From Lachnospiraceae bacterium (GTDB taxonomy: Bacteria; Bacillota; Clostridia; Lachnospirales; Lachnospiraceae): 64,000 nt of DNA. Made by a program: the position numbers and the translations under genes. The notes under the pieces were generated by a model that was not told where the DNA came from, did no database searches, and saw only the letters and a list, made by a program, of their open reading frames with translations. Shown here piece by piece: positions 1 through 64,000 of this stretch; within the stretch, counting starts at the first letter, position 1, and every line of letters begins with the position of its first letter. Location: NCBI GenBank assembly GCA_017396555.1, contig JAFQLS010000017.1, positions 107,228 to 171,227 on the forward strand. Reading direction: 5' to 3'.

Positions 1-1
1 G

Positions 2-1432
2 GAGCTTTCGAAGGAAGAGGTAACAAAAAAGGTTATGAAGGTAAGTTCCAGAGAAAAGATAAAGTCAAATGTTTTAAAGGAAGTTGGCGATAGAATTAGA
101 GAATATAATCTTCCGGGGGTTAAAATTGATGAAGATTATAAAAGATATTATCCGTATTCGAGTCTGGCATCAAAAGTCTTGGGATTTACAGGAGCAGATA
201 ATCAGGGGATTGTTGGGCTTGAGGTTACATACGAGGATGTGCTTAAAGGAAAATCAGGGAAAATACTTACTGTTACAGATGCAAGGGGAATAGAACTTGA
301 GGCAGTTGCAGAAAAAAGGCTTGAACCGGTTGCAGGTAAAAATCTTGTAACGAGTATAGATGTAAATATTCAGAAATATGCAGAACAGGCTGCGAAAAAG
401 GTTCTTGAGTCTAAAGAAGCGAAACGGGTATCAGTAATTATTATGAACCCTCAAAATGGAGAAATTTATGCAATGGTAAATGTTCCTGAATATGATTTGA
501 ATAATCCGTTTGAACTCAATTATATATTAGAAGAGGATGTTGATTCTAAGGAATATCAGAATTTACTTAATAAAATGTGGAGAAATGAAAGTATTAACGA
601 TACTTATGAACCGGGTTCTACATTCAAGATTTTTACAGCAACAGCTGGGCTTGAAACAAAGGTTATTACACCAAATAGTACATTTTCATGTCCGGGATAC
701 AAAATAGTTGACGATAGGAGAATAAGATGTCATAAAGCAGGAGGGCATGGTGCTGAAAATTTTGTGGAAGGTACTATGAATTCATGTAATCCTGTATTTA
801 TAGATACAGGATTAAGACTTGGTGTAGATAAATTTTATGAGTATTTTGAAAAATTAGGTTTGTTTGAAAAAACCGGTGTTGATTTGCCCGGAGAAGCGGG
901 AAGTATTATGCATAAAAAGGAAAATGTGGGTAATGTTGAGCTTGCGACACTGTCGTTTGGTCAGTCATTTCAAATCACACCTCTTCAATTGCTTAGAATG
1001 ACAAGTGCGGTAATAAATGGTGGAAATCTTATAACACCACATTTGGGAATAAAGACAACAGATAATTCAGGTAATATTATAGATGAATTTGAATATGATG
1101 TTACAGAATCGGTTATAACATTAGAAACGTGTGAAACTATGAAAGGAATACTTGAAAAGGTAGTTGCAGAAGGAACAGGTAAGAATGGTTATGTTGAGGG
1201 CTATGCTGTAGGAGGCAAAACAGCAACATCTGAAAAGTTACCACGAGGAAATGGTAAATATATATCATCTTATTTAGGATTTGCACCAGCGAATAATCCG
1301 CAGGTTATTGGAATTTGTATAATAGATGAACCGGAAGGAATATATTATGGAGGTACTGTTGCTGCACCTGTAATGCAAGAAATATTTGACAACATTCTAC
1401 CTTATCTGGGTATTGAAAAATCAGCAAAATGA
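2..1432 (+). CDS. Penicillin-binding transpeptidase (FtsI/SpoVD-like), 5'-truncated
   Basis: Class B PBP that crosslinks peptidoglycan stem peptides on the outer membrane face. The reading frame is open to the window edge, so the N-terminal membrane anchor and part of the dimerisation domain lie outside the window. The transpeptidase domain shows the serine motif STFK at nt 617-628 and the second motif SCN at nt 782-790. The third motif, normally KTG, reads KTA (nt 1217-1225, then TSEK). No PASTA repeat follows; the protein ends soon after the catalytic domain, which fits FtsI or a short SpoVD. It lies 53 bp upstream of mraY, as class B PBPs do in dcw clusters. FtsI (vegetative division) and SpoVD (spore cortex) cannot be told apart from this fragment. 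Confidence 0.9.
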   Translation, partial: ELSKEEVTKKVMKVSSREKIKSNVLKEVGDRIREYNLPGVKIDEDYKRYYPYSSLASKVLGFTGADNQGIVGLEVTYEDVLKGKSGKILTVTDARGIELEAVAEKRLEPVAGKNLVTSIDVNIQKYAEQAAKKVLESKEAKRVSVIIMNPQNGEIYAMVNVPEYDLNNPFELNYILEEDVDSKEYQNLLNKMWRNESINDTYEPGSTFKIFTATAGLETKVITPNSTFSCPGYKIVDDRRIRCHKAGGHGAENFVEGTMNSCNPVFIDTGLRLGVDKFYEYFEKLGLFEKTGVDLPGEAGSIMHKKENVGNVELATLSFGQSFQITPLQLLRMTSAVINGGNLITPHLGIKTTDNSGNIIDEFEYDVTESVITLETCETMKGILEKVVAEGTGKNGYVEGYAVGGKTATSEKLPRGNGKYISSYLGFAPANNPQVIGICIIDEPEGIYYGGTVAAPVMQEIFDNILPYLGIEKSAK

Positions 1433-1485
1433 GTTATACTTATAATGTTGGTTAAGGCACCAATTCGGGAGTATGAAGAGTAAAT

Positions 1486-2439
1486 ATGATTAATAATGTA
1501 ATAAAAGCAGTTCTTATATCATTTAGTATAAGTGTGATTATGTGTCCTGTCCTGATTCCGTTTCTAAGGAGGTTAAAGTTTGGGCAGTACATAAGAAATG
1601 AAGGACCAAAGGAACATTTGAAAAAGAGTGGAACTCCAACTATGGGAGGACTTGTAATACTATGTAGTATTGTTATAACATCTTTAATGTATATTGATGA
1701 TAATAATAAAATTATTCCGGTGCTGTTTATGACATTGGGATTTGGGCTTATCGGATTTTTGGATGATTATATTAAAGTTGTAATGAAACGTTCAATGGGA
1801 CTTACACCTATACAAAAATTAAGTTTACAGCTTGTTGTGACAACAGTTTTTGCGATATATATATATAATAACAATGAAAATATGTATTTACATGTGCCTT
1901 TTTTTGAAGGAGTGGTAATAGATATTGGATTTATATATATACCATTGTTGTATGTTGTGGTTATAGGAACAGTAAATGGAGCAAATTTTACGGATGGATT
2001 AGACGGATTGGTATCCGGTGTAACAATAATGATAGCCGTGTTTTTTACAGTTATCGGAATTGTTAATAACTCGGGAACAGAACCTATAAGTGCAGCCGTA
2101 GCAGGAAGCTTGCTGGGTTTTATTTTATATAATTCATATCCGGCAAGTATATTTATGGGAGATACAGGCTCACTTGCACTAGGAGGCTTTGTGGCATCTA
2201 TGGCATATATGCTCAATATGCCGTTAATATTAATGCTTGTTGCGTTGGTTTATGTTATTGAGGTATTGTCTGTAATTATTCAGGTAACATATTTTAAAAT
2301 TACAAATGGAAATAGAATATTTAAAATGGCACCAATACATCATCATTTAGAAATGTGTGGATGGTCGGAGACGAGAATTGTAACAGTTTTCTCTACGATA
2401 ACAGCTATTTTATGTATTATAGGTTATCTGGCAATATAA
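1486..2439 (+). CDS. mraY: Phospho-N-acetylmuramoyl-pentapeptide transferase MraY
   Basis: Integral membrane enzyme that moves phospho-MurNAc-pentapeptide from UDP onto undecaprenyl phosphate, making lipid I. At 317 aa it has the usual family length. Signatures are the early TPTMGG motif, the DDYIK aspartate pair, the loop NGANFTDGLDGL, the FMGDTGS motif and the HHH-containing motif APIHHHLE near the C-terminus. About ten hydrophobic segments alternate with these cytoplasmic loops. It sits between the PBP and murD, the standard order. Confidence 0.97.
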   Translation: MINNVIKAVLISFSISVIMCPVLIPFLRRLKFGQYIRNEGPKEHLKKSGTPTMGGLVILCSIVITSLMYIDDNNKIIPVLFMTLGFGLIGFLDDYIKVVMKRSMGLTPIQKLSLQLVVTTVFAIYIYNNNENMYLHVPFFEGVVIDIGFIYIPLLYVVVIGTVNGANFTDGLDGLVSGVTIMIAVFFTVIGIVNNSGTEPISAAVAGSLLGFILYNSYPASIFMGDTGSLALGGFVASMAYMLNMPLILMLVALVYVIEVLSVIIQVTYFKITNGNRIFKMAPIHHHLEMCGWSETRIVTVFSTITAILCIIGYLAI

Positions 2440-2459
2440 AATAAAAAGGAAAAGAAGAT

Positions 2460-3821
2460 ATGAACGAAAAAAGAAAGTATTTAGTAGCGGGAACAGGTAT
2501 AAGCGGAGTAGGAGCAGTAAAGCTTTTGGCTGAAATAGGGGCTGAAATAATTTTATATGATGGAAATAGTGAATTAACTGAGGAAATAATCAGAGGAAAA
2601 TTATCGAATATAAAGAATGCAGAAATGGTTGATATAGTTATAGGTGAACTAGAGGATGAAGTTATTGCAGACATCGATATTATGGTAATTAGCCCCGGTA
2701 TTCCTACAGATGCACCTTTTGTAAATAGGGTTCGTTTAGCTGGTAAAAAAATTTGGAGTGAGATAGAACTGGCGTATGTATTTGGAAAAGGGAAAATAGC
2801 TGCAATTACAGGTACGAATGGAAAGACAACAACAACAGCCCTTGTTGGTGAAATAATGAAGGCTCATTATGATAGTGTCTACGTTGTGGGTAATATTGGA
2901 AATCCGTATACGGAAGTTGCACTTGAGACAAACGAAGAATCAGCAATAGTTGCAGAAGTAAGTAGCTTCCAGTTGGAAACAATAATTGACTTTTTGCCGG
3001 ATGTATGTGCGGTTTTGAATGTGACACCTGATCATTTAAACAGACATTATACGATGGAAAATTATACAAATATTAAAATGAGTATTGCTAAAAATCAAAC
3101 CTCCGCTCAGGTATGTGTTCTTAATTATGAAGATGAGCTTATTATGAGAAATGTATCACAGATATCTTCTAAAATAGTATATTTTACCACTAAAAATAAG
3201 CTTGATGAAGGAATATATCTTGATGGTGAGACTATTATATATAACGATGGAGATAAAGAATATCCTGTTGTAAATATAAACGATATGAAACTGGTTGGTA
3301 TTCATAATGTTGAAAATGTTATGGCTGCAATAGGTATAAGCGTACATATGGGTGTTTCTCTTGAAACAATATCAGGTGTAATTAAGGAATTTAAAGCTGT
3401 TGAACACAGAATTGAATTTGTGCGTGAAAAGGATAAAGTGATTTATTATAATGATTCGAAGGGAACTAATACAGATGCTTCTATTAAGGCAATTCAGGCT
3501 ATGAGCAGACCAACTGTATTAATTGCCGGAGGGTATGATAAGGGTTCAGAATATGATGAATGGATTGAAGCATTTGGAAATAAGATTAAAGCACTTGTTT
3601 TAATTGGAGAGACTAAGGATAAAATAGCTGATTGTGCGAAGAGGCACGGCTTTAAAGAAATTCATTTTGCTAATACATTAGAAGAGGCTGTTAAAATATC
3701 AGCCGGTCTTGCAGAGGAAGAGTCAGCAGTATTATTATCTCCGGCCTGTGCAAGCTGGGATATGTTTAAGAGTTATGAGGAAAGAGGTAATTTATTTAAG
3801 GATTATGTAAATAATCTATAA
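2460..3821 (+). CDS. murD: UDP-N-acetylmuramoylalanine--D-glutamate ligase MurD
   Basis: Cytoplasmic ATP-dependent ligase adding D-glutamate to UDP-MurNAc-L-alanine. At 453 aa it has three Mur-ligase domains: an N-terminal Rossmann domain binding the UDP substrate (GTGISGVGA), a central ATPase domain with the P-loop TGTNGKTTTT (residues about 118-127) and the NVTPDHLNRH motif, and a C-terminal domain with NDSKGTN and GGYDKG. The start follows AAAAGGAAAAG at a good distance. It is 20 bp after mraY and 15 bp before ftsW, so it is cotranscribed. Confidence 0.96.
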   Translation: MNEKRKYLVAGTGISGVGAVKLLAEIGAEIILYDGNSELTEEIIRGKLSNIKNAEMVDIVIGELEDEVIADIDIMVISPGIPTDAPFVNRVRLAGKKIWSEIELAYVFGKGKIAAITGTNGKTTTTALVGEIMKAHYDSVYVVGNIGNPYTEVALETNEESAIVAEVSSFQLETIIDFLPDVCAVLNVTPDHLNRHYTMENYTNIKMSIAKNQTSAQVCVLNYEDELIMRNVSQISSKIVYFTTKNKLDEGIYLDGETIIYNDGDKEYPVVNINDMKLVGIHNVENVMAAIGISVHMGVSLETISGVIKEFKAVEHRIEFVREKDKVIYYNDSKGTNTDASIKAIQAMSRPTVLIAGGYDKGSEYDEWIEAFGNKIKALVLIGETKDKIADCAKRHGFKEIHFANTLEEAVKISAGLAEEESAVLLSPACASWDMFKSYEERGNLFKDYVNNL

Positions 3822-3836
3822 GAAAAGGTGAGATGT

Positions 3837-4982
3837 ATGATTGATAAAATAAGAAAAGGAATAAAAGGAAACGGCTATTTTGATTATAGCTTGTTCTTTA
3901 TCATCATATTTATGTTGTGTTTTGGACTTGTAATGTTATATAGCACAAGTTCGTATACAGCTCAGATTAAATATGGAAATGGTGCAAGGTTTCTTATTAG
4001 GCAGCTTGTTTTTGATGTTGCGGGAGTGGGAGTAATGTTATTTACATGTCTTCTTAGCCCTAGCTTTATTAAAAAGTTTTCAAATTATATTTATCTTTTT
4101 ACGGTGCTGTCAATTTTTCTTGTATATCCATTGGGAGTTGAATTAAATGGTGCAAGAAGATGGGTGGGTATTGGTCCTATGACATTCCAGCCGGCAGAAC
4201 TTGTAAAAATCGGTGTAATTATTATAATAGCCTTTCTTGCTGAAAAAATGACAAGAAAGATAAGGACGTTTAAAGGTTCGATAGGACTTATGTTTTGTGG
4301 TTGGATACCTGCAGGTCTTGTATACATATGTACAGAAAATCTAAGTTCTGCATTAATTATTGCCGGAATTACATTTATTATGGTATTTGTTGCAAGCCCT
4401 AATTATAAAGGGTATCTGGCTTTTATAGCATTTGTTGCAGTGGTTGTTATTGGTGTAATAGCATACTGCAAGACGTTAGATGTTAATGATGCGGGAACCT
4501 TCAGAGTACAGAGAGTAGTAACATGGTTAAATGGCGATACAACTATTACAGATGAAAATTTTCAGGTGGTTCAGGGTTTGTATGCTATTGGTTCAGGTGG
4601 GCTGTTTGGTAAAGGACTGGGAAAGAGTGTTCAAAAGCTTGGCTTTGTGCCCGAAGCTGAAAATGATATGATTTATACTATAATTTGTGAGGAATTAGGT
4701 ATTATTGGTGGAATTTCAGTTATTTTGTTATTCTTATTTATGATATGGAGATTTATGATTATTTCAACTAATGCCTCGGATTTATTTAGTTCTATGGTAG
4801 TTGTGGGTGTTATGGCACATATATCTATACAGGTTATTTTGAATATAGCCGTTGTTACTGCTTCAATTCCAAATACAGGTGTTACGTTGCCGTTTATAAG
4901 CTATGGAGGAACATCGGTACTTATATTGTTGGCTGAAATGGGTATGGTTCTTGGTGTATCAAGGCGAATTAAAATTGAGTAA
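3837..4982 (+). CDS. ftsW: FtsW/SpoVE-type SEDS peptidoglycan polymerase
   Basis: Polytopic SEDS-family glycosyltransferase working with a class B PBP at the septum. I start it at ATG 3837 (381 aa) because GAAAAGGTGAG at 3822-3832 is a good ribosome site for it; the in-frame GTG at 3828 would overlap that site. About ten membrane segments are visible, with family motifs NGARRW, FQPAE and the late ISYGGTS loop. Whether this copy is vegetative FtsW or sporulation SpoVE cannot be decided; its position in a dcw cluster beside the class B PBP fits either. Confidence 0.93.
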   Translation: MIDKIRKGIKGNGYFDYSLFFIIIFMLCFGLVMLYSTSSYTAQIKYGNGARFLIRQLVFDVAGVGVMLFTCLLSPSFIKKFSNYIYLFTVLSIFLVYPLGVELNGARRWVGIGPMTFQPAELVKIGVIIIIAFLAEKMTRKIRTFKGSIGLMFCGWIPAGLVYICTENLSSALIIAGITFIMVFVASPNYKGYLAFIAFVAVVVIGVIAYCKTLDVNDAGTFRVQRVVTWLNGDTTITDENFQVVQGLYAIGSGGLFGKGLGKSVQKLGFVPEAENDMIYTIICEELGIIGGISVILLFLFMIWRFMIISTNASDLFSSMVVVGVMAHISIQVILNIAVVTASIPNTGVTLPFISYGGTSVLILLAEMGMVLGVSRRIKIE

Positions 4983-4993
4983 CTATTAATAAT

Positions 4994-5030
4994 CCACCGC
5001 ATATAATATAATAGTATTATATGTGTGTGG
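4994..5030 (+). promoter_or_regulatory. Hairpin touching the murA ribosome binding site
   Basis: CATATAATA (5000-5008) pairs perfectly with TATTATATG (5015-5023), and an outer CCAC (4994-4997) can pair with GTGG (5027-5030), the start of the murA Shine-Dalgarno tract. The same bases contain TATAAT-like sequence, so the palindrome could instead belong to an internal promoter. Function is inference. Confidence 0.4.
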
Positions 5031-5039
5031 GGGAAATAA

Positions 5040-6299
5040 ATGTCTTATTTTGTTATAAATAAATCAGAGGATTTGTCGGGAGTTATCAAGGTTCAAGGTG
5101 CTAAGAATTTGATTTTGCCTTTGATGGCGGCGGCATTATTGAGTGAGGGAATAACTATATTTGAAAATTGTCCCGATATTTCGGATGTTAGATATACAAT
5201 AAAGATATTGGAAGGATTTGGTTGCAGAGTTGATTTTTACGACTCAACTCTTTCGATTGATACAAGGGGATTTAATCCTTGTAACATTGGTTCAAAGTAT
5301 TCAGAAAAGATGCGTTCCTCTTTTTTATTTATGGGAGCATTATTATCAAAATGTAAAACGGCTAAATTATCTATGCCTGGCGGATGCAATATTGGTAGAC
5401 GCCCTATAGATATTCATCTTAAAGCTTTTAGGGAGATGGGGGTTAAAATAGCCGAAGATAGAGATGAGATATTTGCGGATGCAAGATATTTGCGGGATGC
5501 ATATATAAAGCTTGACTTTCCTAGTGTTGGTGCAACAGAAAATGTCATTTTGCTTGCTGTTAAATCTAATGTTCATATAGTTCTTGATAATATTGCAAGA
5601 GAACCTGAAATCAAAGAAATGTGTAACATTCTTAATAAAATGGGAGCAAAGATTTGTTGGGAATCCGATTCAAGGATTGAGATTTATGGAGTTGATAAAT
5701 TAAAGCCTGTAAGAGCAAGAGTTATGGGTGATAGAATTTGTGCTGGAACATATATCACGGCAGTCGGTTTATGCGGTGGAGATGTTATTATCAGTGGAAT
5801 AGATAATAATAGTCTCTTAGGAATGAGTGATATATTTTTGCGAATGGGAATTGAAATTACAAATAACTCAAAGGATTCTATAAGAGTAAGATGTAATAGG
5901 AGGACAACAAATCTAACAAGTATACATACAGAACCGTTTCCGGGTTTTCCTACAGATATACAATCTCCATTAATGGTTCTTGCCAGTGTATCTATGGGAA
6001 CGGTTAGGCTAACAGAGAATTTGTTTGAAAACAGATTTAGAATTGTTAATGAACTTAATAGGATGGGAGCAGATATAAAGGTTGAAAATAATGTTGCAAT
6101 AATAAATGGTGTAGATTCTTTGAGAGGAACCGATGTTAGAGCAACTGAGTTAAGAGGCGGAGCAGCACTAGTACTTGCGGGTATGGTGGCAAATGGAGTT
6201 ACAAGAATTACGGGAATACAATATATCGCCAGAGGATATGAAAATATTCTTAATGATTTAAATAAAATTGGCGGAAAAATAGTTTGTCATATGGAGTAA
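5040..6299 (+). CDS. murA: UDP-N-acetylglucosamine 1-carboxyvinyltransferase MurA
   Basis: First committed enzyme of peptidoglycan synthesis; transfers enolpyruvate from PEP to UDP-GlcNAc in the cytoplasm. At 419 aa it has full length. The early AKN motif (Lys22, Asn23) and the catalytic cysteine loop PGGCNIGRRPID (Cys116, the fosfomycin target in this family) are present, as is the repeated EPSP-synthase-like fold pattern. It occupies the place where murG is often found between ftsW and divIB. A GGGGGA ribosome site precedes the ATG. Confidence 0.95.
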   Translation: MSYFVINKSEDLSGVIKVQGAKNLILPLMAAALLSEGITIFENCPDISDVRYTIKILEGFGCRVDFYDSTLSIDTRGFNPCNIGSKYSEKMRSSFLFMGALLSKCKTAKLSMPGGCNIGRRPIDIHLKAFREMGVKIAEDRDEIFADARYLRDAYIKLDFPSVGATENVILLAVKSNVHIVLDNIAREPEIKEMCNILNKMGAKICWESDSRIEIYGVDKLKPVRARVMGDRICAGTYITAVGLCGGDVIISGIDNNSLLGMSDIFLRMGIEITNNSKDSIRVRCNRRTTNLTSIHTEPFPGFPTDIQSPLMVLASVSMGTVRLTENLFENRFRIVNELNRMGADIKVENNVAIINGVDSLRGTDVRATELRGGAALVLAGMVANGVTRITGIQYIARGYENILNDLNKIGGKIVCHME

Positions 6300-6303
6300 A
6301 AAA

Positions 6304-7017
6304 GTGAAGAAGATAAAATGGATAATTGCGGGTGTAGTTCTTTTATTGATAATTATTACGATATTGATATTATCAACATTGAGAATTTCTACCATTAAAT
6401 ATGAAGGAAATAAAAGGGTTAGTGAAGAAGAACTTGATGCTAGAATATTTATAAATAAATATGATAAAAATCCTTTTGTGTTTTATTTTAAAACTAAATA
6501 TAGTGAACAACCTGAAATTCCCTTTGTAGACAGGTATGATGTTGAGATGGATTCATTTGACGAGATTACTATTACTGTATATGAAAAGGATATGATAGGC
6601 TATGTGACATATATGGGTTCATATTTGTATTTTGATAAGGACGGAATGGTGGTAGAAAGTTCAGATGTGGTGCAGGAAGATATTCCGTTTGTGTCGGGAA
6701 TAGGATTCGAATATTTTATTCTTAATAAGAAACTTCCGGTGGAAAATGAAAAGGTGTTTGATGAGATTCTGGGTATTACTCAGCAGCTTAATAAATATAA
6801 GCTGAGTATAGATAAAATTAATATATCCTCAGACATGGATATTAGTGTGTATATGGAAGATGTAATTGTTGAGCTTGGCAAAGATGATGAGACTATGAAT
6901 GAGAAGATTGCTGATTTAAGTGATTTGAGTGAAAATTTAAAAGGATTATCAGGAACTTTGGATATGAAAGTTTACAATGAAAGTGGTACAGGATACACAT
7001 TTAAGAAAAACAAGTAA
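6304..7017 (+). CDS. FtsQ/DivIB-like cell division protein
   Basis: Bitopic division protein expected to link the cytoplasmic and extracellular parts of the divisome. The 237-aa product has a short basic N-terminus, one transmembrane helix (about residues 5-26), then a POTRA-like segment (RISTIKYEGNKRVSEEEL) and a beta-rich extracytoplasmic domain. The start is GTG, 4 bp after the murA stop, with GGAG inside the end of murA as the likely ribosome site. Sequence conservation is low, as usual for this family; the call rests on topology, POTRA pattern and the position before ftsZ. Confidence 0.8.
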   Translation: MKKIKWIIAGVVLLLIIITILILSTLRISTIKYEGNKRVSEEELDARIFINKYDKNPFVFYFKTKYSEQPEIPFVDRYDVEMDSFDEITITVYEKDMIGYVTYMGSYLYFDKDGMVVESSDVVQEDIPFVSGIGFEYFILNKKLPVENEKVFDEILGITQQLNKYKLSIDKINISSDMDISVYMEDVIVELGKDDETMNEKIADLSDLSENLKGLSGTLDMKVYNESGTGYTFKKNK

Positions 7018-7044
7018 AAAATATGAAAAAAAAGAAAAAACTAG

Positions 7045-7076
7045 TTGATTATTTGTTAAAATGAATATATTATAAT
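7045..7076 (+). promoter_or_regulatory. Possible ftsZ promoter
   Basis: TATAAT at 7071-7076 is preceded by TTGATT at 7045-7050, with a long 20-bp spacer; an overlapping TATATT (7066-7071) would give 15 bp. Neither spacing is ideal, so the exact element is uncertain, but a promoter in the 128-bp gap before ftsZ is plausible. Confidence 0.35.
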
Positions 7077-7145
7077 AGGAGTGGTATTTTTTATAAAAAA
7101 GAATTACGATATAATTAATAAGAAACATAGAAGGAGGAAAAACCC

Positions 7146-8315
7146 TTGCTTGAAATAACAACTAATGAAACAGAATCAGCAGCAAAGATAATTGTTGTAG
7201 GTGTCGGTGGTGCTGGTAATAATGCAGTAAATAGAATGATAGATGAAAATATTTGTGGTGTTGAATTTATTGGTATCAATACTGATAAACAGGCTCTTAA
7301 GTTATGTAAGGCTCCTACTACATTGCAGGTTGGAGAAAAGCTTACTAAAGGACTTGGTGCAGGTGCACAGCCTGAGGTAGGAGAAAAGGCAGCTGAAGAG
7401 AATATAGAGGAAATTACCCAGGCTCTTAAAGGTGCTGATATGGTATTTGTAACATGTGGTATGGGTGGCGGAACCGGTACAGGTGCAGCTCCTGTTGTAG
7501 CTAAGATTTCTAAGGATATGGGTATCCTTACAGTTGGAGTAGTTACAAAACCATTTAGATTTGAATCAAGAACACGTATGAACAATGCTCTTAGCGGAAT
7601 TGAGAAGCTTAAAGACAATGTTGATACTTTAATTGTTATTCCTAATGATAAGTTATTAGAAATTGTTGACAGAAGAACTACAATGCCGGAAGCGCTTAAG
7701 AAGGCTGATGAGGTATTGCAGCAGGCGGTTCAGGGTATTACAGATTTGATTAATGTTCCAGCATTAATTAACCTTGACTTTGCAGATGTTCAGACAGTTA
7801 TGAAGGACAAGGGTATCGCCCACATAGGTATTGGTGTTGGTAAGGGTGATGATAAGGCTAGTGAAGCAGTTCAGACAGCTGTTACAAGCCCACTTCTTGA
7901 GACAACCATTCAAGGTGCTTCACATGTTATCATCAATATTTCAGGTGATATCAGTCTTATGGAAGCTAATGATGCAGCAATGTATGTTCAGGATCTTGCT
8001 GGAGATACAGCTAATATTATCTTCGGTGCAAGATATGATGATACATATCAGGATGAGTGTAAGATTACTGTTATTGCAACAGGTCTTGATACAGTAAGTG
8101 GTTCGCCAATGTTAAATGCTTCTAAGCCTGTATTTAATTTCAATAAGCCATCAGCGCAGCCAATTCAGTCGGTTGCTCCACAACAGGGCTTTTCATACAA
8201 GGCTCCACAAGCTTCTGCTAAGCCAATGGGAACATTTGCACAGAGCAGACCTGAAGTAAGAGCGCAGGAAAGAGACATTAAAATTCCTGAATTTTTACAG
8301 AGAAATAAGAATTAG
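7146..8315 (+). CDS. ftsZ: Cell division protein FtsZ
   Basis: Tubulin-like GTPase that polymerises into the division ring. At 389 aa, it shows the N-terminal [13 protein letters not shown] motif, the GTP-binding tubulin signature [10 protein letters not shown] (about residues 107-116), the T7 catalytic loop with NLDFADVQ, a variable Pro/Gln-rich linker (about 325-370) and a C-terminal conserved peptide [10 protein letters not shown] that would bind membrane tethers. The start is TTG, placed 8 bp after AGGAGG at 7132-7137. No ftsA lies before it, so its tether must be encoded elsewhere (SepF is the usual alternative in Firmicutes). Confidence 0.98.
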
Positions 8316-8350
8316 TTCTTTTATTTTCATTGATATGATCCTTTTTGAGA

Positions 8351-8386
8351 GAAAACCTAGACGTAGTTGTCTAGGTTTTCTTTTTT
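8351..8386 (+). terminator. Rho-independent terminator of the division cluster
   Basis: A perfect 12-bp stem (GAAAACCTAGAC 8351-8362 with GTCTAGGTTTTC 8369-8380), 6-nt loop, then TTTTTT at 8381-8386, 35 bp after the ftsZ stop. Confidence 0.95.
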
Positions 8387-8474
8387 GAGTACTTTTTAAA
8401 GGACTCATAAAAGTGTAGACTTAGAGATGTAAGAAAGGTATAAAAGGTGTTTGGAAGAAGGAGAGGATGATATT

Positions 8475-8687
8475 ATGGCAATGTATGATTGGAATCGAAA
8501 TGGTAAAAAAGATATGTGTGATAACTTTATTGAGTATAACATTTATCAGGACGTGACAGGGAATAATAGGAATTCTTCGTCAAGTGTATCTTCGGATTGG
8601 TGGGTGCCGTTTGTGTTATATTTGATTATGGCTATATGTCCGCCATTAGGAGTTATTATATTTCTCGGGATATTGATTTTTGGGTAG
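8475..8687 (+). CDS. Small membrane protein of unknown function
   Basis: Not recognised. A 70-aa product from ATG 8475, chosen because GAAGGAGAGG at 8457-8466 is well placed. The N-terminal half is polar (MAMYDWNRNGKKDMCDNF), with a Ser-rich stretch, then one hydrophobic segment or hairpin from the WW pair to the C-terminus. The N-terminal DWN.NGK.D pattern is seen in small membrane proteins of related anaerobes, but I cannot name a family. It follows the ftsZ terminator and begins the accessory patch. Confidence 0.6.
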   Translation: MAMYDWNRNGKKDMCDNFIEYNIYQDVTGNNRNSSSSVSSDWWVPFVLYLIMAICPPLGVIIFLGILIFG

Positions 8688-8699
8688 AGGAGAAAACTT

Positions 8700-8873
8700 A
8701 TGGACGAAAAAGAGTATTACATAGAACTTGGAAAAATTTTATGAAAATCTTATAAAGGAAGCAAATGAACATTTAAAAAGTATGGTTCTTGGCCGGTATT
8801 TGAAATGGGTGAAATTGAGTATGATGATCCTGTACTTGATATTTACAAGGATGATGTAAAGGATTGGAGATGA
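8700..8873 (+). pseudogene. Decayed small gene with two apparent frameshifts
   Basis: An ATG at 8700 opens MDEKEYYIEL but stops after 14 codons. Protein-like sequence continues in a second frame (LEKFYENLIKEANEHLKS, about 8728-8783) and then a third (GSWPVFEMGEIEYDDP..., 8784 to the TGA at 8871-8873). Joined, these give one plausible acidic protein of about 55 residues, so I read it as a broken gene. The family is unknown, and an assembly error cannot be excluded. Confidence 0.5.
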
Positions 8874-8930
8874 TTATATGTCGGTTGCGTTATTAGAAGT
8901 GTTAAGAAATGTACGAAAGGAGGAAGACAT

Positions 8931-9584
8931 ATGTATTTTCTAATTGACTATGAAAATGTAAATTATGCAGGATTAGAGGGAACAGAATTTCTTGAAAAGG
9001 GTGATACGGTATCCTTCTTTTATAGTGATAAATGTGAAAAAATCATAAATTACAGGATGAAAGAGATTGAGAAATCTGAATGCAACTTTGAAATCTGTAA
9101 ATTGAAAAACACTAGAAAAAACGGTCTGGACTTTTATATTGCATCAAAAGTAGGAGAGATTTTTGCACTTAATCCCGATGAAAAGGTAGCGATTATTAGT
9201 GGAGATAACGGATTCCAGGCAGTGATAGATTACTGGAGACCAAGACTGGCAGTGCAAAATCAATTAGTTAAATGTAAAACAATTGCAAAAGCTATAATCT
9301 GCATTAATGGAGAGGGAGTGAGAAAATCCTTAGTTAATGAAAGCTTGGCTATTGTTGATTTGGAAACAAAGTTCGCGGTATATGAGGAACGTAAAAGAAT
9401 AGTTGAGGTTGTAACAAGTGTATTTACAGGCACCGAGCAAGAACCTTTTATTGAACAGATAGTTGATATGGTGATGCTATCGGACAAGCCTAGAATACTG
9501 TATCTTACTTCTTTGAAGTCCTTTGGAAAGAAGAATGGAACAGAGGTGTATAGGAAGGTAAAAGGTGCTAAGGTTGGGGTATAG
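8931..9584 (+). CDS. PIN-like domain protein
   Basis: A 217-aa cytoplasmic protein whose N-terminal 110 residues look like a PIN/NYN-type nuclease fold: FLIDYENVN at residues 2-10 (acidic strand 1), the central NGLDFYIASKVGEIF helix with a conserved Asp, and VAIISGDNGFQAVIDYW with another acidic residue. PIN domains bind metal and often cleave RNA. The C-terminal half is helical and unassigned. The start has a very strong AAGGAGG. Neighbours are unrelated hypotheticals, and no antitoxin-like partner is evident. Activity and target are unknown. Confidence 0.7.
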   Translation: MYFLIDYENVNYAGLEGTEFLEKGDTVSFFYSDKCEKIINYRMKEIEKSECNFEICKLKNTRKNGLDFYIASKVGEIFALNPDEKVAIISGDNGFQAVIDYWRPRLAVQNQLVKCKTIAKAIICINGEGVRKSLVNESLAIVDLETKFAVYEERKRIVEVVTSVFTGTEQEPFIEQIVDMVMLSDKPRILYLTSLKSFGKKNGTEVYRKVKGAKVGV

Positions 9585-9619
9585 GGGAAACACTATTGGA
9601 TGTGTAGGGAGTGATTGTA

Positions 9620-10132
9620 TTGTATCAGATAATTATGAAGAATGAGATTCTACACGATAAAAATTGTCCTTATTTAGAATTACAAGGTGATAAAGAAATG
9701 GTGATAGATGACCTTGTTGATTGGGGAAAACGTTATAGGTGTTGCAAACGTTGCCGTAGGATAGTACTTGTACATAATGGAATAAAAGATATAAGAAATA
9801 TAAAAAATCATGAAGATTATTACAATTTTTTTGACAGACATAAGGTATCCATAGAAGTTTTACAGGAATTATTTGTAAATAAACGAGCACAAATCAATAT
9901 TGTAGATGGAAGTATGGAAATATATTGTAACAAAGATACTTGGAGGATACCAATAAAACTAAAAAATGGGCAAGCAGAATTGTTACACAATAACTATATA
10001 AGAATCTTCAATGGAAGGAGAGTTATAGAAAGCGATTTTCATGAACAAAAACTTTTCAAAAAAACGGTAGAAAGAGCTTTGAAATACATAATAGAGTACG
10101 ACTATGAAATATATCATAATTATCCTTCATAA
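9620..10132 (+). CDS. Hypothetical protein with a possible His/Cys metal site
   Basis: Not recognised. About 170 aa from TTG 9620; the GTG nine bases upstream overlaps the AGGGAG ribosome site at 9606-9611, so the TTG is preferred. The N-terminal part contains HDKNCPYL followed about 35 residues later by RYRCCKRCRR, a His-Cys...Cys-x2-Cys arrangement seen in small zinc-binding modules. The rest is mixed alpha/beta with a basic C-terminal half. It sits 35 bp after the PIN-like gene and may be cotranscribed with it. Confidence 0.55.
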   Translation: MYQIIMKNEILHDKNCPYLELQGDKEMVIDDLVDWGKRYRCCKRCRRIVLVHNGIKDIRNIKNHEDYYNFFDRHKVSIEVLQELFVNKRAQINIVDGSMEIYCNKDTWRIPIKLKNGQAELLHNNYIRIFNGRRVIESDFHEQKLFKKTVERALKYIIEYDYEIYHNYPS

Positions 10133-10145
10133 ATAAAATTGAAAA

Positions 10146-10613
10146 GTGGTATTATGTACAATTTGCATTATGTTAATATTGGATCCATTCGGAGAAGGAA
10201 GAGTAATATATACTATAAAAAATATAGTAGCAGAAAACCCGGATATAGTGTATAATGATGGTATGACAACATTGATATTGAATGCAAAAGGTAAAGGTAG
10301 CGGAAATGAAGAGCTAGAGAAACTTCTGGATTTTTTCGTCGATACAGACAAAAAAGTAAACGATACGGAGCTTATGGACATTCAAAATATCGTAAAATCT
10401 ATTAAAGGTGATGCGAAAGTAGGTGAAAGATATATGACTCTTGGAACCACATTATACTATGAAAAGAAAATAAGTTTTGATGAGGGAATCCAAATTGGAG
10501 AGGAACGTGGAATCCAAATTGGAGAGGAAAAAGCAAGAAAACTTATGGAGGAACTCATAGAATTGGGTGTTTCACCAGAATTAATCGAGAAAGCAAAAGA
10601 AACAATTAATTAA
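10146..10613 (+). pseudogene. C-terminal fragment of an Rpn/PD-(D/E)XK nuclease-family transposase
   Basis: The 155-aa frame matches what I know of the C-terminal third of Rpn (YhgA-like) recombination-promoting nucleases of Lachnospiraceae: LDPFGEGRVIYTI, then a DG.TT.ILNAKG block, a LLDFF helix, and a charged GxxxGEE repeat tail. The N-terminal nuclease core with its catalytic acidic residues is missing, and no good start with a ribosome site is present, so this is a remnant. The tail contains a 21-bp direct repeat. Such relics mark a site of past mobile-gene activity. Confidence 0.65.
10485..10529 (+). repeat. Two direct copies of a 21-bp unit
   Basis: GGAATCCAAATTGGAGAGGAA occurs at 10485-10505 and exactly again at 10509-10529 (24-bp period), encoding GIQIGEE twice in the Rpn-like tail. 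Variable copy number of such units is common in this family. Confidence 0.9.
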
Positions 10614-10646
10614 AGCAACATAGAATAATACTAATAACGTAGATTG

Positions 10647-10693
10647 TGCAACCTGAAAAGATATTTTTAATTTATCAGGTTGCATTTATTATT
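10647..10693 (+). terminator. Hairpin terminator before spoIIGA
   Basis: TGCAACCTGA (10647-10656) pairs perfectly with TCAGGTTGCA (10675-10684) around an 18-nt loop, followed by TTTATTATT. It separates the accessory patch from the sporulation operon. Confidence 0.7.
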
Positions 10694-10701
10694 CCTGCCT
10701 C

Positions 10702-10776
10702 TGTCGAAAACTGTCTAAAACTTCTTGATTTTTATACCACCGTTTGACAAACAAATTAAAACAAATGTTATATAAT
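10702..10776 (+). promoter_or_regulatory. spoIIG-type promoter with Spo0A-box-like sites
   Basis: TTGACA (10744-10749) and TATAAT (10771-10776) are both consensus but 21 bp apart, close to the unusual 22-bp spacing of the Bacillus subtilis spoIIG promoter that needs Spo0A~P. TGTCGAA (10702-10708), an exact match to the 0A-box core TGNCGAA, and TGTCTAA (10712-10718, one mismatch) lie upstream, and the bottom strand over the -35 reads TGTCAAA. Spo0A control is inferred. Confidence 0.7.
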
Positions 10777-10807
10777 AGCTTCATAATTTTTAGAAGGGAG
10801 GTTAAGC

Positions 10808-11584
10808 TTGACGTATGTAATATATCCGGATGTGTTATTTGCGGTAAATTTTCTATTAAATCTGGTAGTGTTAAAAGCGATGAGCAGGATGCTAAATAAA
10901 ACAATACCACCATTAAGGATAATTACCGGCGCAGCACTTGGAGCCACTTATTCATGTCTGATGTTAATGCTGCCATCTGGATATTATGGTATTAAAGTAT
11001 TTTGTACATATGTAGTTGTAGCACAGGTAATGCTATATGTTACATTTGGTAAATGCAACACAAGAGAAGGCGTAAGAAGGTTGGCTTTATTATATGTGAT
11101 AACGTATCTTTTAAGTGGTATATTAAACGGATTGTATTATGTGTTTGGGTTTAGAAATATAATTCTGACTTTGATAACATTTATTATTCTTAAAATATGC
11201 GTTGAGATATGTATTTATTATAGAAATAAAAGAAAACAATTTTACGATGTGGTAATTGAATTAGGTGATAATAAAATTAGTGTAAGAGCATTTCTTGATA
11301 CAGGCAATAGTCTAAGAGAACCCATTTCTGGAAAGACAGTCAGTATAATTGAAGAGGTGTATATAAAAAAACTAATTGATAATATAAATCTAAGTACAAA
11401 ATACAGATACATTCCTTTTCATTCCATTGGAAAGGAAAAAGGGGCATTGGACGGAATTGAAGCTGACTGTATGCACATAGACGGGAAGACGATTGATAAA
11501 CCTATTCTAGCAGTGTATACGGGAAAATTATCAGTATCAGGGGAATATAATATGTTATTGAATAATGAGGATTGGAGTTGTTAA
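10808..11584 (+). CDS. spoIIGA: Sporulation sigma-E processing peptidase SpoIIGA
   Basis: Membrane aspartic protease that removes the pro-sequence of sigma-E in the mother cell after a forespore signal. At 258 aa, it has about five transmembrane helices in the first 140 residues and a cytoplasmic protease half with the catalytic motif FLDTGNSL (Asp164). The start is TTG 10808, 7 bp after GAAGGGAGG. It ends one base before the sigE start, the classical spoIIG operon order. Confidence 0.93.
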
Positions 11585-11585
11585 T

Positions 11586-12323
11586 ATGATAATTAAGATA
11601 TCGGTACCTAATAGAATGCAGTTTAAAATGATTCCGGGAATACGAGAGATATTATTTCAGAAGCACAGAGATATACATTATATTGGAGGAGCAGAGGTAT
11701 TGCCGGCACCGCTTGACTCGGATGAAGAATATGAAGCTATTGAAATGCTAGGAACAGAGGATGATACACAGGCTAAAAGTCTCTTGATAGAACACAATTT
11801 AAGGCTTGTTGTATATATTGCGAAAAAATTCGATAATACCGGAGTTGGTGTTGAGGATTTAATTTCAATAGGAACTATAGGGTTAATAAAAGCCATTAAT
11901 ACATATCGTAAGGACAAAAATATTAAACTTGCAACATATGCAAGCAGATGTATAGAAAATGAAATTCTAATGTATTTAAGGAGAAACAATAAAACTAAAA
12001 TGGAGGTTTCTATTGATGAACCCTTAAATGTAGACTGGGATGGTAATGAACTTCTGCTTTCAGATGTATTAGGAACAGATGAGGATGTAATTTCTAAGGG
12101 AATAGAAGATGAGGTAGAACAAAATCTTTTGAAAAGGGCAGTGAATAAATTATCCAGCCGTGAAAAGTTGATTGTAGAAATGCGATATGGCTTGAATCGT
12201 GATGGAAATGAAATGACTCAGAAGGAGGTTGCTGACAGATTAGGAATATCTCAATCATATATTTCCAGGCTTGAGAAAAAAATTATTAAGAGGTTAAGAA
12301 AAGAAATAGTTAAATTTGAGTAA
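11586..12323 (+). CDS. sigE: RNA polymerase sporulation sigma factor sigma-E (pro-form)
   Basis: Early mother-cell sigma factor made as an inactive precursor. I choose ATG 11586 (245 aa), 8 bp after GGAG; an in-frame ATG at 11565 lies inside spoIIGA with no ribosome site. The N-terminal pro-region ends near the conserved [12 protein letters not shown] segment, where SpoIIGA cleaves. Region 2 ([25 protein letters not shown]), region 3 and region 4 ([15 protein letters not shown], then a helix-turn-helix ending [12 protein letters not shown]) follow in order. Confidence 0.96.
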
Positions 12324-12385
12324 TATAAATGAAAAAATTGGTAATAATTCCTAATATAGTTAAAAATGAAAAGACGGTGATTGTT

Positions 12386-13009
12386 ATGGCAAATTTAAGA
12401 ATACCAAAACATATAGGAATTATACCTGATGGAAACAGAAGATGGGCTTTGAGCAATGGAATGAAAAAAACAAGAGGTTATGAATTTGGACTTGGTCCGG
12501 GACTTGATGTGCTCAAAGCCGCAAGGAAATATGGGGTAGAGGAAATCACATTTTATGGATTTACAAAGGATAATTGTAAGCGTCCTAAGCAACAAGTGGA
12601 TTCTTTTACTAAAGCTTGTATAGATGCAATAAAGCTTATTGCGGATGAAGATGTATCCCTACTCGTAATAGGGGATACATCTTCTCCTTGTTTTCCAAAA
12701 GAGCTACTTGTCTATACAACAAGGACAAATATAAATTCTGGTGGAATTAAGGTTAATTTTTTAGTAAATTATAGTTGGAAATGGGATTTGTTTGGAAAAA
12801 AGAATGGTAGTATTTATTCGTCAGATATTTCAAGGATTGACATGATTATTAGATGGGGCGGAAGAATGAGATTGTCGGGATTCCTGCCTGTTCAGTCGGT
12901 ATATTCAGATATGTATGTTATAGAAGATATGTGGCCGGAATATGAAGATGAACATTTTGATATGGCAATTAAATGGTATCAAAATCAGGATGTTACCTTA
13001 GGTGGTTGA
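12386..13009 (+). CDS. Undecaprenyl diphosphate synthase-family (cis-prenyltransferase-like) protein
   Basis: Cis-prenyltransferases extend farnesyl diphosphate with isopentenyl units. The 207-aa product (ATG 12386 after GGTGA; the upstream ATG at 12329 has no good site) has HIGIIPDGNRRWA at residues 9-21, with the Mg-binding Asp, and RLSGFLPVQSVYSDMYV near the C-terminus. The motif usually read GGE is GGR here, and the later family Glu appears as Asp (YSD), so activity may be altered. The housekeeping uppS normally sits with frr/cdsA, so this is probably a divergent paralogue. Product and role are unknown. Confidence 0.75.
   Translation: MANLRIPKHIGIIPDGNRRWALSNGMKKTRGYEFGLGPGLDVLKAARKYGVEEITFYGFTKDNCKRPKQQVDSFTKACIDAIKLIADEDVSLLVIGDTSSPCFPKELLVYTTRTNINSGGIKVNFLVNYSWKWDLFGKKNGSIYSSDISRIDMIIRWGGRMRLSGFLPVQSVYSDMYVIEDMWPEYEDEHFDMAIKWYQNQDVTLGG
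12647..12684 (+). repeat. 15-bp inverted repeat inside the UppS-like gene
   Basis: GAAGATGTATCCCTA (12647-12661) is complementary to TAGGGGATACATCTTC (12669-12684) apart from one extra G, with a 7-nt loop. This would be a very stable hairpin in the coding mRNA; it is followed by pyrimidine-rich sequence but no clean U-tract. Confidence 0.85.
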
Positions 13010-13034
13010 CAAAGGTTTTTGTAGGCTTTAATAT
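13006..13034 (+). promoter_or_regulatory. Promoter of the lipoprotein gene
   Basis: TTGACA (13006-13011) and TAATAT (13029-13034) with a 17-bp spacer, overlapping the stop codon of the preceding gene. The -35 is perfect; the -10 matches 4 of 6. Confidence 0.6.
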
Positions 13035-13073
13035 TAATAGACAAAGGATAAATTCACGGATTGGAGAAAAATA

Positions 13074-13991
13074 ATGAAAAAAATCATAAGATTAGTATTT
13101 GGTCTTGTTACACTTGCAATTATGTGTACGGGCTGCAACAGTAAGGAAGAACTTAACAATAATAAGGTTATTAGTGATAAGACGACAGAGTGTAACTGGT
13201 TTGATAGTGACAATATAGATGATAGCTATAAGTTAGATAAGATATCATTTTCGAAAGATAATAAATATGCTCTTCTATCGTATGCCACTATGAAGATGGG
13301 AGCTGAGCTAGATGAGTACTATACATTTTATTATGCGAAGCTTAAAGGTGACACATACACAATACCGCAGGAGGTAAAATTTGACTCGGATTATTATGCC
13401 ATTAGTGCTCAGATAACCTATAGTGGTGATAAGGTAGTATTTACAGGTATTTCGGCTGAGCAGGCTAAGACGGTTGAAGGCTTTAACAATGGATGTAACC
13501 TTTATATTGGTAACTTTAAAAATGGTAAAGTGTCAAATGTAAAGCAGCTTGATTTTAAGGAAAAGGGTTTAAGATATTATATAATTTCATTATTAGAGGA
13601 TGATAGTATAATATATAATACCTATGATGCAAATACTAGCAAATTTACTTCTAAGATTGCATTAAATAATAATGGTGAATACAGTGTTAAGGAACTTGAT
13701 CTTGATAAATTAAATGATTATTACAGCAAAACAACATATGTTCTTAATGACAAGGCATTTATATGGATAGCAGATGAAACTGACAAGAGCTTTAAGGCAT
13801 ATGTAGCAAAATATAGTGAAGGAAGCTTTGAAGAGTTTAGTTCTATTTCACCTGAATTTATGAATAGTAAGGATTATGGTAAGTTCTATTCGGCGGTAGG
13901 AATGGACAGGGACGGTGGAATTTATATTCATGAGACTGTTTCAAATGGAATAAAATTATATAGATGTAAAGTGCAAAATTTTACAAAATAG
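13074..13991 (+). CDS. Lipoprotein of unknown function
   Basis: A 305-aa protein with a typical lipoprotein signal: basic MKKIIR start, hydrophobic core and a lipobox-like TGC at Cys21, so it should be anchored on the outer membrane face. The mature part is rich in Asp, Lys, Tyr and beta-strand-like stretches (YALLSYATMKMG, KVVFTGISAEQ), suggesting repeated beta-sheet elements such as a propeller, but no family is recognised. It has its own promoter and no obvious partner. Confidence 0.65.
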   Translation: MKKIIRLVFGLVTLAIMCTGCNSKEELNNNKVISDKTTECNWFDSDNIDDSYKLDKISFSKDNKYALLSYATMKMGAELDEYYTFYYAKLKGDTYTIPQEVKFDSDYYAISAQITYSGDKVVFTGISAEQAKTVEGFNNGCNLYIGNFKNGKVSNVKQLDFKEKGLRYYIISLLEDDSIIYNTYDANTSKFTSKIALNNNGEYSVKELDLDKLNDYYSKTTYVLNDKAFIWIADETDKSFKAYVAKYSEGSFEEFSSISPEFMNSKDYGKFYSAVGMDRDGGIYIHETVSNGIKLYRCKVQNFTK

Positions 13992-13993
13992 TA

Positions 13994-14021
13994 TAAAGTG
14001 TTAATTGAATTATGCCGATAT
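13994..14021 (+). promoter_or_regulatory. Sigma-D (FliA)-type promoter
   Basis: TAAA (13994-13997), 16-bp spacer, GCCGATAT (14014-14021). The -10 is identical to the Bacillus subtilis sigma-D consensus and the -35 matches; the usual spacer is 14-16 bp. It lies 42 bp upstream of the next ATG. Confidence 0.65.
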
Positions 14022-14063
14022 AGATAATAACCAAAGGTATGTTCAAAAACAAGGAGGTACAAT

Positions 14064-14636
14064 ATGAGTGTTAATGGAATAACAGGAACAAAGGCGGCTG
14101 AGTACGCAGCATACAACAAGTCAGATGTGAAGAATCAGACTGAAAAGAAGGAATCTTCTAATGATACAGCTGCAGTGTATAAGTCTTCAGTATCAAAGAT
14201 GTCTGACGCAGAAAGAAGTGAGCTGGTTAAGAAGCTAAAACAGGATGCAGAAGCAAGAGTGGCTCAGATGCAGAGCTTGGTAACTGATATGTTTAAGAAG
14301 CAGGGAATTGCCATAGGAACTGCTGATGATATGTGGAAGGTTCTTGCAAGTGGTAAATTTAGTGCTGATCCGGCAACAATTGCTCAGGCTAAGGAAGATA
14401 TTTCAGAAGACGGATACTGGGGAGTTGAACAGACATCTCAGAGAATATTTGATTTTGCAATGGCTCTTTCCGGCGGAGATGAAGAGCAGATGAAGAAAAT
14501 GCAGGAAGCATTTGAAAAAGGATTTGCGCAGGCTACAGGAACATGGGGAAAGGAACTTCCTGATATATCAAACAAGACATATGATGCCGTAACAAGCAAA
14601 TTTGAAGAATTTTATAAGGAAAATAAAGCAGAATAA
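14064..14636 (+). CDS. Hypothetical protein under a sigma-D-like promoter
   Basis: A 190-aa soluble, mostly helical protein without a signal peptide, starting after AAGGAGG. The N-terminus is Ala/Ser/Lys-rich and low-complexity; the middle is a charged helix (SDAERSELVKKLKQDAEARV); the C-terminal half contains EDGYWGVEQTSQRIFDFAMALSGGD and ends in a WGKELPDISNKTYDAV helix. Similar proteins occur widely in Lachnospiraceae as far as I recall, without assigned function. Its sigma-D-type promoter suggests expression with late flagellar or chemotaxis genes (inference). A strong terminator follows, so it is monocistronic. Confidence 0.7.
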   Translation: MSVNGITGTKAAEYAAYNKSDVKNQTEKKESSNDTAAVYKSSVSKMSDAERSELVKKLKQDAEARVAQMQSLVTDMFKKQGIAIGTADDMWKVLASGKFSADPATIAQAKEDISEDGYWGVEQTSQRIFDFAMALSGGDEEQMKKMQEAFEKGFAQATGTWGKELPDISNKTYDAVTSKFEEFYKENKAE

Positions 14637-14655
14637 TAATACGTGGTAGTATATA

Positions 14656-14702
14656 AGAGGTATCATCAGTATAAGGAAGTTATGCTGGTGGTGCTTCTTT
14701 TT
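14656..14702 (+). terminator. Long-stem terminator
   Basis: A 19-bp stem with several G-U pairs (14656-14674 with 14680-14698), loop GGAAG, then TTTT. It ends transcription of the sigma-D-like gene and abuts the phosphatase ribosome site. Confidence 0.85.
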
Positions 14703-14715
14703 AGAAGGAAATTAT

Positions 14716-16209
14716 ATGAAGAGATTGAAGAAGTTTTTAGCAATTATAACAATTTTAACAATTATAGGTGTATCAATTTGTGGATGTGCAGTTTCGAATA
14801 AGGAAGAAGAATCATTTTTCTATACGACGAATCCAACGGAAATGATTTCAGGTGAGCAACAGGAAGTTGTTGAAGAAAAGGTTACTGTTCCGAAATATGT
14901 TTTTTTGTTTATTGGTGATGGAATGGGATATCCACAGCTTCAGACTACCTGTTATTCTCTTGGAGAGGATGAAAAAATGCCATTTATGACCTTCCCTTTT
15001 GTTGGGAATATGACTACTCATAACAGTGAATCTACAATAACTGATTCCGCATCAGCAATTACAGCAATGCTTACAGGTCATAAAACCAGTCACGGAACTT
15101 TAAATATGAATGAAAAGGGTACAAAGTCTTATAAGACAATAGCAGAATATTTAAGGGATGAGCTAAATTATAAAATTGGTGTTATTACAACAGCTTCTTT
15201 AAATCATGCGACTCCTGCAGGCACATATGCTCATCAAAATTCAAGAAAGAATTATTATCAGATAGGTAAAAATTTAATTTCCAGTAATTTCGATTTTTTT
15301 GCAGGAGGAGGATTTACTGATAGTAAAGGGAAAAATGGTGGCAATACCAGCCTTTATACACTGGCAAAATCTAAAGGATATACAATAGTTAAAAGAACAA
15401 AACAGTATGAACAGCTTAATTCGGATACAGGTAAAGTTATTATGCTATCTGAAAACAGAGTTGATGAGGAGTATATGCCTTATGATATGGATTTAGATGA
15501 TGATGAGTGGACATTATCGGATTATGTATCTAAAGGGATAGAAATGCTTGATAATGAGAATGGATTTTTTATGCTTGTTGAAGGAGCGAAGATAGACCTT
15601 TGTAATCATGAAAATGATGCGGCTACGATGATTAGAGAAACTATGGCATTATCTGATTCAGTAAATAAAGCAATAGAATTTTATAATGAACACCCGGATG
15701 AAACACTGATAATTGTAACTGCCGACCATGAATCCGGTGGATTAACGGTTGGATATTCACTCACAAAATATGAAACAGATTTAGATGTGTTATTAAAACA
15801 GAAAATTTCTTTTTCAAAATTTAAGACGGATTATTTAGAAAGATACAAAAAGGGTAATATTACATTTGAAGATATTCTTAAAGATATTAAAGAAAATTAC
15901 GGTTTTACTCCGGATGAGGATGAAACAGAGCAGCTTAAACGAGCTTATATAAGAAGTTTACAGGTTGGAGCAATGCCATCATCTGAGTTAACCAAGCAAG
16001 AATATATAAATTATGGAACTTATGAACCATTTTCAATTGTATTATCAAGAATAATGAATCACAGAGCTGGAGTTGATTACACAACTTACTCACATACAGG
16101 AATGCCTGTGCCGGTATATGCGTTAGGAGTTGGCGGTGAAAAATTTAACGGAAGCTATGATAATACAGATATATTTGTTAAATTATGTGAAATAATGGAG
16201 TTGAAATAG
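14716..16209 (+). CDS. Alkaline phosphatase, lipoprotein
   Basis: Secreted phosphomonoesterase that frees phosphate from organic esters. At 497 aa, it begins with a lipoprotein signal whose lipobox is SICGC (Cys24). The alkaline-phosphatase fold is marked by FIGDGMGYPQ (metal-binding Asp), the DSASAITA motif with the nucleophile Ser, HATPAG, ADHESGG (metal ligands) and SHTGMPVPVYALG near the end. The AAGGAAATT ribosome site follows the preceding terminator directly; trxB begins one base after its stop, so the two may be cotranscribed. No Pho box was recognised. Confidence 0.93.
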   Translation: MKRLKKFLAIITILTIIGVSICGCAVSNKEEESFFYTTNPTEMISGEQQEVVEEKVTVPKYVFLFIGDGMGYPQLQTTCYSLGEDEKMPFMTFPFVGNMTTHNSESTITDSASAITAMLTGHKTSHGTLNMNEKGTKSYKTIAEYLRDELNYKIGVITTASLNHATPAGTYAHQNSRKNYYQIGKNLISSNFDFFAGGGFTDSKGKNGGNTSLYTLAKSKGYTIVKRTKQYEQLNSDTGKVIMLSENRVDEEYMPYDMDLDDDEWTLSDYVSKGIEMLDNENGFFMLVEGAKIDLCNHENDAATMIRETMALSDSVNKAIEFYNEHPDETLIIVTADHESGGLTVGYSLTKYETDLDVLLKQKISFSKFKTDYLERYKKGNITFEDILKDIKENYGFTPDEDETEQLKRAYIRSLQVGAMPSSELTKQEYINYGTYEPFSIVLSRIMNHRAGVDYTTYSHTGMPVPVYALGVGGEKFNGSYDNTDIFVKLCEIMELK

Positions 16210-16210
16210 T

Positions 16211-17122
16211 ATGTATGATGTAGTAATTATAGGAAGTGGTCCGGCAGGTCTGTCTGCTGCAATATATGCAAGGAGAGCATTGTTAAAGGTGCTTATTATT
16301 GATAAAAATCCTATGTGTGGTGGTCAGATTATTAATACGGCAGAGGTTGACAATTATCTTGGAATGCCAGGGGTTAGTGGTATTCAAATGGCAATGTCAT
16401 TCAAAGCACATGCGGATATGTTTGAACCCGAGACATTAATTGGTGAAGTCGAAGGTATCAGATGTGAGCAGAACTATAATGTAATTATGATGAAGGATAA
16501 AACGAACCTTAAAACAAAGACAATAATATTTGCAACGGGTGCTAAATACAAGCTTCTTAATGTAAAGGGAGAGGAAGAATTTAAAGGCAGGGGTGTGTCA
16601 TATTGTGCTACCTGTGATGGAGCTTTTTTTAGGCAAAAGAAGGTTGCTGTAGTTGGAGGGGGAGATGTTGCACTTGAGGATGCTATCTATTTATCGAAAA
16701 TATGTAATAAAGTGTATCTGATTAATAGAAGAAATGAGCTTAGAGGGTCGAAGCATTTGCAAAAAAGAGTATTTGAATGTGAAAATATTGAATTTCTAGG
16801 GGATTATGTAGTCGATTCTATTAATGGAGACTCAAAGGTTAAAAATGTAATTATAAAAAATAAAAACACTCAGGAAGAAAGAATGCTTGATGTGGACGGA
16901 ATCTTTATTGCAATAGGTATGGTGCCTGAGAGTGAATTGCTAAAAGGGCTAGTAGAGCTTGATGAAAATGGATATGTTGTTGCCGGTGAGGATACAGTTA
17001 CCAGCAATAAAAGTATATTTGCTGTAGGAGATGTAAGAACAAAATCCCTTAGGCAGATAATTACAGCAGCTGCTGATGGTGCAGTAGCAGTGTATGAAAT
17101 TGAAAAATATCTTAATTTGTAA
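16211..17122 (+). CDS. trxB: Thioredoxin reductase
   Basis: FAD enzyme reducing thioredoxin with NADPH. At 303 aa, it has the FAD-binding GSGPAGLSAAIYA motif at residues 8-20, the redox-active pair CATC (Cys132, Cys135), the pyridine-nucleotide motif GGGDVALEDA and the late GDVR FAD motif. The ribosome site GGAG lies in the end of the phosphatase gene, pointing to translational coupling. A thioredoxin (50104) is present elsewhere in the window. Confidence 0.95.
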   Translation: MYDVVIIGSGPAGLSAAIYARRALLKVLIIDKNPMCGGQIINTAEVDNYLGMPGVSGIQMAMSFKAHADMFEPETLIGEVEGIRCEQNYNVIMMKDKTNLKTKTIIFATGAKYKLLNVKGEEEFKGRGVSYCATCDGAFFRQKKVAVVGGGDVALEDAIYLSKICNKVYLINRRNELRGSKHLQKRVFECENIEFLGDYVVDSINGDSKVKNVIIKNKNTQEERMLDVDGIFIAIGMVPESELLKGLVELDENGYVVAGEDTVTSNKSIFAVGDVRTKSLRQIITAAADGAVAVYEIEKYLNL

Positions 17123-17162
17123 ATATTGGAACGCAAGAATAATAGAATTTTTTGTAGATATG

Positions 17163-17171
17163 TGATATAAT
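17163..17171 (+). promoter_or_regulatory. Extended -10 promoter of the GH25 gene
   Basis: TGATATAAT at 17163-17171 is an exact extended -10 (TGnTATAAT), 28 bp upstream of the ATG; no clear -35 is seen, as is common for this class. Confidence 0.55.
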
Positions 17172-17199
17172 ACTTTCAAATTTTTTTGGAGGTATAATT

Positions 17200-20100
17200 A
17201 TGTTTGATAAGATTAAAAAGGCGTTAATAGTAATATCGGGTGCCATTATGGTATCAGTATTATCTATAACGCCTTCTTTTGCGTCTGAAAGAGGTTCTTC
17301 AGAATATACATTTACAGATAAATATCCGTCGGCAGGAGACTGGGAGGATGGAGAGAGAAACAAACACCAGAATACATTAATGCCAAACAGTATATCAGCA
17401 GGCAATGTTAATGTTGATGAGTCAGGTGCACAGAAGACGACCGTGCCATATACAGGTCTTACATATACTCATAACAAGAGATATGATAAATGTACAGTAG
17501 TAAATGGTATAGATGTATCTAAATGGAATGGTGACATAAATTGGAATAAAGCAAAGAAGCATGGAATAGAATTTGCATTTATCAGAGTCGGTAACAGAGG
17601 TGTGGAATCAGGTGAATTATATGAAGATCCTCTGTATAAGACAAACATCAAAGGGGCAAACGCAGCGGGTATTAAGGTCGGTGTATATATTTATTCGCAG
17701 GCTATTACAGAAGCAGAAGCTATTGAAGAAGCTAAGTTTGTTTTGAAGAGGATAAAAGCTTACAATATCACAATGCCGGTGGTGTTTGATTTAGAGTATT
17801 ATGATGGACCTAGTGGAAGGTTATGGGATGCTAATTTATCAAAGAGTCAGGCTACCAAGATTTGTCAGGCATTTTGTAAGACGGTTGAGAATGCCGGATA
17901 TGAGGCAATGTTATATTCTAATCCGGATATGCTTTATAACCATTTAAATGCATCAACGTTGGAAAAGGAATGTACAATTTGGCTTGCTCATTGGGGAATA
18001 CAGAAGACAAGCTATGAGGGGATGTATGACTATTGGCAATATGGCTCGGGCTATGTAAATGGCATAAATGGTCCGGTTGATGTTAATTTCTGGTATAATC
18101 CAAAGAAATCTACAGGTCTTAAATTATCTGCTACTTCAAAGACAATGAATATAGGAGATAAATTTAAATTAACAGGTGAGATTGAGCCGGCAGAGTCAAC
18201 AGATATTATTACCTGGACTACATCTAATCCTGTTGTTGCGTATGTTGATCAGGAAGGTAACGTAGTTGCCGGTAATAAAGGAAGTGCTACAATTACAGCT
18301 ACTACAACCAGTGGAATAAAAGCAACTTGTAAGCTGACAGTAAATGACAGGCTGTCCAATTATGAAGTGGTATTAAAGGATGGAACTGTGCCTATATATA
18401 ATGGCAAAGCTCATACACCAGCGGTAACATTAAGAACCAAGAAAAACATAGTGCTTAGTGGGGAAGTTAATACACCGGTTAATTTAAGAATGGGACCAAG
18501 TACAGATTTTTCTATCATAACAACACTTCCTGTGGGTACAAAGGTAACAGTATATAATTCATTTACTAATAATGATGGGGGAATATGGTATTCTATTAAG
18601 TTTACAATGGATGGAAAAACATATAGAGGTTATGTATCAGCTCCGTATATAACAGCTAAATCAGGAAAAAGAACTTTAGGTTCTTCTCTTTATACAGTAG
18701 CATATTCTAACAATGTAAATGCAGGTAATGCGGTATTAACAATAAAGCCTGCATCAGGGTCATACTTAACTGAAACATTAACTGCTAATTTTCAGATTGA
18801 ACCTTGTAATATTACAGAAACGGTTATAGAAAAAATGGATGATTATAACTACACAGGAAGCAGTATAATGCCTGATATTGAATCAAAATTCGAAGGAAAA
18901 GTACTTATTAAGGATAAAGACTATGAACTTTCATATAATAATAATATAGGCTCAGGAATTGCGACAATAACTATTACCGGTAAAGGTAATTTTAAAGGAA
19001 GTACAAATGTTAATTTCAAAATATATGGAAATAGAGAATACTATATAGAAGGAATCGGGAAACAACTATACACAGGCAATGCCATAACTCCTCAGATTAC
19101 TATTAGAAATAAAGAAACAGGCGCAATTATTGACAACTCTAATTTTACTATTACTTATGCCAATAATGTTGAAATTGGTTTAGCAACGGTTAATATAGAA
19201 GGAAATAGTGAATGGGAAGGAAGTACCATACTCACATTTGAAATTGTCTCTAAGTTAGGCAATGATAAAGTGATTACTGTATACAATGTAAATAATTATG
19301 AGTATACGGGAAGCGAAATCAAACCTGATATAAAGGTTATGTGTAATGGAGAAGTTGCACCTGAATCAGCATATAGTATTGAATATTTATCTAATACAAA
19401 TGCAGGAACAGCTACAGTAGTAGTAACCGCAAAAGATGGTTATACAGGTAAATATTCGATTGATTTTGACATTGTGCGTTCGGATATTTCAGGTGGTGAG
19501 TATAAAACAAATAGCATTTTAGATGTTGTTTATACAGGAGATTTATTAACTCCTCAGATTATTCTTGAAAATAGCTATGGAATGTTAATTAAGGATATTG
19601 ATTATACTGCTATTTATGAAAATAATATAAATGTAGGTAAGGGAATAATAACATTAAAGGGTATTGGCAATTATAAGGGAACTAAGATTATTAATTTTAA
19701 TGTTATTGGCAAGAGTATTTTGCTGTTAACCTATAAAGAAATTCCAAATCAAGTGTATCAGGCAAAGTCAATTACTCCGGAAATAGTTATTATGGATGGA
19801 AAGTATACACTTGCTAAAAATAAGGATTATACAGTTAAATATTCGAGCAATGTAAATGTTGGAACTGCAAAGTTGGTAGTTACCGGAATGGGTAATTATA
19901 CAGGAACTGTAACTAAAACATTTAAAATTCAGGCAAGAGGAATGTCAACCTGTATAGCATCAGCAATATCTGACAGAACATATACGGGTAAGAAACTTAC
20001 CCCTTCCGTATCAGTTAAATATGGAACATACAAATTAAAGCTTAATAAGGATTATACTATTGTTAAGTATTCATCAAATAAGAATATTGGAAATGCGACA

Positions 20101-20877
20101 ATAATTTTAAAGGGTAAAGGGAACTTTACAGGTAATATGACAATTAATTTTAATATTATTCCAAAGAAGATATCAAATTTTAAAGCGTCAGATATTACAT
20201 CTTCGCAGATAAAGCTATCATGGAAAAAAGATAGTCTTGTTACAGGATATGAAATATATAGAAGTGAAGCTTATGATGGAACATTCAAAAAAATTAGAAC
20301 GATAACAAATAATAAAAATATTTCGTATACTAATAAGGGATTATTAAATGGAAAAGAGTATTATTATAAAATACGTTCTTATAAAATAGTAAATGGTAAA
20401 AAATATTATGGTAAATTTACGTCTGTAAAATCTGTTTCAACAAAAGAAAAATATACAAAATATGTGGTCATTAAGGATACTGCATATATCAGAGGTCATG
20501 CTGGTAAGAACTATAAGGGCTTGTTAAAGGTTAAAAAGGGAAAAGAGATGACATACCTTTCTTATACTTATGATTCTTTAAAGGTCAAATGGTATAAAGT
20601 AAGATATAAGTATAAAAATAAAACCTATACAGGCTATGTAAGAAATGATAAGGCAGAGGTAGAAAGTGTTGGAAAGGTTAAAGCAGATGTGTTAAATGTA
20701 AGAAAATCTGCATCAGTAAAATCAAAGAAGGTAACAAGTATTAAGCAAAATACAAAAATAAGAATTACGAATACTGTCAAAGATTCAAATGGCTCAAAAT
20801 GGTATAAAATTAGATATAGTAAAAAAGGCAAGAAGTATACCGGTTATGTAATGGCTAAATATGTAAAGATAGTATAG
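17200..20877 (+). CDS. Large secreted GH25 muramidase with Ig-like, FN3 and SH3 modules
   Basis: A 1225-aa exported protein: signal peptide (residues 1-28, ending PSFASE), GH25 muramidase domain (about 100-295) with NGIDVSKWNGD (Asp105) and the catalytic VFDLEYYD strand (Asp197, Glu199), a Big_2-like domain (about 305-385), an SH3-like module (about 420-490, VNLRMGPSTDF), about six beta-sandwich repeats with the recurring pattern YTG...LTP...DYT..Y..N.N.G.A...I.G.GNY.G (about 540-985), an FN3 domain (about 990-1075) and two C-terminal SH3b modules (RGHAG; VLNVRKSAS). The enzyme cleaves MurNAc-GlcNAc bonds; SH3b modules bind cell wall. It probably acts in wall remodelling. Between the GH25 core and C-terminus the repeats are a stalk. 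It has its own promoter and terminator. Confidence 0.9.
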   Translation: MFDKIKKALIVISGAIMVSVLSITPSFASERGSSEYTFTDKYPSAGDWEDGERNKHQNTLMPNSISAGNVNVDESGAQKTTVPYTGLTYTHNKRYDKCTVVNGIDVSKWNGDINWNKAKKHGIEFAFIRVGNRGVESGELYEDPLYKTNIKGANAAGIKVGVYIYSQAITEAEAIEEAKFVLKRIKAYNITMPVVFDLEYYDGPSGRLWDANLSKSQATKICQAFCKTVENAGYEAMLYSNPDMLYNHLNASTLEKECTIWLAHWGIQKTSYEGMYDYWQYGSGYVNGINGPVDVNFWYNPKKSTGLKLSATSKTMNIGDKFKLTGEIEPAESTDIITWTTSNPVVAYVDQEGNVVAGNKGSATITATTTSGIKATCKLTVNDRLSNYEVVLKDGTVPIYNGKAHTPAVTLRTKKNIVLSGEVNTPVNLRMGPSTDFSIITTLPVGTKVTVYNSFTNNDGGIWYSIKFTMDGKTYRGYVSAPYITAKSGKRTLGSSLYTVAYSNNVNAGNAVLTIKPASGSYLTETLTANFQIEPCNITETVIEKMDDYNYTGSSIMPDIESKFEGKVLIKDKDYELSYNNNIGSGIATITITGKGNFKGSTNVNFKIYGNREYYIEGIGKQLYTGNAITPQITIRNKETGAIIDNSNFTITYANNVEIGLATVNIEGNSEWEGSTILTFEIVSKLGNDKVITVYNVNNYEYTGSEIKPDIKVMCNGEVAPESAYSIEYLSNTNAGTATVVVTAKDGYTGKYSIDFDIVRSDISGGEYKTNSILDVVYTGDLLTPQIILENSYGMLIKDIDYTAIYENNINVGKGIITLKGIGNYKGTKIINFNVIGKSILLLTYKEIPNQVYQAKSITPEIVIMDGKYTLAKNKDYTVKYSSNVNVGTAKLVVTGMGNYTGTVTKTFKIQARGMSTCIASAISDRTYTGKKLTPSVSVKYGTYKLKLNKDYTIVKYSSNKNIGNATIILKGKGNFTGNMTINFNIIPKKISNFKASDITSSQIKLSWKKDSLVTGYEIYRSEAYDGTFKKIRTITNNKNISYTNKGLLNGKEYYYKIRSYKIVNGKKYYGKFTSVKSVSTKEKYTKYVVIKDTAYIRGHAGKNYKGLLKVKKGKEMTYLSYTYDSLKVKWYKVRYKYKNKTYTGYVRNDKAEVESVGKVKADVLNVRKSASVKSKKVTSIKQNTKIRITNTVKDSNGSKWYKIRYSKKGKKYTGYVMAKYVKIV

Positions 20878-20884
20878 TGAAAAG

Positions 20885-20921
20885 ACCTATGGCGTATAAT
20901 TAATATGCTATAGGTTTTTTT
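20885..20921 (+). terminator. Terminator after the GH25 gene
   Basis: A 13-bp stem with two G-U pairs (20885-20897 with 20903-20915), 5-nt loop, then seven T. Confidence 0.9.
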
Positions 20922-20941
20922 GTGAAAAATAAAAAAATGTA

Positions 20942-20970
20942 TTGACGAAATTTTAACAATGATATATAAT
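20942..20970 (+). promoter_or_regulatory. adhE promoter
   Basis: TTGACG (20942-20947), 17-bp spacer, TATAAT (20965-20970). The predicted transcription start falls near 20977, inside a Rex-like operator. Confidence 0.85.
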
Positions 20971-20975
20971 TCAAA

Positions 20976-20993
20976 TTGTTAAAAAATTAACAT
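20976..20993 (+). promoter_or_regulatory. Rex-like operator at the adhE start site
   Basis: TTGTTAAAAAATTAACAT matches the Rex consensus TTGTTAAnnnnTTAACAA at all but the last position. Rex is the NADH-sensing repressor that controls adhE in many Firmicutes. Placement just after the -10 fits repression. A second, weaker site (20942-20959; 3' half TTAACAA perfect, 5' half TTGACGA) overlaps the -35. Confidence 0.8.
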
Positions 20994-21024
20994 ACTAGGG
21001 ATTAGAAAATCAGGAGGTCTAATT

Positions 21025-23643
21025 ATGGCGAACAGTAAAGAAAAAAAAACAGTAAGTCCGGTAATAGTAGATAGTGTTGAAGCATTATTACAGCGTATGG
21101 AAGAGATAAGAGAAGCACAGAGAATATTTGCTACTTATACTCAGGAACAGGTTGATAAGATTTTCCTCGCTGCAGCAACAGCAGCTAACCAGGCTAGAAT
21201 TTCACTTGCGAAGATGGCAGTTGAAGAAACTGGTATGGGTATTGTAGAAGATAAAGTAATTAAGAATAATTATGCTGCAGAGCATATTCATAATGCATAT
21301 AGAAATACAAAGACATGTGGAGTTATTGAAGAGGATAAAGCATTCGGTATCAAGAAGATTGCAGAGCCAATCGGCCTTATTGCTGCTGTTATCCCAACAA
21401 CCAACCCTACATCAACAGCAATATTTAAGACTATTCTTTCATTAAAGACAAGAAATGGTATTATTATAAGCCCACATCCACGTGCAAAGAATTCTACAAT
21501 TGCAGCAGCTAAGATAGTATTAGATGCAGCAGTAGCAGCAGGTGCTCCAAAGGGAATTATTGGTTGGATAGATGTTCCTTCGCTTGAAATGACAAATGAA
21601 GTTATGAAGGGCGCAGATATCATTCTTGCAACAGGTGGTCCTGGAATGGTTAAGGCTGCATACTCTTCAGGAAAGCCAGCTCTTGGCGTTGGTGCCGGAA
21701 ATACTCCTGTTATTTTAGATGAAACAGCAGATATTAAGATGGCAGTTAGTTCAATTATTCATTCAAAGACTTTTGATAATGGTATGATTTGTGCTTCTGA
21801 ACAGTCTGTAACAGTTATAGATACAATTTACAAAGAAGTTAAGAAGGAATTCCAGTTAAGAGGCTGTTACTTCTTAAAAGAAGATGAAATTGAAAAGGTA
21901 AGAAAGACAATCATTATAAATGGTGCCCTTAATGCAAAAATTGTTGGACAGAAGGCACATACAATTGCTAAGTTAGCAGGCGTTGATGTTCCGGAGTCTA
22001 CAAAGATTCTTATTGGTGAAGTTGAAAGTGTTGATATTTCAGAAGAGTTTGCACATGAAAAGCTTTCGCCGGTACTTGCAATGTATAAGGCTAAGACATT
22101 TGATGAGGCAATTTCAAAGGCAGAACGTCTTGTGGCAGATGGTGGTTATGGTCATACAGCTTCACTTTATGTAAATGTAAATGAAACAGAGAAGATTGAT
22201 AAGTTTGGCGCTGCAATGAAGACTTGCCGTGTTCTTGTTAACACACCTTCGTCACATGGTGGTATCGGTGACTTATATAACTTCAAGCTTGCTCCATCGC
22301 TCACACTTGGTTGTGGTTCATGGGGAGGTAATTCAATATCAGATAACGTTGGAGTTAAACACTTACTTAACATTAAGACAGTTGCCGAGAGGAGAGAGAA
22401 TATGCTTTGGTTTAGAACACCTGAAAAGGTATACTTTAAGAAGGGCTGTATGCCTGTAGCACTTGATGAAGTTAAGAACGTTCTTGGAAAGAAGAGAGCA
22501 TTCATCGTAACAGACTCATTCTTATATTTAAATGGATATACAAAGGCTATTACAGATAAATTAGATGAAATGGGCGTTGTACATCATACATTCTACAACG
22601 TTCAGCCAGACCCAACATTAGCTAACGCTATTGAAGGTGCTGAGGCAATGAGAAGCTTCGAACCGGATTGTATTATCGCTCTTGGTGGTGGTTCAGCAAT
22701 GGATGCAGCTAAGATTATGTGGGTAATGTATGAGCATCCGGAAGTAGATTTCATGGATATGGCGATGAGATTTATCGATATCAGAAAGAGAGTATATACA
22801 TTCCCTAAGATGGGTGAGAAGGCATACTTCATTGCTATACCAACATCATCAGGTACAGGTTCAGAAGTAACAGCATTTGCAGTTATCACAGATCAGGAAA
22901 CAGGAGTTAAGTATCCTCTTGCAGATTACGAGTTACTTCCAAACATGGCTATTGTAGATACAGATAATATGATGAGCCAGCCAAAGGGCTTAACAAGTGC
23001 ATCAGGTATTGACGTATTAACACATGCTCTTGAAGCTTATGCATCAGTTATGGCATCAGATTATACAGATGGTCTTGCTCTTAAGGCAATGAAGAACGTA
23101 TTTGAATATTTACCACGTGCATACAACGATGGAAATGATGTTGAAGCAAGACAGAAGATGGCAGATGCATCATGTATGGCAGGTATGGCATTCAACAATG
23201 CATTCCTTGGTGTATGCCACTCAATGGCTCATAAGCTCGGTGCTTTCCACCATTTGCCACACGGTGTTGCAAACGCATTATTAATCAGCCTTGTTGTTGA
23301 ATACAATGCAGATGAATGTCCAACAAAGATGGGAACATTCTCACAGTACCAGTATCCACATACACTTTCAAGATATGTTGAATGTGCTAACTTCTGTGGA
23401 GTGACAGGTAAGGATGATAAGGATACACTTAAGAACTTCATTAAGAAGATTGAAGAACTTAAGGCAGCTGTTGGAATTAAGAAGTCAATTCAGGAATATG
23501 GAGTTGATGAGAAGTACTTCCTTGAGACACTTGATGAAATGGTTGAAAATGCATTTGATGATCAGTGTACAGGAGCAAATCCTCGTTATCCATTAATGTC
23601 TGAAATTAAGGAATTATTCTTAAAGGCTTACTATGGTAAATAA
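21025..23643 (+). CDS. adhE: Bifunctional aldehyde/alcohol dehydrogenase AdhE
   Basis: Converts acetyl-CoA to ethanol in two NADH-dependent steps, the main NADH sink in many anaerobes. At 872 aa it has the full fusion length: CoA-acylating aldehyde dehydrogenase domain (about 15-440) with GAGNTP and catalytic Cys256 in MICASEQ, a linker, and an iron-dependent alcohol dehydrogenase domain (about 455-870) with GGGSAMDAAK, TSSGTGSE and the metal site CHSMAHKLGAFHHLPHG. AdhE typically forms spirosome filaments. Codon use resembles highly expressed genes nearby (gdhA, hyd). The Rex-like sites upstream suggest induction at high NADH/NAD+. Confidence 0.97.
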   Translation: MANSKEKKTVSPVIVDSVEALLQRMEEIREAQRIFATYTQEQVDKIFLAAATAANQARISLAKMAVEETGMGIVEDKVIKNNYAAEHIHNAYRNTKTCGVIEEDKAFGIKKIAEPIGLIAAVIPTTNPTSTAIFKTILSLKTRNGIIISPHPRAKNSTIAAAKIVLDAAVAAGAPKGIIGWIDVPSLEMTNEVMKGADIILATGGPGMVKAAYSSGKPALGVGAGNTPVILDETADIKMAVSSIIHSKTFDNGMICASEQSVTVIDTIYKEVKKEFQLRGCYFLKEDEIEKVRKTIIINGALNAKIVGQKAHTIAKLAGVDVPESTKILIGEVESVDISEEFAHEKLSPVLAMYKAKTFDEAISKAERLVADGGYGHTASLYVNVNETEKIDKFGAAMKTCRVLVNTPSSHGGIGDLYNFKLAPSLTLGCGSWGGNSISDNVGVKHLLNIKTVAERRENMLWFRTPEKVYFKKGCMPVALDEVKNVLGKKRAFIVTDSFLYLNGYTKAITDKLDEMGVVHHTFYNVQPDPTLANAIEGAEAMRSFEPDCIIALGGGSAMDAAKIMWVMYEHPEVDFMDMAMRFIDIRKRVYTFPKMGEKAYFIAIPTSSGTGSEVTAFAVITDQETGVKYPLADYELLPNMAIVDTDNMMSQPKGLTSASGIDVLTHALEAYASVMASDYTDGLALKAMKNVFEYLPRAYNDGNDVEARQKMADASCMAGMAFNNAFLGVCHSMAHKLGAFHHLPHGVANALLISLVVEYNADECPTKMGTFSQYQYPHTLSRYVECANFCGVTGKDDKDTLKNFIKKIEELKAAVGIKKSIQEYGVDEKYFLETLDEMVENAFDDQCTGANPRYPLMSEIKELFLKAYYGK

Positions 23644-23667
23644 AATATAAGAAGCTTTATTTATAAG

Positions 23668-23716
23668 GGAGTTTTTGCAAAATAGGTAAAAACCTATTGA
23701 GCAGAAACTCCTTTTT
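23668..23716 (+). terminator. adhE terminator
   Basis: Outer 11-bp stem (23668-23678 with 23701-23711, one G-U), inner AATAGGT/ACCTATT hairpin, then TTTTT. Confidence 0.9.
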
Positions 23717-23749
23717 ATGTAAAATTTATGTCAAACATTTTTATAATAC

Positions 23750-23778
23750 TTGAAAAGTTCAATCTTTTCTTGTAAAAT
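23750..23778 (+). promoter_or_regulatory. Promoter of the Dlt-like operon
   Basis: TTGAAA (23750-23755), 17-bp spacer, TAAAAT (23773-23778). Just downstream lie the dyad TGTAAAATTACA (23791-23802) and the inverted repeat ATATTG...CAATAT (about 23802-23825), possible operator or leader hairpins. Confidence 0.7.
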
Positions 23779-23852
23779 ACTAATTCGTAGTGTAAAATTA
23801 CATATTGTGAGCAATTTCGCAATATACAAACTAAAGTAGAAAGGTGATACAT

Positions 23853-25196
23853 TTGAAAATTAAAGGTTATATAATCAAATTTATAAAAATTGTTGCTTTT
23901 GCAGGAATTTTTGTATGGATTTACAGTAATGTGTCCTCTGTAATGACTCCGTTTTCAAGATTTAATTATTTCTTGGCAGGGTTCTATGAAGAAGAGGAAA
24001 AGACATTGGATGCAGTATATATTGGTTCAAGTAATTGCCATACATATTGGAATTCATTGTTTGCGTGGGAACAATACGGAATAAATGTCTATCCTTATAC
24101 GGCTAATTCTTTACCTTTTAGCTCGGCTGAATATGTTATTAAAGAGGTTAGAAATAGGCAGCCTAATGCAGTGTTTGTAGTTAATATTAACACATTAGGC
24201 GACGAAGAAATCACGATGTCACAGTCACATAATTTATTAGATCATATGCCACTTACATTCGAAAAATTGGCTTTAACTAAATTTTTATGTGAGTTTGGAG
24301 AATATCCTAGAGACGACCATTGGGAATACTATTTTCCTATTATACAGTATCACTCAAGATGGGGTGATATAACGGAGTCGGATTTTTATAATGTAACTGA
24401 TGGATATAAGGGTGCATGTAATTTTGATATATATAAGAAGAAATCAACAAACATTTTTAATGGATTCAAGCAAACAGAAGAAGTTGGTGTATTGTCAGAA
24501 AAGATGGAAAAAGCATTAAAGAGTTTGCTAGAATATTGTAAGAGTGAGGATATAGAAATTGTATTTGTTACAGTACCTCAGTCAAGACCAGACCTTGAAG
24601 ATGTTAAAAAATATAATAGAGTAAATGAAATGGTATCTGAATATGGTTTCAGGGTATTAGATTTAATAGGTAATATTGAAGATACGGAAATGGATTTGAA
24701 GGTAGACTTTTATAATAGTAAGCATGCTAACATACATGGTTCAATCAAATATACTCAGTTCCTATCAGAATATCTTATCGAGAATTTTAAATTTGAGGAT
24801 AAGCGTGGAAAAGCAGAATATAGTGATTGGGATAAAGCCTATAACGAATATTACAAAGAGTTTTCGCCATATGTTTTGGATATTGAATTGGATTCTAAAT
24901 ATAGAGATTATTCATTAGAAGCACCTTCAGAAAAAGATATTTTAACCACAGCTAACGGAACATCAGTTAGATTAGAATGGAAAAGCATAGAAGGTGCCAC
25001 AGGATATGTTATATATAAGAAGAGTGGTAAAAATGGTGCATGGAAGAAGACAGGTTATTCCAATCAGCTTATCTATGAAGACAAGGATGTAAAAGAAGGA
25101 AAGAAATATACTTATACTATTGTTCCGTTTTATGAGAAAGACGGCGAGAATTACTATGGTAAACATTTGTATAAGGGTGTAAATGTAACTAATTAA
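23853..25196 (+). CDS. DltD/SGNH-like membrane-anchored acyltransferase partner with C-terminal FN3 domain
   Basis: About 447 aa from TTG 23853 (GAAAGGTGA is 5 bp upstream; the GTG at 23844 overlaps that site). One N-terminal membrane helix anchors an extracytoplasmic SGNH-like domain: GSSN (residues 58-61) holds the candidate nucleophile Ser, and YNSKHANIHG (His291, His295) is the late block where DltD and AlgJ-type proteins carry Asp and His; here the usual Asp looks like Asn. A fibronectin type III-like domain follows (about 365-447: SVRLEWKSIEGATGYVIYKK). It opens an operon with an MBOAT protein, so it probably receives or hydrolyses acyl groups at the cell surface. The substrate is unknown. 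Confidence 0.75.
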   Translation: MKIKGYIIKFIKIVAFAGIFVWIYSNVSSVMTPFSRFNYFLAGFYEEEEKTLDAVYIGSSNCHTYWNSLFAWEQYGINVYPYTANSLPFSSAEYVIKEVRNRQPNAVFVVNINTLGDEEITMSQSHNLLDHMPLTFEKLALTKFLCEFGEYPRDDHWEYYFPIIQYHSRWGDITESDFYNVTDGYKGACNFDIYKKKSTNIFNGFKQTEEVGVLSEKMEKALKSLLEYCKSEDIEIVFVTVPQSRPDLEDVKKYNRVNEMVSEYGFRVLDLIGNIEDTEMDLKVDFYNSKHANIHGSIKYTQFLSEYLIENFKFEDKRGKAEYSDWDKAYNEYYKEFSPYVLDIELDSKYRDYSLEAPSEKDILTTANGTSVRLEWKSIEGATGYVIYKKSGKNGAWKKTGYSNQLIYEDKDVKEGKKYTYTIVPFYEKDGENYYGKHLYKGVNVTN

Positions 25197-25223
25197 TTTT
25201 TATTATTATGTGAGGAACAACAG

Positions 25224-26804
25224 ATGAGTTATCAGACTTTGGAATTTATTTTATTTTCTGCAATAGTCCTGTTTTTCTATTATATCTTAGGACGTAGATT
25301 GCAATTAGTTGTATTAGCAATAGCTAATATGGTGTTTTATATTATGGCAGGACCTAAGTATCTGCCTTATCTACTGGCAACAATGCTTGTTACTTACCTG
25401 GTAGGTTTGTTTATAGGAATGATTTACAACAAATGTGATAAGCAGTTGGCTGAATGTAAGGATAATTCTGAGAAAAAGGCTCTCAGAGCAAAAGCAAAGA
25501 GCAAAGCAAAAAAAGTATTAATTATAGCATTGCTTGTAGCAATAGGATTGTTGGCTGTATGTAAATATACAGGATTTGTGACAAAAAATCTTAATCTGTT
25601 ATTTGCAAAATTTGGTATTCCACAGATAGAAGTATTTAAAATGGTGTTGCCACTTGGTATTTCATTCTATACATTTATGGCAGTCAGCTATGTATTAGAT
25701 GTATACTGGAAAAGATATAAAGCTGAAAAGAATTTTCTTTTATATGCCGTATATTTGTCATATTTTCCACATGTTGTACAAGGTCCAATTGACAGATTTA
25801 ATGAATTTAAAGAGCAGATTGCAGGCGGTGTAAAAATAAGCTATGAGAATATAACATATGGTGCTCAGCTTGCTATCTGGGGATTTTTCAAAAAGTTAGT
25901 TATTGCAGACAGAATTGGTATTTTGGTGAGTACAATTCTTGATAACTGGGAAACATATGATGGTGTTTATATTATAGTTGCCTTTTTGGTTTATTCTATA
26001 CAGATTTATGCAGATTTTTCAGGATGTATTGATATTGTAAGTGGTATATCAGAAATGTTTGGAATTAAACTGCGTAAAAACTTTAATCATCCATATTTCT
26101 CAAGAACTATGGCTGAATTTTGGAGAAGATGGCATATGTCATTGCAGGAGTGGTTCAAGGATTATGTATATTATCCTGTATCAGCTTCAAATTTTACAAA
26201 GAAGATTAAGAAATTTTTCAAAAATAGAGGACTTAAACGTATTGAAGATATTTTCTCTTCATGTCTTCCTATCATAGTGGTATGGCTAATTACAGGGATA
26301 TGGCATGGAGCTGCATGGATGTATGTGGCATGGGGAATGTTTCATGCATCATTACTTATAGGAGGTAAATTATTTGAAAATGTTCTTCCTAAGGTAAGTA
26401 AGGTATTGCACATCGATACAGAGAATTTTGGTTGGTATTTCTGGCAAATGGTTAGAACATATTTGTTATGTTGTGTGGGTCGAGTTTTCTTTAGAGCGGC
26501 AAGCCTTACTAATGCGATTGCTCTTTTTAAGAAAATGATTACAGATACAACATTTGCATCACTTTTTAATCCGGATATGACATTTGGATTGGATTTAAAG
26601 GATATTAATGTTGCTTTAGTTTCTGTATTAATATTACTTGTTGTTGATATTTTACAGGAAAAGATGCGTCTTAGGGAAACATTGGCAAAACAGAATCTTA
26701 TATTTAGATGGATGCTGATATTTGGAGCCTTGTTCTTTATTATTATCTTCGGAAACTATGGTCCGGGATATGATGCTAGCAACTTTATATATGAACAATT
26801 TTAA
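25224..26804 (+). CDS. MBOAT-family membrane O-acyltransferase (DltB/AlgI-like)
   Basis: A 526-aa polytopic membrane enzyme that moves an acyl group from a cytoplasmic carrier across or onto a surface polymer. About ten hydrophobic segments, the FPHVVQGPIDRF motif, FWRRWHMSLQEW(F), and the catalytic-His motif GIWHGAAW (His361) are diagnostic. It lies between the SGNH-like gene and the acyl carrier protein gene, mirroring dltD, dltB and dltC. AlgI (alginate acetylation) and PatA (peptidoglycan O-acetylation) are relatives, but the linked carrier protein and ligase favour a DltB-like mechanism. Confidence 0.9.
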   Translation: MSYQTLEFILFSAIVLFFYYILGRRLQLVVLAIANMVFYIMAGPKYLPYLLATMLVTYLVGLFIGMIYNKCDKQLAECKDNSEKKALRAKAKSKAKKVLIIALLVAIGLLAVCKYTGFVTKNLNLLFAKFGIPQIEVFKMVLPLGISFYTFMAVSYVLDVYWKRYKAEKNFLLYAVYLSYFPHVVQGPIDRFNEFKEQIAGGVKISYENITYGAQLAIWGFFKKLVIADRIGILVSTILDNWETYDGVYIIVAFLVYSIQIYADFSGCIDIVSGISEMFGIKLRKNFNHPYFSRTMAEFWRRWHMSLQEWFKDYVYYPVSASNFTKKIKKFFKNRGLKRIEDIFSSCLPIIVVWLITGIWHGAAWMYVAWGMFHASLLIGGKLFENVLPKVSKVLHIDTENFGWYFWQMVRTYLLCCVGRVFFRAASLTNAIALFKKMITDTTFASLFNPDMTFGLDLKDINVALVSVLILLVVDILQEKMRLRETLAKQNLIFRWMLIFGALFFIIIFGNYGPGYDASNFIYEQF

Positions 26805-26827
26805 TTAGTAGAAAAGGAGAATTTACT

Positions 26828-27049
26828 ATGGAAGAATTAAAGAAAATGTTAGAGGAAAAATTTCCAAACATCGATTTTGATGCAGAAAAGGCACTTGTAA
26901 GTGGAGGAGTATTAGATTCACTTCAGGTTGTTGAAATTATTGGTGAAATTGAAGATATGTTTGATATCTCTGTAACTATGGAATATATCCAGCCTGATTA
27001 TTTTGAATCAGTTGAAACAATGTGGGATATGATTGAGGAGTTACAGTAG
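26828..27049 (+). CDS. Acyl carrier protein (DltC-like)
   Basis: A 73-aa acidic carrier. The 4'-phosphopantetheine attachment site is Ser31 in GVLDSLQVVEI, followed by the usual helix III and a final EELQ. The size matches DltC more than the fatty-acid ACP. It would hold the acyl group activated by the ligase encoded at 28476 and present it to the MBOAT protein. It has a strong AAAAGGAG site and is 23 bp after the MBOAT gene. Confidence 0.9.
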   Translation: MEELKKMLEEKFPNIDFDAEKALVSGGVLDSLQVVEIIGEIEDMFDISVTMEYIQPDYFESVETMWDMIEELQ

Positions 27050-27054
27050 AATAT

Positions 27055-28461
27055 ATGAAACAAAAGATATTAGCTTTGATAGGACCAGTGCTATTTCTAC
27101 TATGCTATTTGCCGTTTTGTAGTACTGATTCAGCAAATATGTGGGCTGCAATTGGAACTGTTGCATGGATGGCATTTTGGTGGATAACCGGAGCAGTAGA
27201 TTTTGCGGTTACGGCTTTTTTACCAATTGCTATAAATGCATTTTTACAGATAACAGATATGTCAGCTGTTATAGCTAATTATGCATCTGAAACAATATTG
27301 TTATTGCTTGGTGCATCAATCTTAACTGCATCATGGGATGAAACAGGCTTGGATAAAAGAATTGCAGCTAAGTTTTTATCACTTGTAGGAAGTAATGTTA
27401 AGACACAGATTGTTTTCTGGTATTTACTATGTGCAATACTTTCTGCAATCTTACCAAATGTGGTTGTATGCGCGGCAGTTACACCAATTGCAGTATCAAT
27501 GCTTAAATATGTTGGAGAAAAAGATATTGCAAAGAGTAAGGTTGGCTCACTTATATTATTGACTATTGCGTATGCGGTAGGTGTAGGTGGATTAGCATCA
27601 CCACTTGGTGGTGCAATGAACCTTGTTACTGTAGATTATATTGAACAGATAACTGGCGAAGAATTTATGTATATTGCATGGGTTGTAAGATTCTTGCCAT
27701 TAACTATCGTATTAATTATAAGTAATATAATATTTCTTCTTCTATTTGTTAAGAAGAAGCAGGAACTGGGTGGTTCGAGAGAATATTTTATTCAGCAGTA
27801 TAAGAGTATGCCACCGGTTAATAGAGAAGAAGTGTTGTCGTTAAGCTTATTCTTAATTGCAACATTATTATCATTTACCAGAGAGTTATATAAGAATCAC
27901 TTGCCGGGACTTAAGCCGGCATATGTATTTATTATATGTGCAATAATTTCATTCTTTATTACTTCTAAGGATGGAAAGAAAATTATGTCTTGGAGTAATG
28001 TCCAGAAAAAAATCAGTTGGGATTTGATGTACGTATTTGCAGGAGGTTTGGCACTTGGTACACTTATTAATGCAAGTGGTGCTGCAAAGAAAATTGGAGA
28101 ACTCGTTGCATCAGCTGATTTAAAGGGTGGTTTTTTATTAGTATTAATCATAGTTACAATGACAGTTCTTATGTCAGATGTAACAAGTAATACAGCTACA
28201 GCAGCTGTAGCTGTACCTATTGTTATTAGTATTGTAGAAGGTTTGGGAGAAAATCCTATACCATACATATATACAGCTTCCATAGGTGTTAACTTATCAT
28301 ATATGCTACCTACATCAATAAGAGCTATTCCTGTAGGGTATGGTCTTGAACCTAAATATATGCTTAAGAAGGGTATTCCTATGACAATTATTGTAATATC
28401 ATTAATGAGTATAACAGCTTATTTATTAATTGAATTTTGGCCAGTATTTAGTACAGTATAA
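27055..28461 (+). CDS. DASS/SLC13-family anion symporter
   Basis: A 468-aa permease with about twelve hydrophobic segments. The two family Ser-Asn-Thr-like signatures are represented by the first half (NVVVCAAVTPIAV; LGGAMNLVTV) and by SDVTSNTATAAVAVPI in the second. The family imports dicarboxylates, citrate, sulfate and related anions with sodium. It starts 5 bp after the acyl carrier gene and ends 14 bp before the ligase gene, so it is cotranscribed; a transporter of this class is not part of classical dlt operons. It may import the acid used for acylation (inference). Confidence 0.88.
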   Translation: MKQKILALIGPVLFLLCYLPFCSTDSANMWAAIGTVAWMAFWWITGAVDFAVTAFLPIAINAFLQITDMSAVIANYASETILLLLGASILTASWDETGLDKRIAAKFLSLVGSNVKTQIVFWYLLCAILSAILPNVVVCAAVTPIAVSMLKYVGEKDIAKSKVGSLILLTIAYAVGVGGLASPLGGAMNLVTVDYIEQITGEEFMYIAWVVRFLPLTIVLIISNIIFLLLFVKKKQELGGSREYFIQQYKSMPPVNREEVLSLSLFLIATLLSFTRELYKNHLPGLKPAYVFIICAIISFFITSKDGKKIMSWSNVQKKISWDLMYVFAGGLALGTLINASGAAKKIGELVASADLKGGFLLVLIIVTMTVLMSDVTSNTATAAVAVPIVISIVEGLGENPIPYIYTASIGVNLSYMLPTSIRAIPVGYGLEPKYMLKKGIPMTIIVISLMSITAYLLIEFWPVFSTV

Positions 28462-28475
28462 AACGGAGGTTAATT

Positions 28476-29945
28476 ATGTTTGAATCAATTATTGAAGCAG
28501 TATTGCATTATGCAAATACACAGCCTGATAAATTATGTCTTGCGGATGATACATCTAAGGTATCATATAAGGAATATGCAGAAAAGATTAGAAAATATGC
28601 AACTTGTTTTGAAAATGCAGGATTAGTTAGAGGAGATAAGATTGTAGTAGAAGCTTGTCAGACTATTGATTATCTTGCTATTGAACTTGCTATGCAGGCT
28701 ATAGGAATGGTATTTGTACCGGTTGAACATAATTGTGCGTCTGAAAAGATTCAGTCTTTTATAGATAGAGCAGAAGCAAAGGCTGTGATTGTAACAAAAG
28801 CTTTTGATTACGCTGTAGAACATAATTATACATATGATAAATTTAATGAAATGTATGCTAACGCAGAGGCTTATAACATAACAGAGCTTCCAAAGAAAGA
28901 AGATATTAGCGAAATATTATTTAGCACAGGAACAACTGGTAAGGAAAAGGGAATTGTTCTTACACATAAGAATGATATAGCATTAGCCGAAAATGTTATG
29001 TATGGTGTAGAAATGGAAAAGGATACAGTTGAAATGATTCCTTCACCACTTAATCATTCTCATGGTCTCAGAAGATATTATGCAAATATGTATAATGGTA
29101 GTACAGTAATATTGCTTGGAAGTGTTATGAATATTAAAAAGTTTTTCTCAAACATGGACGAGTATGGTGTTAATGCGATGGATCTTGTTCCAACGGCTAT
29201 GTCAGTTGTGCTTAAGCTTACAAAGAACAGACTTGCTGAATACGCAGACAAGATTCAGTACATCCAGCTTGGTGCAGCGCCACTTCTTGAAGATGATAAG
29301 AACAAGATTTGTGAGCTTTTGCCTAATACAAGACTCTATAACTTCTATGGAAGTACAGAGAGCGGTTGTACATGCATTTATAATTTTAACTGTGCTGATT
29401 CCAAGACAAGATGTATTGGAAAGCCAACACATAATACAACAGTTATCATAGTCGATGATGACCGTAATGAAATAAAATCTTCTGAAACCAATACAGGGTT
29501 ACTTGCTACGAAGGGTGATATGAATATGTCATATTACTGGCAGGATGAAGAAGAAACTTCTAAGGTATTAATTGATGGTATCGTATATTCAAATGATATA
29601 GCTTACATTGATGATAATGGTGAAGTTATATTGATGGGAAGAAAAGGCGATGTAATTAATGTAGGTGGTAACAAGGTATCACCGGATGAGATTGAAAATG
29701 TTGCAAAGAAAATGGATGTAGTAGCTGACTGTGGTTGTATTCCGATTCCGGACAAATCAAAGGGTAGTGTTCCTAAATTGTTTGTGGAAATGGAAAACGG
29801 AAAGGAATTTGACCCTGTTGAGATTAGAAAATTCTTAGCAAGTCAGTTAGAGCCTTACAAGATTCCTACAGTAATTGTAGAGATTGATAAGATACCAAGA
29901 AGTTTTAATGGAAAGATATTGAGAAAAGATTTACAGAATTTATAG
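28476..29945 (+). CDS. AMP-forming acyl ligase (DltA-like adenylation enzyme)
   Basis: A 489-aa member of the class I adenylate-forming family, which activates a carboxylic acid as acyl-AMP and loads it onto a thiol. Core motifs: FSTGTTGKEKG (A3), YGSTESG (A5), the GRKGDVINVGG block (A8) and the late lysine in FNGKILRKDL (A10). In this operon the acceptor is presumably the carrier protein at 26828. Length is close to DltA, but I cannot read the substrate pocket, so D-alanine is only one possibility. It is the last gene before a bidirectional terminator. Confidence 0.88.
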   Translation: MFESIIEAVLHYANTQPDKLCLADDTSKVSYKEYAEKIRKYATCFENAGLVRGDKIVVEACQTIDYLAIELAMQAIGMVFVPVEHNCASEKIQSFIDRAEAKAVIVTKAFDYAVEHNYTYDKFNEMYANAEAYNITELPKKEDISEILFSTGTTGKEKGIVLTHKNDIALAENVMYGVEMEKDTVEMIPSPLNHSHGLRRYYANMYNGSTVILLGSVMNIKKFFSNMDEYGVNAMDLVPTAMSVVLKLTKNRLAEYADKIQYIQLGAAPLLEDDKNKICELLPNTRLYNFYGSTESGCTCIYNFNCADSKTRCIGKPTHNTTVIIVDDDRNEIKSSETNTGLLATKGDMNMSYYWQDEEETSKVLIDGIVYSNDIAYIDDNGEVILMGRKGDVINVGGNKVSPDEIENVAKKMDVVADCGCIPIPDKSKGSVPKLFVEMENGKEFDPVEIRKFLASQLEPYKIPTVIVEIDKIPRSFNGKILRKDLQNL

Positions 29946-29951
29946 AAATAA

Positions 29952-29989
29952 AAAAGCTGTGGTGCCAGATTGTTTGCATCACAGCTTTT
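29952..29989. terminator. Bidirectional terminator
   Basis: A 14-bp stem (AAAAGCTGTGGTGC 29952-29965 with GCATCACAGCTTTT 29976-29989), 10-nt loop, A-tract on one side and T-tract on the other, between convergent genes. Confidence 0.9.
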
Positions 29990-29992
29990 ATA

Positions 29993-31258
29993 TTACTTTC
30001 TCTCGGTTACATTACCATCTTTGTCAATATCTACATTAAAGGAAATGCTCTCAATATATTCAAGAAGGTTAGTAGCGGCTTCACCAGTTATATCAGTTGT
30101 CTTATATAGCTGACTGCTACATGGAAGAAGACTTACACTACTTGAATTGTCTTCATTAATTGTTACATTTAATACTACAGTATCTGAGTGATAATTAGAA
30201 AACAGGAAATTACCAAGGCTATATGCTATTGGCTTACCCTTATAAAACTCCATTCCCTGTAATACATGTGGGTGGCAGGCAACTACAAGGTCAGCACCCG
30301 AATCAATATAACCATAGGCAACAGTTTTCTGATAAGGTTCAACGGTGTTCTGCTTTTCTTCGCCGAAGTGAGTAAATACAAGAACATAGTCGCAGTTCTT
30401 CTTTGCATTTGCAATTGCGTCACAAATCATTCCAAAGTAAGCAGTACTTTCATAAGTGGTAAGTAATCCGGGATTTGAAGCAGTAGCATACCAAAATGCC
30501 TGCGGAACAAATCGTGTTGTACCAAATATGGCTATACGTTTGCCGTTGACTTCTCTAATAACCGGAGTAAGTGCCTCGTCTAAATTATTTCCGGCGCCTA
30601 CATAATCAATATCAAGAGCATTCAAATTTGAAAATGTATCCTGCAACCCAATAACACCATAATCAAGAGTGTGATTATTTGCGAGTGTAACAACATCTGC
30701 CCCCATTTCTTTGAAGATAACTTCGCGGTTAGAAGGGGCTCTAAATGTATATATCTGATATTCGGCCATTTCACCTCTGTCGCTACATGCAAATTCGTGA
30801 TCTGCTATGTAAAGGTCTGCGTTATACAGATTGTTCTTGACCTTTTCTGATAAAAAGCCGGAGACACCATTTTGTGTATAATATCCATACAAAGAATCAC
30901 TAAAGAAAATATCGCCTGTAAATGCCATTGTAACGGCAGGAGCATTGTTCGTCTCAGTTTTCTTAGGTGTTGTATCCTTCTCGGTTTGAGGTTCCGTAGT
31001 AGGAACAGTGGTAGACTCGGAAGGTGCTTCAGTAGTGGTCTCGCTTGTTGTCTCTGAAGTTGTTTCAGAAGTATTCTCTGATGTCATCTCGGTTGTGGCT
31101 TCAGAGGTGTTCTCTGTTGTCATCTCAGAGGATGCTTCAGTAGTTATATTTGATGTGTCTGTTTGTGTTGTGTTTTTATTAGTATCACTGCTATTACAGC
31201 TACATAACATAGTACAGGCTATTGCAGTAACTACACATGCAAGTTTATATCTTTTCAT
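29993..31258 (-). CDS. CapA-family lipoprotein (metallophosphoesterase-like)
   Basis: A 421-aa protein started at the ATG at 31258, which follows ATGGAGGTAAAT; an in-frame ATG four codons earlier overlaps that site. It has a signal with lipobox LCSC, then a roughly 60-residue Thr/Ser/Glu-rich spacer, then a CapA (PgsA-type) domain: VTMAFTGDIFFSD, ANNHTLDYG, THFGEE and HPHVLQGME..GKPIAYSLGNFLFS, all metal-site blocks of calcineurin-like phosphoesterases. CapA proteins are linked to poly-gamma-glutamate capsule synthesis, but no capBC lies here, so the substrate is open. Confidence 0.88.
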   Translation of the reverse strand: MKRYKLACVVTAIACTMLCSCNSSDTNKNTTQTDTSNITTEASSEMTTENTSEATTEMTSENTSETTSETTSETTTEAPSESTTVPTTEPQTEKDTTPKKTETNNAPAVTMAFTGDIFFSDSLYGYYTQNGVSGFLSEKVKNNLYNADLYIADHEFACSDRGEMAEYQIYTFRAPSNREVIFKEMGADVVTLANNHTLDYGVIGLQDTFSNLNALDIDYVGAGNNLDEALTPVIREVNGKRIAIFGTTRFVPQAFWYATASNPGLLTTYESTAYFGMICDAIANAKKNCDYVLVFTHFGEEKQNTVEPYQKTVAYGYIDSGADLVVACHPHVLQGMEFYKGKPIAYSLGNFLFSNYHSDTVVLNVTINEDNSSSVSLLPCSSQLYKTTDITGEAATNLLEYIESISFNVDIDKDGNVTERK

Positions 31259-31294
31259 ATTTACCTCCATCTCTTTAAGTGTTAATCTTAGCCT

Positions 31295-31323
31295 ATAATA
31301 TCAAAATATGTAGAAATATGCAA
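31295..31323 (-). promoter_or_regulatory. Promoter of the CapA-like gene
   Basis: On the minus strand TTGCAT (31323-31318), 17-bp spacer, TATTAT (31300-31295), about 37 bp upstream of the start codon. Confidence 0.6.
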
Positions 31324-31421
31324 TTGTAAAGATTTACTAAGAATTGGCAGAATAGATAGTCTTCATTTCGTTAATCATTAAAATATGCCGGCAGATTATT
31401 TGATTAACGGAGGAAAAACAA

Positions 31422-32198
31422 ATGGCGCTTTACAAAGTTGAAATTTGTGGTGTAAATACAGCGAAGTTACCATTGCTTACAAAGGAAGAAAAGAAGGAAT
31501 TATGGGAGAGGATTGCTAAAGGAGATAAAGAAGCTAGAGAAAGATATATACAGGGAAATTTAAGACTAGTATTAAGTATTATACAACGTTTTTCCAATAG
31601 TAATGAGAATATGGACGATTTATTTCAGATAGGTTGCATTGGTCTTATAAAGGCAGTAGACAATTTTGATGTAAAACAGGAGGTACAGTTTAGTACCTAT
31701 GCTGTTCCGATGATTTTAGGAGAAATAAAAAGATATTTGAGAGACTACAACAGTATACGTGTATCGCGTTCGGTGAGAGATATCGCATACAAAGCAATAT
31801 ATGCAAAAGAAAATCTTACAAGAAAAAATAACAGGGAACCATCTATAAATGAAATAGCAACTGAGATTGGTATAGATAAAGAGGAGGTAGTCTATGCCAT
31901 GGATGCAATACAAAGTCCTATGTCATTATATGAGCCTGTTTATTCAGAGGGTGGAGATACTTTATATGTTATGGATCAAATAAAGGACAAAAAAAACAAA
32001 GAAGAGACCTGGGTTGAAAATATGGCACTTAGAGATGCAATAGACAGACTTTCCGAAAGGGAAAGGAATATAATAGATTTGAGATTTTTTAAGGGAAAAA
32101 CTCAAATGGAGGTTTCACAGGAGGTTGGAATATCACAGGCGCAGGTTAGCCGATTAGAAAAAAATGCATTGAAATCAATGAGGAACTATTTATCATAA
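31422..32198 (+). CDS. sigG: RNA polymerase sporulation sigma factor sigma-G
   Basis: Late forespore sigma factor. At 258 aa it starts with the hallmark KVEICGVNTAKLPLL peptide, which in this family takes part in anti-sigma control, then region 2 (NLRLVLSIIQRF, DDLFQIGCIGLIKAVDNFD), region 3 (REPSINEIATEIG) and region 4 (LSERERNIIDLRFF; helix-turn-helix SQAQVSRLEKNAL). It is not adjacent to spoIIGA-sigE, unlike in many spore-formers; about 19 kb separates them. A GGAGG site precedes the ATG. No confident sigma-F or sigma-G promoter was seen. Confidence 0.96.
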   Translation: MALYKVEICGVNTAKLPLLTKEEKKELWERIAKGDKEARERYIQGNLRLVLSIIQRFSNSNENMDDLFQIGCIGLIKAVDNFDVKQEVQFSTYAVPMILGEIKRYLRDYNSIRVSRSVRDIAYKAIYAKENLTRKNNREPSINEIATEIGIDKEEVVYAMDAIQSPMSLYEPVYSEGGDTLYVMDQIKDKKNKEETWVENMALRDAIDRLSERERNIIDLRFFKGKTQMEVSQEVGISQAQVSRLEKNALKSMRNYLS

Positions 32199-32215
32199 AC
32201 TGAATATATTATATT

Positions 32216-32476
32216 ATGAGGATATGTGATTTAAAAAATAAAGAAGTAATAAATGAATGTAGCTGTAGGCGGCTTGGTTATGTTACAGAAATGATATTTG
32301 ACCTTTGTAATTGTTGTATTACACATATTGTTGTTCCACGGGAGGGAAGGATTTGTGGTTTGTTTGGTCACGATACGGAGTATGTAATACCATGCCGCTG
32401 TATAAAACAGGTTGGTGAGGATATAATTCTGGTTATGGTAAACGAGGAAGAAGTGCTTGAAAAATGCAAGTATTAG
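32216..32476 (+). CDS. YlmC/YmxH-family PRC-barrel protein
   Basis: An 86-aa protein of the YlmC/YmxH family, found next to sigG in many spore-formers. It folds as a PRC barrel: MRICDLKNKEVINE, GYVTEMIFDLC, EGRICGLFG, EYVIPCRCIKQVG. It has ten cysteines, including CSC, CNCC and CRC clusters, so metal binding is possible. No clear ribosome site is visible, which suggests translational coupling with sigG, 17 bp upstream. The function is unknown. Confidence 0.8.
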   Translation: MRICDLKNKEVINECSCRRLGYVTEMIFDLCNCCITHIVVPREGRICGLFGHDTEYVIPCRCIKQVGEDIILVMVNEEEVLEKCKY

Positions 32477-32520
32477 AATTATAATGATGTGGAAAATACG
32501 AAAGGTAATATGGTGATTTT

Positions 32521-32973
32521 ATGAGATGTCCATTTTGTAATGAAGAAAATACGAGAGTTATAGATTCAAGACCGTCGGAAGAAAATAATGCTATAAAAAG
32601 AAGAAGACAATGTGATAAATGCGGTAAAAGATTTACAACCTTTGAGAAGGTGGAAATGATTCCTCTTATGGTTATTAAGAAGGATAATAATAGAGAACCT
32701 TATGACAGGCAGAAGATTGAGGCGGGCATTATCAGTTCGTGTCATAAGAGAGCTAAAAGTCTTGAGCAGATTAATAAGCTTATAGATGAGATAGAGACAG
32801 AGATATTTAATCAGGGAGTACAGGAAATCTCAAGCTCAGTTATTGGTGAAATCCTTATGGATAAGCTTAAGGATTTTGATTCAGTTGCTTATGTAAGATT
32901 TGCATCTGTTTACAGAGAGTTCAAAGATGTTAATACATTTATGGACGAACTTAAGAAATTGTTGGATAAATAG
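32521..32973 (+). CDS. nrdR: Transcriptional repressor NrdR
   Basis: Represses ribonucleotide reductase genes according to ATP/dATP level. The 150-aa protein has an N-terminal zinc ribbon (Cys3, Cys6, Cys31, Cys34) with VIDSRPSEENNAIKRRR and an ATP-cone domain (about 48-140; MVIKKDNNREPYDRQKIEAG). Length and order match the family. It follows the ylmC-type gene in the same operon, a common clostridial arrangement. Confidence 0.97.
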   Translation: MRCPFCNEENTRVIDSRPSEENNAIKRRRQCDKCGKRFTTFEKVEMIPLMVIKKDNNREPYDRQKIEAGIISSCHKRAKSLEQINKLIDEIETEIFNQGVQEISSSVIGEILMDKLKDFDSVAYVRFASVYREFKDVNTFMDELKKLLDK

Positions 32974-32985
32974 TTGGAGGTACAA

Positions 32986-33477
32986 ATGTTTAAGAAATTT
33001 TATCCTAATGAATATAGAAATTCCACATACGAGCTTGATTTTCAGTCGTATTACGACAAGGGATATAGAGGTATATTATTTGACATAGATAATACTCTTG
33101 TAGAACATGGACTTCCTGCAACAGACAGAGCTGTTAAATTATTTGAGGATTTAAGAAGAATAGGATTTAAGACCTGTTTGATTTCAAATAATCAGGAACC
33201 AAGAGTAAAACCTTTTGCAGAGCTTGTAAAGTCTGATTACATATATAATGCCCACAAGCCATCAACCAAGAATTATAGGAAGGCAATGGAGATAATGGGA
33301 ACAGATATAAGTAATTCAATGTTTGTAGGGGATCAGTTATTTACGGACGTATATGGAGCCAATAGAGCCAAAATGTACACAGTGCTTGTTAAGCCAATTC
33401 ATCCAAAGGAAGAGATACAGATTGTGTTTAAAAGAAAGCTTGAGAAGATAGTACTGTATTTTTATAAGAAAAGATAA
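32986..33477 (+). CDS. YqeG-family HAD phosphatase
   Basis: A 163-aa HAD superfamily IIIA protein. The start is ATG 32986, 6 bp after TTGGAGG; the TTG in the site is not used. Motif I is FDIDNTLVEHG (Asp33, Asp35), motif II ISNN, motif III lysine in AHKPSTKNYRKA, and motif IV GDQLFTDVYGAN. YqeG relatives act on small phosphorylated compounds; PgpP homologues dephosphorylate phosphatidylglycerophosphate in other bacteria. It is cotranscribed with nrdR, 12 bp away. Confidence 0.88.
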   Translation: MFKKFYPNEYRNSTYELDFQSYYDKGYRGILFDIDNTLVEHGLPATDRAVKLFEDLRRIGFKTCLISNNQEPRVKPFAELVKSDYIYNAHKPSTKNYRKAMEIMGTDISNSMFVGDQLFTDVYGANRAKMYTVLVKPIHPKEEIQIVFKRKLEKIVLYFYKKR

Positions 33478-33516
33478 ATATAAATGTAGCATTAACTAAA
33501 GAAAATCAGATGATAG

Positions 33517-33562
33517 AATAACCACTAAAATTACCTTAGCTTAGGATATTTTAGTGGTTATT
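33517..33562. terminator. Bidirectional terminator between yqeG and aroE
   Basis: A perfect 15-bp stem (33517-33531 with 33548-33562) with a small inner CCT/AGG hairpin in the loop. The T-tract is short, so efficiency is uncertain. Confidence 0.7.
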
Positions 33563-33566
33563 AATT

Positions 33567-34424
33567 TTAAGAAAAATATTTCTCTTTAACAATTTCTACA
33601 GGCATTTCCTTGCCTGTCCATATCTTAAATGCTTCTGCACCTTGATATAGTAGCATATATAAACCATTAAATACAGGACAACCATGCTCCTTGGCAATTC
33701 GAAGCAATTTGGTTTCCTTTGGATTGTAAATAACGTCAGATACAATTAGGTCAGGTCGAAAAATACTTTCGTCAGTGATTATACAATTCTCAACATTTGG
33801 AGCCATTCCAACACTTGTTCCATTTGTAAGAATCTGACTATTTGCAATGCTGTTATTAAGCATTGTTTTGTCAGCGAGATCATAAAGGCATGCCTTGCAG
33901 GAAGTAGTAGAGTTGATTGTGTCAACCATTTTCTGCGCTCTGTCATAGAACTGGTCCTTGATGCTGAATATATTAATGCTTGCAACACCGTCTAATGCAG
34001 CCTGAGCGGCTATAGCCGTGGCAGCACCACCGGCACCAAGTAATGTCATATTCTTTCCTATAATATCATGTCCGGCATCCTTAACCGCCTGCATATATCC
34101 AACACCATCTGTGTTATAGCCTATAAGTTTACCATTATCATTTAATACTGTGTTAATAGCGCCGATAATTTTAGCAGCGGGAGTGATTTCATCAACTAAC
34201 TCACACATAAGATTCTTGTTAGGCATTGTAAGATTAAAACCATGAATTCCGGCAGTTTTAAGTCCGTCTACAGCGACCTTAAGATTGTCTGTATTGACAT
34301 CAAAGCAAAGATAGACATAGTCTAAATCATGATATTTAAAAGCTTCGTTATGCATCATAGGTGAAATGCTGTGTGCAACAGGGCTTCCTAGAAGACCGGT
34401 AAGTTTTGTATGTCCTGTAATCAT
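33567..34424 (-). CDS. aroE: Shikimate dehydrogenase AroE
   Basis: NADPH-dependent reduction of 3-dehydroshikimate to shikimate in aromatic amino-acid synthesis. At 285 aa, it shows the substrate-binding GSPVAHSISPMMHNEAF, the catalytic Lys-containing NLTMPNKN, GAINTV, the dinucleotide-binding GAGGAATAIA and YNPKETKLL near the C-terminus. It starts at 34424 on the minus strand after AAAGAGGAATT. It has its own promoter and is divergent from the paralogue array. Confidence 0.95.
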   Translation of the reverse strand: MITGHTKLTGLLGSPVAHSISPMMHNEAFKYHDLDYVYLCFDVNTDNLKVAVDGLKTAGIHGFNLTMPNKNLMCELVDEITPAAKIIGAINTVLNDNGKLIGYNTDGVGYMQAVKDAGHDIIGKNMTLLGAGGAATAIAAQAALDGVASINIFSIKDQFYDRAQKMVDTINSTTSCKACLYDLADKTMLNNSIANSQILTNGTSVGMAPNVENCIITDESIFRPDLIVSDVIYNPKETKLLRIAKEHGCPVFNGLYMLLYQGAEAFKIWTGKEMPVEIVKEKYFS

Positions 34425-34467
34425 ATATAATTCCTCTTTTCGTTAAAATCAAAATAATAATAAATTA

Positions 34468-34496
34468 ATAATATTCCAAAATATGTATTGTGTCAA
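34468..34496 (-). promoter_or_regulatory. aroE promoter
   Basis: On the minus strand TTGACA (34496-34491), 17-bp spacer, TATTAT (34473-34468): perfect -35, 5-of-6 -10. Confidence 0.8.
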
Positions 34497-34532
34497 TTAA
34501 TACATTTTTATGTAGAAAACAAATGGTATATA

Positions 34533-34541
34533 TGGTATAAT
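34533..34541 (+). promoter_or_regulatory. Extended -10 promoter of paralogue 1
   Basis: TGGTATAAT at 34533-34541 is an extended -10. The surrounding bases recur before paralogue 2 (37603-37611), so promoter and leader were duplicated with the gene. Confidence 0.6.
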
Positions 34542-34592
34542 ATTGACAGCGATTTTGGTTTGAAAACTAAAGATTTTAGGAGGTACATATTT

Positions 34593-37544
34593 ATGAAAAT
34601 GCGAAATATTTTTTATTCCATTTGTTTGTCGCTTCTAATGGCATTTGTGTTGTTACCGACAACAAGAGTAGAAGCAACAACAGTTGATTTTGACGATTAT
34701 GGCAGTACATATGCGTATGATGCATTAGCTAGCCGTAATAATGGTGCGGATCGCCAGGCTTTGTATAATGATATATATAAGCTTGCAAAGAATTTCTGGA
34801 CTAGTACAGAGGATTTGAGTGATGTAACTGATTATAATGAATATGTAATAGGTACAATCGATATTTCAGGATACAATCTTACACAAACAGATGTTATAGA
34901 GACATTCTTCTCATTTAAGAATGACCATCCGATATTCTATTACATATCTAATACTGTATCCATAGACGGAAATGGAGTGGTTATAGCCGCTGATGCGGAT
35001 TATATGAATGCATTAGATAGAGAAATGTATAATTCGACGGTAATTGCCGGTATAGAGACATATAAGTCAGAGGTTAGTTCGCTTTCTAACAAGTATGAGA
35101 AGGTTGTTGCAGTTCATGATAAGATTGTTGGCAATATGATTTATGAATATGATGATATGGGAAATCCAAGTAGTGAAGCGTACGCACATAACATATTAGG
35201 TGTACTTAGTGTACAAAGTGGTGTGTGCGAGAGTTATGCCAGAACCTTTCAGCTTATGATGAACGCACTTAATATTGATAATAATATTATCACAGGTGTA
35301 TCGAATGACGAGGACCATGCATGGAATATGGTTAAGCTAGATGATAATAAGCATTATTATGTAGACTGTACATGGGATAATACTACAGGTTCTACAGACT
35401 ATTTGCTCAAAGGCAGGTATGTATTTGATGTATCCCATAAGGCAAATACTCCACAAGGTACAGGAATTAAGTATTTGTATAGCCTTCCTGCTGTTAGTGA
35501 AGATTCATATAAAAAAACATTTACACTTAGTTGTAATGGAAAGAAGATTGGCAGATTTGGCAGTTTGGAACTTGCATTTAAGAAGATGACAAATACGACC
35601 GGCAAATATGTAGTTGATATTGATAGAGATACATCATTGCTTGTGCCTGCGGGTCAGTGGCCTAAGGTTGCAGAGATAAGATTCGAAGGTGGAGATGCAT
35701 TTGGCGATTATTTCCCTGTCTGGTTACTTGGAGATTGTACTGCGAATTCAGATATTGTTATTAATGGAGTGGACTTTTTGACTAATACGTCCTATCTTAT
35801 AAATACTAAAAAACTAGCGGTATTAAATCTCGGTGGAAATACTTTAAAGGTGGAAGAAGAAAATGTTATTGGTGGACACCTTCTTCCTATGGGAGTAAAT
35901 TTATCAGTTGGTGGTACAGGTGTTAATATTAAGGGTAATAAGAACTCATGTGTAGAAATTACTTCTAAGAAGTCAGATAATCCGGCTGTTGTAGAGATAA
36001 GAGCTGACTATATGAATGTTGGTAAGATTAAAATTAGCAATACAAATACAGAGTTTATTAATCTTGATATTACAACTAATAATTTTATAATAAGTAGTGG
36101 ATTTCCTAATGTGGGATTCCATTGTTTGGATGATAAAGCATTAAGCTTTAAATCTAAGAATACAACATTAAATAAGGGGTGTAATGCAGGTATAAATATT
36201 TACCCTGCACAAACAGGAAGTAACTACGCTTTTGGTAATATTAAAGGTAAGGGAAATCAGATTTATTTCTCTATTATATGTTTAAAAAAGAATATGTTCC
36301 CTAATGTATCATTTACGAACAGTGTTGTGCCAATTAATATATGTCTTACGAATTATGAATCTTCACATATAATAACAGGTGATGGAGAAATAATAGAGAT
36401 AATTAATAAAGTATGGAATTATAATGACTTCCTTAATTATAAAGGTACAATCTGTAATATAGGTTCTACAAATATGGATAAGATTGTAGATATACGTCTA
36501 CAGGTGGGTAAGCGTAATAGTAAAGGTGAAATTGAATATTTACCATATGGAGATATGATTAGAGGTCTCTATGCAAAGGATTCAAAAGGAAATCTTAAGA
36601 GAAAATATGACGAGGGCTATGATGTATTAGAGGGAGTACTCCAGAAATATGCATATTTAAGAAAATGTAATGTTAAAAAGGTTGTTATCCCGAATAATGT
36701 AAAAGAGGTTTCTCCATATGCATTTCTTTATTGTCCAACAATAACAAGTGTGACAATACCTTCAAATGTTAAGACCATAGGAGATGGAGCTTTTATAGGT
36801 TCTCCAAAGCTAAAAACAGTAACTATTCCTTCTTCTGTAGTAACCATTGGTGCAAATGCATTTGGTTATGTTCAGAATTTAGATACACAGGAAGTTACAA
36901 GTGTTAAGGGTTTTAAAATTAGATGTGTTAAAGGTTCGGCTGCAGAAACCTATGCAATAGAAAATGGTATTACATATGAGATAATACCTGAGGAAATCAA
37001 GACATTTAAGGCATCAAAAACTACTACTAATTCTATAACATTGAAGTGGAATAAGGAAAAGAGTGCTGATGGTTATATAATAAAGCAGTATAAGAATGGA
37101 AAATGGGTAGATATTAAGAAGATAACAAAGAAGGCTACTACATCATATAAGGTTACAAAGCTGACAGCATCTAAATCATATAAGTTTAGAATTGTAGCGT
37201 ACAAAAAGAAAGGTAGTAAACTCCTCTATAGTAATGATGCAAAGGAACTTGAAACAACAACAGCACCAAAAGCAGTAACCAAGCTTAAGGCAGCTAAGAG
37301 AACAAAGAATTCTATCAAACTTAGCTGGGCAAGAAATAAAAATGTCAATGGTTATGTTATAGAGATGAAGAAGGGTAAGAAGTGGGTACAGGTTAAGAAG
37401 ATTACTAAGAATTCTACTGTAACATTCACTCAGACAAAGCTGTCAAAGAAAACAACCTATAACTTCAGAATTAAAGCATATAAGAAGGTTGGAAGTAAAT
37501 CTTATTATAGTACATATAAGACTATAAAGGCTAAAACTAAATAA
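34593..37544 (+). CDS. Secreted transglutaminase-like / LRR_5 / FN3 protein, paralogue 1
   Basis: A 983-aa exported protein from ATG 34593, 9 bp after AGGAGG (34578-34583). Signal peptide residues 1-28; transglutaminase-like domain (about 150-300) with intact Cys212 (GVCESYART), His242 (DHAWNMVKLD) and Asp258 (VDCTWD); a long middle beta-rich region (about 310-680); a BspA-type LRR_5 block (about 690-770, ITSVTIPSNVKTIGDGAF); and two FN3 domains ending in a Lys-rich tail. The catalytic triad suggests protease or crosslinking activity on a surface or host polymer. It is the first of three adjacent copies. Confidence 0.88.
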   Translation: MKMRNIFYSICLSLLMAFVLLPTTRVEATTVDFDDYGSTYAYDALASRNNGADRQALYNDIYKLAKNFWTSTEDLSDVTDYNEYVIGTIDISGYNLTQTDVIETFFSFKNDHPIFYYISNTVSIDGNGVVIAADADYMNALDREMYNSTVIAGIETYKSEVSSLSNKYEKVVAVHDKIVGNMIYEYDDMGNPSSEAYAHNILGVLSVQSGVCESYARTFQLMMNALNIDNNIITGVSNDEDHAWNMVKLDDNKHYYVDCTWDNTTGSTDYLLKGRYVFDVSHKANTPQGTGIKYLYSLPAVSEDSYKKTFTLSCNGKKIGRFGSLELAFKKMTNTTGKYVVDIDRDTSLLVPAGQWPKVAEIRFEGGDAFGDYFPVWLLGDCTANSDIVINGVDFLTNTSYLINTKKLAVLNLGGNTLKVEEENVIGGHLLPMGVNLSVGGTGVNIKGNKNSCVEITSKKSDNPAVVEIRADYMNVGKIKISNTNTEFINLDITTNNFIISSGFPNVGFHCLDDKALSFKSKNTTLNKGCNAGINIYPAQTGSNYAFGNIKGKGNQIYFSIICLKKNMFPNVSFTNSVVPINICLTNYESSHIITGDGEIIEIINKVWNYNDFLNYKGTICNIGSTNMDKIVDIRLQVGKRNSKGEIEYLPYGDMIRGLYAKDSKGNLKRKYDEGYDVLEGVLQKYAYLRKCNVKKVVIPNNVKEVSPYAFLYCPTITSVTIPSNVKTIGDGAFIGSPKLKTVTIPSSVVTIGANAFGYVQNLDTQEVTSVKGFKIRCVKGSAAETYAIENGITYEIIPEEIKTFKASKTTTNSITLKWNKEKSADGYIIKQYKNGKWVDIKKITKKATTSYKVTKLTASKSYKFRIVAYKKKGSKLLYSNDAKELETTTAPKAVTKLKAAKRTKNSIKLSWARNKNVNGYVIEMKKGKKWVQVKKITKNSTVTFTQTKLSKKTTYNFRIKAYKKVGSKSYYSTYKTIKAKTK

Positions 37545-37558
37545 AAGTAATAAAAATT

Positions 37559-37593
37559 ACAGGCTATCACTAAATCAGTGGTAGCCTGTTTTG
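37559..37593 (+). terminator. Terminator after paralogue 1
   Basis: A 13-bp stem with one G-U (37559-37571 with 37577-37589), 5-nt loop, then TTTTG. It lies directly upstream of the paralogue 2 promoter. Confidence 0.85.
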
Positions 37594-37602
37594 TATATTA
37601 TA

Positions 37603-37611
37603 TGGTATAAT
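37603..37611 (+). promoter_or_regulatory. Extended -10 promoter of paralogue 2
   Basis: TGGTATAAT at 37603-37611 in a block that repeats the paralogue 1 promoter and leader (GGTATAATATT-ACAG, then AAAGATTTTAGGAGGTACAT). Confidence 0.6.
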
Positions 37612-37664
37612 ATTAACAGTAAATTTGGTTCGAAGACTAAAGATTTTAGGAGGTACATAAGTTT

Positions 37665-40610
37665 ATGAAAATGCGAAATGTTTTTTATTCGATTTGTTTG
37701 TCGCTTGTAATAGCATTTGTGTTGTTACCGACAACAAGAGCAGAAGCGACAGAGATTAATTTTGATGATTACGGCAGTACATATGCATATAATGCATTAG
37801 CTAGCCGCGATAATGCTTCTGGCCGTCAGAAACTATACAAAGATATATATAGTCTGGCAAAGGCTTTCTGGACTAGTACAGAGAATTTAACGGATGAGAT
37901 GTCAAATAATGAATATGTAATAGGTACAATCGATATTTCAGGATACAATCTCACACAAACAGATGTTATAGAGACATTCTTTTCATTTAAGAATGACCAT
38001 CCAATATTTTATTACATATCTAATACTGTATCCATAAATGAAAATGGTGTGGTTATAACTGCTGATGAGGATTATAGAAATGCATCAGATAGAGAAATGT
38101 ATAATTCGATGGTAATTGCCAGTATAGATACATATAAGTCAGAGGTTAGTTCGCTTTCTAACAAGTATGAGAAGGTTGTTGCAGTACATGATAAGATTGT
38201 TGATAATATGCTTTATGAGTTTGATGATGAAGGAAATCCAAGTAAAGAAGCATATGCACATAATATATTAGGTGCATTTGTGAAAGGAAAAGGCGTGTGC
38301 GAGAGTTATGCCAGAACCTTCCAACTAGCAATGAATGCTATTAATATCGATAATGTTATTATTACAGGTGTATCGAATGACGAGAATCATGCATGGAATA
38401 TGGTTAAGTTAGATGATAATAAGTATTATTATGTAGACTGTACATGGGATGACACTACACGTTCTACTAACTATTTGCTCAAGGGCAGGTATGTATTTGA
38501 TGTATCACATAAGGCAAATACTTCACAAGGTACAGGAATTAAGTATTTGTATAGCCTTCCTGCTGTTTGTGAAGATTCATATACAAAAACATTTACACTT
38601 AGTTGTAATGGAAAGAAGATTGGCAGATTTGGCAGCTTGGAACTTGCATTTAAGAAGATGACAAGTACAACTGGCAAATACGTAGTAGACATTGATAGGG
38701 GAATATCATTGTATGCACCTGCAGGTCAGTGGCCTAAGGTTGCAGAGATAAGGTTCGAAGGTGGAGAAGGATTTGGCGATTATTTTCCTCTTCAGTTACT
38801 TGGAGATAGTACAGCAAATTCGAATATTGTTTTAAATGGAATATCTTTTGATACTCAAATGACTTATATCCTAAAAAATAAGAAATTAGCTGTATTAAAT
38901 CTTGTTGGAAATTCTTTGAAAGTGGAAGGACATGTAAAATTCGGTGGATATTTATTAATTACGGATGAAGACATACAAGTTGGTGGTGTAGGTGTTAATA
39001 TTGAGGGAAATAAGAACTCGTGTGTAGAATTTACTTCTAAGAAACAGGAAAATCCACGAGCTGTTGTAGAAGTAAGAGCTGATTTTATTAATGTTGGTAA
39101 AATTATAGTTAATAATACAGATACAAGGTTTATGAATCTTGATATTACCGCTAATAATCTTGTATATAATGGTGGCGGTTTAAGATTTTATTGTTATGAT
39201 GCTAAGCCATTAAATGTTAATATTAAGAACACAACAGTTAGTAAGGGTTGTGCTGTGAGTATATATATCGAACCTGCACAAACAGGAAGTAACTACGCTT
39301 TTGGTAATATTAAAGGTAAAGGAGATTTTATTAATTTCAGTATTACATGTACTGATAAGAATAAGCTTCCTAAAATATCATTTACAAACAGTGTTGTGCC
39401 GATTGGTATAGTTTTTCATAATTATGTAACCGGAAAAGTTATAAATGATGCTGGGTATCAATATTCAATTCATTATACATGGAATTATAATGATTTCCTT
39501 AAATACAAAGGTACAATTTGTAATATAGGTTCTACAAATATGGATAAGCTTGTAGATATACAAATGAAGGTGGCTAAAGTTAATGGTAATGGAGAAATAG
39601 AATATTTACCATATGGAGATTGGATTAGAGGTCTCTATGAAAAGGATTCAAAAGGAAATCTTAAGAGAAAATATGATGAGAACTATGATATATTAGGAGG
39701 AGTACTTCAGAGATATGCATTTTTAAAGAAATGTACAATTAAAAATGTTATTATTCCAAGTAATGTAAAAGAGATTGCTTCGTATGCATTTCTTTATTGT
39801 CCAACAATAACAAGTGTAACAATACCTTCAAGTGTTAAGACCATAGGAGATGGAGCTTTTATTGGTTCTCCAAAGCTAAAAACAGTAACTATTCCTTCTT
39901 CTGTAGTAACCATTGGTGCAAATGCATTTGGTTATGTTAAGAATTTAGATACACAGGAAGTTACAAGGGTTAAGGGCTTTAAAATCAGATGTGTTAAGGG
40001 ATCAGCTGCAGAAACCTATGCAATAGAAAATGGTATTGCATATGAAATAATACCTGAGGAAATCAAAACATTTAAGGCATCAAAAACTACTACTAATTCT
40101 ATAACATTGAAGTGGAATAAGGAAAAGAGTGCTGATGGATATGTAATTAAGCAGTATAAGAATGGAAAATGGGTAGATATTAAGAAGATAACAAAGAAGT
40201 CTACTACATCATATAAGGTTACAAAGCTAACAGCATCTAAATCATATAAGTTTAAAGTTGTAGTATACCAAAAGAAAGGCAGTAAGCTTATATATAGTAA
40301 TGAATCAAGGGAACTTGAGACAGCCACTAATCCAAAGGCAGTAACCAAGCTTAAAGCAACTAAGACAACCAATAATTCTATAATACTAAGTTGGGCTAGA
40401 AATAAAAATGTCAATGGTTATGTTATAGAGATGAAGAAGGGTAAGAAGTGGGTACAGGTTAAGAAGATTACTAAGAATGCTACTGTAAAATATACTCAGA
40501 CAAAGCTGTCAAAGAAAACAACCTATAACTTCAGAATTAAAGCATATAAGAAGGTTGGAAGTAAAACTTATTATAGTACATATAAGACTATAAAGGCTAA
40601 AACTAAATAA
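37665..40610 (+). CDS. Secreted transglutaminase-like / LRR_5 / FN3 protein, paralogue 2
   Basis: A 981-aa copy with the same architecture as the gene at 34593: nearly identical signal peptide, transglutaminase-like domain with the same Cys, His, Asp blocks (GVCESYART, NHAWNMVKLD, VDCTWD), divergent middle, then LRR_5 and two FN3 domains that are almost the same as copy 1. The N- and C-terminal thirds are much more alike than the middle, which points to recent duplication with gene conversion at the ends or diversifying change in the centre. AGGAGG at 37648-37653 serves the start. Confidence 0.88.
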   Translation: MKMRNVFYSICLSLVIAFVLLPTTRAEATEINFDDYGSTYAYNALASRDNASGRQKLYKDIYSLAKAFWTSTENLTDEMSNNEYVIGTIDISGYNLTQTDVIETFFSFKNDHPIFYYISNTVSINENGVVITADEDYRNASDREMYNSMVIASIDTYKSEVSSLSNKYEKVVAVHDKIVDNMLYEFDDEGNPSKEAYAHNILGAFVKGKGVCESYARTFQLAMNAINIDNVIITGVSNDENHAWNMVKLDDNKYYYVDCTWDDTTRSTNYLLKGRYVFDVSHKANTSQGTGIKYLYSLPAVCEDSYTKTFTLSCNGKKIGRFGSLELAFKKMTSTTGKYVVDIDRGISLYAPAGQWPKVAEIRFEGGEGFGDYFPLQLLGDSTANSNIVLNGISFDTQMTYILKNKKLAVLNLVGNSLKVEGHVKFGGYLLITDEDIQVGGVGVNIEGNKNSCVEFTSKKQENPRAVVEVRADFINVGKIIVNNTDTRFMNLDITANNLVYNGGGLRFYCYDAKPLNVNIKNTTVSKGCAVSIYIEPAQTGSNYAFGNIKGKGDFINFSITCTDKNKLPKISFTNSVVPIGIVFHNYVTGKVINDAGYQYSIHYTWNYNDFLKYKGTICNIGSTNMDKLVDIQMKVAKVNGNGEIEYLPYGDWIRGLYEKDSKGNLKRKYDENYDILGGVLQRYAFLKKCTIKNVIIPSNVKEIASYAFLYCPTITSVTIPSSVKTIGDGAFIGSPKLKTVTIPSSVVTIGANAFGYVKNLDTQEVTRVKGFKIRCVKGSAAETYAIENGIAYEIIPEEIKTFKASKTTTNSITLKWNKEKSADGYVIKQYKNGKWVDIKKITKKSTTSYKVTKLTASKSYKFKVVVYQKKGSKLIYSNESRELETATNPKAVTKLKATKTTNNSIILSWARNKNVNGYVIEMKKGKKWVQVKKITKNATVKYTQTKLSKKTTYNFRIKAYKKVGSKTYYSTYKTIKAKTK

Positions 40611-40633
40611 AAGATTTTAGGAGGTACATAATT

Positions 40634-43561
40634 ATGAAAATGCGAAATGTTTTTTATTCGATTTGTTTGTCGCTTCTAATGGCATTTGTGTTGTTACCGA
40701 CAACAAGAGCAGAAGCGACAGAGATTAATTTTGACGATTATGGCAGTACATATGCATATGATGCATTGGCCAGCCGTAATAATGGTTCTGACCGCCAGAA
40801 GCTATACAATGACATGTATAATCTTGCAAAGGGCTTCTGGACTAACACAGAGGATTTGACAGATGTGATGTCAAATAGTGATGAATATTTAATAGCTACA
40901 ATTGATATTTCTGAATATACTCTTACAGAGACTGATGTCATAGAGACATTTTTCTCTTTTAAGAATGATCATCCAATATTCTATTACATTTCTAATACTG
41001 TGTGGTTTGATGGAAATAATAATTGTGTATATATTACAACTGATGCGGATTACAAATTAGCTTCAAGCAGAACGACATATAATAATGCAATACTTACAGA
41101 AATACAGTCATTTGTATCTGCATCGGATTCATTGACAAATACTTCGCAGAAGGTAGAGACTGTACATGATAAGATTGTTGATAATATGTATTATGAATAT
41201 GATGATGATGGCAATCCAAGTAAGGAAGCATATGCACACAATATATTAGGTGCGCTTACGAAAGGCAAGGGTGTATGTGAAAGCTATGCAAGAACCTTTC
41301 AGCTTGCAATGAATGTAATGGATATAGAGAATTATATTATTACAGGTGTATCAAATGATGAGAACCATGCTTGGAATATGGTTAAGTTAGATGATAATAA
41401 GTATTATTATATAGACTGTACATGGGATGATACAACAGGAACAACTAATTATTTATTAAAGGGTAAGTATGTATTTGATGTATCACATAAGGCAAATACA
41501 CCACAAGGTACAGGTGTTATGTATTTGTATAATCTTCCTACCGCAAGTGAAGATTCGTACTTAAAAACATTTACGCTTAGTTGTAATGGAGCTAGTCTTG
41601 GTAGATTTGATAGCATGAAATCAGCATTTAAGAAAATGACTAATTCGACAGGTAAATACGTTATAGATATTGATTTGGGGGCTACAGTGTATGTTCCTGA
41701 GGGTCAGTGGCCAACAGTCAAAGAGATAAGATTCGAAGGTGAAAGAGGAGGAGCATATTTATCACCTGTTCAATTATTAGGAGATGCTACAGCAAATTCT
41801 GATGTTGTATTAAAGGATGTTGATTTTGATACACAACATACATATATTCATAGGAATAATAAACTATCAGAATTAAACATTGGAAAACATTTATTAACTG
41901 CAGAAGATGATGTGAATTTTGGTGGATATTCATATGAGAACGGTGAAGAGTTTACTTATTATACAGGTGTAAATATTAAAGGGAATACAGGTTCTACTTT
42001 CAAATTAGTATCTAATACAGATGCTGAAGCTATATGCGATATTAAGAATGAATATATAAATGTAGATAATATAAGTATCAAAGATTCGAATTTATATATA
42101 CATAGTTCTAATATAACTGCTAACAAAATTATTTTGGATGGTTCAATTAGATTTCTTAATATGCTTGGAGATACAGAGGCTGGAACTATTAGTGCTAAGC
42201 AAACACAGTTACCTGGTGGTGCAGGTTTTGTTACAACACAGTGTATGGCACCAGGATGTAAAATATCTCTTGGAAATGTTATAGGAAATGATAATGCATT
42301 GGCAATGACTGTAGTATGTGGTGTTAAAAATCAATACCCTAATATTTCATTTACTAATTCTACAGCACGTATTGATTTTAATTTAATTAATTATCAATCG
42401 ATATTAAATATGGGAACCGGTCTTTGGACTCATAACGTGTGGAGTGAGGCCCTTGATTACAGTAGCGTATTATTTAATATGGGTAGCACAAATATAGATA
42501 AGTTCAATATGGTTACCTATACAATAGGAAAGGTAAATAGCAAAAATGAGATAGAAGACTATCAGACAGATGATATTAAGGGATTGCTTTATAAAGATTC
42601 AAAGGGCAATGTGTACAGAAAGTATGATGAGAACTTATATGTAGTAAATGGCGTTATTAAGGATTATACATTTATAGATAAATGTACGGTAGAAAATTTA
42701 GTTATTCCTAATAATGTAACAGCTATTAATTCATGGGCATTTGGTCAGTGTTATTCTATTAAGAATGTTACTATCCCAAACAGTGTTCAATTTATTTATG
42801 ATAGCGCATTTGTTGGTACTCCAAATCTAAAGACTGTTACCATACCGTCATCTGTTGTTAATATTGGAAATAAGGCTTTAGGCTATAATTACAATATTGA
42901 AACAGAAGAGTATACAAAGGTAGATGGATTTACAATTATCTGTGAAAAAGGTACTGTAGCCGAAGCATATGCAATTGAGAATGGAATTAATTATATAACA
43001 ATACCTGATAAGGTAAATAAATTCAAGGTATCTGCTAAAACTGCTAATTCCATCACATTAAGATGGAATAAGGATAATAGTGCTAATGGTTATGTAATCA
43101 AGCAGTACAAGAATGGTAAATGGGTAGATATTAAGAAGATAACAAAGAAAGGTACAACATCATATAAGGTTACAGGTTTATCTGCTGCTAAATCATATAA
43201 ATTTAGAATATTAGCATATAAATCAGCCGGTGGAACAGTCTTATATAGTAAAACTGCAAGTACTCTTACAGGTGCAACTAATCCAAAGGCAGTAACCAAG
43301 CTTAAGGCAGCTAAGAGAACAAAGAATTCTATCAAACTTAGCTGGACAAGAAATAAAAATGTCAATGGGTATGTTATAGAGATGAAGAAAGGAAAGAAGT
43401 GGGTACAGGTTAAAAAGATTACTAAGAATTCTACAGTAACATATACTAAGAAAAAATTATCAAAGAAGACAAACTATAACTTTAGAATTAAGACATACAA
43501 GAAAATTGGAAGCAAAACATATTATAGTACCTATAAGACTATAAAGGCTAAGACAAAGTAA
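40634..43561 (+). CDS. Secreted transglutaminase-like / LRR_5 / FN3 protein, paralogue 3
   Basis: A 975-aa copy, 23 bp after the stop of paralogue 2, keeping the AAGATTTTAGGAGGTACAT leader but no promoter or terminator in between, so it depends on transcription from copy 2. Signal peptide and catalytic Cys, His, Asp blocks are conserved (GVCESYART, NHAWNMVKLD, IDCTWD). This is the most diverged copy: its middle region and LRR_5 block (ITIPDKV, NVTIPNSVQF) differ clearly, while the last FN3 domain is close to copy 1. Confidence 0.88.
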   Translation: MKMRNVFYSICLSLLMAFVLLPTTRAEATEINFDDYGSTYAYDALASRNNGSDRQKLYNDMYNLAKGFWTNTEDLTDVMSNSDEYLIATIDISEYTLTETDVIETFFSFKNDHPIFYYISNTVWFDGNNNCVYITTDADYKLASSRTTYNNAILTEIQSFVSASDSLTNTSQKVETVHDKIVDNMYYEYDDDGNPSKEAYAHNILGALTKGKGVCESYARTFQLAMNVMDIENYIITGVSNDENHAWNMVKLDDNKYYYIDCTWDDTTGTTNYLLKGKYVFDVSHKANTPQGTGVMYLYNLPTASEDSYLKTFTLSCNGASLGRFDSMKSAFKKMTNSTGKYVIDIDLGATVYVPEGQWPTVKEIRFEGERGGAYLSPVQLLGDATANSDVVLKDVDFDTQHTYIHRNNKLSELNIGKHLLTAEDDVNFGGYSYENGEEFTYYTGVNIKGNTGSTFKLVSNTDAEAICDIKNEYINVDNISIKDSNLYIHSSNITANKIILDGSIRFLNMLGDTEAGTISAKQTQLPGGAGFVTTQCMAPGCKISLGNVIGNDNALAMTVVCGVKNQYPNISFTNSTARIDFNLINYQSILNMGTGLWTHNVWSEALDYSSVLFNMGSTNIDKFNMVTYTIGKVNSKNEIEDYQTDDIKGLLYKDSKGNVYRKYDENLYVVNGVIKDYTFIDKCTVENLVIPNNVTAINSWAFGQCYSIKNVTIPNSVQFIYDSAFVGTPNLKTVTIPSSVVNIGNKALGYNYNIETEEYTKVDGFTIICEKGTVAEAYAIENGINYITIPDKVNKFKVSAKTANSITLRWNKDNSANGYVIKQYKNGKWVDIKKITKKGTTSYKVTGLSAAKSYKFRILAYKSAGGTVLYSKTASTLTGATNPKAVTKLKAAKRTKNSIKLSWTRNKNVNGYVIEMKKGKKWVQVKKITKNSTVTYTKKKLSKKTNYNFRIKTYKKIGSKTYYSTYKTIKAKTK

Positions 43562-43584
43562 ATAATCCAATAAATAATCAGATA

Positions 43585-43613
43585 AAGGAGCTGTCACTTA
43601 GTGGCAGCTCCTT
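43585..43613 (+). terminator. Hairpin after paralogue 3
   Basis: A 13-bp stem with one G-U (43585-43597 with 43601-43613) and 3-nt loop; the T-tract is poor, so it may be a weak terminator or mRNA 3' stabiliser. Confidence 0.6.
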
Positions 43614-43639
43614 GTTGGTGTGCGGGTTTAATAACTTAA

Positions 43640-43768
43640 CTAAAAAAAAGAAAAGACGGTGTTAAAGGTGTTGCAGATATAAAAATAGCTACAGATGGTA
43701 AAACTGTAGATGATATAGTTAGTGAAATAGCAGAAAAAATAGTTGAAAAATATTCCATAGTATTATAA
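43640..43768 (+). pseudogene. C-terminal remnant, probably of shikimate kinase
   Basis: An open frame with no start codon encodes ...GVKGVADIKIATDGKTVDDIVSEI... and stops at 43766-43768. The ADI.I.TDGK(T/S).(D/E)(D/E)IV.EI pattern is the usual C-terminus of shikimate kinase; the P-loop and rest of the enzyme are absent. It sits between the paralogue array and efp. The family call rests on a short segment. Confidence 0.5.
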
Positions 43769-43805
43769 AATGATTTATAGCTATGAACTTTAAGGAGGAA
43801 GATTT

Positions 43806-44363
43806 ATGATTTCAGCAGGCGATTTTAGAAATGGTATTACCATCGAATTAGAAGGTAATATTTTTCAGATTATTGAATTCCAGCACGTTAAGCCAGGAAA
43901 AGGCGCTGCATTTGTTAGAACAAAATTAAAAAATATTAAGAGTGGTGGTGTAATCGAAAAGACTTTCAGACCAACTGAAAAGTGTCCACAGGCTCGTATT
44001 GATAGAAAAGATATGCAGTATTTATACTCAGATGGAGAACTTTATAACTTTATGGATGTTGAGACATACGATCAGATAGCTCTTAATGAAGATGCTATTG
44101 GCGATGCTCTTAAGTTTGTTAAAGAGAATGACATGGTTAAGATGTGTTCACACAATGGTTCAGTATTTGCAGTTGAGCCACCAATGTTTGCAGAATTAGT
44201 TATCACAGAGACAGAACCAGGCTTCAAGGGAGATACAGCTACAGGTGCTACAAAGCCGGCTACTGTAGAAACTGGTGCACTTGTATACGTTCCATTATTT
44301 GTTGAACAGGGTGATACAATTAAGATTGATACCAGAACAGGTGAATATCTTTCAAGAGTTTAA
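43806..44363 (+). CDS. efp: Translation elongation factor P
   Basis: Rescues ribosomes stalled at polyproline stretches. At 185 aa, it has the KOW-like N-terminal domain with the loop VKPGKGAAF (Lys32 at the position modified in many bacteria), then two OB-fold domains and the C-terminal signature [24 protein letters not shown] precedes the ATG. It is followed by its own terminator. Confidence 0.97.
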
Positions 44364-44383
44364 TTAACCAATTAGTAATTATC

Positions 44384-44413
44384 AGACCGAGGATGCTAGG
44401 TTCTCGGTCTTTT
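44384..44413 (+). terminator. efp terminator
   Basis: A 10-bp stem with one G-U (44384-44393 with 44401-44410), 7-nt loop, then TTT(T-rich). Confidence 0.85.
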
Positions 44414-44428
44414 AATTACCGTTAGTTT

Positions 44429-44500
<72 letters not shown>

Positions 44501-45463
44501 TTATAGTACAATTATTTTATCATTTGCCATATCATACTTGTAAATATGGTCTGAAAGCACATCTATGGAATCAACTTCGTTTGTGTTCACATCTTTAACC
44601 ATCTTATTTAATTGTTCAGGAGATAAATCATCGGCATAAGGAATTAAGATTATTTCGTGTATACTGCTTGGAAGGATAATTATATCTGAATTGATTTTGT
44701 TTGAAAAATCTTTAAGAACATCTTGGTATAACATACATATAGAACCGTTCATTTTATGAGAATTTGTAAGAATGTACATAGAAGAAGAGGTTTCTTCGCT
44801 GATAATATTCAGTATATTATCGGTGATTTCTTCAAATGAAAATATATCCTCCTGATTGTCAGATGTTATATATTGATTTTGCATTTTGGATATAAGTAAT
44901 TCTTGAATTACCTCGTTCATATTTGTAATAATAGGAGGAAAGATTAGAGGCGTATTAATCATAGAATACTTATATAATTCATTTTCAGTTACATTCCACA
45001 TCTGCATATGGCTGGTGTGAATAAGTACGGTGGCATTACCGAAGGTATCATTTTCTATAAAACAATAAAAAACGATAGCAAGGTCTAAGAATCTAACATG
45101 AGGAACGTCTAAAAGTAATTTTTGATTTGAATTGTAATTAATCAGCTTTGCCATGATTCTACTCTTTATTTGATTAAAATCAGCGAAAAAGCTTAAATCA
45201 AAATCAATATTTTTATTCTGTTGTTCATATATCCCATAAATATCATAAACAATATCTCCGATATTTGCACCATTCAGGTAATCGTTATAATAATCATTTA
45301 GATAAATTGTTGGAGAAATATTATGAGAGGAACTTGTAATAGATAATCCATCTAATTCAATGTCATTATTTTTAATAATTTTATGAATATTCACCTGCCT
45401 TTCTTCACCTATAATGGTGGTAATACTGTCTTTAATGTAAGACAAGAATTCATTGTAATCCAT
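44501..45463 (-). CDS. DUF5688-like protein
   Basis: A 320-aa soluble protein resembling the DUF5688 family common in Lachnospiraceae; the best block is LDVPHVRFLDLAIVFYCFIE followed by TVLIHTSHMQMW. No catalytic motif is evident and the function is unknown. Its stop codon lies immediately next to the last base of the convergent tRNA-Arg. It has a strong promoter at 45584-45612 and a long leader of about 110 bases. Confidence 0.7.
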   Translation of the reverse strand: MDYNEFLSYIKDSITTIIGEERQVNIHKIIKNNDIELDGLSITSSSHNISPTIYLNDYYNDYLNGANIGDIVYDIYGIYEQQNKNIDFDLSFFADFNQIKSRIMAKLINYNSNQKLLLDVPHVRFLDLAIVFYCFIENDTFGNATVLIHTSHMQMWNVTENELYKYSMINTPLIFPPIITNMNEVIQELLISKMQNQYITSDNQEDIFSFEEITDNILNIISEETSSSMYILTNSHKMNGSICMLYQDVLKDFSNKINSDIIILPSSIHEIILIPYADDLSPEQLNKMVKDVNTNEVDSIDVLSDHIYKYDMANDKIIVL

Positions 45464-45583
45464 ATTGTAATCTCCTTTGTTAAATATTTTAATCTTTCAT
45501 GGGAAATGAAAATGATTAACTAGATAAAAATTGATAAAATTGATAAGTAAAAGAATCATATCAAGAAATAATATGACGAAATC

Positions 45584-45612
45584 AGTATACCATAGAGAAA
45601 TTAACTTGTCAA
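45584..45612 (-). promoter_or_regulatory. Promoter of the DUF5688-like gene
   Basis: On the minus strand TTGACA (45612-45607), 17-bp spacer, TATACT (45589-45584), with TGG just before the -10. Near-consensus. Confidence 0.85.
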
Positions 45613-45672
45613 TTAGTATATTTATTTTATTTAATCGGTAGTGATGCAAAAAAATAAATATACAGATATACA

Positions 45673-45701
45673 TTGTAATTTATGTCGTATTTTGTTATAT
45701 T
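45673..45701 (+). promoter_or_regulatory. Promoter of the 45752 gene
   Basis: TTGTAA (45673-45678), 17-bp spacer, TATATT (45696-45701). Confidence 0.5.
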
Positions 45702-45751
45702 AGATTTGTTATAAGAGTTAAATATTGTATTGATTTAGATTGGAGATAAAT

Positions 45752-46690
45752 ATGTCGAAAAAAAAACATCACAATAAAAAGAGTAATAAACATAATAATG
45801 ACAAGCAGAATGTTATTAATGATATAATACAGGAGCAGACACAGGAAGAAGAGATATTAGACGATGAAGAAGATGTGTTAGCTGATGAGGATAATCCGCG
45901 TGAGGTTGATATTCGAGAGTTAAATCATATTATTGATGAGATAGAAGATATTAAGGTATATGAAGAACGTAGAACAAGAAGAAATAATATGATTGAAAAA
46001 GAAAAGCAGTCTATAGGAATTGATAAAAGAGTTATTCTTGTCATTGTAAGCTTAATTCTTGCAGTAGCATTATTTACAACTTTGATTGTTGATGCATGTT
46101 GCTCTGGTTCAAGTAATAAGAAATCCAGCCCAACAGATGCAAAGCTTAAGGAAGTTACTAATGAATCAGTTATAACCCTTATGAATAGCTATATTGAGGC
46201 TATACAGAAGGCTGATATTGATGCGTTATCAGAGATTGTTGATAATAGTGATAATATTTCGGCTGATAAGCTGGCAAAAGAGAGTGAATATATAGAAGGA
46301 TATGAAAATATTAAGTTGTATTATATTAATGGTGTAAATAAAGGTGAACTTGTTATATTTATGTCTTATGATAATAAGATTTTAAACATTAAAACACCTG
46401 CACCGGGTGCAATGATGCTTTATGTTATAAAGAAAGATGATAAATATCTTGTACACACAGGTGTTAAGGATGATAAGGAAGTACTTGAATATATTGAAAA
46501 GCTTGGTAAAAATAAAAATGTTATAGAATTTAACGATAAGGTAAATAAAGCATTTGAAGACGCCTGCAAGAGTGATAAGAATCTTGCCGAATTTAAGGCT
46601 GCTATAACATCAACAGAAGAGAAGCAGGATAAAGACGAGGAAACTACAGAAGCAGTCGAAGAAACAACTACAAAAAAGAAGAAAAAATAG
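45752..46690 (+). CDS. Bitopic membrane protein of unknown function
   Basis: A 312-aa protein from ATG 45752, after TTGGAGAT; the in-frame TTG at 45740 is part of that site. A Lys/Asn/His-rich then acidic cytoplasmic N-terminus (about 1-88) is followed by one transmembrane helix (about 92-113), a Ser-rich stretch and an extracytoplasmic domain (about 130-280, SYIEAIQKADIDAL..., with an NTF2-like flavour), ending in a Thr/Glu/Lys tail. Similar bitopic proteins are common in Lachnospiraceae. No function can be assigned. Confidence 0.65.
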   Translation: MSKKKHHNKKSNKHNNDKQNVINDIIQEQTQEEEILDDEEDVLADEDNPREVDIRELNHIIDEIEDIKVYEERRTRRNNMIEKEKQSIGIDKRVILVIVSLILAVALFTTLIVDACCSGSSNKKSSPTDAKLKEVTNESVITLMNSYIEAIQKADIDALSEIVDNSDNISADKLAKESEYIEGYENIKLYYINGVNKGELVIFMSYDNKILNIKTPAPGAMMLYVIKKDDKYLVHTGVKDDKEVLEYIEKLGKNKNVIEFNDKVNKAFEDACKSDKNLAEFKAAITSTEEKQDKDEETTEAVEETTTKKKKK

Positions 46691-46697
46691 TATCAAG

Positions 46698-46733
46698 GGA
46701 ATGTCTGAAATGTCAAATTTCGACATTCCTTTT
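46698..46733 (+). terminator. Terminator before gdhA
   Basis: GGAATGTC pairs with GACATTCC around an inner GAAAT/ATTTC hairpin (one bulged T), followed by TTTT. Confidence 0.85.
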
Positions 46734-46785
46734 GTACTTAGCAAAAAAAACATTAATGTTTTTGTCAGGTATGTGGTAAAAAATC

Positions 46786-46814
46786 TTGCAATACACTTTT
46801 TTTTGTAATATAAT
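46786..46814 (+). promoter_or_regulatory. gdhA promoter
   Basis: TTGCAA (46786-46791), 17-bp spacer, TATAAT (46809-46814). An AAAACATTAATGTTTT palindrome (46747-46762) lies just upstream. Confidence 0.75.
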
Positions 46815-46856
46815 TTTTCTTGATTTTAAAATTTCCAATTAAAGGAGGATATACAT

Positions 46857-48206
46857 ATGTCATATATTGACGAGGTAATTGAAAAGGTTGTTGCAAATAG
46901 CCCAAATGAACCAGAGTTTCACCAGGCTGTTGAAGAAGTTTTAACTTCACTTAGACCAGTTGTTGAAAAGAATGAAGAAGTTTATAGAAAGGTAGCACTT
47001 CTTGAGAGAATGTGTGAACCTGAAAGAGTTATCGAGTTCCGTGTATCATGGGTAGATGACAACGGACAGACTCAGGTTAACCGTGGATATCGTGTACAGT
47101 TCAATGGCGCAATCGGACCATATAAGGGAGGATTACGTTTCCATCCATCAGTTAACTTATCTATTATGAAGTTCCTTGGTTTTGAGCAGACATTTAAGAA
47201 CAGCTTAACAACACTTCCTATGGGTGGTGGTAAAGGTGGTTCTAACTTTGATCCAAGAGGTAAGAGTGATGCAGAAATAATGAGATTCTGTCAGGCATTT
47301 ATGACAGAATTATATCGTCATATTGGACCAGACGTTGACGTTCCAGCCGGTGATATCGGTGTAGGTGGACGCGAAATAGGTTATATGTATGGACAGTATC
47401 GTCGTATCAGAGGGGCTTTTGAAAATGGAACACTTACAGGTAAGGGATTATCATTTGGTGGTTCGTTAATCCGTCCAGAAGCTACAGGATATGGTGCAGT
47501 ATACTATGCAGCAGAAGTGTTAAAGCATGAAGGTGAAACTTTCGAAGGAAAGACAGTAGCTATTTCAGGTTTTGGTAACGTTGCATGGGGAGCTGCTAAG
47601 AAGATTGCTGAGTTAGGCGGTAAGGCAGTTACATTGTCAGGTCCGGATGGATACATATACGATCCTGAAGGTGTTATTACAGAAGAGAAGATTAACTACC
47701 TTCTTGAAATGAGAGATTCAGGACGTGATAAGGTTCAGGATTATGCAGATAAATTTGGTTGTCAGTTCTTCCCAGGTGAGAAGCCATGGGGTCAGAAGGT
47801 TGACATCGTAATGCCATGTGCTACACAGAATGATGTTAATATGGATTCTGCTAAGAAAATCGTTGAAAATGGTGTTAAGTATTACATTGAAGTTGCTAAT
47901 ATGCCAACAACAAACGATGCTCTTAAATTCTTATTAGCTCAGGAAAATGTAATTGTTGCTCCTTCTAAGGCTGTTAACGCTGGTGGTGTTCTTGTTTCAG
48001 GTCTTGAAATGAGTCAGAACAGTGAAAGATACAGCTGGACAGCAGAAGAAGTTGATAGCAAGTTACATCAGATTATGATTGGTATCCATGATGCATCTGC
48101 AGCAGCTGCTGAGAAATATGGTTTAGGCTATAACTTAGTTGCCGGTGGTAACATCGCAGGTTTTGAAAAGGTTGCTGAGGCTATGATGGCACAGGGTGTT
48201 ATCTAA
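46857..48206 (+). CDS. gdhA: NADP-type glutamate dehydrogenase
   Basis: Reversible reductive amination of 2-oxoglutarate, the main ammonium-assimilating route in many gut Firmicutes. At 449 aa it has the size of hexameric class I enzymes. Visible motifs are GPYKGGLRFHPSVN, the catalytic-lysine block PMGGGKGGSNFDPRGKSD, PAGDIGVGGREIGYM and the Rossmann segment SGFGNVAWGAAKK. NADP preference is inferred from family resemblance. It has its own promoter and terminator, with highly-expressed-type codon use. Confidence 0.95.
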   Translation: MSYIDEVIEKVVANSPNEPEFHQAVEEVLTSLRPVVEKNEEVYRKVALLERMCEPERVIEFRVSWVDDNGQTQVNRGYRVQFNGAIGPYKGGLRFHPSVNLSIMKFLGFEQTFKNSLTTLPMGGGKGGSNFDPRGKSDAEIMRFCQAFMTELYRHIGPDVDVPAGDIGVGGREIGYMYGQYRRIRGAFENGTLTGKGLSFGGSLIRPEATGYGAVYYAAEVLKHEGETFEGKTVAISGFGNVAWGAAKKIAELGGKAVTLSGPDGYIYDPEGVITEEKINYLLEMRDSGRDKVQDYADKFGCQFFPGEKPWGQKVDIVMPCATQNDVNMDSAKKIVENGVKYYIEVANMPTTNDALKFLLAQENVIVAPSKAVNAGGVLVSGLEMSQNSERYSWTAEEVDSKLHQIMIGIHDASAAAAEKYGLGYNLVAGGNIAGFEKVAEAMMAQGVI

Positions 48207-48229
48207 TAAGTTATAAAAAGTAAATTTAC

Positions 48230-48278
48230 AAGAACTTTTGTTAAGTAAGGTATATTACTTGGCAAAAGTTCTTTTTTT
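48230..48278 (+). terminator. gdhA terminator
   Basis: An 11-bp outer stem (48230-48240 with 48263-48273), two G-U pairs and a 6-bp inner stem (48243-48248 with 48255-48260), then a seven-T tract. Confidence 0.93.
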
Positions 48279-48287
48279 GGTTATAAT
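48259..48287 (+). promoter_or_regulatory. Promoter embedded in the gdhA terminator
   Basis: TTGGCA (48259-48264), 17-bp spacer, TATAAT (48282-48287); the -35 lies in the terminator stem's 3' arm. It would drive the AI-2E-family gene. Confidence 0.6.
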
Positions 48288-48330
48288 AGATATGGTATAT
48301 ATCGAAATGTATTTGTTAGGAGTGAATATT

Positions 48331-49458
48331 ATGAATAAGGAATGGAAAAAATGTATAAGGTATGGAGTAACCATATTTTTAGTTTATTTATGTATATATT
48401 ATTGGGAAGGCTTAATTAATATTTTCAGGTTGATTTTAGGTGCATCATCTCCTCTTATAGTGGGTGCCGTAATAGCTTATGTAGTAAATATACTTATGAG
48501 TTTTTATGAAAAATATTATTTTCCTAAGAAAAAGACAGGGACACTACATAAGAGCAGAAGAGTTGTGTGTATGATTGCATCTTTCTTAACATTGGTGTTA
48601 ATAGTTGCCCTTGTTATAGGACTTGTGGTTCCACAGCTCATTTCTTGTGTAAAGGTTATTCTGGCAGAATTTCCAGGGTTGTTTGATAAGCTTATTGATT
48701 TGGCGGAAAAATATGATTTATTATCAGAAGACATGGTTGCAAAGGTTAAAGGTATTGAATGGGAATCTAAGATTAGTGGAATATTAAAGGCATTTACAAC
48801 AGGTGTTGGAAATGTTCTTACATTGGTGATTACTACTGTAACGTCAATATTCTCATGGTTTGTATCTATTTTAATGAGCGTGATATTTGCAATATATCTC
48901 TTGCTTGATAAAGAAAAGATAAGTGCACAGGTAAATAAATTAACAAAATGTTATTTAAGTGAAAAAGTATATAAGAAACTTATACATGTTAAAAATGTAT
49001 TTAACAATTGTTTCCACAATTATATCGTGGGACAATGTATAGAAGCGGTTATTATAGGTGTATTATGTACGCTTGGTATGTTGATTTTAAGGATACCATA
49101 TGCAACGATGGTTGGTGCGTTAATTGCTTTTACAGCATTGATTCCGATTTTTGGTGCATATATAGGTGCCATTACGGCGGCATTTATGATAATGACTGTA
49201 TCACCTGTTAAAGCGGTTATATTTATAATATTTATTATTATCTTGCAGCAGCTTGAGGGTAATCTTATATACCCTAAGGTTGTGGGCTCGTCTGTAGGAC
49301 TTCCCGGAATATGGGTTCTTGCAGCAGTAACTGTTGGTGGTGGAGTTATGGGAATAGTTGGTATGCTTGCAGGAGTTCCAATTATTGCCGGAATATATAA
49401 ACTGCTTAAGGACGATGTTAATAATAGATATGAAGCTCAAAAGGTAAAGAAAAAGTAA
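48331..49458 (+). CDS. AI-2E/PerM-family membrane transporter
   Basis: A 375-aa polytopic membrane protein, start ATG 48331 after TAGGAGTGA (an upstream in-frame ATG at 48238 falls inside the gdhA terminator). About seven or eight hydrophobic segments, with the family blocks [33 protein letters not shown] and the late [23 protein letters not shown]. Family members export AI-2 or act as antiporters or sporulation proteins (YtvI), so the substrate here is unknown. Confidence 0.88.
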
Positions 49459-49481
49459 AGAGAGATATTGGGGGAATCTGT

Positions 49482-50087
49482 ATGATAAATGCAATGAATA
49501 AAGTCACTTATGGTGTATTTGTATTAACAGCTAAAAAGAATGATTACGATAATGGATGTATTATTAATACTGTGTTACAGGTAACAGATAATCCGGAACA
49601 AATTATTGTTGCCGTTAATAAAATAAATTATACACATGATATAATAATGGACACAGGAAGCTTTAATATATCTGTATTAAGTGAAAAATCAGAATTTGAT
49701 ATGTTTAAGCATTTTGGTTTCCAGTCGGGAAGAGATGTTAATAAATTTGATGGCTTTGAAGATTTTAAGCGAAGTAGTAATGGTATTTCATATATAACAA
49801 AGGGAACGAATGCTTATATTTCAGGTAAGGTAAAGCAAACTATAGATATGGGAACGCATACTTTATTTGTGGCTGATGTTACAGAAAAAGAAGTATTAAA
49901 TGAAGACAGCTCGGCAAGCTATGAGTATTATCACAAGAATATAAAGCCACAGGCAAATGTAGAAGCTAATGATAAGAAAAAATGGGTATGTACTGTTTGT
50001 GGATATGAATATGAAGGAGAGGATTTGCCGGAGGATTTTATTTGTCCATGGTGTAAGCATCCGGCTTCAGATTTTGAAAAGCTTTGA
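49482..50087 (+). CDS. Flavin reductase-rubredoxin fusion protein
   Basis: A 201-aa two-domain redox protein: an FMN-binding flavin-reductase-like domain (about 1-150) joined to a rubredoxin (about 160-201) with the iron-binding pairs [11 protein letters not shown] and ICPWCKHP. Such fusions (high-molecular-weight rubredoxins) take electrons from NAD(P)H to flavin to rubredoxin and then to oxygen- or peroxide-reducing partners in anaerobes. A thioredoxin gene follows 16 bp away, supporting an oxidative-stress or electron-transfer role. Confidence 0.88.
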
Positions 50088-50103
50088 TAGGAGGTAGAGA
50101 ATT

Positions 50104-50424
50104 GTGGGAAATGTAATTGGTGTTACTTCAGAAAATTTTGAAAAAGTAATATTACAAAGTGATAAGAAAGTCTTATTAGATTTTTGGGCAACATGGTGTG
50201 GACCGTGTCAGATGTTAGCTCCAATAATTGAACAGTTTGCAGAGAAACACCCGGAATATGCAGTAGGAAAAATTAATGTAGATGAGGAAAAGGAGCTTGC
50301 AATAAAGTATGACATTATGAGTATTCCTACGCTGGTTGTCTTAGACAATGGAAAAGAAATTAACAGATCATCTGGTGTTATTCCTATGGATATGATTTTG
50401 AGGCTAATGAACACAGAGAAATAA
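50104..50424 (+). CDS. trxA: Thioredoxin
   Basis: A 106-aa thiol-disulfide reductase. The active site is WCGPC (Cys32, Cys35), preceded by LLDFWAT and followed by the cis-proline SIPTLVVLDNG. The start is GTG 50104 after AGGAGG. It is reduced by thioredoxin reductase (a trxB is present at 16211) and is cotranscribed with the flavin reductase-rubredoxin gene. Confidence 0.95.
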   Translation: MGNVIGVTSENFEKVILQSDKKVLLDFWATWCGPCQMLAPIIEQFAEKHPEYAVGKINVDEEKELAIKYDIMSIPTLVVLDNGKEINRSSGVIPMDMILRLMNTEK

Positions 50425-50445
50425 AATTTGTGTGAGGTGATACAA

Positions 50446-52698
50446 ATGAATAGTAATTTTCAAGGAGAAATTACCTATAAAAAAGCTATTACTGCGGGGG
50501 CGCAGGCTATATATGAAATAAATCTTACAAAAGATTTGTTGGTTAATGCAGAAGCGTATTTTGAGGGAAGAGAGGTTAATATTGCGAAGAAATATGGTTT
50601 CGAATTACCATGTAAATATTCTGAATATGTAGAATTTAGTGCTCAAAATATGCCGGAGGATAAAAGAAAACAGTATCTTTCTATGTCTTCAAGAGAGGTA
50701 TTATTAGATGCATATGAAAATAATAAGCTCAACATATTACATGAATATTCTATGAGGGATATACGAGGTAATGTTCAGTATTTTAGAAAGCAATATGTCA
50801 TTACCCAGAGTAATAAGAACGAAGATATATATGCGTTAATTATTGCAAACGATATTACTAAGCAAAAGCAAAATGAAGTAATACAACATGATATTATTGA
50901 GGGTATAAGTACTGAATTTACTTCAATATACATTGTTGACTGGGACACGGAGGTTATTAAGTTATTTAAAACTGCTAATACGTATCCAAATTTAATTAGG
51001 GGTATTGAAAAAGCCAAGCTGTGTGACGAAGCAATTGAACGCTATGTTGAGATGGCTGTACATCCTGAAGATAAGGAGTATGTGCGACAAACATGTAATA
51101 TTAATAATCTGAGAAAAGTTCTTGGTAAGAAAAATGTTTATGATATTAGCTATAGAAGAAGTATAAATGGAATTACAGATCATGCTCAGATGCATTGTGT
51201 AAGAGTTGATGATTCGATAGGACACGTTAATATTGTAATTGCTATTAGAAGTATAGAAGATATAGTACAAAAGGAAAGAGCAAGAGAAAGGCTTATTCAG
51301 GATAATATTCAAAATTTAGCAGTAGTGCAGGCATTATGTTCGGATTATGATTCTGTATACAATATTAATCTTGATGGTAGCTTTAAAATAATTAGAGTTA
51401 GTAACGAGCTTACAAATTCAACAAGTGATAGTTTATCTGCTGTAGATATTTCATATGATGAACTTTTTTCTGCTTATGTTGAGGAAAGAGTATATGAAGA
51501 GGATAAAGAAAAACTATTAGAAACTGCTAATTTTAAGTCTTTAAAGGAAAAGCTAAATAGAAAGAGAAGTTGCAGCTTTACTTTTAGAACTGTTATGAGC
51601 GGTGAGATACATTATTTTGTAATGAAGTGTGTTAGAATTGATAAAAATGATGAGTTTGCCGGAATAGTTATTGGTTATTCTAACGTTGATGAAGAAATAG
51701 AACAGCAAAAGAGATATGAAAGAAAACTCGAAAAGGCTCTTAAGCGAGCAAAGGAAAATGAAAAAACTACTATGAAGCGTAGTAATATTTTATACAGTAT
51801 GATGATTGATAATTATATAAATGCTGTAAAGGTAAATTTAGATACAAAATCCTGCTATAAGCTTGCGATCGAGGATAATCATTATGTTGAAACATTATAC
51901 AGAGGCGGCTGGGCATTCTTTGTAAAAGATATGCTTAGTGTTGTTTCTGATGCAGATAGAAAAAGAATTGGCAGTGTATTTGAGAGAGATATTTATAATC
52001 TTCAGATTGGAGAAACAAAAATATTATTGTATCAGACAAAGGCTGAATCGCTAGAGAGGGATTATGAGTGGCATACGGCGACTATTAGGATTCTTGAGGA
52101 AGACGAACAAAGAATAGCTACTATTTTTGTTCGTGATGATACAAATCTATATGAGGCTATTAATAACGAGAGAAGATTACTAAGAGAAAATGCAGTATTA
52201 GAGCAAAAATCAAGAAGAGATGGGCTGACAGGGTTACTTAACAAAAATACTATGATAGAAGAAACCACAGCATATCTTGAAAATAACAGTGCAATAAATT
52301 CAGCGTTGATTTTCTTTGATTTAGATAATTTTAAAAATGTTAATGATACATTAGGTCATTCAAAGGGCGATATTGCCATCAAAGAAGCAGGAAAGAGGTT
52401 AAAGGATATTTTTGATGAATATGAATTAGTTGGTAGATTTGGTGGAGACGAATTCTGTGTGTTTATTAAGAATATATCAATGGAAAAGCTTAAAAAGCTT
52501 TTGGAAACATCTGTTGCAGAGATGCGAGAAAGACATGCTGATGGCGAGACATATATAGATGTCACAACAAGTATAGGATGTGCTTATTGTGTTGCGGAAA
52601 GTGCGCAGTATCAACCATTACTTGATTTGGCAGATGAGGCTGTATATGAAGCTAAGCGAAGTGGAAGAGACAGGTATATAATAAGGTTATACAGATAG
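50446..52698 (+). CDS. PAS-like sensor diguanylate cyclase (GGDEF)
   Basis: A 750-aa protein from ATG 50446, after GAGGTGA; the in-frame TTG upstream at 50428 is not well placed. The N-terminal 570 residues look like several PAS-like sensory modules without membrane helices, then a coiled coil (RRLLRENAVLEQKSRRDG) and a GGDEF domain with RDGLTGLLNK, FFDLDNFKNVND and an intact GGDEF. No RxxD inhibitory site is visible five residues before the motif. It should make c-di-GMP. The signal sensed is unknown. It starts 21 bp after trxA. Confidence 0.88.
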   Translation: MNSNFQGEITYKKAITAGAQAIYEINLTKDLLVNAEAYFEGREVNIAKKYGFELPCKYSEYVEFSAQNMPEDKRKQYLSMSSREVLLDAYENNKLNILHEYSMRDIRGNVQYFRKQYVITQSNKNEDIYALIIANDITKQKQNEVIQHDIIEGISTEFTSIYIVDWDTEVIKLFKTANTYPNLIRGIEKAKLCDEAIERYVEMAVHPEDKEYVRQTCNINNLRKVLGKKNVYDISYRRSINGITDHAQMHCVRVDDSIGHVNIVIAIRSIEDIVQKERARERLIQDNIQNLAVVQALCSDYDSVYNINLDGSFKIIRVSNELTNSTSDSLSAVDISYDELFSAYVEERVYEEDKEKLLETANFKSLKEKLNRKRSCSFTFRTVMSGEIHYFVMKCVRIDKNDEFAGIVIGYSNVDEEIEQQKRYERKLEKALKRAKENEKTTMKRSNILYSMMIDNYINAVKVNLDTKSCYKLAIEDNHYVETLYRGGWAFFVKDMLSVVSDADRKRIGSVFERDIYNLQIGETKILLYQTKAESLERDYEWHTATIRILEEDEQRIATIFVRDDTNLYEAINNERRLLRENAVLEQKSRRDGLTGLLNKNTMIEETTAYLENNSAINSALIFFDLDNFKNVNDTLGHSKGDIAIKEAGKRLKDIFDEYELVGRFGGDEFCVFIKNISMEKLKKLLETSVAEMRERHADGETYIDVTTSIGCAYCVAESAQYQPLLDLADEAVYEAKRSGRDRYIIRLYR

Positions 52699-52706
52699 TG
52701 GAAATT

Positions 52707-53081
52707 ATGGAATATAAAAAGAGAGTAAGAAAAGTTTTATTAATAATTTTACCTGTTCTTATAGTTGGTTTGCTGTATGCCGGTTTTATAGAAATGACAG
52801 GAATGGGGCTTGATTGCCTAATATATGAAAATACTGGAATTAAGTGTCCGGGGTGTGGTGTGACCAGAATGTGCATGCACATTTTGCACTTTGATTTTAA
52901 AGAGGCATTTTTAAGTAATCAGTTATTGTTTATAGCTTTACCAATATCAGTGGTTTGGTTTTTATATAAAATAATTGTCTATATAAAGACAGGGAATAGT
53001 ACATATACAATATTTGAAAAGATATGTACCGGATTATTCCTTATGGCTACAGTTGTATTTTGCATAATAAGGAATATATAA
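52707..53081 (+). CDS. DUF2752-family membrane protein
   Basis: A roughly 124-aa membrane protein with the family signature GIKCPGCGVTRMCMHILHFDF followed by two further hydrophobic segments. I start it at ATG 52707; a GTG overlapping the previous stop (52698) is possible. The function of the family is unknown; the CPGCG motif may bind metal. Confidence 0.8.
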   Translation: MEYKKRVRKVLLIILPVLIVGLLYAGFIEMTGMGLDCLIYENTGIKCPGCGVTRMCMHILHFDFKEAFLSNQLLFIALPISVVWFLYKIIVYIKTGNSTYTIFEKICTGLFLMATVVFCIIRNI

Positions 53082-53092
53082 GACAAAGTATA

Positions 53093-53125
53093 AAAAAAGG
53101 ATATCCGTAAAGGATATCCTTCTTC
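53093..53125. terminator. Bidirectional terminator
   Basis: A 10-bp stem AAGGATATCC (53097-53106) with GGATATCCTT (53112-53121), 5-nt loop; a seven-base A-tract precedes it, giving a T-tract on the minus strand. Confidence 0.85.
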
Positions 53126-53139
53126 TATGTGCTAAAAAA

Positions 53140-53379
53140 TTAGAACCACATCTTCTCGCCGTTAACGTAGATTGCTTCGAAATCTTCGTCTGTCTTTGTA
53201 AGGTACATAACACCTTCAACGATACCGATAATACTCATAACTGATGCACCAAAACCACATGTTAAAAGAGAAACTAATAACATAATAACACCAGCCTTAG
53301 TATAACCAAGATAGAATTTGTGTACTCCGAATGCTCCTAAGAAAATACCTAAGAGACCAGCTGCCATTTTGCTCTTCAT
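53140..53379 (-). CDS. TM2-domain protein
   Basis: A 79-aa membrane protein with the TM2 pattern: LLGIFLGAFGVHKFYLGYTKAG, then a second helix LLVSLLTCGFG. The start is placed at ATG 53379 because GTGGAGG lies just upstream; the ATG eight codons earlier lies before that site. TM2 proteins are small, widespread and of unknown function. Confidence 0.85.
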   Translation of the reverse strand: MKSKMAAGLLGIFLGAFGVHKFYLGYTKAGVIMLLVSLLTCGFGASVMSIIGIVEGVMYLTKTDEDFEAIYVNGEKMWF

Positions 53380-53482
53380 TCTTTTTATCCTCCACTTATT
53401 CAAATTAATAATTAGTTAATAATTACATTTAATATGATATACAAGTTGTCGTTTTTTGTCAAGTAAAAAAATGTATTTAAGC

Positions 53483-53511
53483 TTGTGCAAAAGTAAAAAA
53501 GGTGTTATAAT
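53483..53511 (+). promoter_or_regulatory. Promoter of the ZIP transporter gene
   Basis: TATAAT (53506-53511) with a weak TTGTGC (53483-53488) 17 bp upstream. A metalloregulator-like palindrome starts two bases after the -10. Confidence 0.6.
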
Positions 53512-53512
53512 C

Positions 53513-53533
53513 AAGTTAGTTAAAACTAACTTC
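53513..53533 (+). promoter_or_regulatory. Perfect palindrome, likely metalloregulator operator
   Basis: AAGTTAGTTT-A-AAACTAACTT: ten-base arms, perfect, one central base. Position at the expected transcription start of a metal transporter gene and the TTAG...CTAA core suggest a DtxR/MntR-type repressor site. The regulator is inferred. Confidence 0.65.
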
Positions 53534-53584
53534 AAAGTAACTAATAATGAATTTGAGAATATACTAAAGAGAGGTTGTGATGAA

Positions 53585-54382
53585 ATGAATGATATTATGT
53601 TAGCGTTTTTATTAACACTTTTTGCAGGTTTGAGTACTGGAATTGGAAGTGTAATAGCATTTTTTGCGAAGAAAACAAATAAAAAGTTTTTATCAATAAG
53701 CTTAGGTTTTTCAGCAGGAGTTATGATATATGTATCATTAGTAGAAATTTTTCAAAAGGCAAAAGTTTCTCTGGTTGGTGAATTGGGTGAGAAAGCAGGT
53801 TCATGGACTACGGTTGCAGGATTTTTTGCTGGAATACTACTTATTGCACTGATTGATAAGCTTATACCTGAGGAGGAAAATCCACATGAGACTAAGAATG
53901 TATTAGCTGATAGCAAAGAAAACGATACTAAGAGACTTATGCGAATGGGAATATTTACAGCTCTTGCTATAGCAATTCATAATTTTCCGGAAGGTCTTGC
54001 TACATTTGTATCGGCTTTTCAGGATCCAAGTGTAGCTATACCGATTGTTGTGGCAATTGCAATTCATAATATTCCTGAGGGTATTGCTGTATCTGTGCCT
54101 ATATATCAGGCTACAGGTTCTAGAAAGAAAGCATTTATGTATTCTTTTTTGTCGGGACTTGCAGAACCGATAGGAGCATTATTAGGATGGCTTATTTTAA
54201 TACCGGTAATGAATGATGTCATATATGGTGTGATATTTTCAGCAGTTGCAGGCATTATGATATTTATATCGGTAGATGAGCTTTTGCCGGCTGCCAGGGA
54301 ATACGGAGAACACCATTTGTCTATATATGGACTTATAGGTGGAATGGCTATAATGGCAGTGAGTTTGTTGCTTTTTGTTTGA
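53585..54382 (+). CDS. ZIP-family metal transporter (ZupT-like)
   Basis: A 265-aa membrane protein from ATG 53585 (AGAGGTTGTGA upstream). About eight hydrophobic segments with the two metal-binding motifs HNFPEGLATF and HNIPEGIAVSVP, separated by the expected distance, as in ZupT. It imports divalent metals such as zinc, iron or manganese. A perfect palindrome in its promoter suggests metal-dependent repression. Confidence 0.92.
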   Translation: MNDIMLAFLLTLFAGLSTGIGSVIAFFAKKTNKKFLSISLGFSAGVMIYVSLVEIFQKAKVSLVGELGEKAGSWTTVAGFFAGILLIALIDKLIPEEENPHETKNVLADSKENDTKRLMRMGIFTALAIAIHNFPEGLATFVSAFQDPSVAIPIVVAIAIHNIPEGIAVSVPIYQATGSRKKAFMYSFLSGLAEPIGALLGWLILIPVMNDVIYGVIFSAVAGIMIFISVDELLPAAREYGEHHLSIYGLIGGMAIMAVSLLLFV

Positions 54383-54406
54383 TTTGATAATGATAAATGA
54401 TATAAT
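54379..54406 (+). promoter_or_regulatory. Promoter of the nitroreductase gene
   Basis: TTGATT (54379-54384), 16-bp spacer, extended -10 TGATATAAT (54398-54406); the -35 overlaps the end of the ZIP gene. Confidence 0.6.
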
Positions 54407-54442
54407 AGTTAATATGAAAAAAGTGTACAAGGAGAAATGATT

Positions 54443-54964
54443 ATGAGTAACATTTTAGAAAAAATGAAAACAAGAAGAAGTATTAGAAAATTCAAACCTG
54501 ATATGGTTCCAAAGGATATTATTGATAAAATTATTGAGGCAGGAACGTATGCAGCAAGCGGTATGAACACCCAGACACCAATTATTATAGCTGTAACAAA
54601 TAAGGAAATAAGAGATAAGCTTTCTAAAATCAATGCTGAAATTATGAATACAAATAATGATCCTTTTTATGGTGCACCTGTTGTTCTTGTGGTTTTAGCT
54701 CGAAAGAAGCGTACTACCTGTGTATATGACGGAAGTTTGGTTATGGGTAATTTGATGTTAGCAGCGTATGAACTTGGTATTGGAAGCTGCTGGATTCATC
54801 GTGCCAGAGAGACCTTTGAAATGCCTGAATGGAAAGAATGGCTGGAAAGTCTTGGGATTAAAGGGGAATATGAAGGAATAGGAAACTGTGTACTTGGATA
54901 TGTAGATGGTGAATATCCTGAAATTTTACCTCGTATAAAAGACAGGGTATATTATGTTGATTGA
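54443..54964 (+). CDS. Nitroreductase-family flavoprotein
   Basis: A 173-aa FMN-dependent oxidoreductase. ATG 54443 is chosen (8 bp after AAGGAG) over an ATG two codons upstream. Family marks are RRSIRKFKPD at the start, the dimer/FMN block AASGMNTQTPII, GSCWIHRARETFE, and a late GYVDGEYPE. Natural substrates are unknown. Its stop codon overlaps the -35 of the following promoter. Confidence 0.88.
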   Translation: MSNILEKMKTRRSIRKFKPDMVPKDIIDKIIEAGTYAASGMNTQTPIIIAVTNKEIRDKLSKINAEIMNTNNDPFYGAPVVLVVLARKKRTTCVYDGSLVMGNLMLAAYELGIGSCWIHRARETFEMPEWKEWLESLGIKGEYEGIGNCVLGYVDGEYPEILPRIKDRVYYVD

Positions 54965-54989
54965 CCTTTTGGTTTACAAGGTGTATAAT
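54961..54989 (+). promoter_or_regulatory. Promoter of the hydrogenase-maturation operon
   Basis: TTGACC (54961-54966), 17-bp spacer, TATAAT (54984-54989); predicted start near 54996, leaving a leader of about 130 bases. Confidence 0.85.
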
Positions 54990-54995
54990 ATCTAC

Positions 54996-55110
54996 GACTC
55001 CTGACACAAAGAGAGTTCTGAGTGAAAGGTGACGGATTAACATGTATATAGTGGCAGTATGCCGTTTATTTTCCGTACCTTTTTCGAAAGATTAAGGTAC
55101 GTTTTTATTT
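54996..55110 (+). promoter_or_regulatory. Attenuator-like leader RNA upstream of hydE operon
   Basis: The terminator stem is CGTACCTT (55074-55081) with AAGGTACG (55094-55101), then TTTTTATTTT. An upstream segment AAAGGT-G-ACGGA (55025-55036) is complementary to TCCGTACCTTT (55072-55082) over 11 bp with one bulged G and would destroy that terminator. It encloses a GGCA-GTA-TGCC hairpin (55053-55063). The 5' part can form an ACTC/GAGT stem. No known riboswitch class was recognised. Ligand or trigger unknown. Confidence 0.7.
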
Positions 55111-55128
55111 TGTATGAAAGGAGATAGT

Positions 55129-55386
55129 ATGGAAACGCGAGTAGCAGTAATGAGCATTATAGTTGAGAATAATGATTCTGTGGAGACATTAAATAATTTG
55201 TTACATGAATATAATCAGTATATCATCGGACGTATGGGAATTCCGTATCGTCAGAAAAATATTAGTATAATTAGTATTGCTATAGATGCTCCTCAAAATA
55301 TGATATCAACGCTTTCGGGTAAGATAGGCAAGCTATCAGGAATAAGCGTGAAAACTGCATTTTCCAGTGTGACTTCTAATGAATAA
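55129..55386 (+). CDS. TM1266-type iron-only hydrogenase system regulator
   Basis: An 85-aa ACT-like small protein from ATG 55129 (AAAGGAG upstream), matching the putative [FeFe]-hydrogenase regulator family named for Thermotoga TM1266: RVAVMSIIVEN, then NNLLHEYNQYIIGRMGIPY, and ISIISIAIDAP.  Its first position in the hyd maturation operon is typical of the family. It overlaps hydE by 8 bp, so translation is coupled. Its biochemical role is not established. Confidence 0.88.
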   Translation: METRVAVMSIIVENNDSVETLNNLLHEYNQYIIGRMGIPYRQKNISIISIAIDAPQNMISTLSGKIGKLSGISVKTAFSSVTSNE

Positions 55387-56428
55387 AGAGATTGTATTGC
55401 TAATAGATAAATTAGCTAAAAATAATTCCCTTACAAAAGATGAGTATTATAAATTACTTGTGGATATAGGAAATGAAGAAGTGAAATATTTAACGGAAAA
55501 AGCGAGAGAGGTTAGAGAAAAATATTATGATAAGAAGGTTTTTATTAGAGGTCTTATAGAGATAAGTAATATATGTAAAAATGATTGTTATTACTGTGGA
55601 ATAAGGCGAGGCAATGTGAAATGTGACCGTTACAGACTAAGTAAAGAAGATATTCTTGAGTGTTGCAGAGAAGGTTATGAATTAGGCTTTCGTACCTTTG
55701 TTATGCAGGGAGGCGAGGATGCATATTTTTCAGATGAAATTCTTGTTGATATCATTTCAGAAATAAAAGCAAGCTGGCCAGATTGTGCTGTTACGCTGTC
55801 GCTTGGAGAAAGAAGCCGAGAAAGCTATATGCGTTTATATGAGGCAGGGGCAGATAGATATCTTCTTAGACATGAAACAGTTAATAAAGAGCATTATGCT
55901 AAGCTTCATCCTGAGAATCTCAAATGGGAAAAACGAATGGAGTGCCTCAGATGGCTAAGAGAAATAGGCTTTCAGGTAGGTTGTGGCTTTATGGTGGGGT
56001 CGCCTTACCAGACGCTGGAAATGATTGCTGATGAGCTTAAATTTATAGAAGAATTTAAGCCTGATATGTGTGGAATTGGACCATTTATACCACATAAAGA
56101 GACAATATTTAAGGACGAAAAGGCTGGAGATGTTAGCTTAACCTGTATTTTATTAAGTATAATAAGGCTTATTCATCCTATGATTTTATTACCGGCAACG
56201 ACAGCACTTGGAACTATGTCTGAAAACGGCAGAGAAAAGGGTATTCTTTCGGGAGCAAATGTAGTAATGCCAAATCTTTCGCCGGCATCAGTTAGAAAGA
56301 AATATATGTTATATGATAATAAGCTATCAGATGGAGCAGAGTCAGCACAGGCAAAAGCAAGTTTGGAAGCAAGAATAAATTCTATCGGATACAAGGTCGT
56401 AGTAGATAGAGGAGATGTAATAAGATAA
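55379..56428 (+). CDS. hydE: [FeFe] hydrogenase maturase HydE
   Basis: Radical SAM enzyme that, with HydG and HydF, builds the H-cluster; acts on an iron-cysteine precursor made by HydG. At 349 aa, it has the cluster motif CKNDCYYC (Cys66, Cys70, Cys73), RYRLSKEDI, MQGGED, CGFMVG and DMCGIGPFIPH. It overlaps the TM1266-type gene and is followed by hydG after 19 bp. Confidence 0.96.
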   Translation: MNKEIVLLIDKLAKNNSLTKDEYYKLLVDIGNEEVKYLTEKAREVREKYYDKKVFIRGLIEISNICKNDCYYCGIRRGNVKCDRYRLSKEDILECCREGYELGFRTFVMQGGEDAYFSDEILVDIISEIKASWPDCAVTLSLGERSRESYMRLYEAGADRYLLRHETVNKEHYAKLHPENLKWEKRMECLRWLREIGFQVGCGFMVGSPYQTLEMIADELKFIEEFKPDMCGIGPFIPHKETIFKDEKAGDVSLTCILLSIIRLIHPMILLPATTALGTMSENGREKGILSGANVVMPNLSPASVRKKYMLYDNKLSDGAESAQAKASLEARINSIGYKVVVDRGDVIR

Positions 56429-56447
56429 AAGAAAGGAAGTAATTAAA

Positions 56448-57905
56448 ATGGCAATTTATGATCCTAAATCACGTAAAGCAGAGGAGTTTATTAATGATGA
56501 GGAGATAAGAGCAACTCTTGAATATGCTGAGGCAAATAAAAATAATGTGGAGTTGATTGATGAGATTCTTGAAAAGGCTCGCCCAAGAAAGACAGAAGAT
56601 GGATGGAATTGTGCAGGTCTTACACATAGAGAAGCATCAGTTCTTTTAGCTTGTGAAATTCCCGAGAAAATCGAAAAAATATATGAGATAGCAGGAGAGA
56701 TTAAGCAGGCATTTTATGGCAATCGTATTGTTATATTTGCACCTTTATATTTATCTAATTATTGTGTGAATGGTTGTGTATACTGCCCATATCATATGAA
56801 GAATAAGACTATACCTCGTAAGAAGCTTACACAGGAGGAGATTCGTCAGGAGGTTATAGCATTACAGGATATGGGACACAAGCGTCTTGCGATAGAAGCA
56901 GGAGAGGATCCTAAGAATAATCCTCTGGAATATATATTAGAAAGCATCAAGACAATATATAGTGTTCATCATAAAAATGGTGATATTAGACGTGTAAATG
57001 TTAATATTGCGGCAACAACTGTAGAAAATTATGCTAAGTTAAAGGATGCCGGAATTGGTACTTATATATTATTCCAAGAGACTTATCACAAGGAAAGCTA
57101 CGAAAAATTACATCCAACAGGTCCTAAGAGTAATTATGCTTATCATACAGAGGCACATGACAGAGCAATGGAGGGCGGAATTGATGATGTAGGTCTTGGT
57201 GTATTATTTGGACTTGAGCTTTATAAATATGAATTTGCAGGGCTTCTTATGCATGCAGAGCATTTAGAGGCTGTATTTGGTGTTGGGCCACATACAATCA
57301 GTGTGCCACGTCTTAAGAGAGCAGATGATATTAATCCGGATGATTTTGATAATGGAATATCTGATGAAACATTTGAGAAAATTACAGCGTGTATACGTCT
57401 TGCAGTGCCATACACAGGTATTATCATTTCTACAAGAGAATCTGAAGAGGTTAGGGGAAAGCTTCTTAAACTGGGCGTATCACAGGTTAGTGGTGGCTCG
57501 CGTACTTCTGTAGGTGGATATGCCGGATATTCAGATGATGAAAGACCACACGATACAGAGCAGTTTGACGTATCAGATCAGCGTTCACTAGATGAGGTGG
57601 TTCGCTGGCTTATGGAAAATGGACATATTCCTTCGTTCTGTACAGCATGTTATCGTCTTGGACGTACAGGCGACAGATTTATGAGCTTATGCAAAACGGG
57701 GCAAATAGGTAACTGTTGTCATCCAAATGCACTTATGACACTTACAGAATATCTTGTTGATTATGCAAGTGAGGAAACTAAGGAAATAGGTCATAAGGTG
57801 GTTGAAGAGGAGCTTAAAAATATCCCAAGAGAAAAAACAAGAGAAATAGCAGCAGAAAATATAGAGTTAATCAAGAATTCAAATGGTAGAGATTTCCGTT
57901 TCTAA
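56448..57905 (+). CDS. hydG: [FeFe] hydrogenase maturase HydG
   Basis: Radical SAM tyrosine lyase that makes CO and cyanide for the H-cluster and an Fe(CO)2(CN)-cysteine synthon. At 485 aa it has the SAM-cluster motif CVNGCVYC (Cys106, Cys110, Cys113), a TIM barrel, and the C-terminal second cluster-binding block CTACYRLGRTG followed by the Cys of SLCKTG. The start follows AAGGAAG. A related enzyme, ThiH, lacks the C-terminal second-cluster module, which supports HydG. Confidence 0.97.
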   Translation: MAIYDPKSRKAEEFINDEEIRATLEYAEANKNNVELIDEILEKARPRKTEDGWNCAGLTHREASVLLACEIPEKIEKIYEIAGEIKQAFYGNRIVIFAPLYLSNYCVNGCVYCPYHMKNKTIPRKKLTQEEIRQEVIALQDMGHKRLAIEAGEDPKNNPLEYILESIKTIYSVHHKNGDIRRVNVNIAATTVENYAKLKDAGIGTYILFQETYHKESYEKLHPTGPKSNYAYHTEAHDRAMEGGIDDVGLGVLFGLELYKYEFAGLLMHAEHLEAVFGVGPHTISVPRLKRADDINPDDFDNGISDETFEKITACIRLAVPYTGIIISTRESEEVRGKLLKLGVSQVSGGSRTSVGGYAGYSDDERPHDTEQFDVSDQRSLDEVVRWLMENGHIPSFCTACYRLGRTGDRFMSLCKTGQIGNCCHPNALMTLTEYLVDYASEETKEIGHKVVEEELKNIPREKTREIAAENIELIKNSNGRDFRF

Positions 57906-57923
57906 TAAGGGTATGGTGATTAT

Positions 57924-59123
57924 ATGAGCATGGAAAATACAGTGTCAGCAGAAAGGCTTCATATAAGCTTCTTTGGAAGAAGAAATGTAGGTAAATCAAG
58001 TCTTGTAAATAGAATAACAGGTCAGTCATTGTCGGTTGTATCAGATGTACTTGGTACAACTACAGACCCGGTTAAGAAGTCTATGGAGCTTTTGCCTCTT
58101 GGACCCGTAGTTATTATAGATACACCGGGCTTTGATGATGAAGGAGAGCTTGGTCAGCTTCGTGTGCAGAAAACGAAGGAAATACTTACTAAGACGGATA
58201 TTGCAGTATTTGTTGTAGATGCTTCTAAGGATTTATCGGATGAAGAGAAGAAATTTATTGTGGATTTAGATAATAAGAAAATACCTTATGTAGTGGTATA
58301 TAATAAGAGTGATTTATTAGCAGAGATGCCTAGCGAAAAGGACAACTCAATCTGGGTCAGTGCAAACACTTCATATGGTATTGAAGCTCTTAAAGAAAAG
58401 CTAGGTGAATTGGCTAAGAAGAATAATAATTGTAAGAGGATTATAGCGGATTTATTGAAGGAAGGCGATATGGTAGTGCTTGTTACACCTATTGATGAAT
58501 CTGCCCCTAAAGGACGCCTTATTTTACCACAACAGCAGACTATTCGTGATATTTTAGATGCTAAATGCACAACAGTAGTGTGTCAGGTAGAGGAGTTGCA
58601 GGGTGTGCTTGAACTTTTAAGAAAACCTCCTAAAATGGTTGTTACAGATTCTCAGGCTTTTGGCAAGGTTGCGAAGATTGTACCAAATGATATACCACTT
58701 ACATCCTTCTCAATATTATTTGCAAGGTATAAAGGAGATTTAGCTATTCTTGTGCAAGGTGCCGCAATGCTATCTAAATTAAAGGATGGAGATAAGATTC
58801 TTATTTCTGAGGGCTGTACACATCACCGTCAGTGTGGTGATATTGGTACTGTTAAAATGCCGATGTGGATATCAAAATTTGCTGATGCAGATATTCAGAT
58901 GGAATTTACTTCCGGTGGAGAATTTTCGGAGGATTTATCAGAATATAAGCTGGTTGTACATTGTGGTGGCTGTATGCTGAATGAGACAGAGATGAAGAAC
59001 AGGATATTAACAGCCGTCGAAAAGGGAGTACCGATTGTAAATTATGGTGTGGCTATTGCACATATGAATGGAATACTTAGGAGAAGTCTTGAGTTATTTC
59101 CTGAGGTAATGGAGTTGTTGTAA
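57924..59123 (+). CDS. hydF: [FeFe] hydrogenase maturase HydF (GTPase scaffold)
   Basis: Scaffold on which the diiron subcluster is assembled and handed to HydA. At 399 aa: N-terminal GTPase domain with GRRNVGKSSL (about residues 18-27), VLGTTTDP, DTPGFDD and NKSD; dimerisation domain; and C-terminal [4Fe-4S] domain with CTHHRQC and HCGGCM. It follows hydG at 18 bp and ends the operon. Confidence 0.97.
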   Translation: MSMENTVSAERLHISFFGRRNVGKSSLVNRITGQSLSVVSDVLGTTTDPVKKSMELLPLGPVVIIDTPGFDDEGELGQLRVQKTKEILTKTDIAVFVVDASKDLSDEEKKFIVDLDNKKIPYVVVYNKSDLLAEMPSEKDNSIWVSANTSYGIEALKEKLGELAKKNNNCKRIIADLLKEGDMVVLVTPIDESAPKGRLILPQQQTIRDILDAKCTTVVCQVEELQGVLELLRKPPKMVVTDSQAFGKVAKIVPNDIPLTSFSILFARYKGDLAILVQGAAMLSKLKDGDKILISEGCTHHRQCGDIGTVKMPMWISKFADADIQMEFTSGGEFSEDLSEYKLVVHCGGCMLNETEMKNRILTAVEKGVPIVNYGVAIAHMNGILRRSLELFPEVMELL

Positions 59124-59176
59124 GTATTTTATGTGGCACTGCATAATAAGATAAGATACGAAATCGGTAGAAATGC

Positions 59177-59222
59177 AAAAAAGTAATCGTCCCACGTAAT
59201 GAGATTGATTACTTTTTTGTTT
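59177..59222 (+). terminator. Terminator of the hydEGF operon
   Basis: A 12-bp stem AAAAAAGTAATC (59177-59188) with GATTACTTTTTT (59207-59218), 18-nt loop, continuing into T-rich sequence. The rest of the 59124-59422 gap holds no gene that I can see. Confidence 0.9.
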
Positions 59223-59374
59223 TGACATAATAAATTAATTTCAGAGCAACCATTCTACACGGTAGCACTGTTTATAATAAATCTATTGATAAATATATTA
59301 TAATTTGTTTACTTTTATTATACACAATTATTTGGATTTGTAAATATTAAAAGAACAGATTTTATAAATTAATG

Positions 59375-59401
59375 AGGCACCCCTCGATAAGAGGAGTGCC
59401 T
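59375..59401. terminator. hydCBA terminator (also hairpin on the plus strand)
   Basis: An 11-bp stem (59375-59385 with 59391-59401) with one G-U, 5-nt loop, 21 bp beyond the hydA stop on the minus strand. Confidence 0.8.
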
Positions 59402-59422
59402 TGAATTTTTGTATATATCTAA

Positions 59423-61192
59423 TTATACTTCATTAAAGCCAACTCTTGCACTGTATGTTGTGTGTAAAAGTTCATGAGCTTTGTGTGAGTTAGGCTCACC
59501 TAAGAACTCATCATAAAGGGCTTTAATCTGAGGATTGTTGTGTGACTGACGAAGTGTCTGTCTTTCGTCCTCACTGTAAAGAGCCTGAGCTCTCTTTTCC
59601 TTATAAGTATCAAGGATATCGTCATCTTCATTTGGTAAGAAGCATGATCTTACGATTGGCTGACCGCCACCTGCGATACATCCGCCAGGACAACCCATGA
59701 TTTCGATAAAGTGATATTTTGACTTACCGGCACGGATATCATCAAGTAATACCTTAGCATTCTTCATACCATGAGCAATTGCTACATTAACAACTGTTCC
59801 GTTGATATCGATAGAAGCTTCCTTGATTCCTTCAAATCCACGAACCTGTTCGAACTTGATAGCTTCGTGTTCTTTTCCTGTCAATACAAAGTATACAGTT
59901 CTAAGAGCAGCTTCCATAACACCACCAGTTACACCGAAGATAACGCCAGCACCTGTGTAGTCACCCATAAGATCCTGATCGAATTCTTCATCTGGTAAGC
60001 GGTTGAAGAGGATACCGGCACGTTTAATCATACGAGCAAGTTCACGTGTTGTTAATACAGCATCAACGTCCTTGATTCCGTCTTTCTGCATCTGATCACG
60101 TTCTTTTTCATCCTTCTTAGCTGTACAAGGCATAATAGAAACAACGAAAATATCCTTTGGATCAATGTTATTCTTCTCAGCGTAGTATGACTTAATAATT
60201 GCACCCTGCATCTGGTGTGGTGACTTACAAGAAGATAAGTGAGGGAGAAGATCTCCGTAGTTATATTCTGCATAGTTAATCCAACCTGGTGAACAAGATG
60301 TAATCATTGGTAATGTTCCACCATTTTTAATTCTAGATAAAAGCTCTGTACCTTCTTCCATAATTGTAAGATCGGCAGCAAAGTTTGTATCATATACTTT
60401 GTCAAATCCAAGACGTTTAAGAGCAGCAACCATCTTTCCTGTAACAGCAGTTCCAACTGGCATACCGAATTCTTCACCAAGAGCAGCACGAACAGCAGGA
60501 GCAGTCTGTACAACTACATGCTTACCAGCCTTCATAGCTTCGTCAACCTTAGCTATCTCGGATTTTTCCATTAAAGCACCTGTAGGACATACGCTTACAC
60601 ACTGACCACATAAGATACATGGTGAGTCAGCCATAGAGCGATTCTCAGCAGGAGCAACAATTGTTCTAAAGCCACGGTTTTCGAATCCAAGAATACCCAT
60701 TCCATGAGCGTTCTCACATCTTGCAACACAACGACCACATAAGATACATTTTGAAGTATCTCTTATAATAGATGGTGTAAGTTCATCAATTGTAACAGGT
60801 GTCTTAGTACCCTGATATTTACCTTCACGAGCACCTGTAATGTAAGCAACATTTAATAACTCACACTGACCATTTTTATCACACTGCTGGCAGTCCTGAT
60901 TGTGGTTAGAGAGCAGAAGCTCTACAGATGCACGACGTGCTTCAGATGCACGTGGAGTAGAGATATGGATGTCCATTCCCTCGTTTACAGGGTAAACACA
61001 GGAAGCAACAAGACCTCTAGCACCAGTTACCTCAACCAAACATACACGGCAGGAACCATTTGAACATTCACCATGATTGAATGCACATAAAGAAGGAATC
61101 TCGTATCCACAGGCTTTTGCAGCTTCAAGAATGGTTAATCCTTCTTCAACCTGATAAGATACACCTTCGATTTTAATATTTATCTTAGCCAT
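59423..61192 (-). CDS. hydA: [FeFe] hydrogenase catalytic subunit HydA (trimeric, NAD-linked type)
   Basis: Catalytic subunit making or oxidising H2. At 589 aa: N-terminal [2Fe-2S] domain (CxxxxGxC patterns CAFNHGECSNGSCRVC), His-ligated cluster block HNQDCQQCDKNGQC, two [4Fe-4S] clusters (CILCGRCVARC; CILCGQCVSVC), then the H-cluster domain with L1 TSCSPGW, L2 MPCTAKKDE and L3 EIMGCPGGCIAGGGQP. The second Cys of the usual L1 pair reads Ser. With HydB and HydC, this subunit composition is typical of NAD/ferredoxin-dependent, often electron-bifurcating, hydrogenases. Bifurcation is inferred. Confidence 0.96.
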   Translation of the reverse strand: MAKINIKIEGVSYQVEEGLTILEAAKACGYEIPSLCAFNHGECSNGSCRVCLVEVTGARGLVASCVYPVNEGMDIHISTPRASEARRASVELLLSNHNQDCQQCDKNGQCELLNVAYITGAREGKYQGTKTPVTIDELTPSIIRDTSKCILCGRCVARCENAHGMGILGFENRGFRTIVAPAENRSMADSPCILCGQCVSVCPTGALMEKSEIAKVDEAMKAGKHVVVQTAPAVRAALGEEFGMPVGTAVTGKMVAALKRLGFDKVYDTNFAADLTIMEEGTELLSRIKNGGTLPMITSCSPGWINYAEYNYGDLLPHLSSCKSPHQMQGAIIKSYYAEKNNIDPKDIFVVSIMPCTAKKDEKERDQMQKDGIKDVDAVLTTRELARMIKRAGILFNRLPDEEFDQDLMGDYTGAGVIFGVTGGVMEAALRTVYFVLTGKEHEAIKFEQVRGFEGIKEASIDINGTVVNVAIAHGMKNAKVLLDDIRAGKSKYHFIEIMGCPGGCIAGGGQPIVRSCFLPNEDDDILDTYKEKRAQALYSEDERQTLRQSHNNPQIKALYDEFLGEPNSHKAHELLHTTYSARVGFNEV

Positions 61193-61208
61193 TTGAACGT
61201 CCTCCCTA

Positions 61209-63089
61209 TTACTTCTTAACTATTGCACTAAATTTACATGTTGCAATACAAGCACCACACTTAACACACTTGTTTGCATCTATCTGGAATGAAGCAAGCT
61301 TCTTGCCAGGAGCAACATAATCTGTTCTTTCGATGCAATTTGCTGGACAACTCTTAGCACATACACCACAACCAAAACACTTGTCCTGAATAATAGTATA
61401 CTGCATTAAGTTCTTACATACCTTAGCTGGACATGTCTTGTCATTAATATGAGCAAGATATTCATCCTTGAAGTGTGTAAGAGTAGAGATGATAGGGTTA
61501 GCAGCAGTCTGTCCAAGAGCACATAAAGAGTTGCCCTGAACATACTGTCCGAGTTCTTCAAGCTCTTCAAGATCCTGCATAGTACCTTTTCCTTCTGTAA
61601 TACGAGTAAGAATCTCAAGCATTCTCTTTGTACCGATACGACATGGAGAACACTTACCACAAGATTCATCGCAGATAAATTCCATGTAGAACTTAGCTAC
61701 GTCAACCATACAGTTATCTTCGTCCATAACGATAGCACCACCAGAACCCATCATAGATCCCTTAGCAACTAAGTTATCAAAGTCAATAGGCTCGTCAAGC
61801 ATATCAGCTGTTAAACAACCACCTGATGGTCCACCAGTCTGGATAGCCTTGAATGCCTTACCGTCTGGAATACCACCACCGATATCGTAAACGAGTTCAC
61901 GAAGAGTAGTACCCATAGGAACTTCAACAAGCCCTACATTGTTAACTTTACCACCGAGAGCGAATACCTTTGTACCATGAGAAGCTTCTGTTCCGCATGA
62001 TGCAAATGCATCCTTACCTTCACGTAATATATAAGGAACACATGCAAGTGTCTCAACGTTATTAACTACAGTTGGTTTGCCCCAAAGACCCTTTACAGCT
62101 GGGAAAGGAGGTCTTGGACGTGGCATACCACGCTTACCTTCAATAGAGTTAAGAAGAGCAGTCTCTTCACCACAAACGAATGCTCCGGCACCAAGACGGA
62201 TATTTGCACGGAAGCTAAAGCCTGTACCCATAATGTTATCGCCAAGGATACCCATTTCAGTCATCTGTTCAATAGCCATACGAAGTCTGTTAACTGCAAT
62301 TGGATACTCAGCACGAACATAGAAGTAACCTTCTGATGCTCCAATAGCGTAACCAGCAATCATCATACCTTCGATAACTGCAAATGGATTACCTTCAAGG
62401 ATAGAACGATCCATGAATGCACCTGGGTCACCTTCGTCACCATTACATACAACGTATTTCTGGTCAGCTTCATTAGCGTAAGCAAAAGACCATTTACGTC
62501 CAGTAGGGAATCCGGCACCACCACGACCGCGTAAGCCGGCTTCAAGTACTTCATCAATAACTTCCTTAGGATCCATAGATAAAGCACGCTTTAAGCCCTG
62601 AAATGCACCCTTACCGATTGCTTCATTAATATCTTCAGGATTAATAACACCACAGCCATCAAGAGCAATTCTTTTCTGCTTCTTATAGAATGTGATATCA
62701 TCCTGCTTTACAACCTTTTCATTTGTTGCAGGATCAACGTAGAGCAGACGCTCAACGATATTACCCTTCTTAATATCTTCTTCAAAGATTTCCTCAACGT
62801 CATCAATAGTAACAAGACGATAAAGAGTATCTTCTGGGAAAATCTTTACGAATGGTCCCTGTGAACAGAAACCGAAACATCCAACTATGTTAACTGTAAC
62901 CTTGTCGCCCATATTATTATCAGCAACTAATTTTTCAAATTTTTCTTTAATCTGTAATGAATCAGAAGAAATACATCCTGTACCACCACAAAGAAGAATA
63001 GCACGTTTTCCATTAGAACCATCTATCTTACTTGTGAGTGCGTCGGTACAACTACAAATTTTTGCGTCTAATTCGTCAAATGTCTTCAT
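61209..63089 (-). CDS. hydB: NADH-linked hydrogenase flavoprotein subunit HydB
   Basis: A 626-aa NuoF-like subunit that oxidises or reduces NAD(H). N-terminal thioredoxin-like [2Fe-2S] domain (CGGTGCISSDS; CFGFCSQG), the FMN/NAD module with GRGGAGFPTGRKW, GNGDEGDPGAF-like CNGDEGDPG and EETALLNSIEGKRG, the [4Fe-4S] site CDESCGKCSPC, and two C-terminal ferredoxin clusters (CFGCGVCAKSC; CVKCGACIATC). Stop of hydC and start of hydB overlap as TAATG. It is 16 bp upstream of hydA. Confidence 0.96.
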   Translation of the reverse strand: MKTFDELDAKICSCTDALTSKIDGSNGKRAILLCGGTGCISSDSLQIKEKFEKLVADNNMGDKVTVNIVGCFGFCSQGPFVKIFPEDTLYRLVTIDDVEEIFEEDIKKGNIVERLLYVDPATNEKVVKQDDITFYKKQKRIALDGCGVINPEDINEAIGKGAFQGLKRALSMDPKEVIDEVLEAGLRGRGGAGFPTGRKWSFAYANEADQKYVVCNGDEGDPGAFMDRSILEGNPFAVIEGMMIAGYAIGASEGYFYVRAEYPIAVNRLRMAIEQMTEMGILGDNIMGTGFSFRANIRLGAGAFVCGEETALLNSIEGKRGMPRPRPPFPAVKGLWGKPTVVNNVETLACVPYILREGKDAFASCGTEASHGTKVFALGGKVNNVGLVEVPMGTTLRELVYDIGGGIPDGKAFKAIQTGGPSGGCLTADMLDEPIDFDNLVAKGSMMGSGGAIVMDEDNCMVDVAKFYMEFICDESCGKCSPCRIGTKRMLEILTRITEGKGTMQDLEELEELGQYVQGNSLCALGQTAANPIISTLTHFKDEYLAHINDKTCPAKVCKNLMQYTIIQDKCFGCGVCAKSCPANCIERTDYVAPGKKLASFQIDANKCVKCGACIATCKFSAIVKK

Positions 63090-63577
63090 TAGTTTGCACC
63101 TCCCATAGCTCTATATTCTTCAACAACAGGAGCTACCATATCAACAGTCATCTTAGGATAAACCTTACCATTGATTGTAACTGCTGGAGCGATACCGCAA
63201 GCACCTATACAACGTAAAGAGTCGATTGTAAATAAGCCGTCCTTAGATGTCTCACCAGGAGCAATCCCAATAATTTCTGAGAATTTGTCAATAATCTGCT
63301 GAGCGCCCTTAACATAGCAGGCTGTACCCATACAACAACCAATTACATATTTGCCTTTTGGTTCAAGTGAGAAGAAAGAGTAGAAAGTAACAACACCGTA
63401 AATCTCTGCAACGGAAATGCCTGTCTTCTCTGATACAATTTGTTGTACATCCAATGGTATGTAACCATATTCGTTTTGGATGTCACTTAAAATCATCATA
63501 AGCGGTGTCTTTTCGTTTGCGTATCTGTCGCAGATTTCACAAATTGTCTTTACACCTGCTTCGCTGATCTTAGCCAT
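63089..63577 (-). CDS. hydC: Hydrogenase subunit HydC (NuoE-like)
   Basis: A 162-aa NuoE-like [2Fe-2S] protein passing electrons in the HydABC complex. The start is ATG 63577 after AAGGAGG; an upstream in-frame ATG at 63685 would lie in the leader and lack such a site. Key features: helical N-terminal domain, then the thioredoxin-like domain with CMGTACYVKGA and the second pair CIGACGIAP, giving four cluster cysteines. First gene of the operon, overlapping hydB by one base. Confidence 0.95.
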   Translation of the reverse strand: MAKISEAGVKTICEICDRYANEKTPLMMILSDIQNEYGYIPLDVQQIVSEKTGISVAEIYGVVTFYSFFSLEPKGKYVIGCCMGTACYVKGAQQIIDKFSEIIGIAPGETSKDGLFTIDSLRCIGACGIAPAVTINGKVYPKMTVDMVAPVVEEYRAMGGAN

Positions 63578-63696
63578 AATAACCCTCCTTGCTGTGTTTT
63601 TATCTGTAATGGATATTTTACAGACACACGTATAGTAATGTACATAGATATTGTCTAAAAATAGGCATAGTACGACCTTGTACATTCTTAATATAT

Positions 63697-63725
63697 ATAA
63701 TACTATATTTAAGTGATTATGTCTA
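63697..63725 (-). promoter_or_regulatory. hydCBA promoter
   Basis: On the minus strand TAGACA (63725-63720), 17-bp spacer, TATTAT (63702-63697). The leader is about 110 bases and contains two complementary segments, AATGTACA and TGTACATT, which could form a large loop. No Rex-like site was seen. Confidence 0.6.
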
Positions 63726-64000
63726 AGAAAATATGCAAAAAAATTGTATTTTTGTCGATACTTTTGTTTGTGTTAGACGATATAATGAAGTCTTATGTAA
63801 AAAGTAAGATCATAAAATGTCAATCCTAATGTTGAATTTAATATTTACATAATAAAAAGAAGGAGTAATCGGTAAATAACGATTTTTAACTTCTAAATAA
63901 AAAAAATAGAACATCCTAGGAAAATCAACGTCTTCAAGCAAGGATAGGTGATTTATCTTAGGATGTTTTTGTTATTGTTTCTTATTTTAGAGTATACGAA
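63726..64000. other. Intergenic region with two stacked hairpins
   Basis: No gene is visible. AGAAG..AATCG / CGATT..CTTCT (about 63859-63894) and ACATCCTA / TAGGATGT with inner AAATCA/TGATTT (63911-63966) both form hairpins. The first has a T-tract on the minus strand; the second has one on each strand. These are probably terminators for genes beyond the window, or part of a small RNA. Confidence 0.45.

Follow-up and report, generated by a model that had tools for sequence, protein, structure and literature searches.

A predicted transcription attenuator with a conserved pseudo-symmetric hairpin upstream of [FeFe]-hydrogenase maturation genes, and the adjacent small sensor protein as its probable reader

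What is the role of an intrinsic terminator placed between a near-consensus promoter and the genes for maturation of the [FeFe]-hydrogenase H-cluster? The question is raised by a locus in the 64,000-nucleotide stretch of Lachnospiraceae DNA analysed here (the window), for which an initial annotation, made from the letters alone, had proposed a new riboswitch or attenuator. The features of the locus are as follows.

54961..54989, + strand: sigma-70-type promoter, TTGACC-17-TATAAT (11 of 12 consensus positions)
55000..55029, + strand: conserved pseudo-symmetric hairpin, predicted anti-antiterminator (models R1 and R2; covariation)
55025..55036, + strand: antiterminator 5' strand, AAAGGTGACGGA (pairing; co-varies with the terminator arm in 58 leaders)
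55072..55082, + strand: antiterminator 3' strand, TCCGTACCTTT (overlaps the terminator 5' arm)
55074..55110, + strand: intrinsic terminator, stem 55074-55101 plus U-run (z -4.87)
55117..55124, + strand: TM1266 ribosome binding site, AAAGGAGA (read from the sequence)
55129..55386, + strand: TM1266-family protein, putative regulator with a NikR-C-like sensor domain (TIGR03959, PF21699)
55379..56428, + strand: hydE (TIGR03956, 573 bits)
56448..57905, + strand: hydG (TIGR03955, 899 bits)
57924..59123, + strand: hydF (TIGR03918, 564 bits)

In a 4-kb scan that listed 23 promoter-like sites (15.5 expected) the promoter ranked first, and transcription is expected to start near 54996. The terminator stem consists of 8 bp, a 2x2 loop, 2 bp and a GAAA loop, followed by TTTTTATTTT; its energy of -13.7 kcal/mol was equalled by 0 of 200 shuffles. 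A simple consensus terminator scan left this terminator out, probably because the loop limit of the scan is 8, and listed a weaker terminator-like site at 55050-55066 (one found, 1.7 expected by chance), which is the GGCA/TGCC hairpin of the initial annotation. The sequence AAAGGT-G-ACGGA (55025-55036), whose first five bases double as the 3' strand of the conserved hairpin, was found to form 11 Watson-Crick pairs with TCCGTACCTTT (55072-55082) around one bulge, and an equally long pairing to the fixed terminator arm appeared just twice when the leader was dinucleotide-shuffled 2000 times. As this antiterminator occupies the terminator 5' arm, the two structures are mutually exclusive. The promoter, leader and terminator before TM1266 and hydE, and the one-bulge, 11-bp antiterminator incompatible with the terminator, were thus borne out as initially described. 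In folds of the growing transcript the minimum-energy state contained the hairpin at 55072, the antiterminator at 55085-55092 and the terminator from 55100. The stability of the whole leader exceeded that of its shuffles only modestly (z -2.0), 8 of 200 being as stable; the case for an attenuator rests on homologues.

A DNA search with the leader alone against 61 relatives returned the window itself and weak short matches only (best E 0.001); the genus-level search set was the window's own genome alone. Loci were collected with HydE, the top 80 being taken from 584 confirmed stretches, and with TM1266, which was present in 202 of 397 genomes of the window's family and from which 30 loci, the window's included, were taken. 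Upstream of TM1266 a recurrent block was observed, [C/U/A]CU-GA-CAY-NA-AGN-loop-NCU-G[A/C]-[G]UG-AA-AG[G/A/U], which folds as a single hairpin of P0 (3 bp), a GA/AA loop, P1 (3-4 bp), an AA/GA loop and P2, with a terminal loop that varies among homologues. In the window this is the 30-nt hairpin at 55000-55029, CCU-GA-CAC-AA-AGA...UCU-GA-GUG-AA-AGG, with P0 CCU/AGG, loop GA/AA, P1 CAC/GUG, loop AA/GA and P2 AGA/UCU. It is this hairpin, and not the ACTC/GAGT stem of the initial annotation, that is the conserved 5' element; the ACTC/GAGT and GGCA/TGCC (55053-55063) stems can form but, by eye, are not conserved in the homologues inspected.

Covariance model R1 was built from 34 hairpins, some of them picked with the hairpin in mind; 95.1% of their cells pair, compared to 84.3% when shuffled, and two-sided changes are seen in 6 of the 9 pairs. 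The sequences scanned with R1 were the window, all 80 HydE loci and 9 family loci selected by eye from the 30; at E ≤0.01 the model gave a single match in each of 48 sources. The hairpin proved recurrent in Clostridia, being matched in 41 of these 80 top-ranking HydE loci, of which 29 were training members and 12 new. The motif stood directly before hydE with no adjoining TM1266 in L091, L105 and L123, and in L110 only at E 0.13. In an alignment of 79 matches (78 distinct), 91.5% of cells were paired compared to 77.6% when shuffled, with two-sided changes in 8 of 9 pairs; sliding the partners abolished this pairing signal, and RNAalifold predicted 7 pairs of the hairpin, of which 6 change on both sides. 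The 79-match alignment leans towards the model because it was fitted to it, while the 34-sequence test is free of that bias but has fewer sequences; A2 includes one probably spurious match (L100 4646-4667). The window hairpin scored 42.9 bits with R1 and 40.3 bits with the broader model R2, being a training member of both. R1 was rejected for diverged leaders as too sequence-specific (28 matches at E ≤5 on 80 leaders).

The switch was then assessed in a set of 60 leaders, from which L091, L094 and L149 (no evident terminator; ribosome-site type) and L157 and L160 (3' end unfitted) had been dropped. A terminator was predicted in 58 of the 60, compared to a mean of 19.0 in ten shuffles, and stems below -10 kcal/mol were present in 54 compared to 4.9 when shuffled. 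L103 and L105, in which no terminator was detected, were left out of the pairing test (n=58), in which 13 nt starting at the AAAGG/AAAGA of the hairpin were paired with the terminator 5' arm. Pairing was stronger with a leader's own arm (mean -10.58 kcal/mol) than with permuted arms (-7.90 kcal/mol; z -8.8). None of 20000 permutations reached so low a mean, although the leaders are related and the permutation value is therefore no clean probability. A control strand from the hairpin showed little difference (own -3.57, permuted -3.35 kcal/mol). The own arm was best or tied in only 6 of the 58 leaders (median rank 6.5), as many leaders share the consensus sequence. At the variable fifth base the strand-arm combinations were G-C in 25, A-T in 9 and G-T in 5, mismatched in 6, with the simple pattern missing in 13. 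The hairpin 3' strand covaries with the terminator arm, and the hairpin is therefore assigned the role of an anti-antiterminator. In at least one relative (L149) the hairpin 3' strand (AAAGGTGG) is itself the ribosome site of the next gene, hydG (631 bits), and no terminator was evident by eye; this suggests that the closed hairpin is the OFF state, and in relatives of this type the same switch would act by translational control with the same sign. Covariation in the alternative stems (8 of 9 hairpin pairs, and the antiterminator with the terminator arm) and a conserved sequence 5' of the terminator (the hairpin 55000-55029), on both of which the initial annotation had made its proposal depend, are accordingly present.

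The distribution of the motif was determined genome-wide. Over the window's own genome R1 found this site only, plus a chance match at E 7. Convergent to the maturation operon, at 59423-63685 on the - strand, the window carries the gene of a group A6 NADH-dependent [FeFe]-hydrogenase, accompanied by NuoF-like and NuoE/HoxE-like genes; no match to R1 or R2 was found at these hydrogenase genes. Further off (49482-50424) lies the gene of a flavin-reductase-like protein with a C-terminal rubredoxin-like part, and a thioredoxin gene comes after it. Among 391 genomes of the class, R1 matched 23 at E ≤0.01, once in each. Outside the window, 18 of the 22 matches were linked, standing before TM1266 (14), hydG (2), hydE (1) or hydF (1), and when 15 of the 18 linked hairpins were compared with the training set none was identical. 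The four unlinked matches (L153, L162-L164) were set aside, lying by eye in the coding sequence of other genes. Among 259 genomes of the phylum, R2 at E ≤0.005 matched the window and 8 others, 6 of the 8 linked: before TM1266-hydE (1), before hydE (2), before TM1266 followed by a HydG-family gene (2) and between TM1266 and a FecCD permease gene (1). The two unlinked matches (L324, L325), one in coding sequence and one before an unrelated ORF, were discarded.

Some of the linked sites extend the gene context. In G507 the motif and a terminator-like stem precede aspA-hydF; clustering of aspA with hyd genes has been described, and aspartate ammonia-lyase can in vitro supply the nitrogen of the dithiomethylamine ligand of the H-cluster (PMC11736057). 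Two genomes, G557 (L313) and G776 (L160), carry motif-TM1266-FecCD operons and have no HydG match at 1e-100, which indicates that the motif follows TM1266 rather than the hydrogenase alone. Further downstream in the G557 operon are genes for an ABC ATPase with a TM1266-like domain (PF21699) at its C-terminus, a NifH-like protein and a nitrogenase-component-1-like protein. On the reverse strand of L323 (G856), at about 1184-1700 of the reversed locus, TM1266, the motif, a terminator-like stem and a FecCD permease gene follow one another, and this is another lineage tying TM1266 and the motif to metal or cofactor transport. From such gene neighbourhoods, TM1266 may be a general metal or cofactor sensor domain.

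The motif and TM1266 are usually adjacent. Of the class genomes, the 19 that have a linked R1 motif (window included) all encode TM1266, compared to 236 of 391 overall (P = 6e-5), a co-occurrence that is trivial where the gene lies beside the motif. Given HydG, the class-wide R1 association was weak (15 of 189 genomes with TM1266, 0 of 49 without; P = 0.045), and a strict R1 match (E ≤0.01) was present in just 19 of the 236 TM1266 genomes, looser variants existing. R2 was tested on 40 HydG genomes with TM1266 and 40 without (drawn from the 189 and 49), and linked matches were found in 10 and 1, respectively (Fisher P = 0.007), compared with unlinked matches in 3 and 5. Three genomes of the TM1266-positive set (G427, G497, G519) had supplied R2 training sequences, G427 giving no match; with these removed the linked counts were 8 of 37 and 1 of 40 (P = 0.012). 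The unlinked R2 matches in these HydG genomes (L289-L293, L300, L305, L306) were dismissed by eye as coding or upstream of unrelated genes. The motif precedes hydE while TM1266 is encoded elsewhere in G732 (class set) and in G797-G800 (outside the class set), and in G583, G714 and G623 it precedes hydE, hydG or hydF with TM1266 at another site or not the next gene downstream. The TM1266 genes encoded apart from the motif have, as judged by eye, no full motif in front of them; L170 has a fragment, CCTGACAGTAAAGG. One possible exception to the co-occurrence is G608 (L288), the single TM1266-negative genome with a linked R2 match, in which the motif is followed directly by the hydG ribosome site and TM1266 was not detectable in an assembly 93% complete; other species of its genus do carry TM1266.

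The hairpin is pseudo-twofold symmetric, both strands reading GA-NNN(N)-AA. The symmetry parser, which favoured such letters when choosing the length of P1, handled 49 of the 60 hairpins: the lower 5' loop was GA in 46 of them, the upper 3' loop had G as its first base in 46, and each of the two remaining loops ended in A in all 49. As read from these sequences, such symmetry suits a dimeric protein. The window's TM1266 product scored 115.3 bits with TIGR03959 (curated cut-off 60.8) and 111 bits with PF21699. Its AlphaFold (AF2) model (pLDDT 94.8) is beta-alpha-beta-beta-alpha-beta, and a Foldseek search with it returned 2nzc, TM1266 of Thermotoga maritima (E 3e-10), then NikR metal-binding C-domains (E about 1e-5) and then ACT-type proteins such as IlvN. 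As modelled, the 85-residue protein is a sensor-type domain: it shares the fold of the NikR C-terminal sensor domain but lacks NikR's DNA-binding domain. R4, R35 and K75 are among 11 columns invariant in 44 TM1266 sequences. A joint change of the TM1266 gene with hydE, hydF and hydG under CO2 is listed for Thermotoga neapolitana (PMC7039931), and a TM1266 homologue has been called a transcription factor by homology (PMC9679718). No experimental function for TM1266 was found in the portions of the literature searched.

That a cis-acting transcription attenuator, in which antiterminator and terminator exclude each other, lies upstream of the [FeFe]-hydrogenase maturation genes is well supported by the comparisons above. 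If the hairpin is held closed, the antiterminator would be blocked, the terminator would fold and the H-cluster maturation operon would be off; if it is open, the antiterminator would form and the operon would be read. This RNA switch is probably read by the small sensor protein encoded next to the leader. We infer that TM1266 is the binder of the hairpin and that bound means off. In the reading we prefer, with a probability of about 0.6, attenuation would be PyrR-like: on a ligand signal a TM1266-type dimer (an NikR-C/ACT-like sensor) would bind and stabilise the pseudo-twofold symmetric hairpin and turn off the maturation genes, a negative feedback on H-cluster maturation. The ligand would be tied to that process (iron, an Fe-S or organometallic intermediate, or other). 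A fuller version, for which the odds are about even, takes TM1266-type proteins as a new family of RNA-binding attenuation proteins that sense ligands. As NikR-like sensor domains which lost, or never had, a DNA-binding domain, they would grip the pseudo-palindromic hairpin as dimers and, at a high level of their cofactor signal, would shut off hydE, hydG, hydF and aspA-hydF and, elsewhere, FecCD transporter or nitrogenase-like operons.

Several other explanations were weighed against this PyrR-like mechanism. That promoter and terminator are the whole of the control and the alternative pairing is due to chance would suit the modest stability of the whole leader, but is refuted by the covariation and the genome-wide specificity of the motif, and its probability is close to nil. 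Attenuation through a leader peptide would call for the short ORF at 55042 (MYIVAVCRLFSVPFSKD), whose ATG in the window does have a purine-rich stretch, AAAGGTG, upstream; a Shine-Dalgarno-like site with an ATG was, however, present in 23 of the 60 leaders, the peptides differ by eye in sequence and length, and in L103 the ATG is the TM1266 start itself. With the short ORF unconserved among the 60 leaders, this explanation was disfavoured and is highly improbable. The pseudo-symmetry also resembles that of the ribonucleic antiterminators bound by dimers, and the hairpin might be recognised by a protein other than TM1266 (of the PTS antiterminator type, ribosomal or other); no such regulator was found among the eight window proteins scanned, and the co-occurrence of motif and TM1266 is near complete, which makes this improbable.

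The main rival is a true riboswitch, in which the hairpin or tandem hairpins would bind a small molecule directly and TM1266 would be a mere neighbour or an independent sensor. Conserved internal loops with an expression platform typical of riboswitches, the occurrence of tandem copies and the motif in G608, where TM1266 was not detectable, speak for it, whereas the hairpin is very small and pseudo-symmetric, its terminal loop is variable, and the motif tracks TM1266 even in genomes with no HydG match; we regard it as possible but rather unlikely. Mediation by TM1266, which the initial annotation had mentioned in passing, fits better, given the symmetric hairpin, the co-occurrence even when TM1266 lies at another site in the genome, the TM1266 operons with no HydG match and the sensor-only fold, with TM1266 as the presumed binder. 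Of the original alternatives of riboswitch or attenuator, it is the attenuator that has been strengthened by the homologues, the covariation and the lack of an Rfam match, while the riboswitch is left as a rival.

As to known RNA classes, in the window, 16 relatives' loci and 20 further loci, tRNAs alone reached the gathering threshold of Rfam 15 (T-box included), so that the initial statement that no known class was recognised is upheld across the window and 36 loci. When the 501 bases surrounding the leader were searched permissively, nothing credible emerged, the top match being PyrR RF00515 at 20 bits (gathering threshold 54; E 2.3). In pyr attenuation the PyrR gene is first in its operon and attenuators can recur before other genes of the pathway. 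The present leader resembles that system (RF00515) in its anti-antiterminator/antiterminator/terminator logic, here in silico, and in a regulator gene placed first in the operon; it differs in sequence and structure, in having a NikR-C-like protein and in an operon of TM1266-hydE-hydG-hydF rather than PyrR with pyrimidine genes. The RAT of BglG/LicT systems, the binding of which antiterminates, is a small pseudo-symmetric hairpin that contains two internal loops and cannot form together with a terminator. The hairpin described here shares these structural traits, but it is an anti-antiterminator lying apart from the terminator, and no PRD/PTS-type protein was present among the scanned window proteins. 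Like transcriptional riboswitches, the leader combines a conserved, covarying sensor domain with an expression platform of exclusive terminator and antiterminator; unlike them, it matches no Rfam class, its sensor is a single 30-nt hairpin and a protein is the likelier partner. A Moco RNA motif, likewise a predicted RNA before clostridial hydrogenase genes, has been placed before the hydrogenase cluster of Eubacterium limosum (PMC5651825); as described there it is a known Rfam class before structural genes, whereas the present leader has no Rfam match and precedes maturation genes.

Word searches of the main text of two surveys of bacterial structured RNAs (PMC8632094, PMC11109978) found hydrogenase, hydE and hydG absent, and the literature search returned no publication linking TM1266 to a riboswitch, hydE to an RNA motif, [FeFe] to an antiterminator or hydrogenase maturation to an attenuator. 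With no match in Rfam or the literature, the leader would be a new RNA element of the attenuator kind, probably with a new kind of trans-acting protein. No description of RNA-level control of H-cluster maturation was found in the literature searched, and such control bears on how anaerobes set their H2 output. If the mechanism is true, TM1266, which family databases term a putative hydrogenase system regulator, gains a concrete RNA target and a testable mechanism, and the NikR sensor domain joins the protein folds acting on RNA; the small symmetric hairpin could also serve as a compact, portable genetic switch.

Leader diversity was assessed in 110 TM1266 leaders from class genomes (the 30 top-ranked loci and 80 further places). 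A strict type-A descriptor matched 14 of the 110, compared to a shuffle mean of 1.2 (0 to 6; 20 shuffles) and 0 on the antisense strand; this count is biased downwards because ten genomes with a known motif (G000, G452, G524, G525, G600, G612, G623, G714, G732, G763) were skipped among the 80. A Clostridium-like type B (CUGA-n-CAC-GA-GGG...CCC-AA-GUG-...AAGGC) was present in 15 of the 110 (antisense 0, shuffled 0.0), a control that tests chance only, since the pattern was written after viewing the same leaders. Both types occurred together in L194 only, at least one was present in 28 of the 110, and the remainder fitted neither pattern.

Variation in the hairpin was also observed. Tandem hairpins of similar architecture stand upstream of TM1266 in L106, L111, L118 (by eye only), L119 and L131, the 5' copies carrying a different P0, GCU/AGC or GUU/AAC; a tandem also occurs in L225. 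A variant hairpin, CCUGACAYGAGG...CCGANGGAAAGG, is present in L070, L087, L094, L124, L137 and L120, its flanks kept and the Watson-Crick pairing of P1 largely lost, and in L120 (Coriobacteriaceae) it overlaps the TM1266 ribosome site. The type-B hairpin is highly conserved in L185, L188, L194, L203, L206, L214, L218, L220, L235 and others (for example CUGAAUGCACGAGGGUUAGUCCCAAGUGGUAAGGC), and its AAGGC is apparently able to pair within the terminator.
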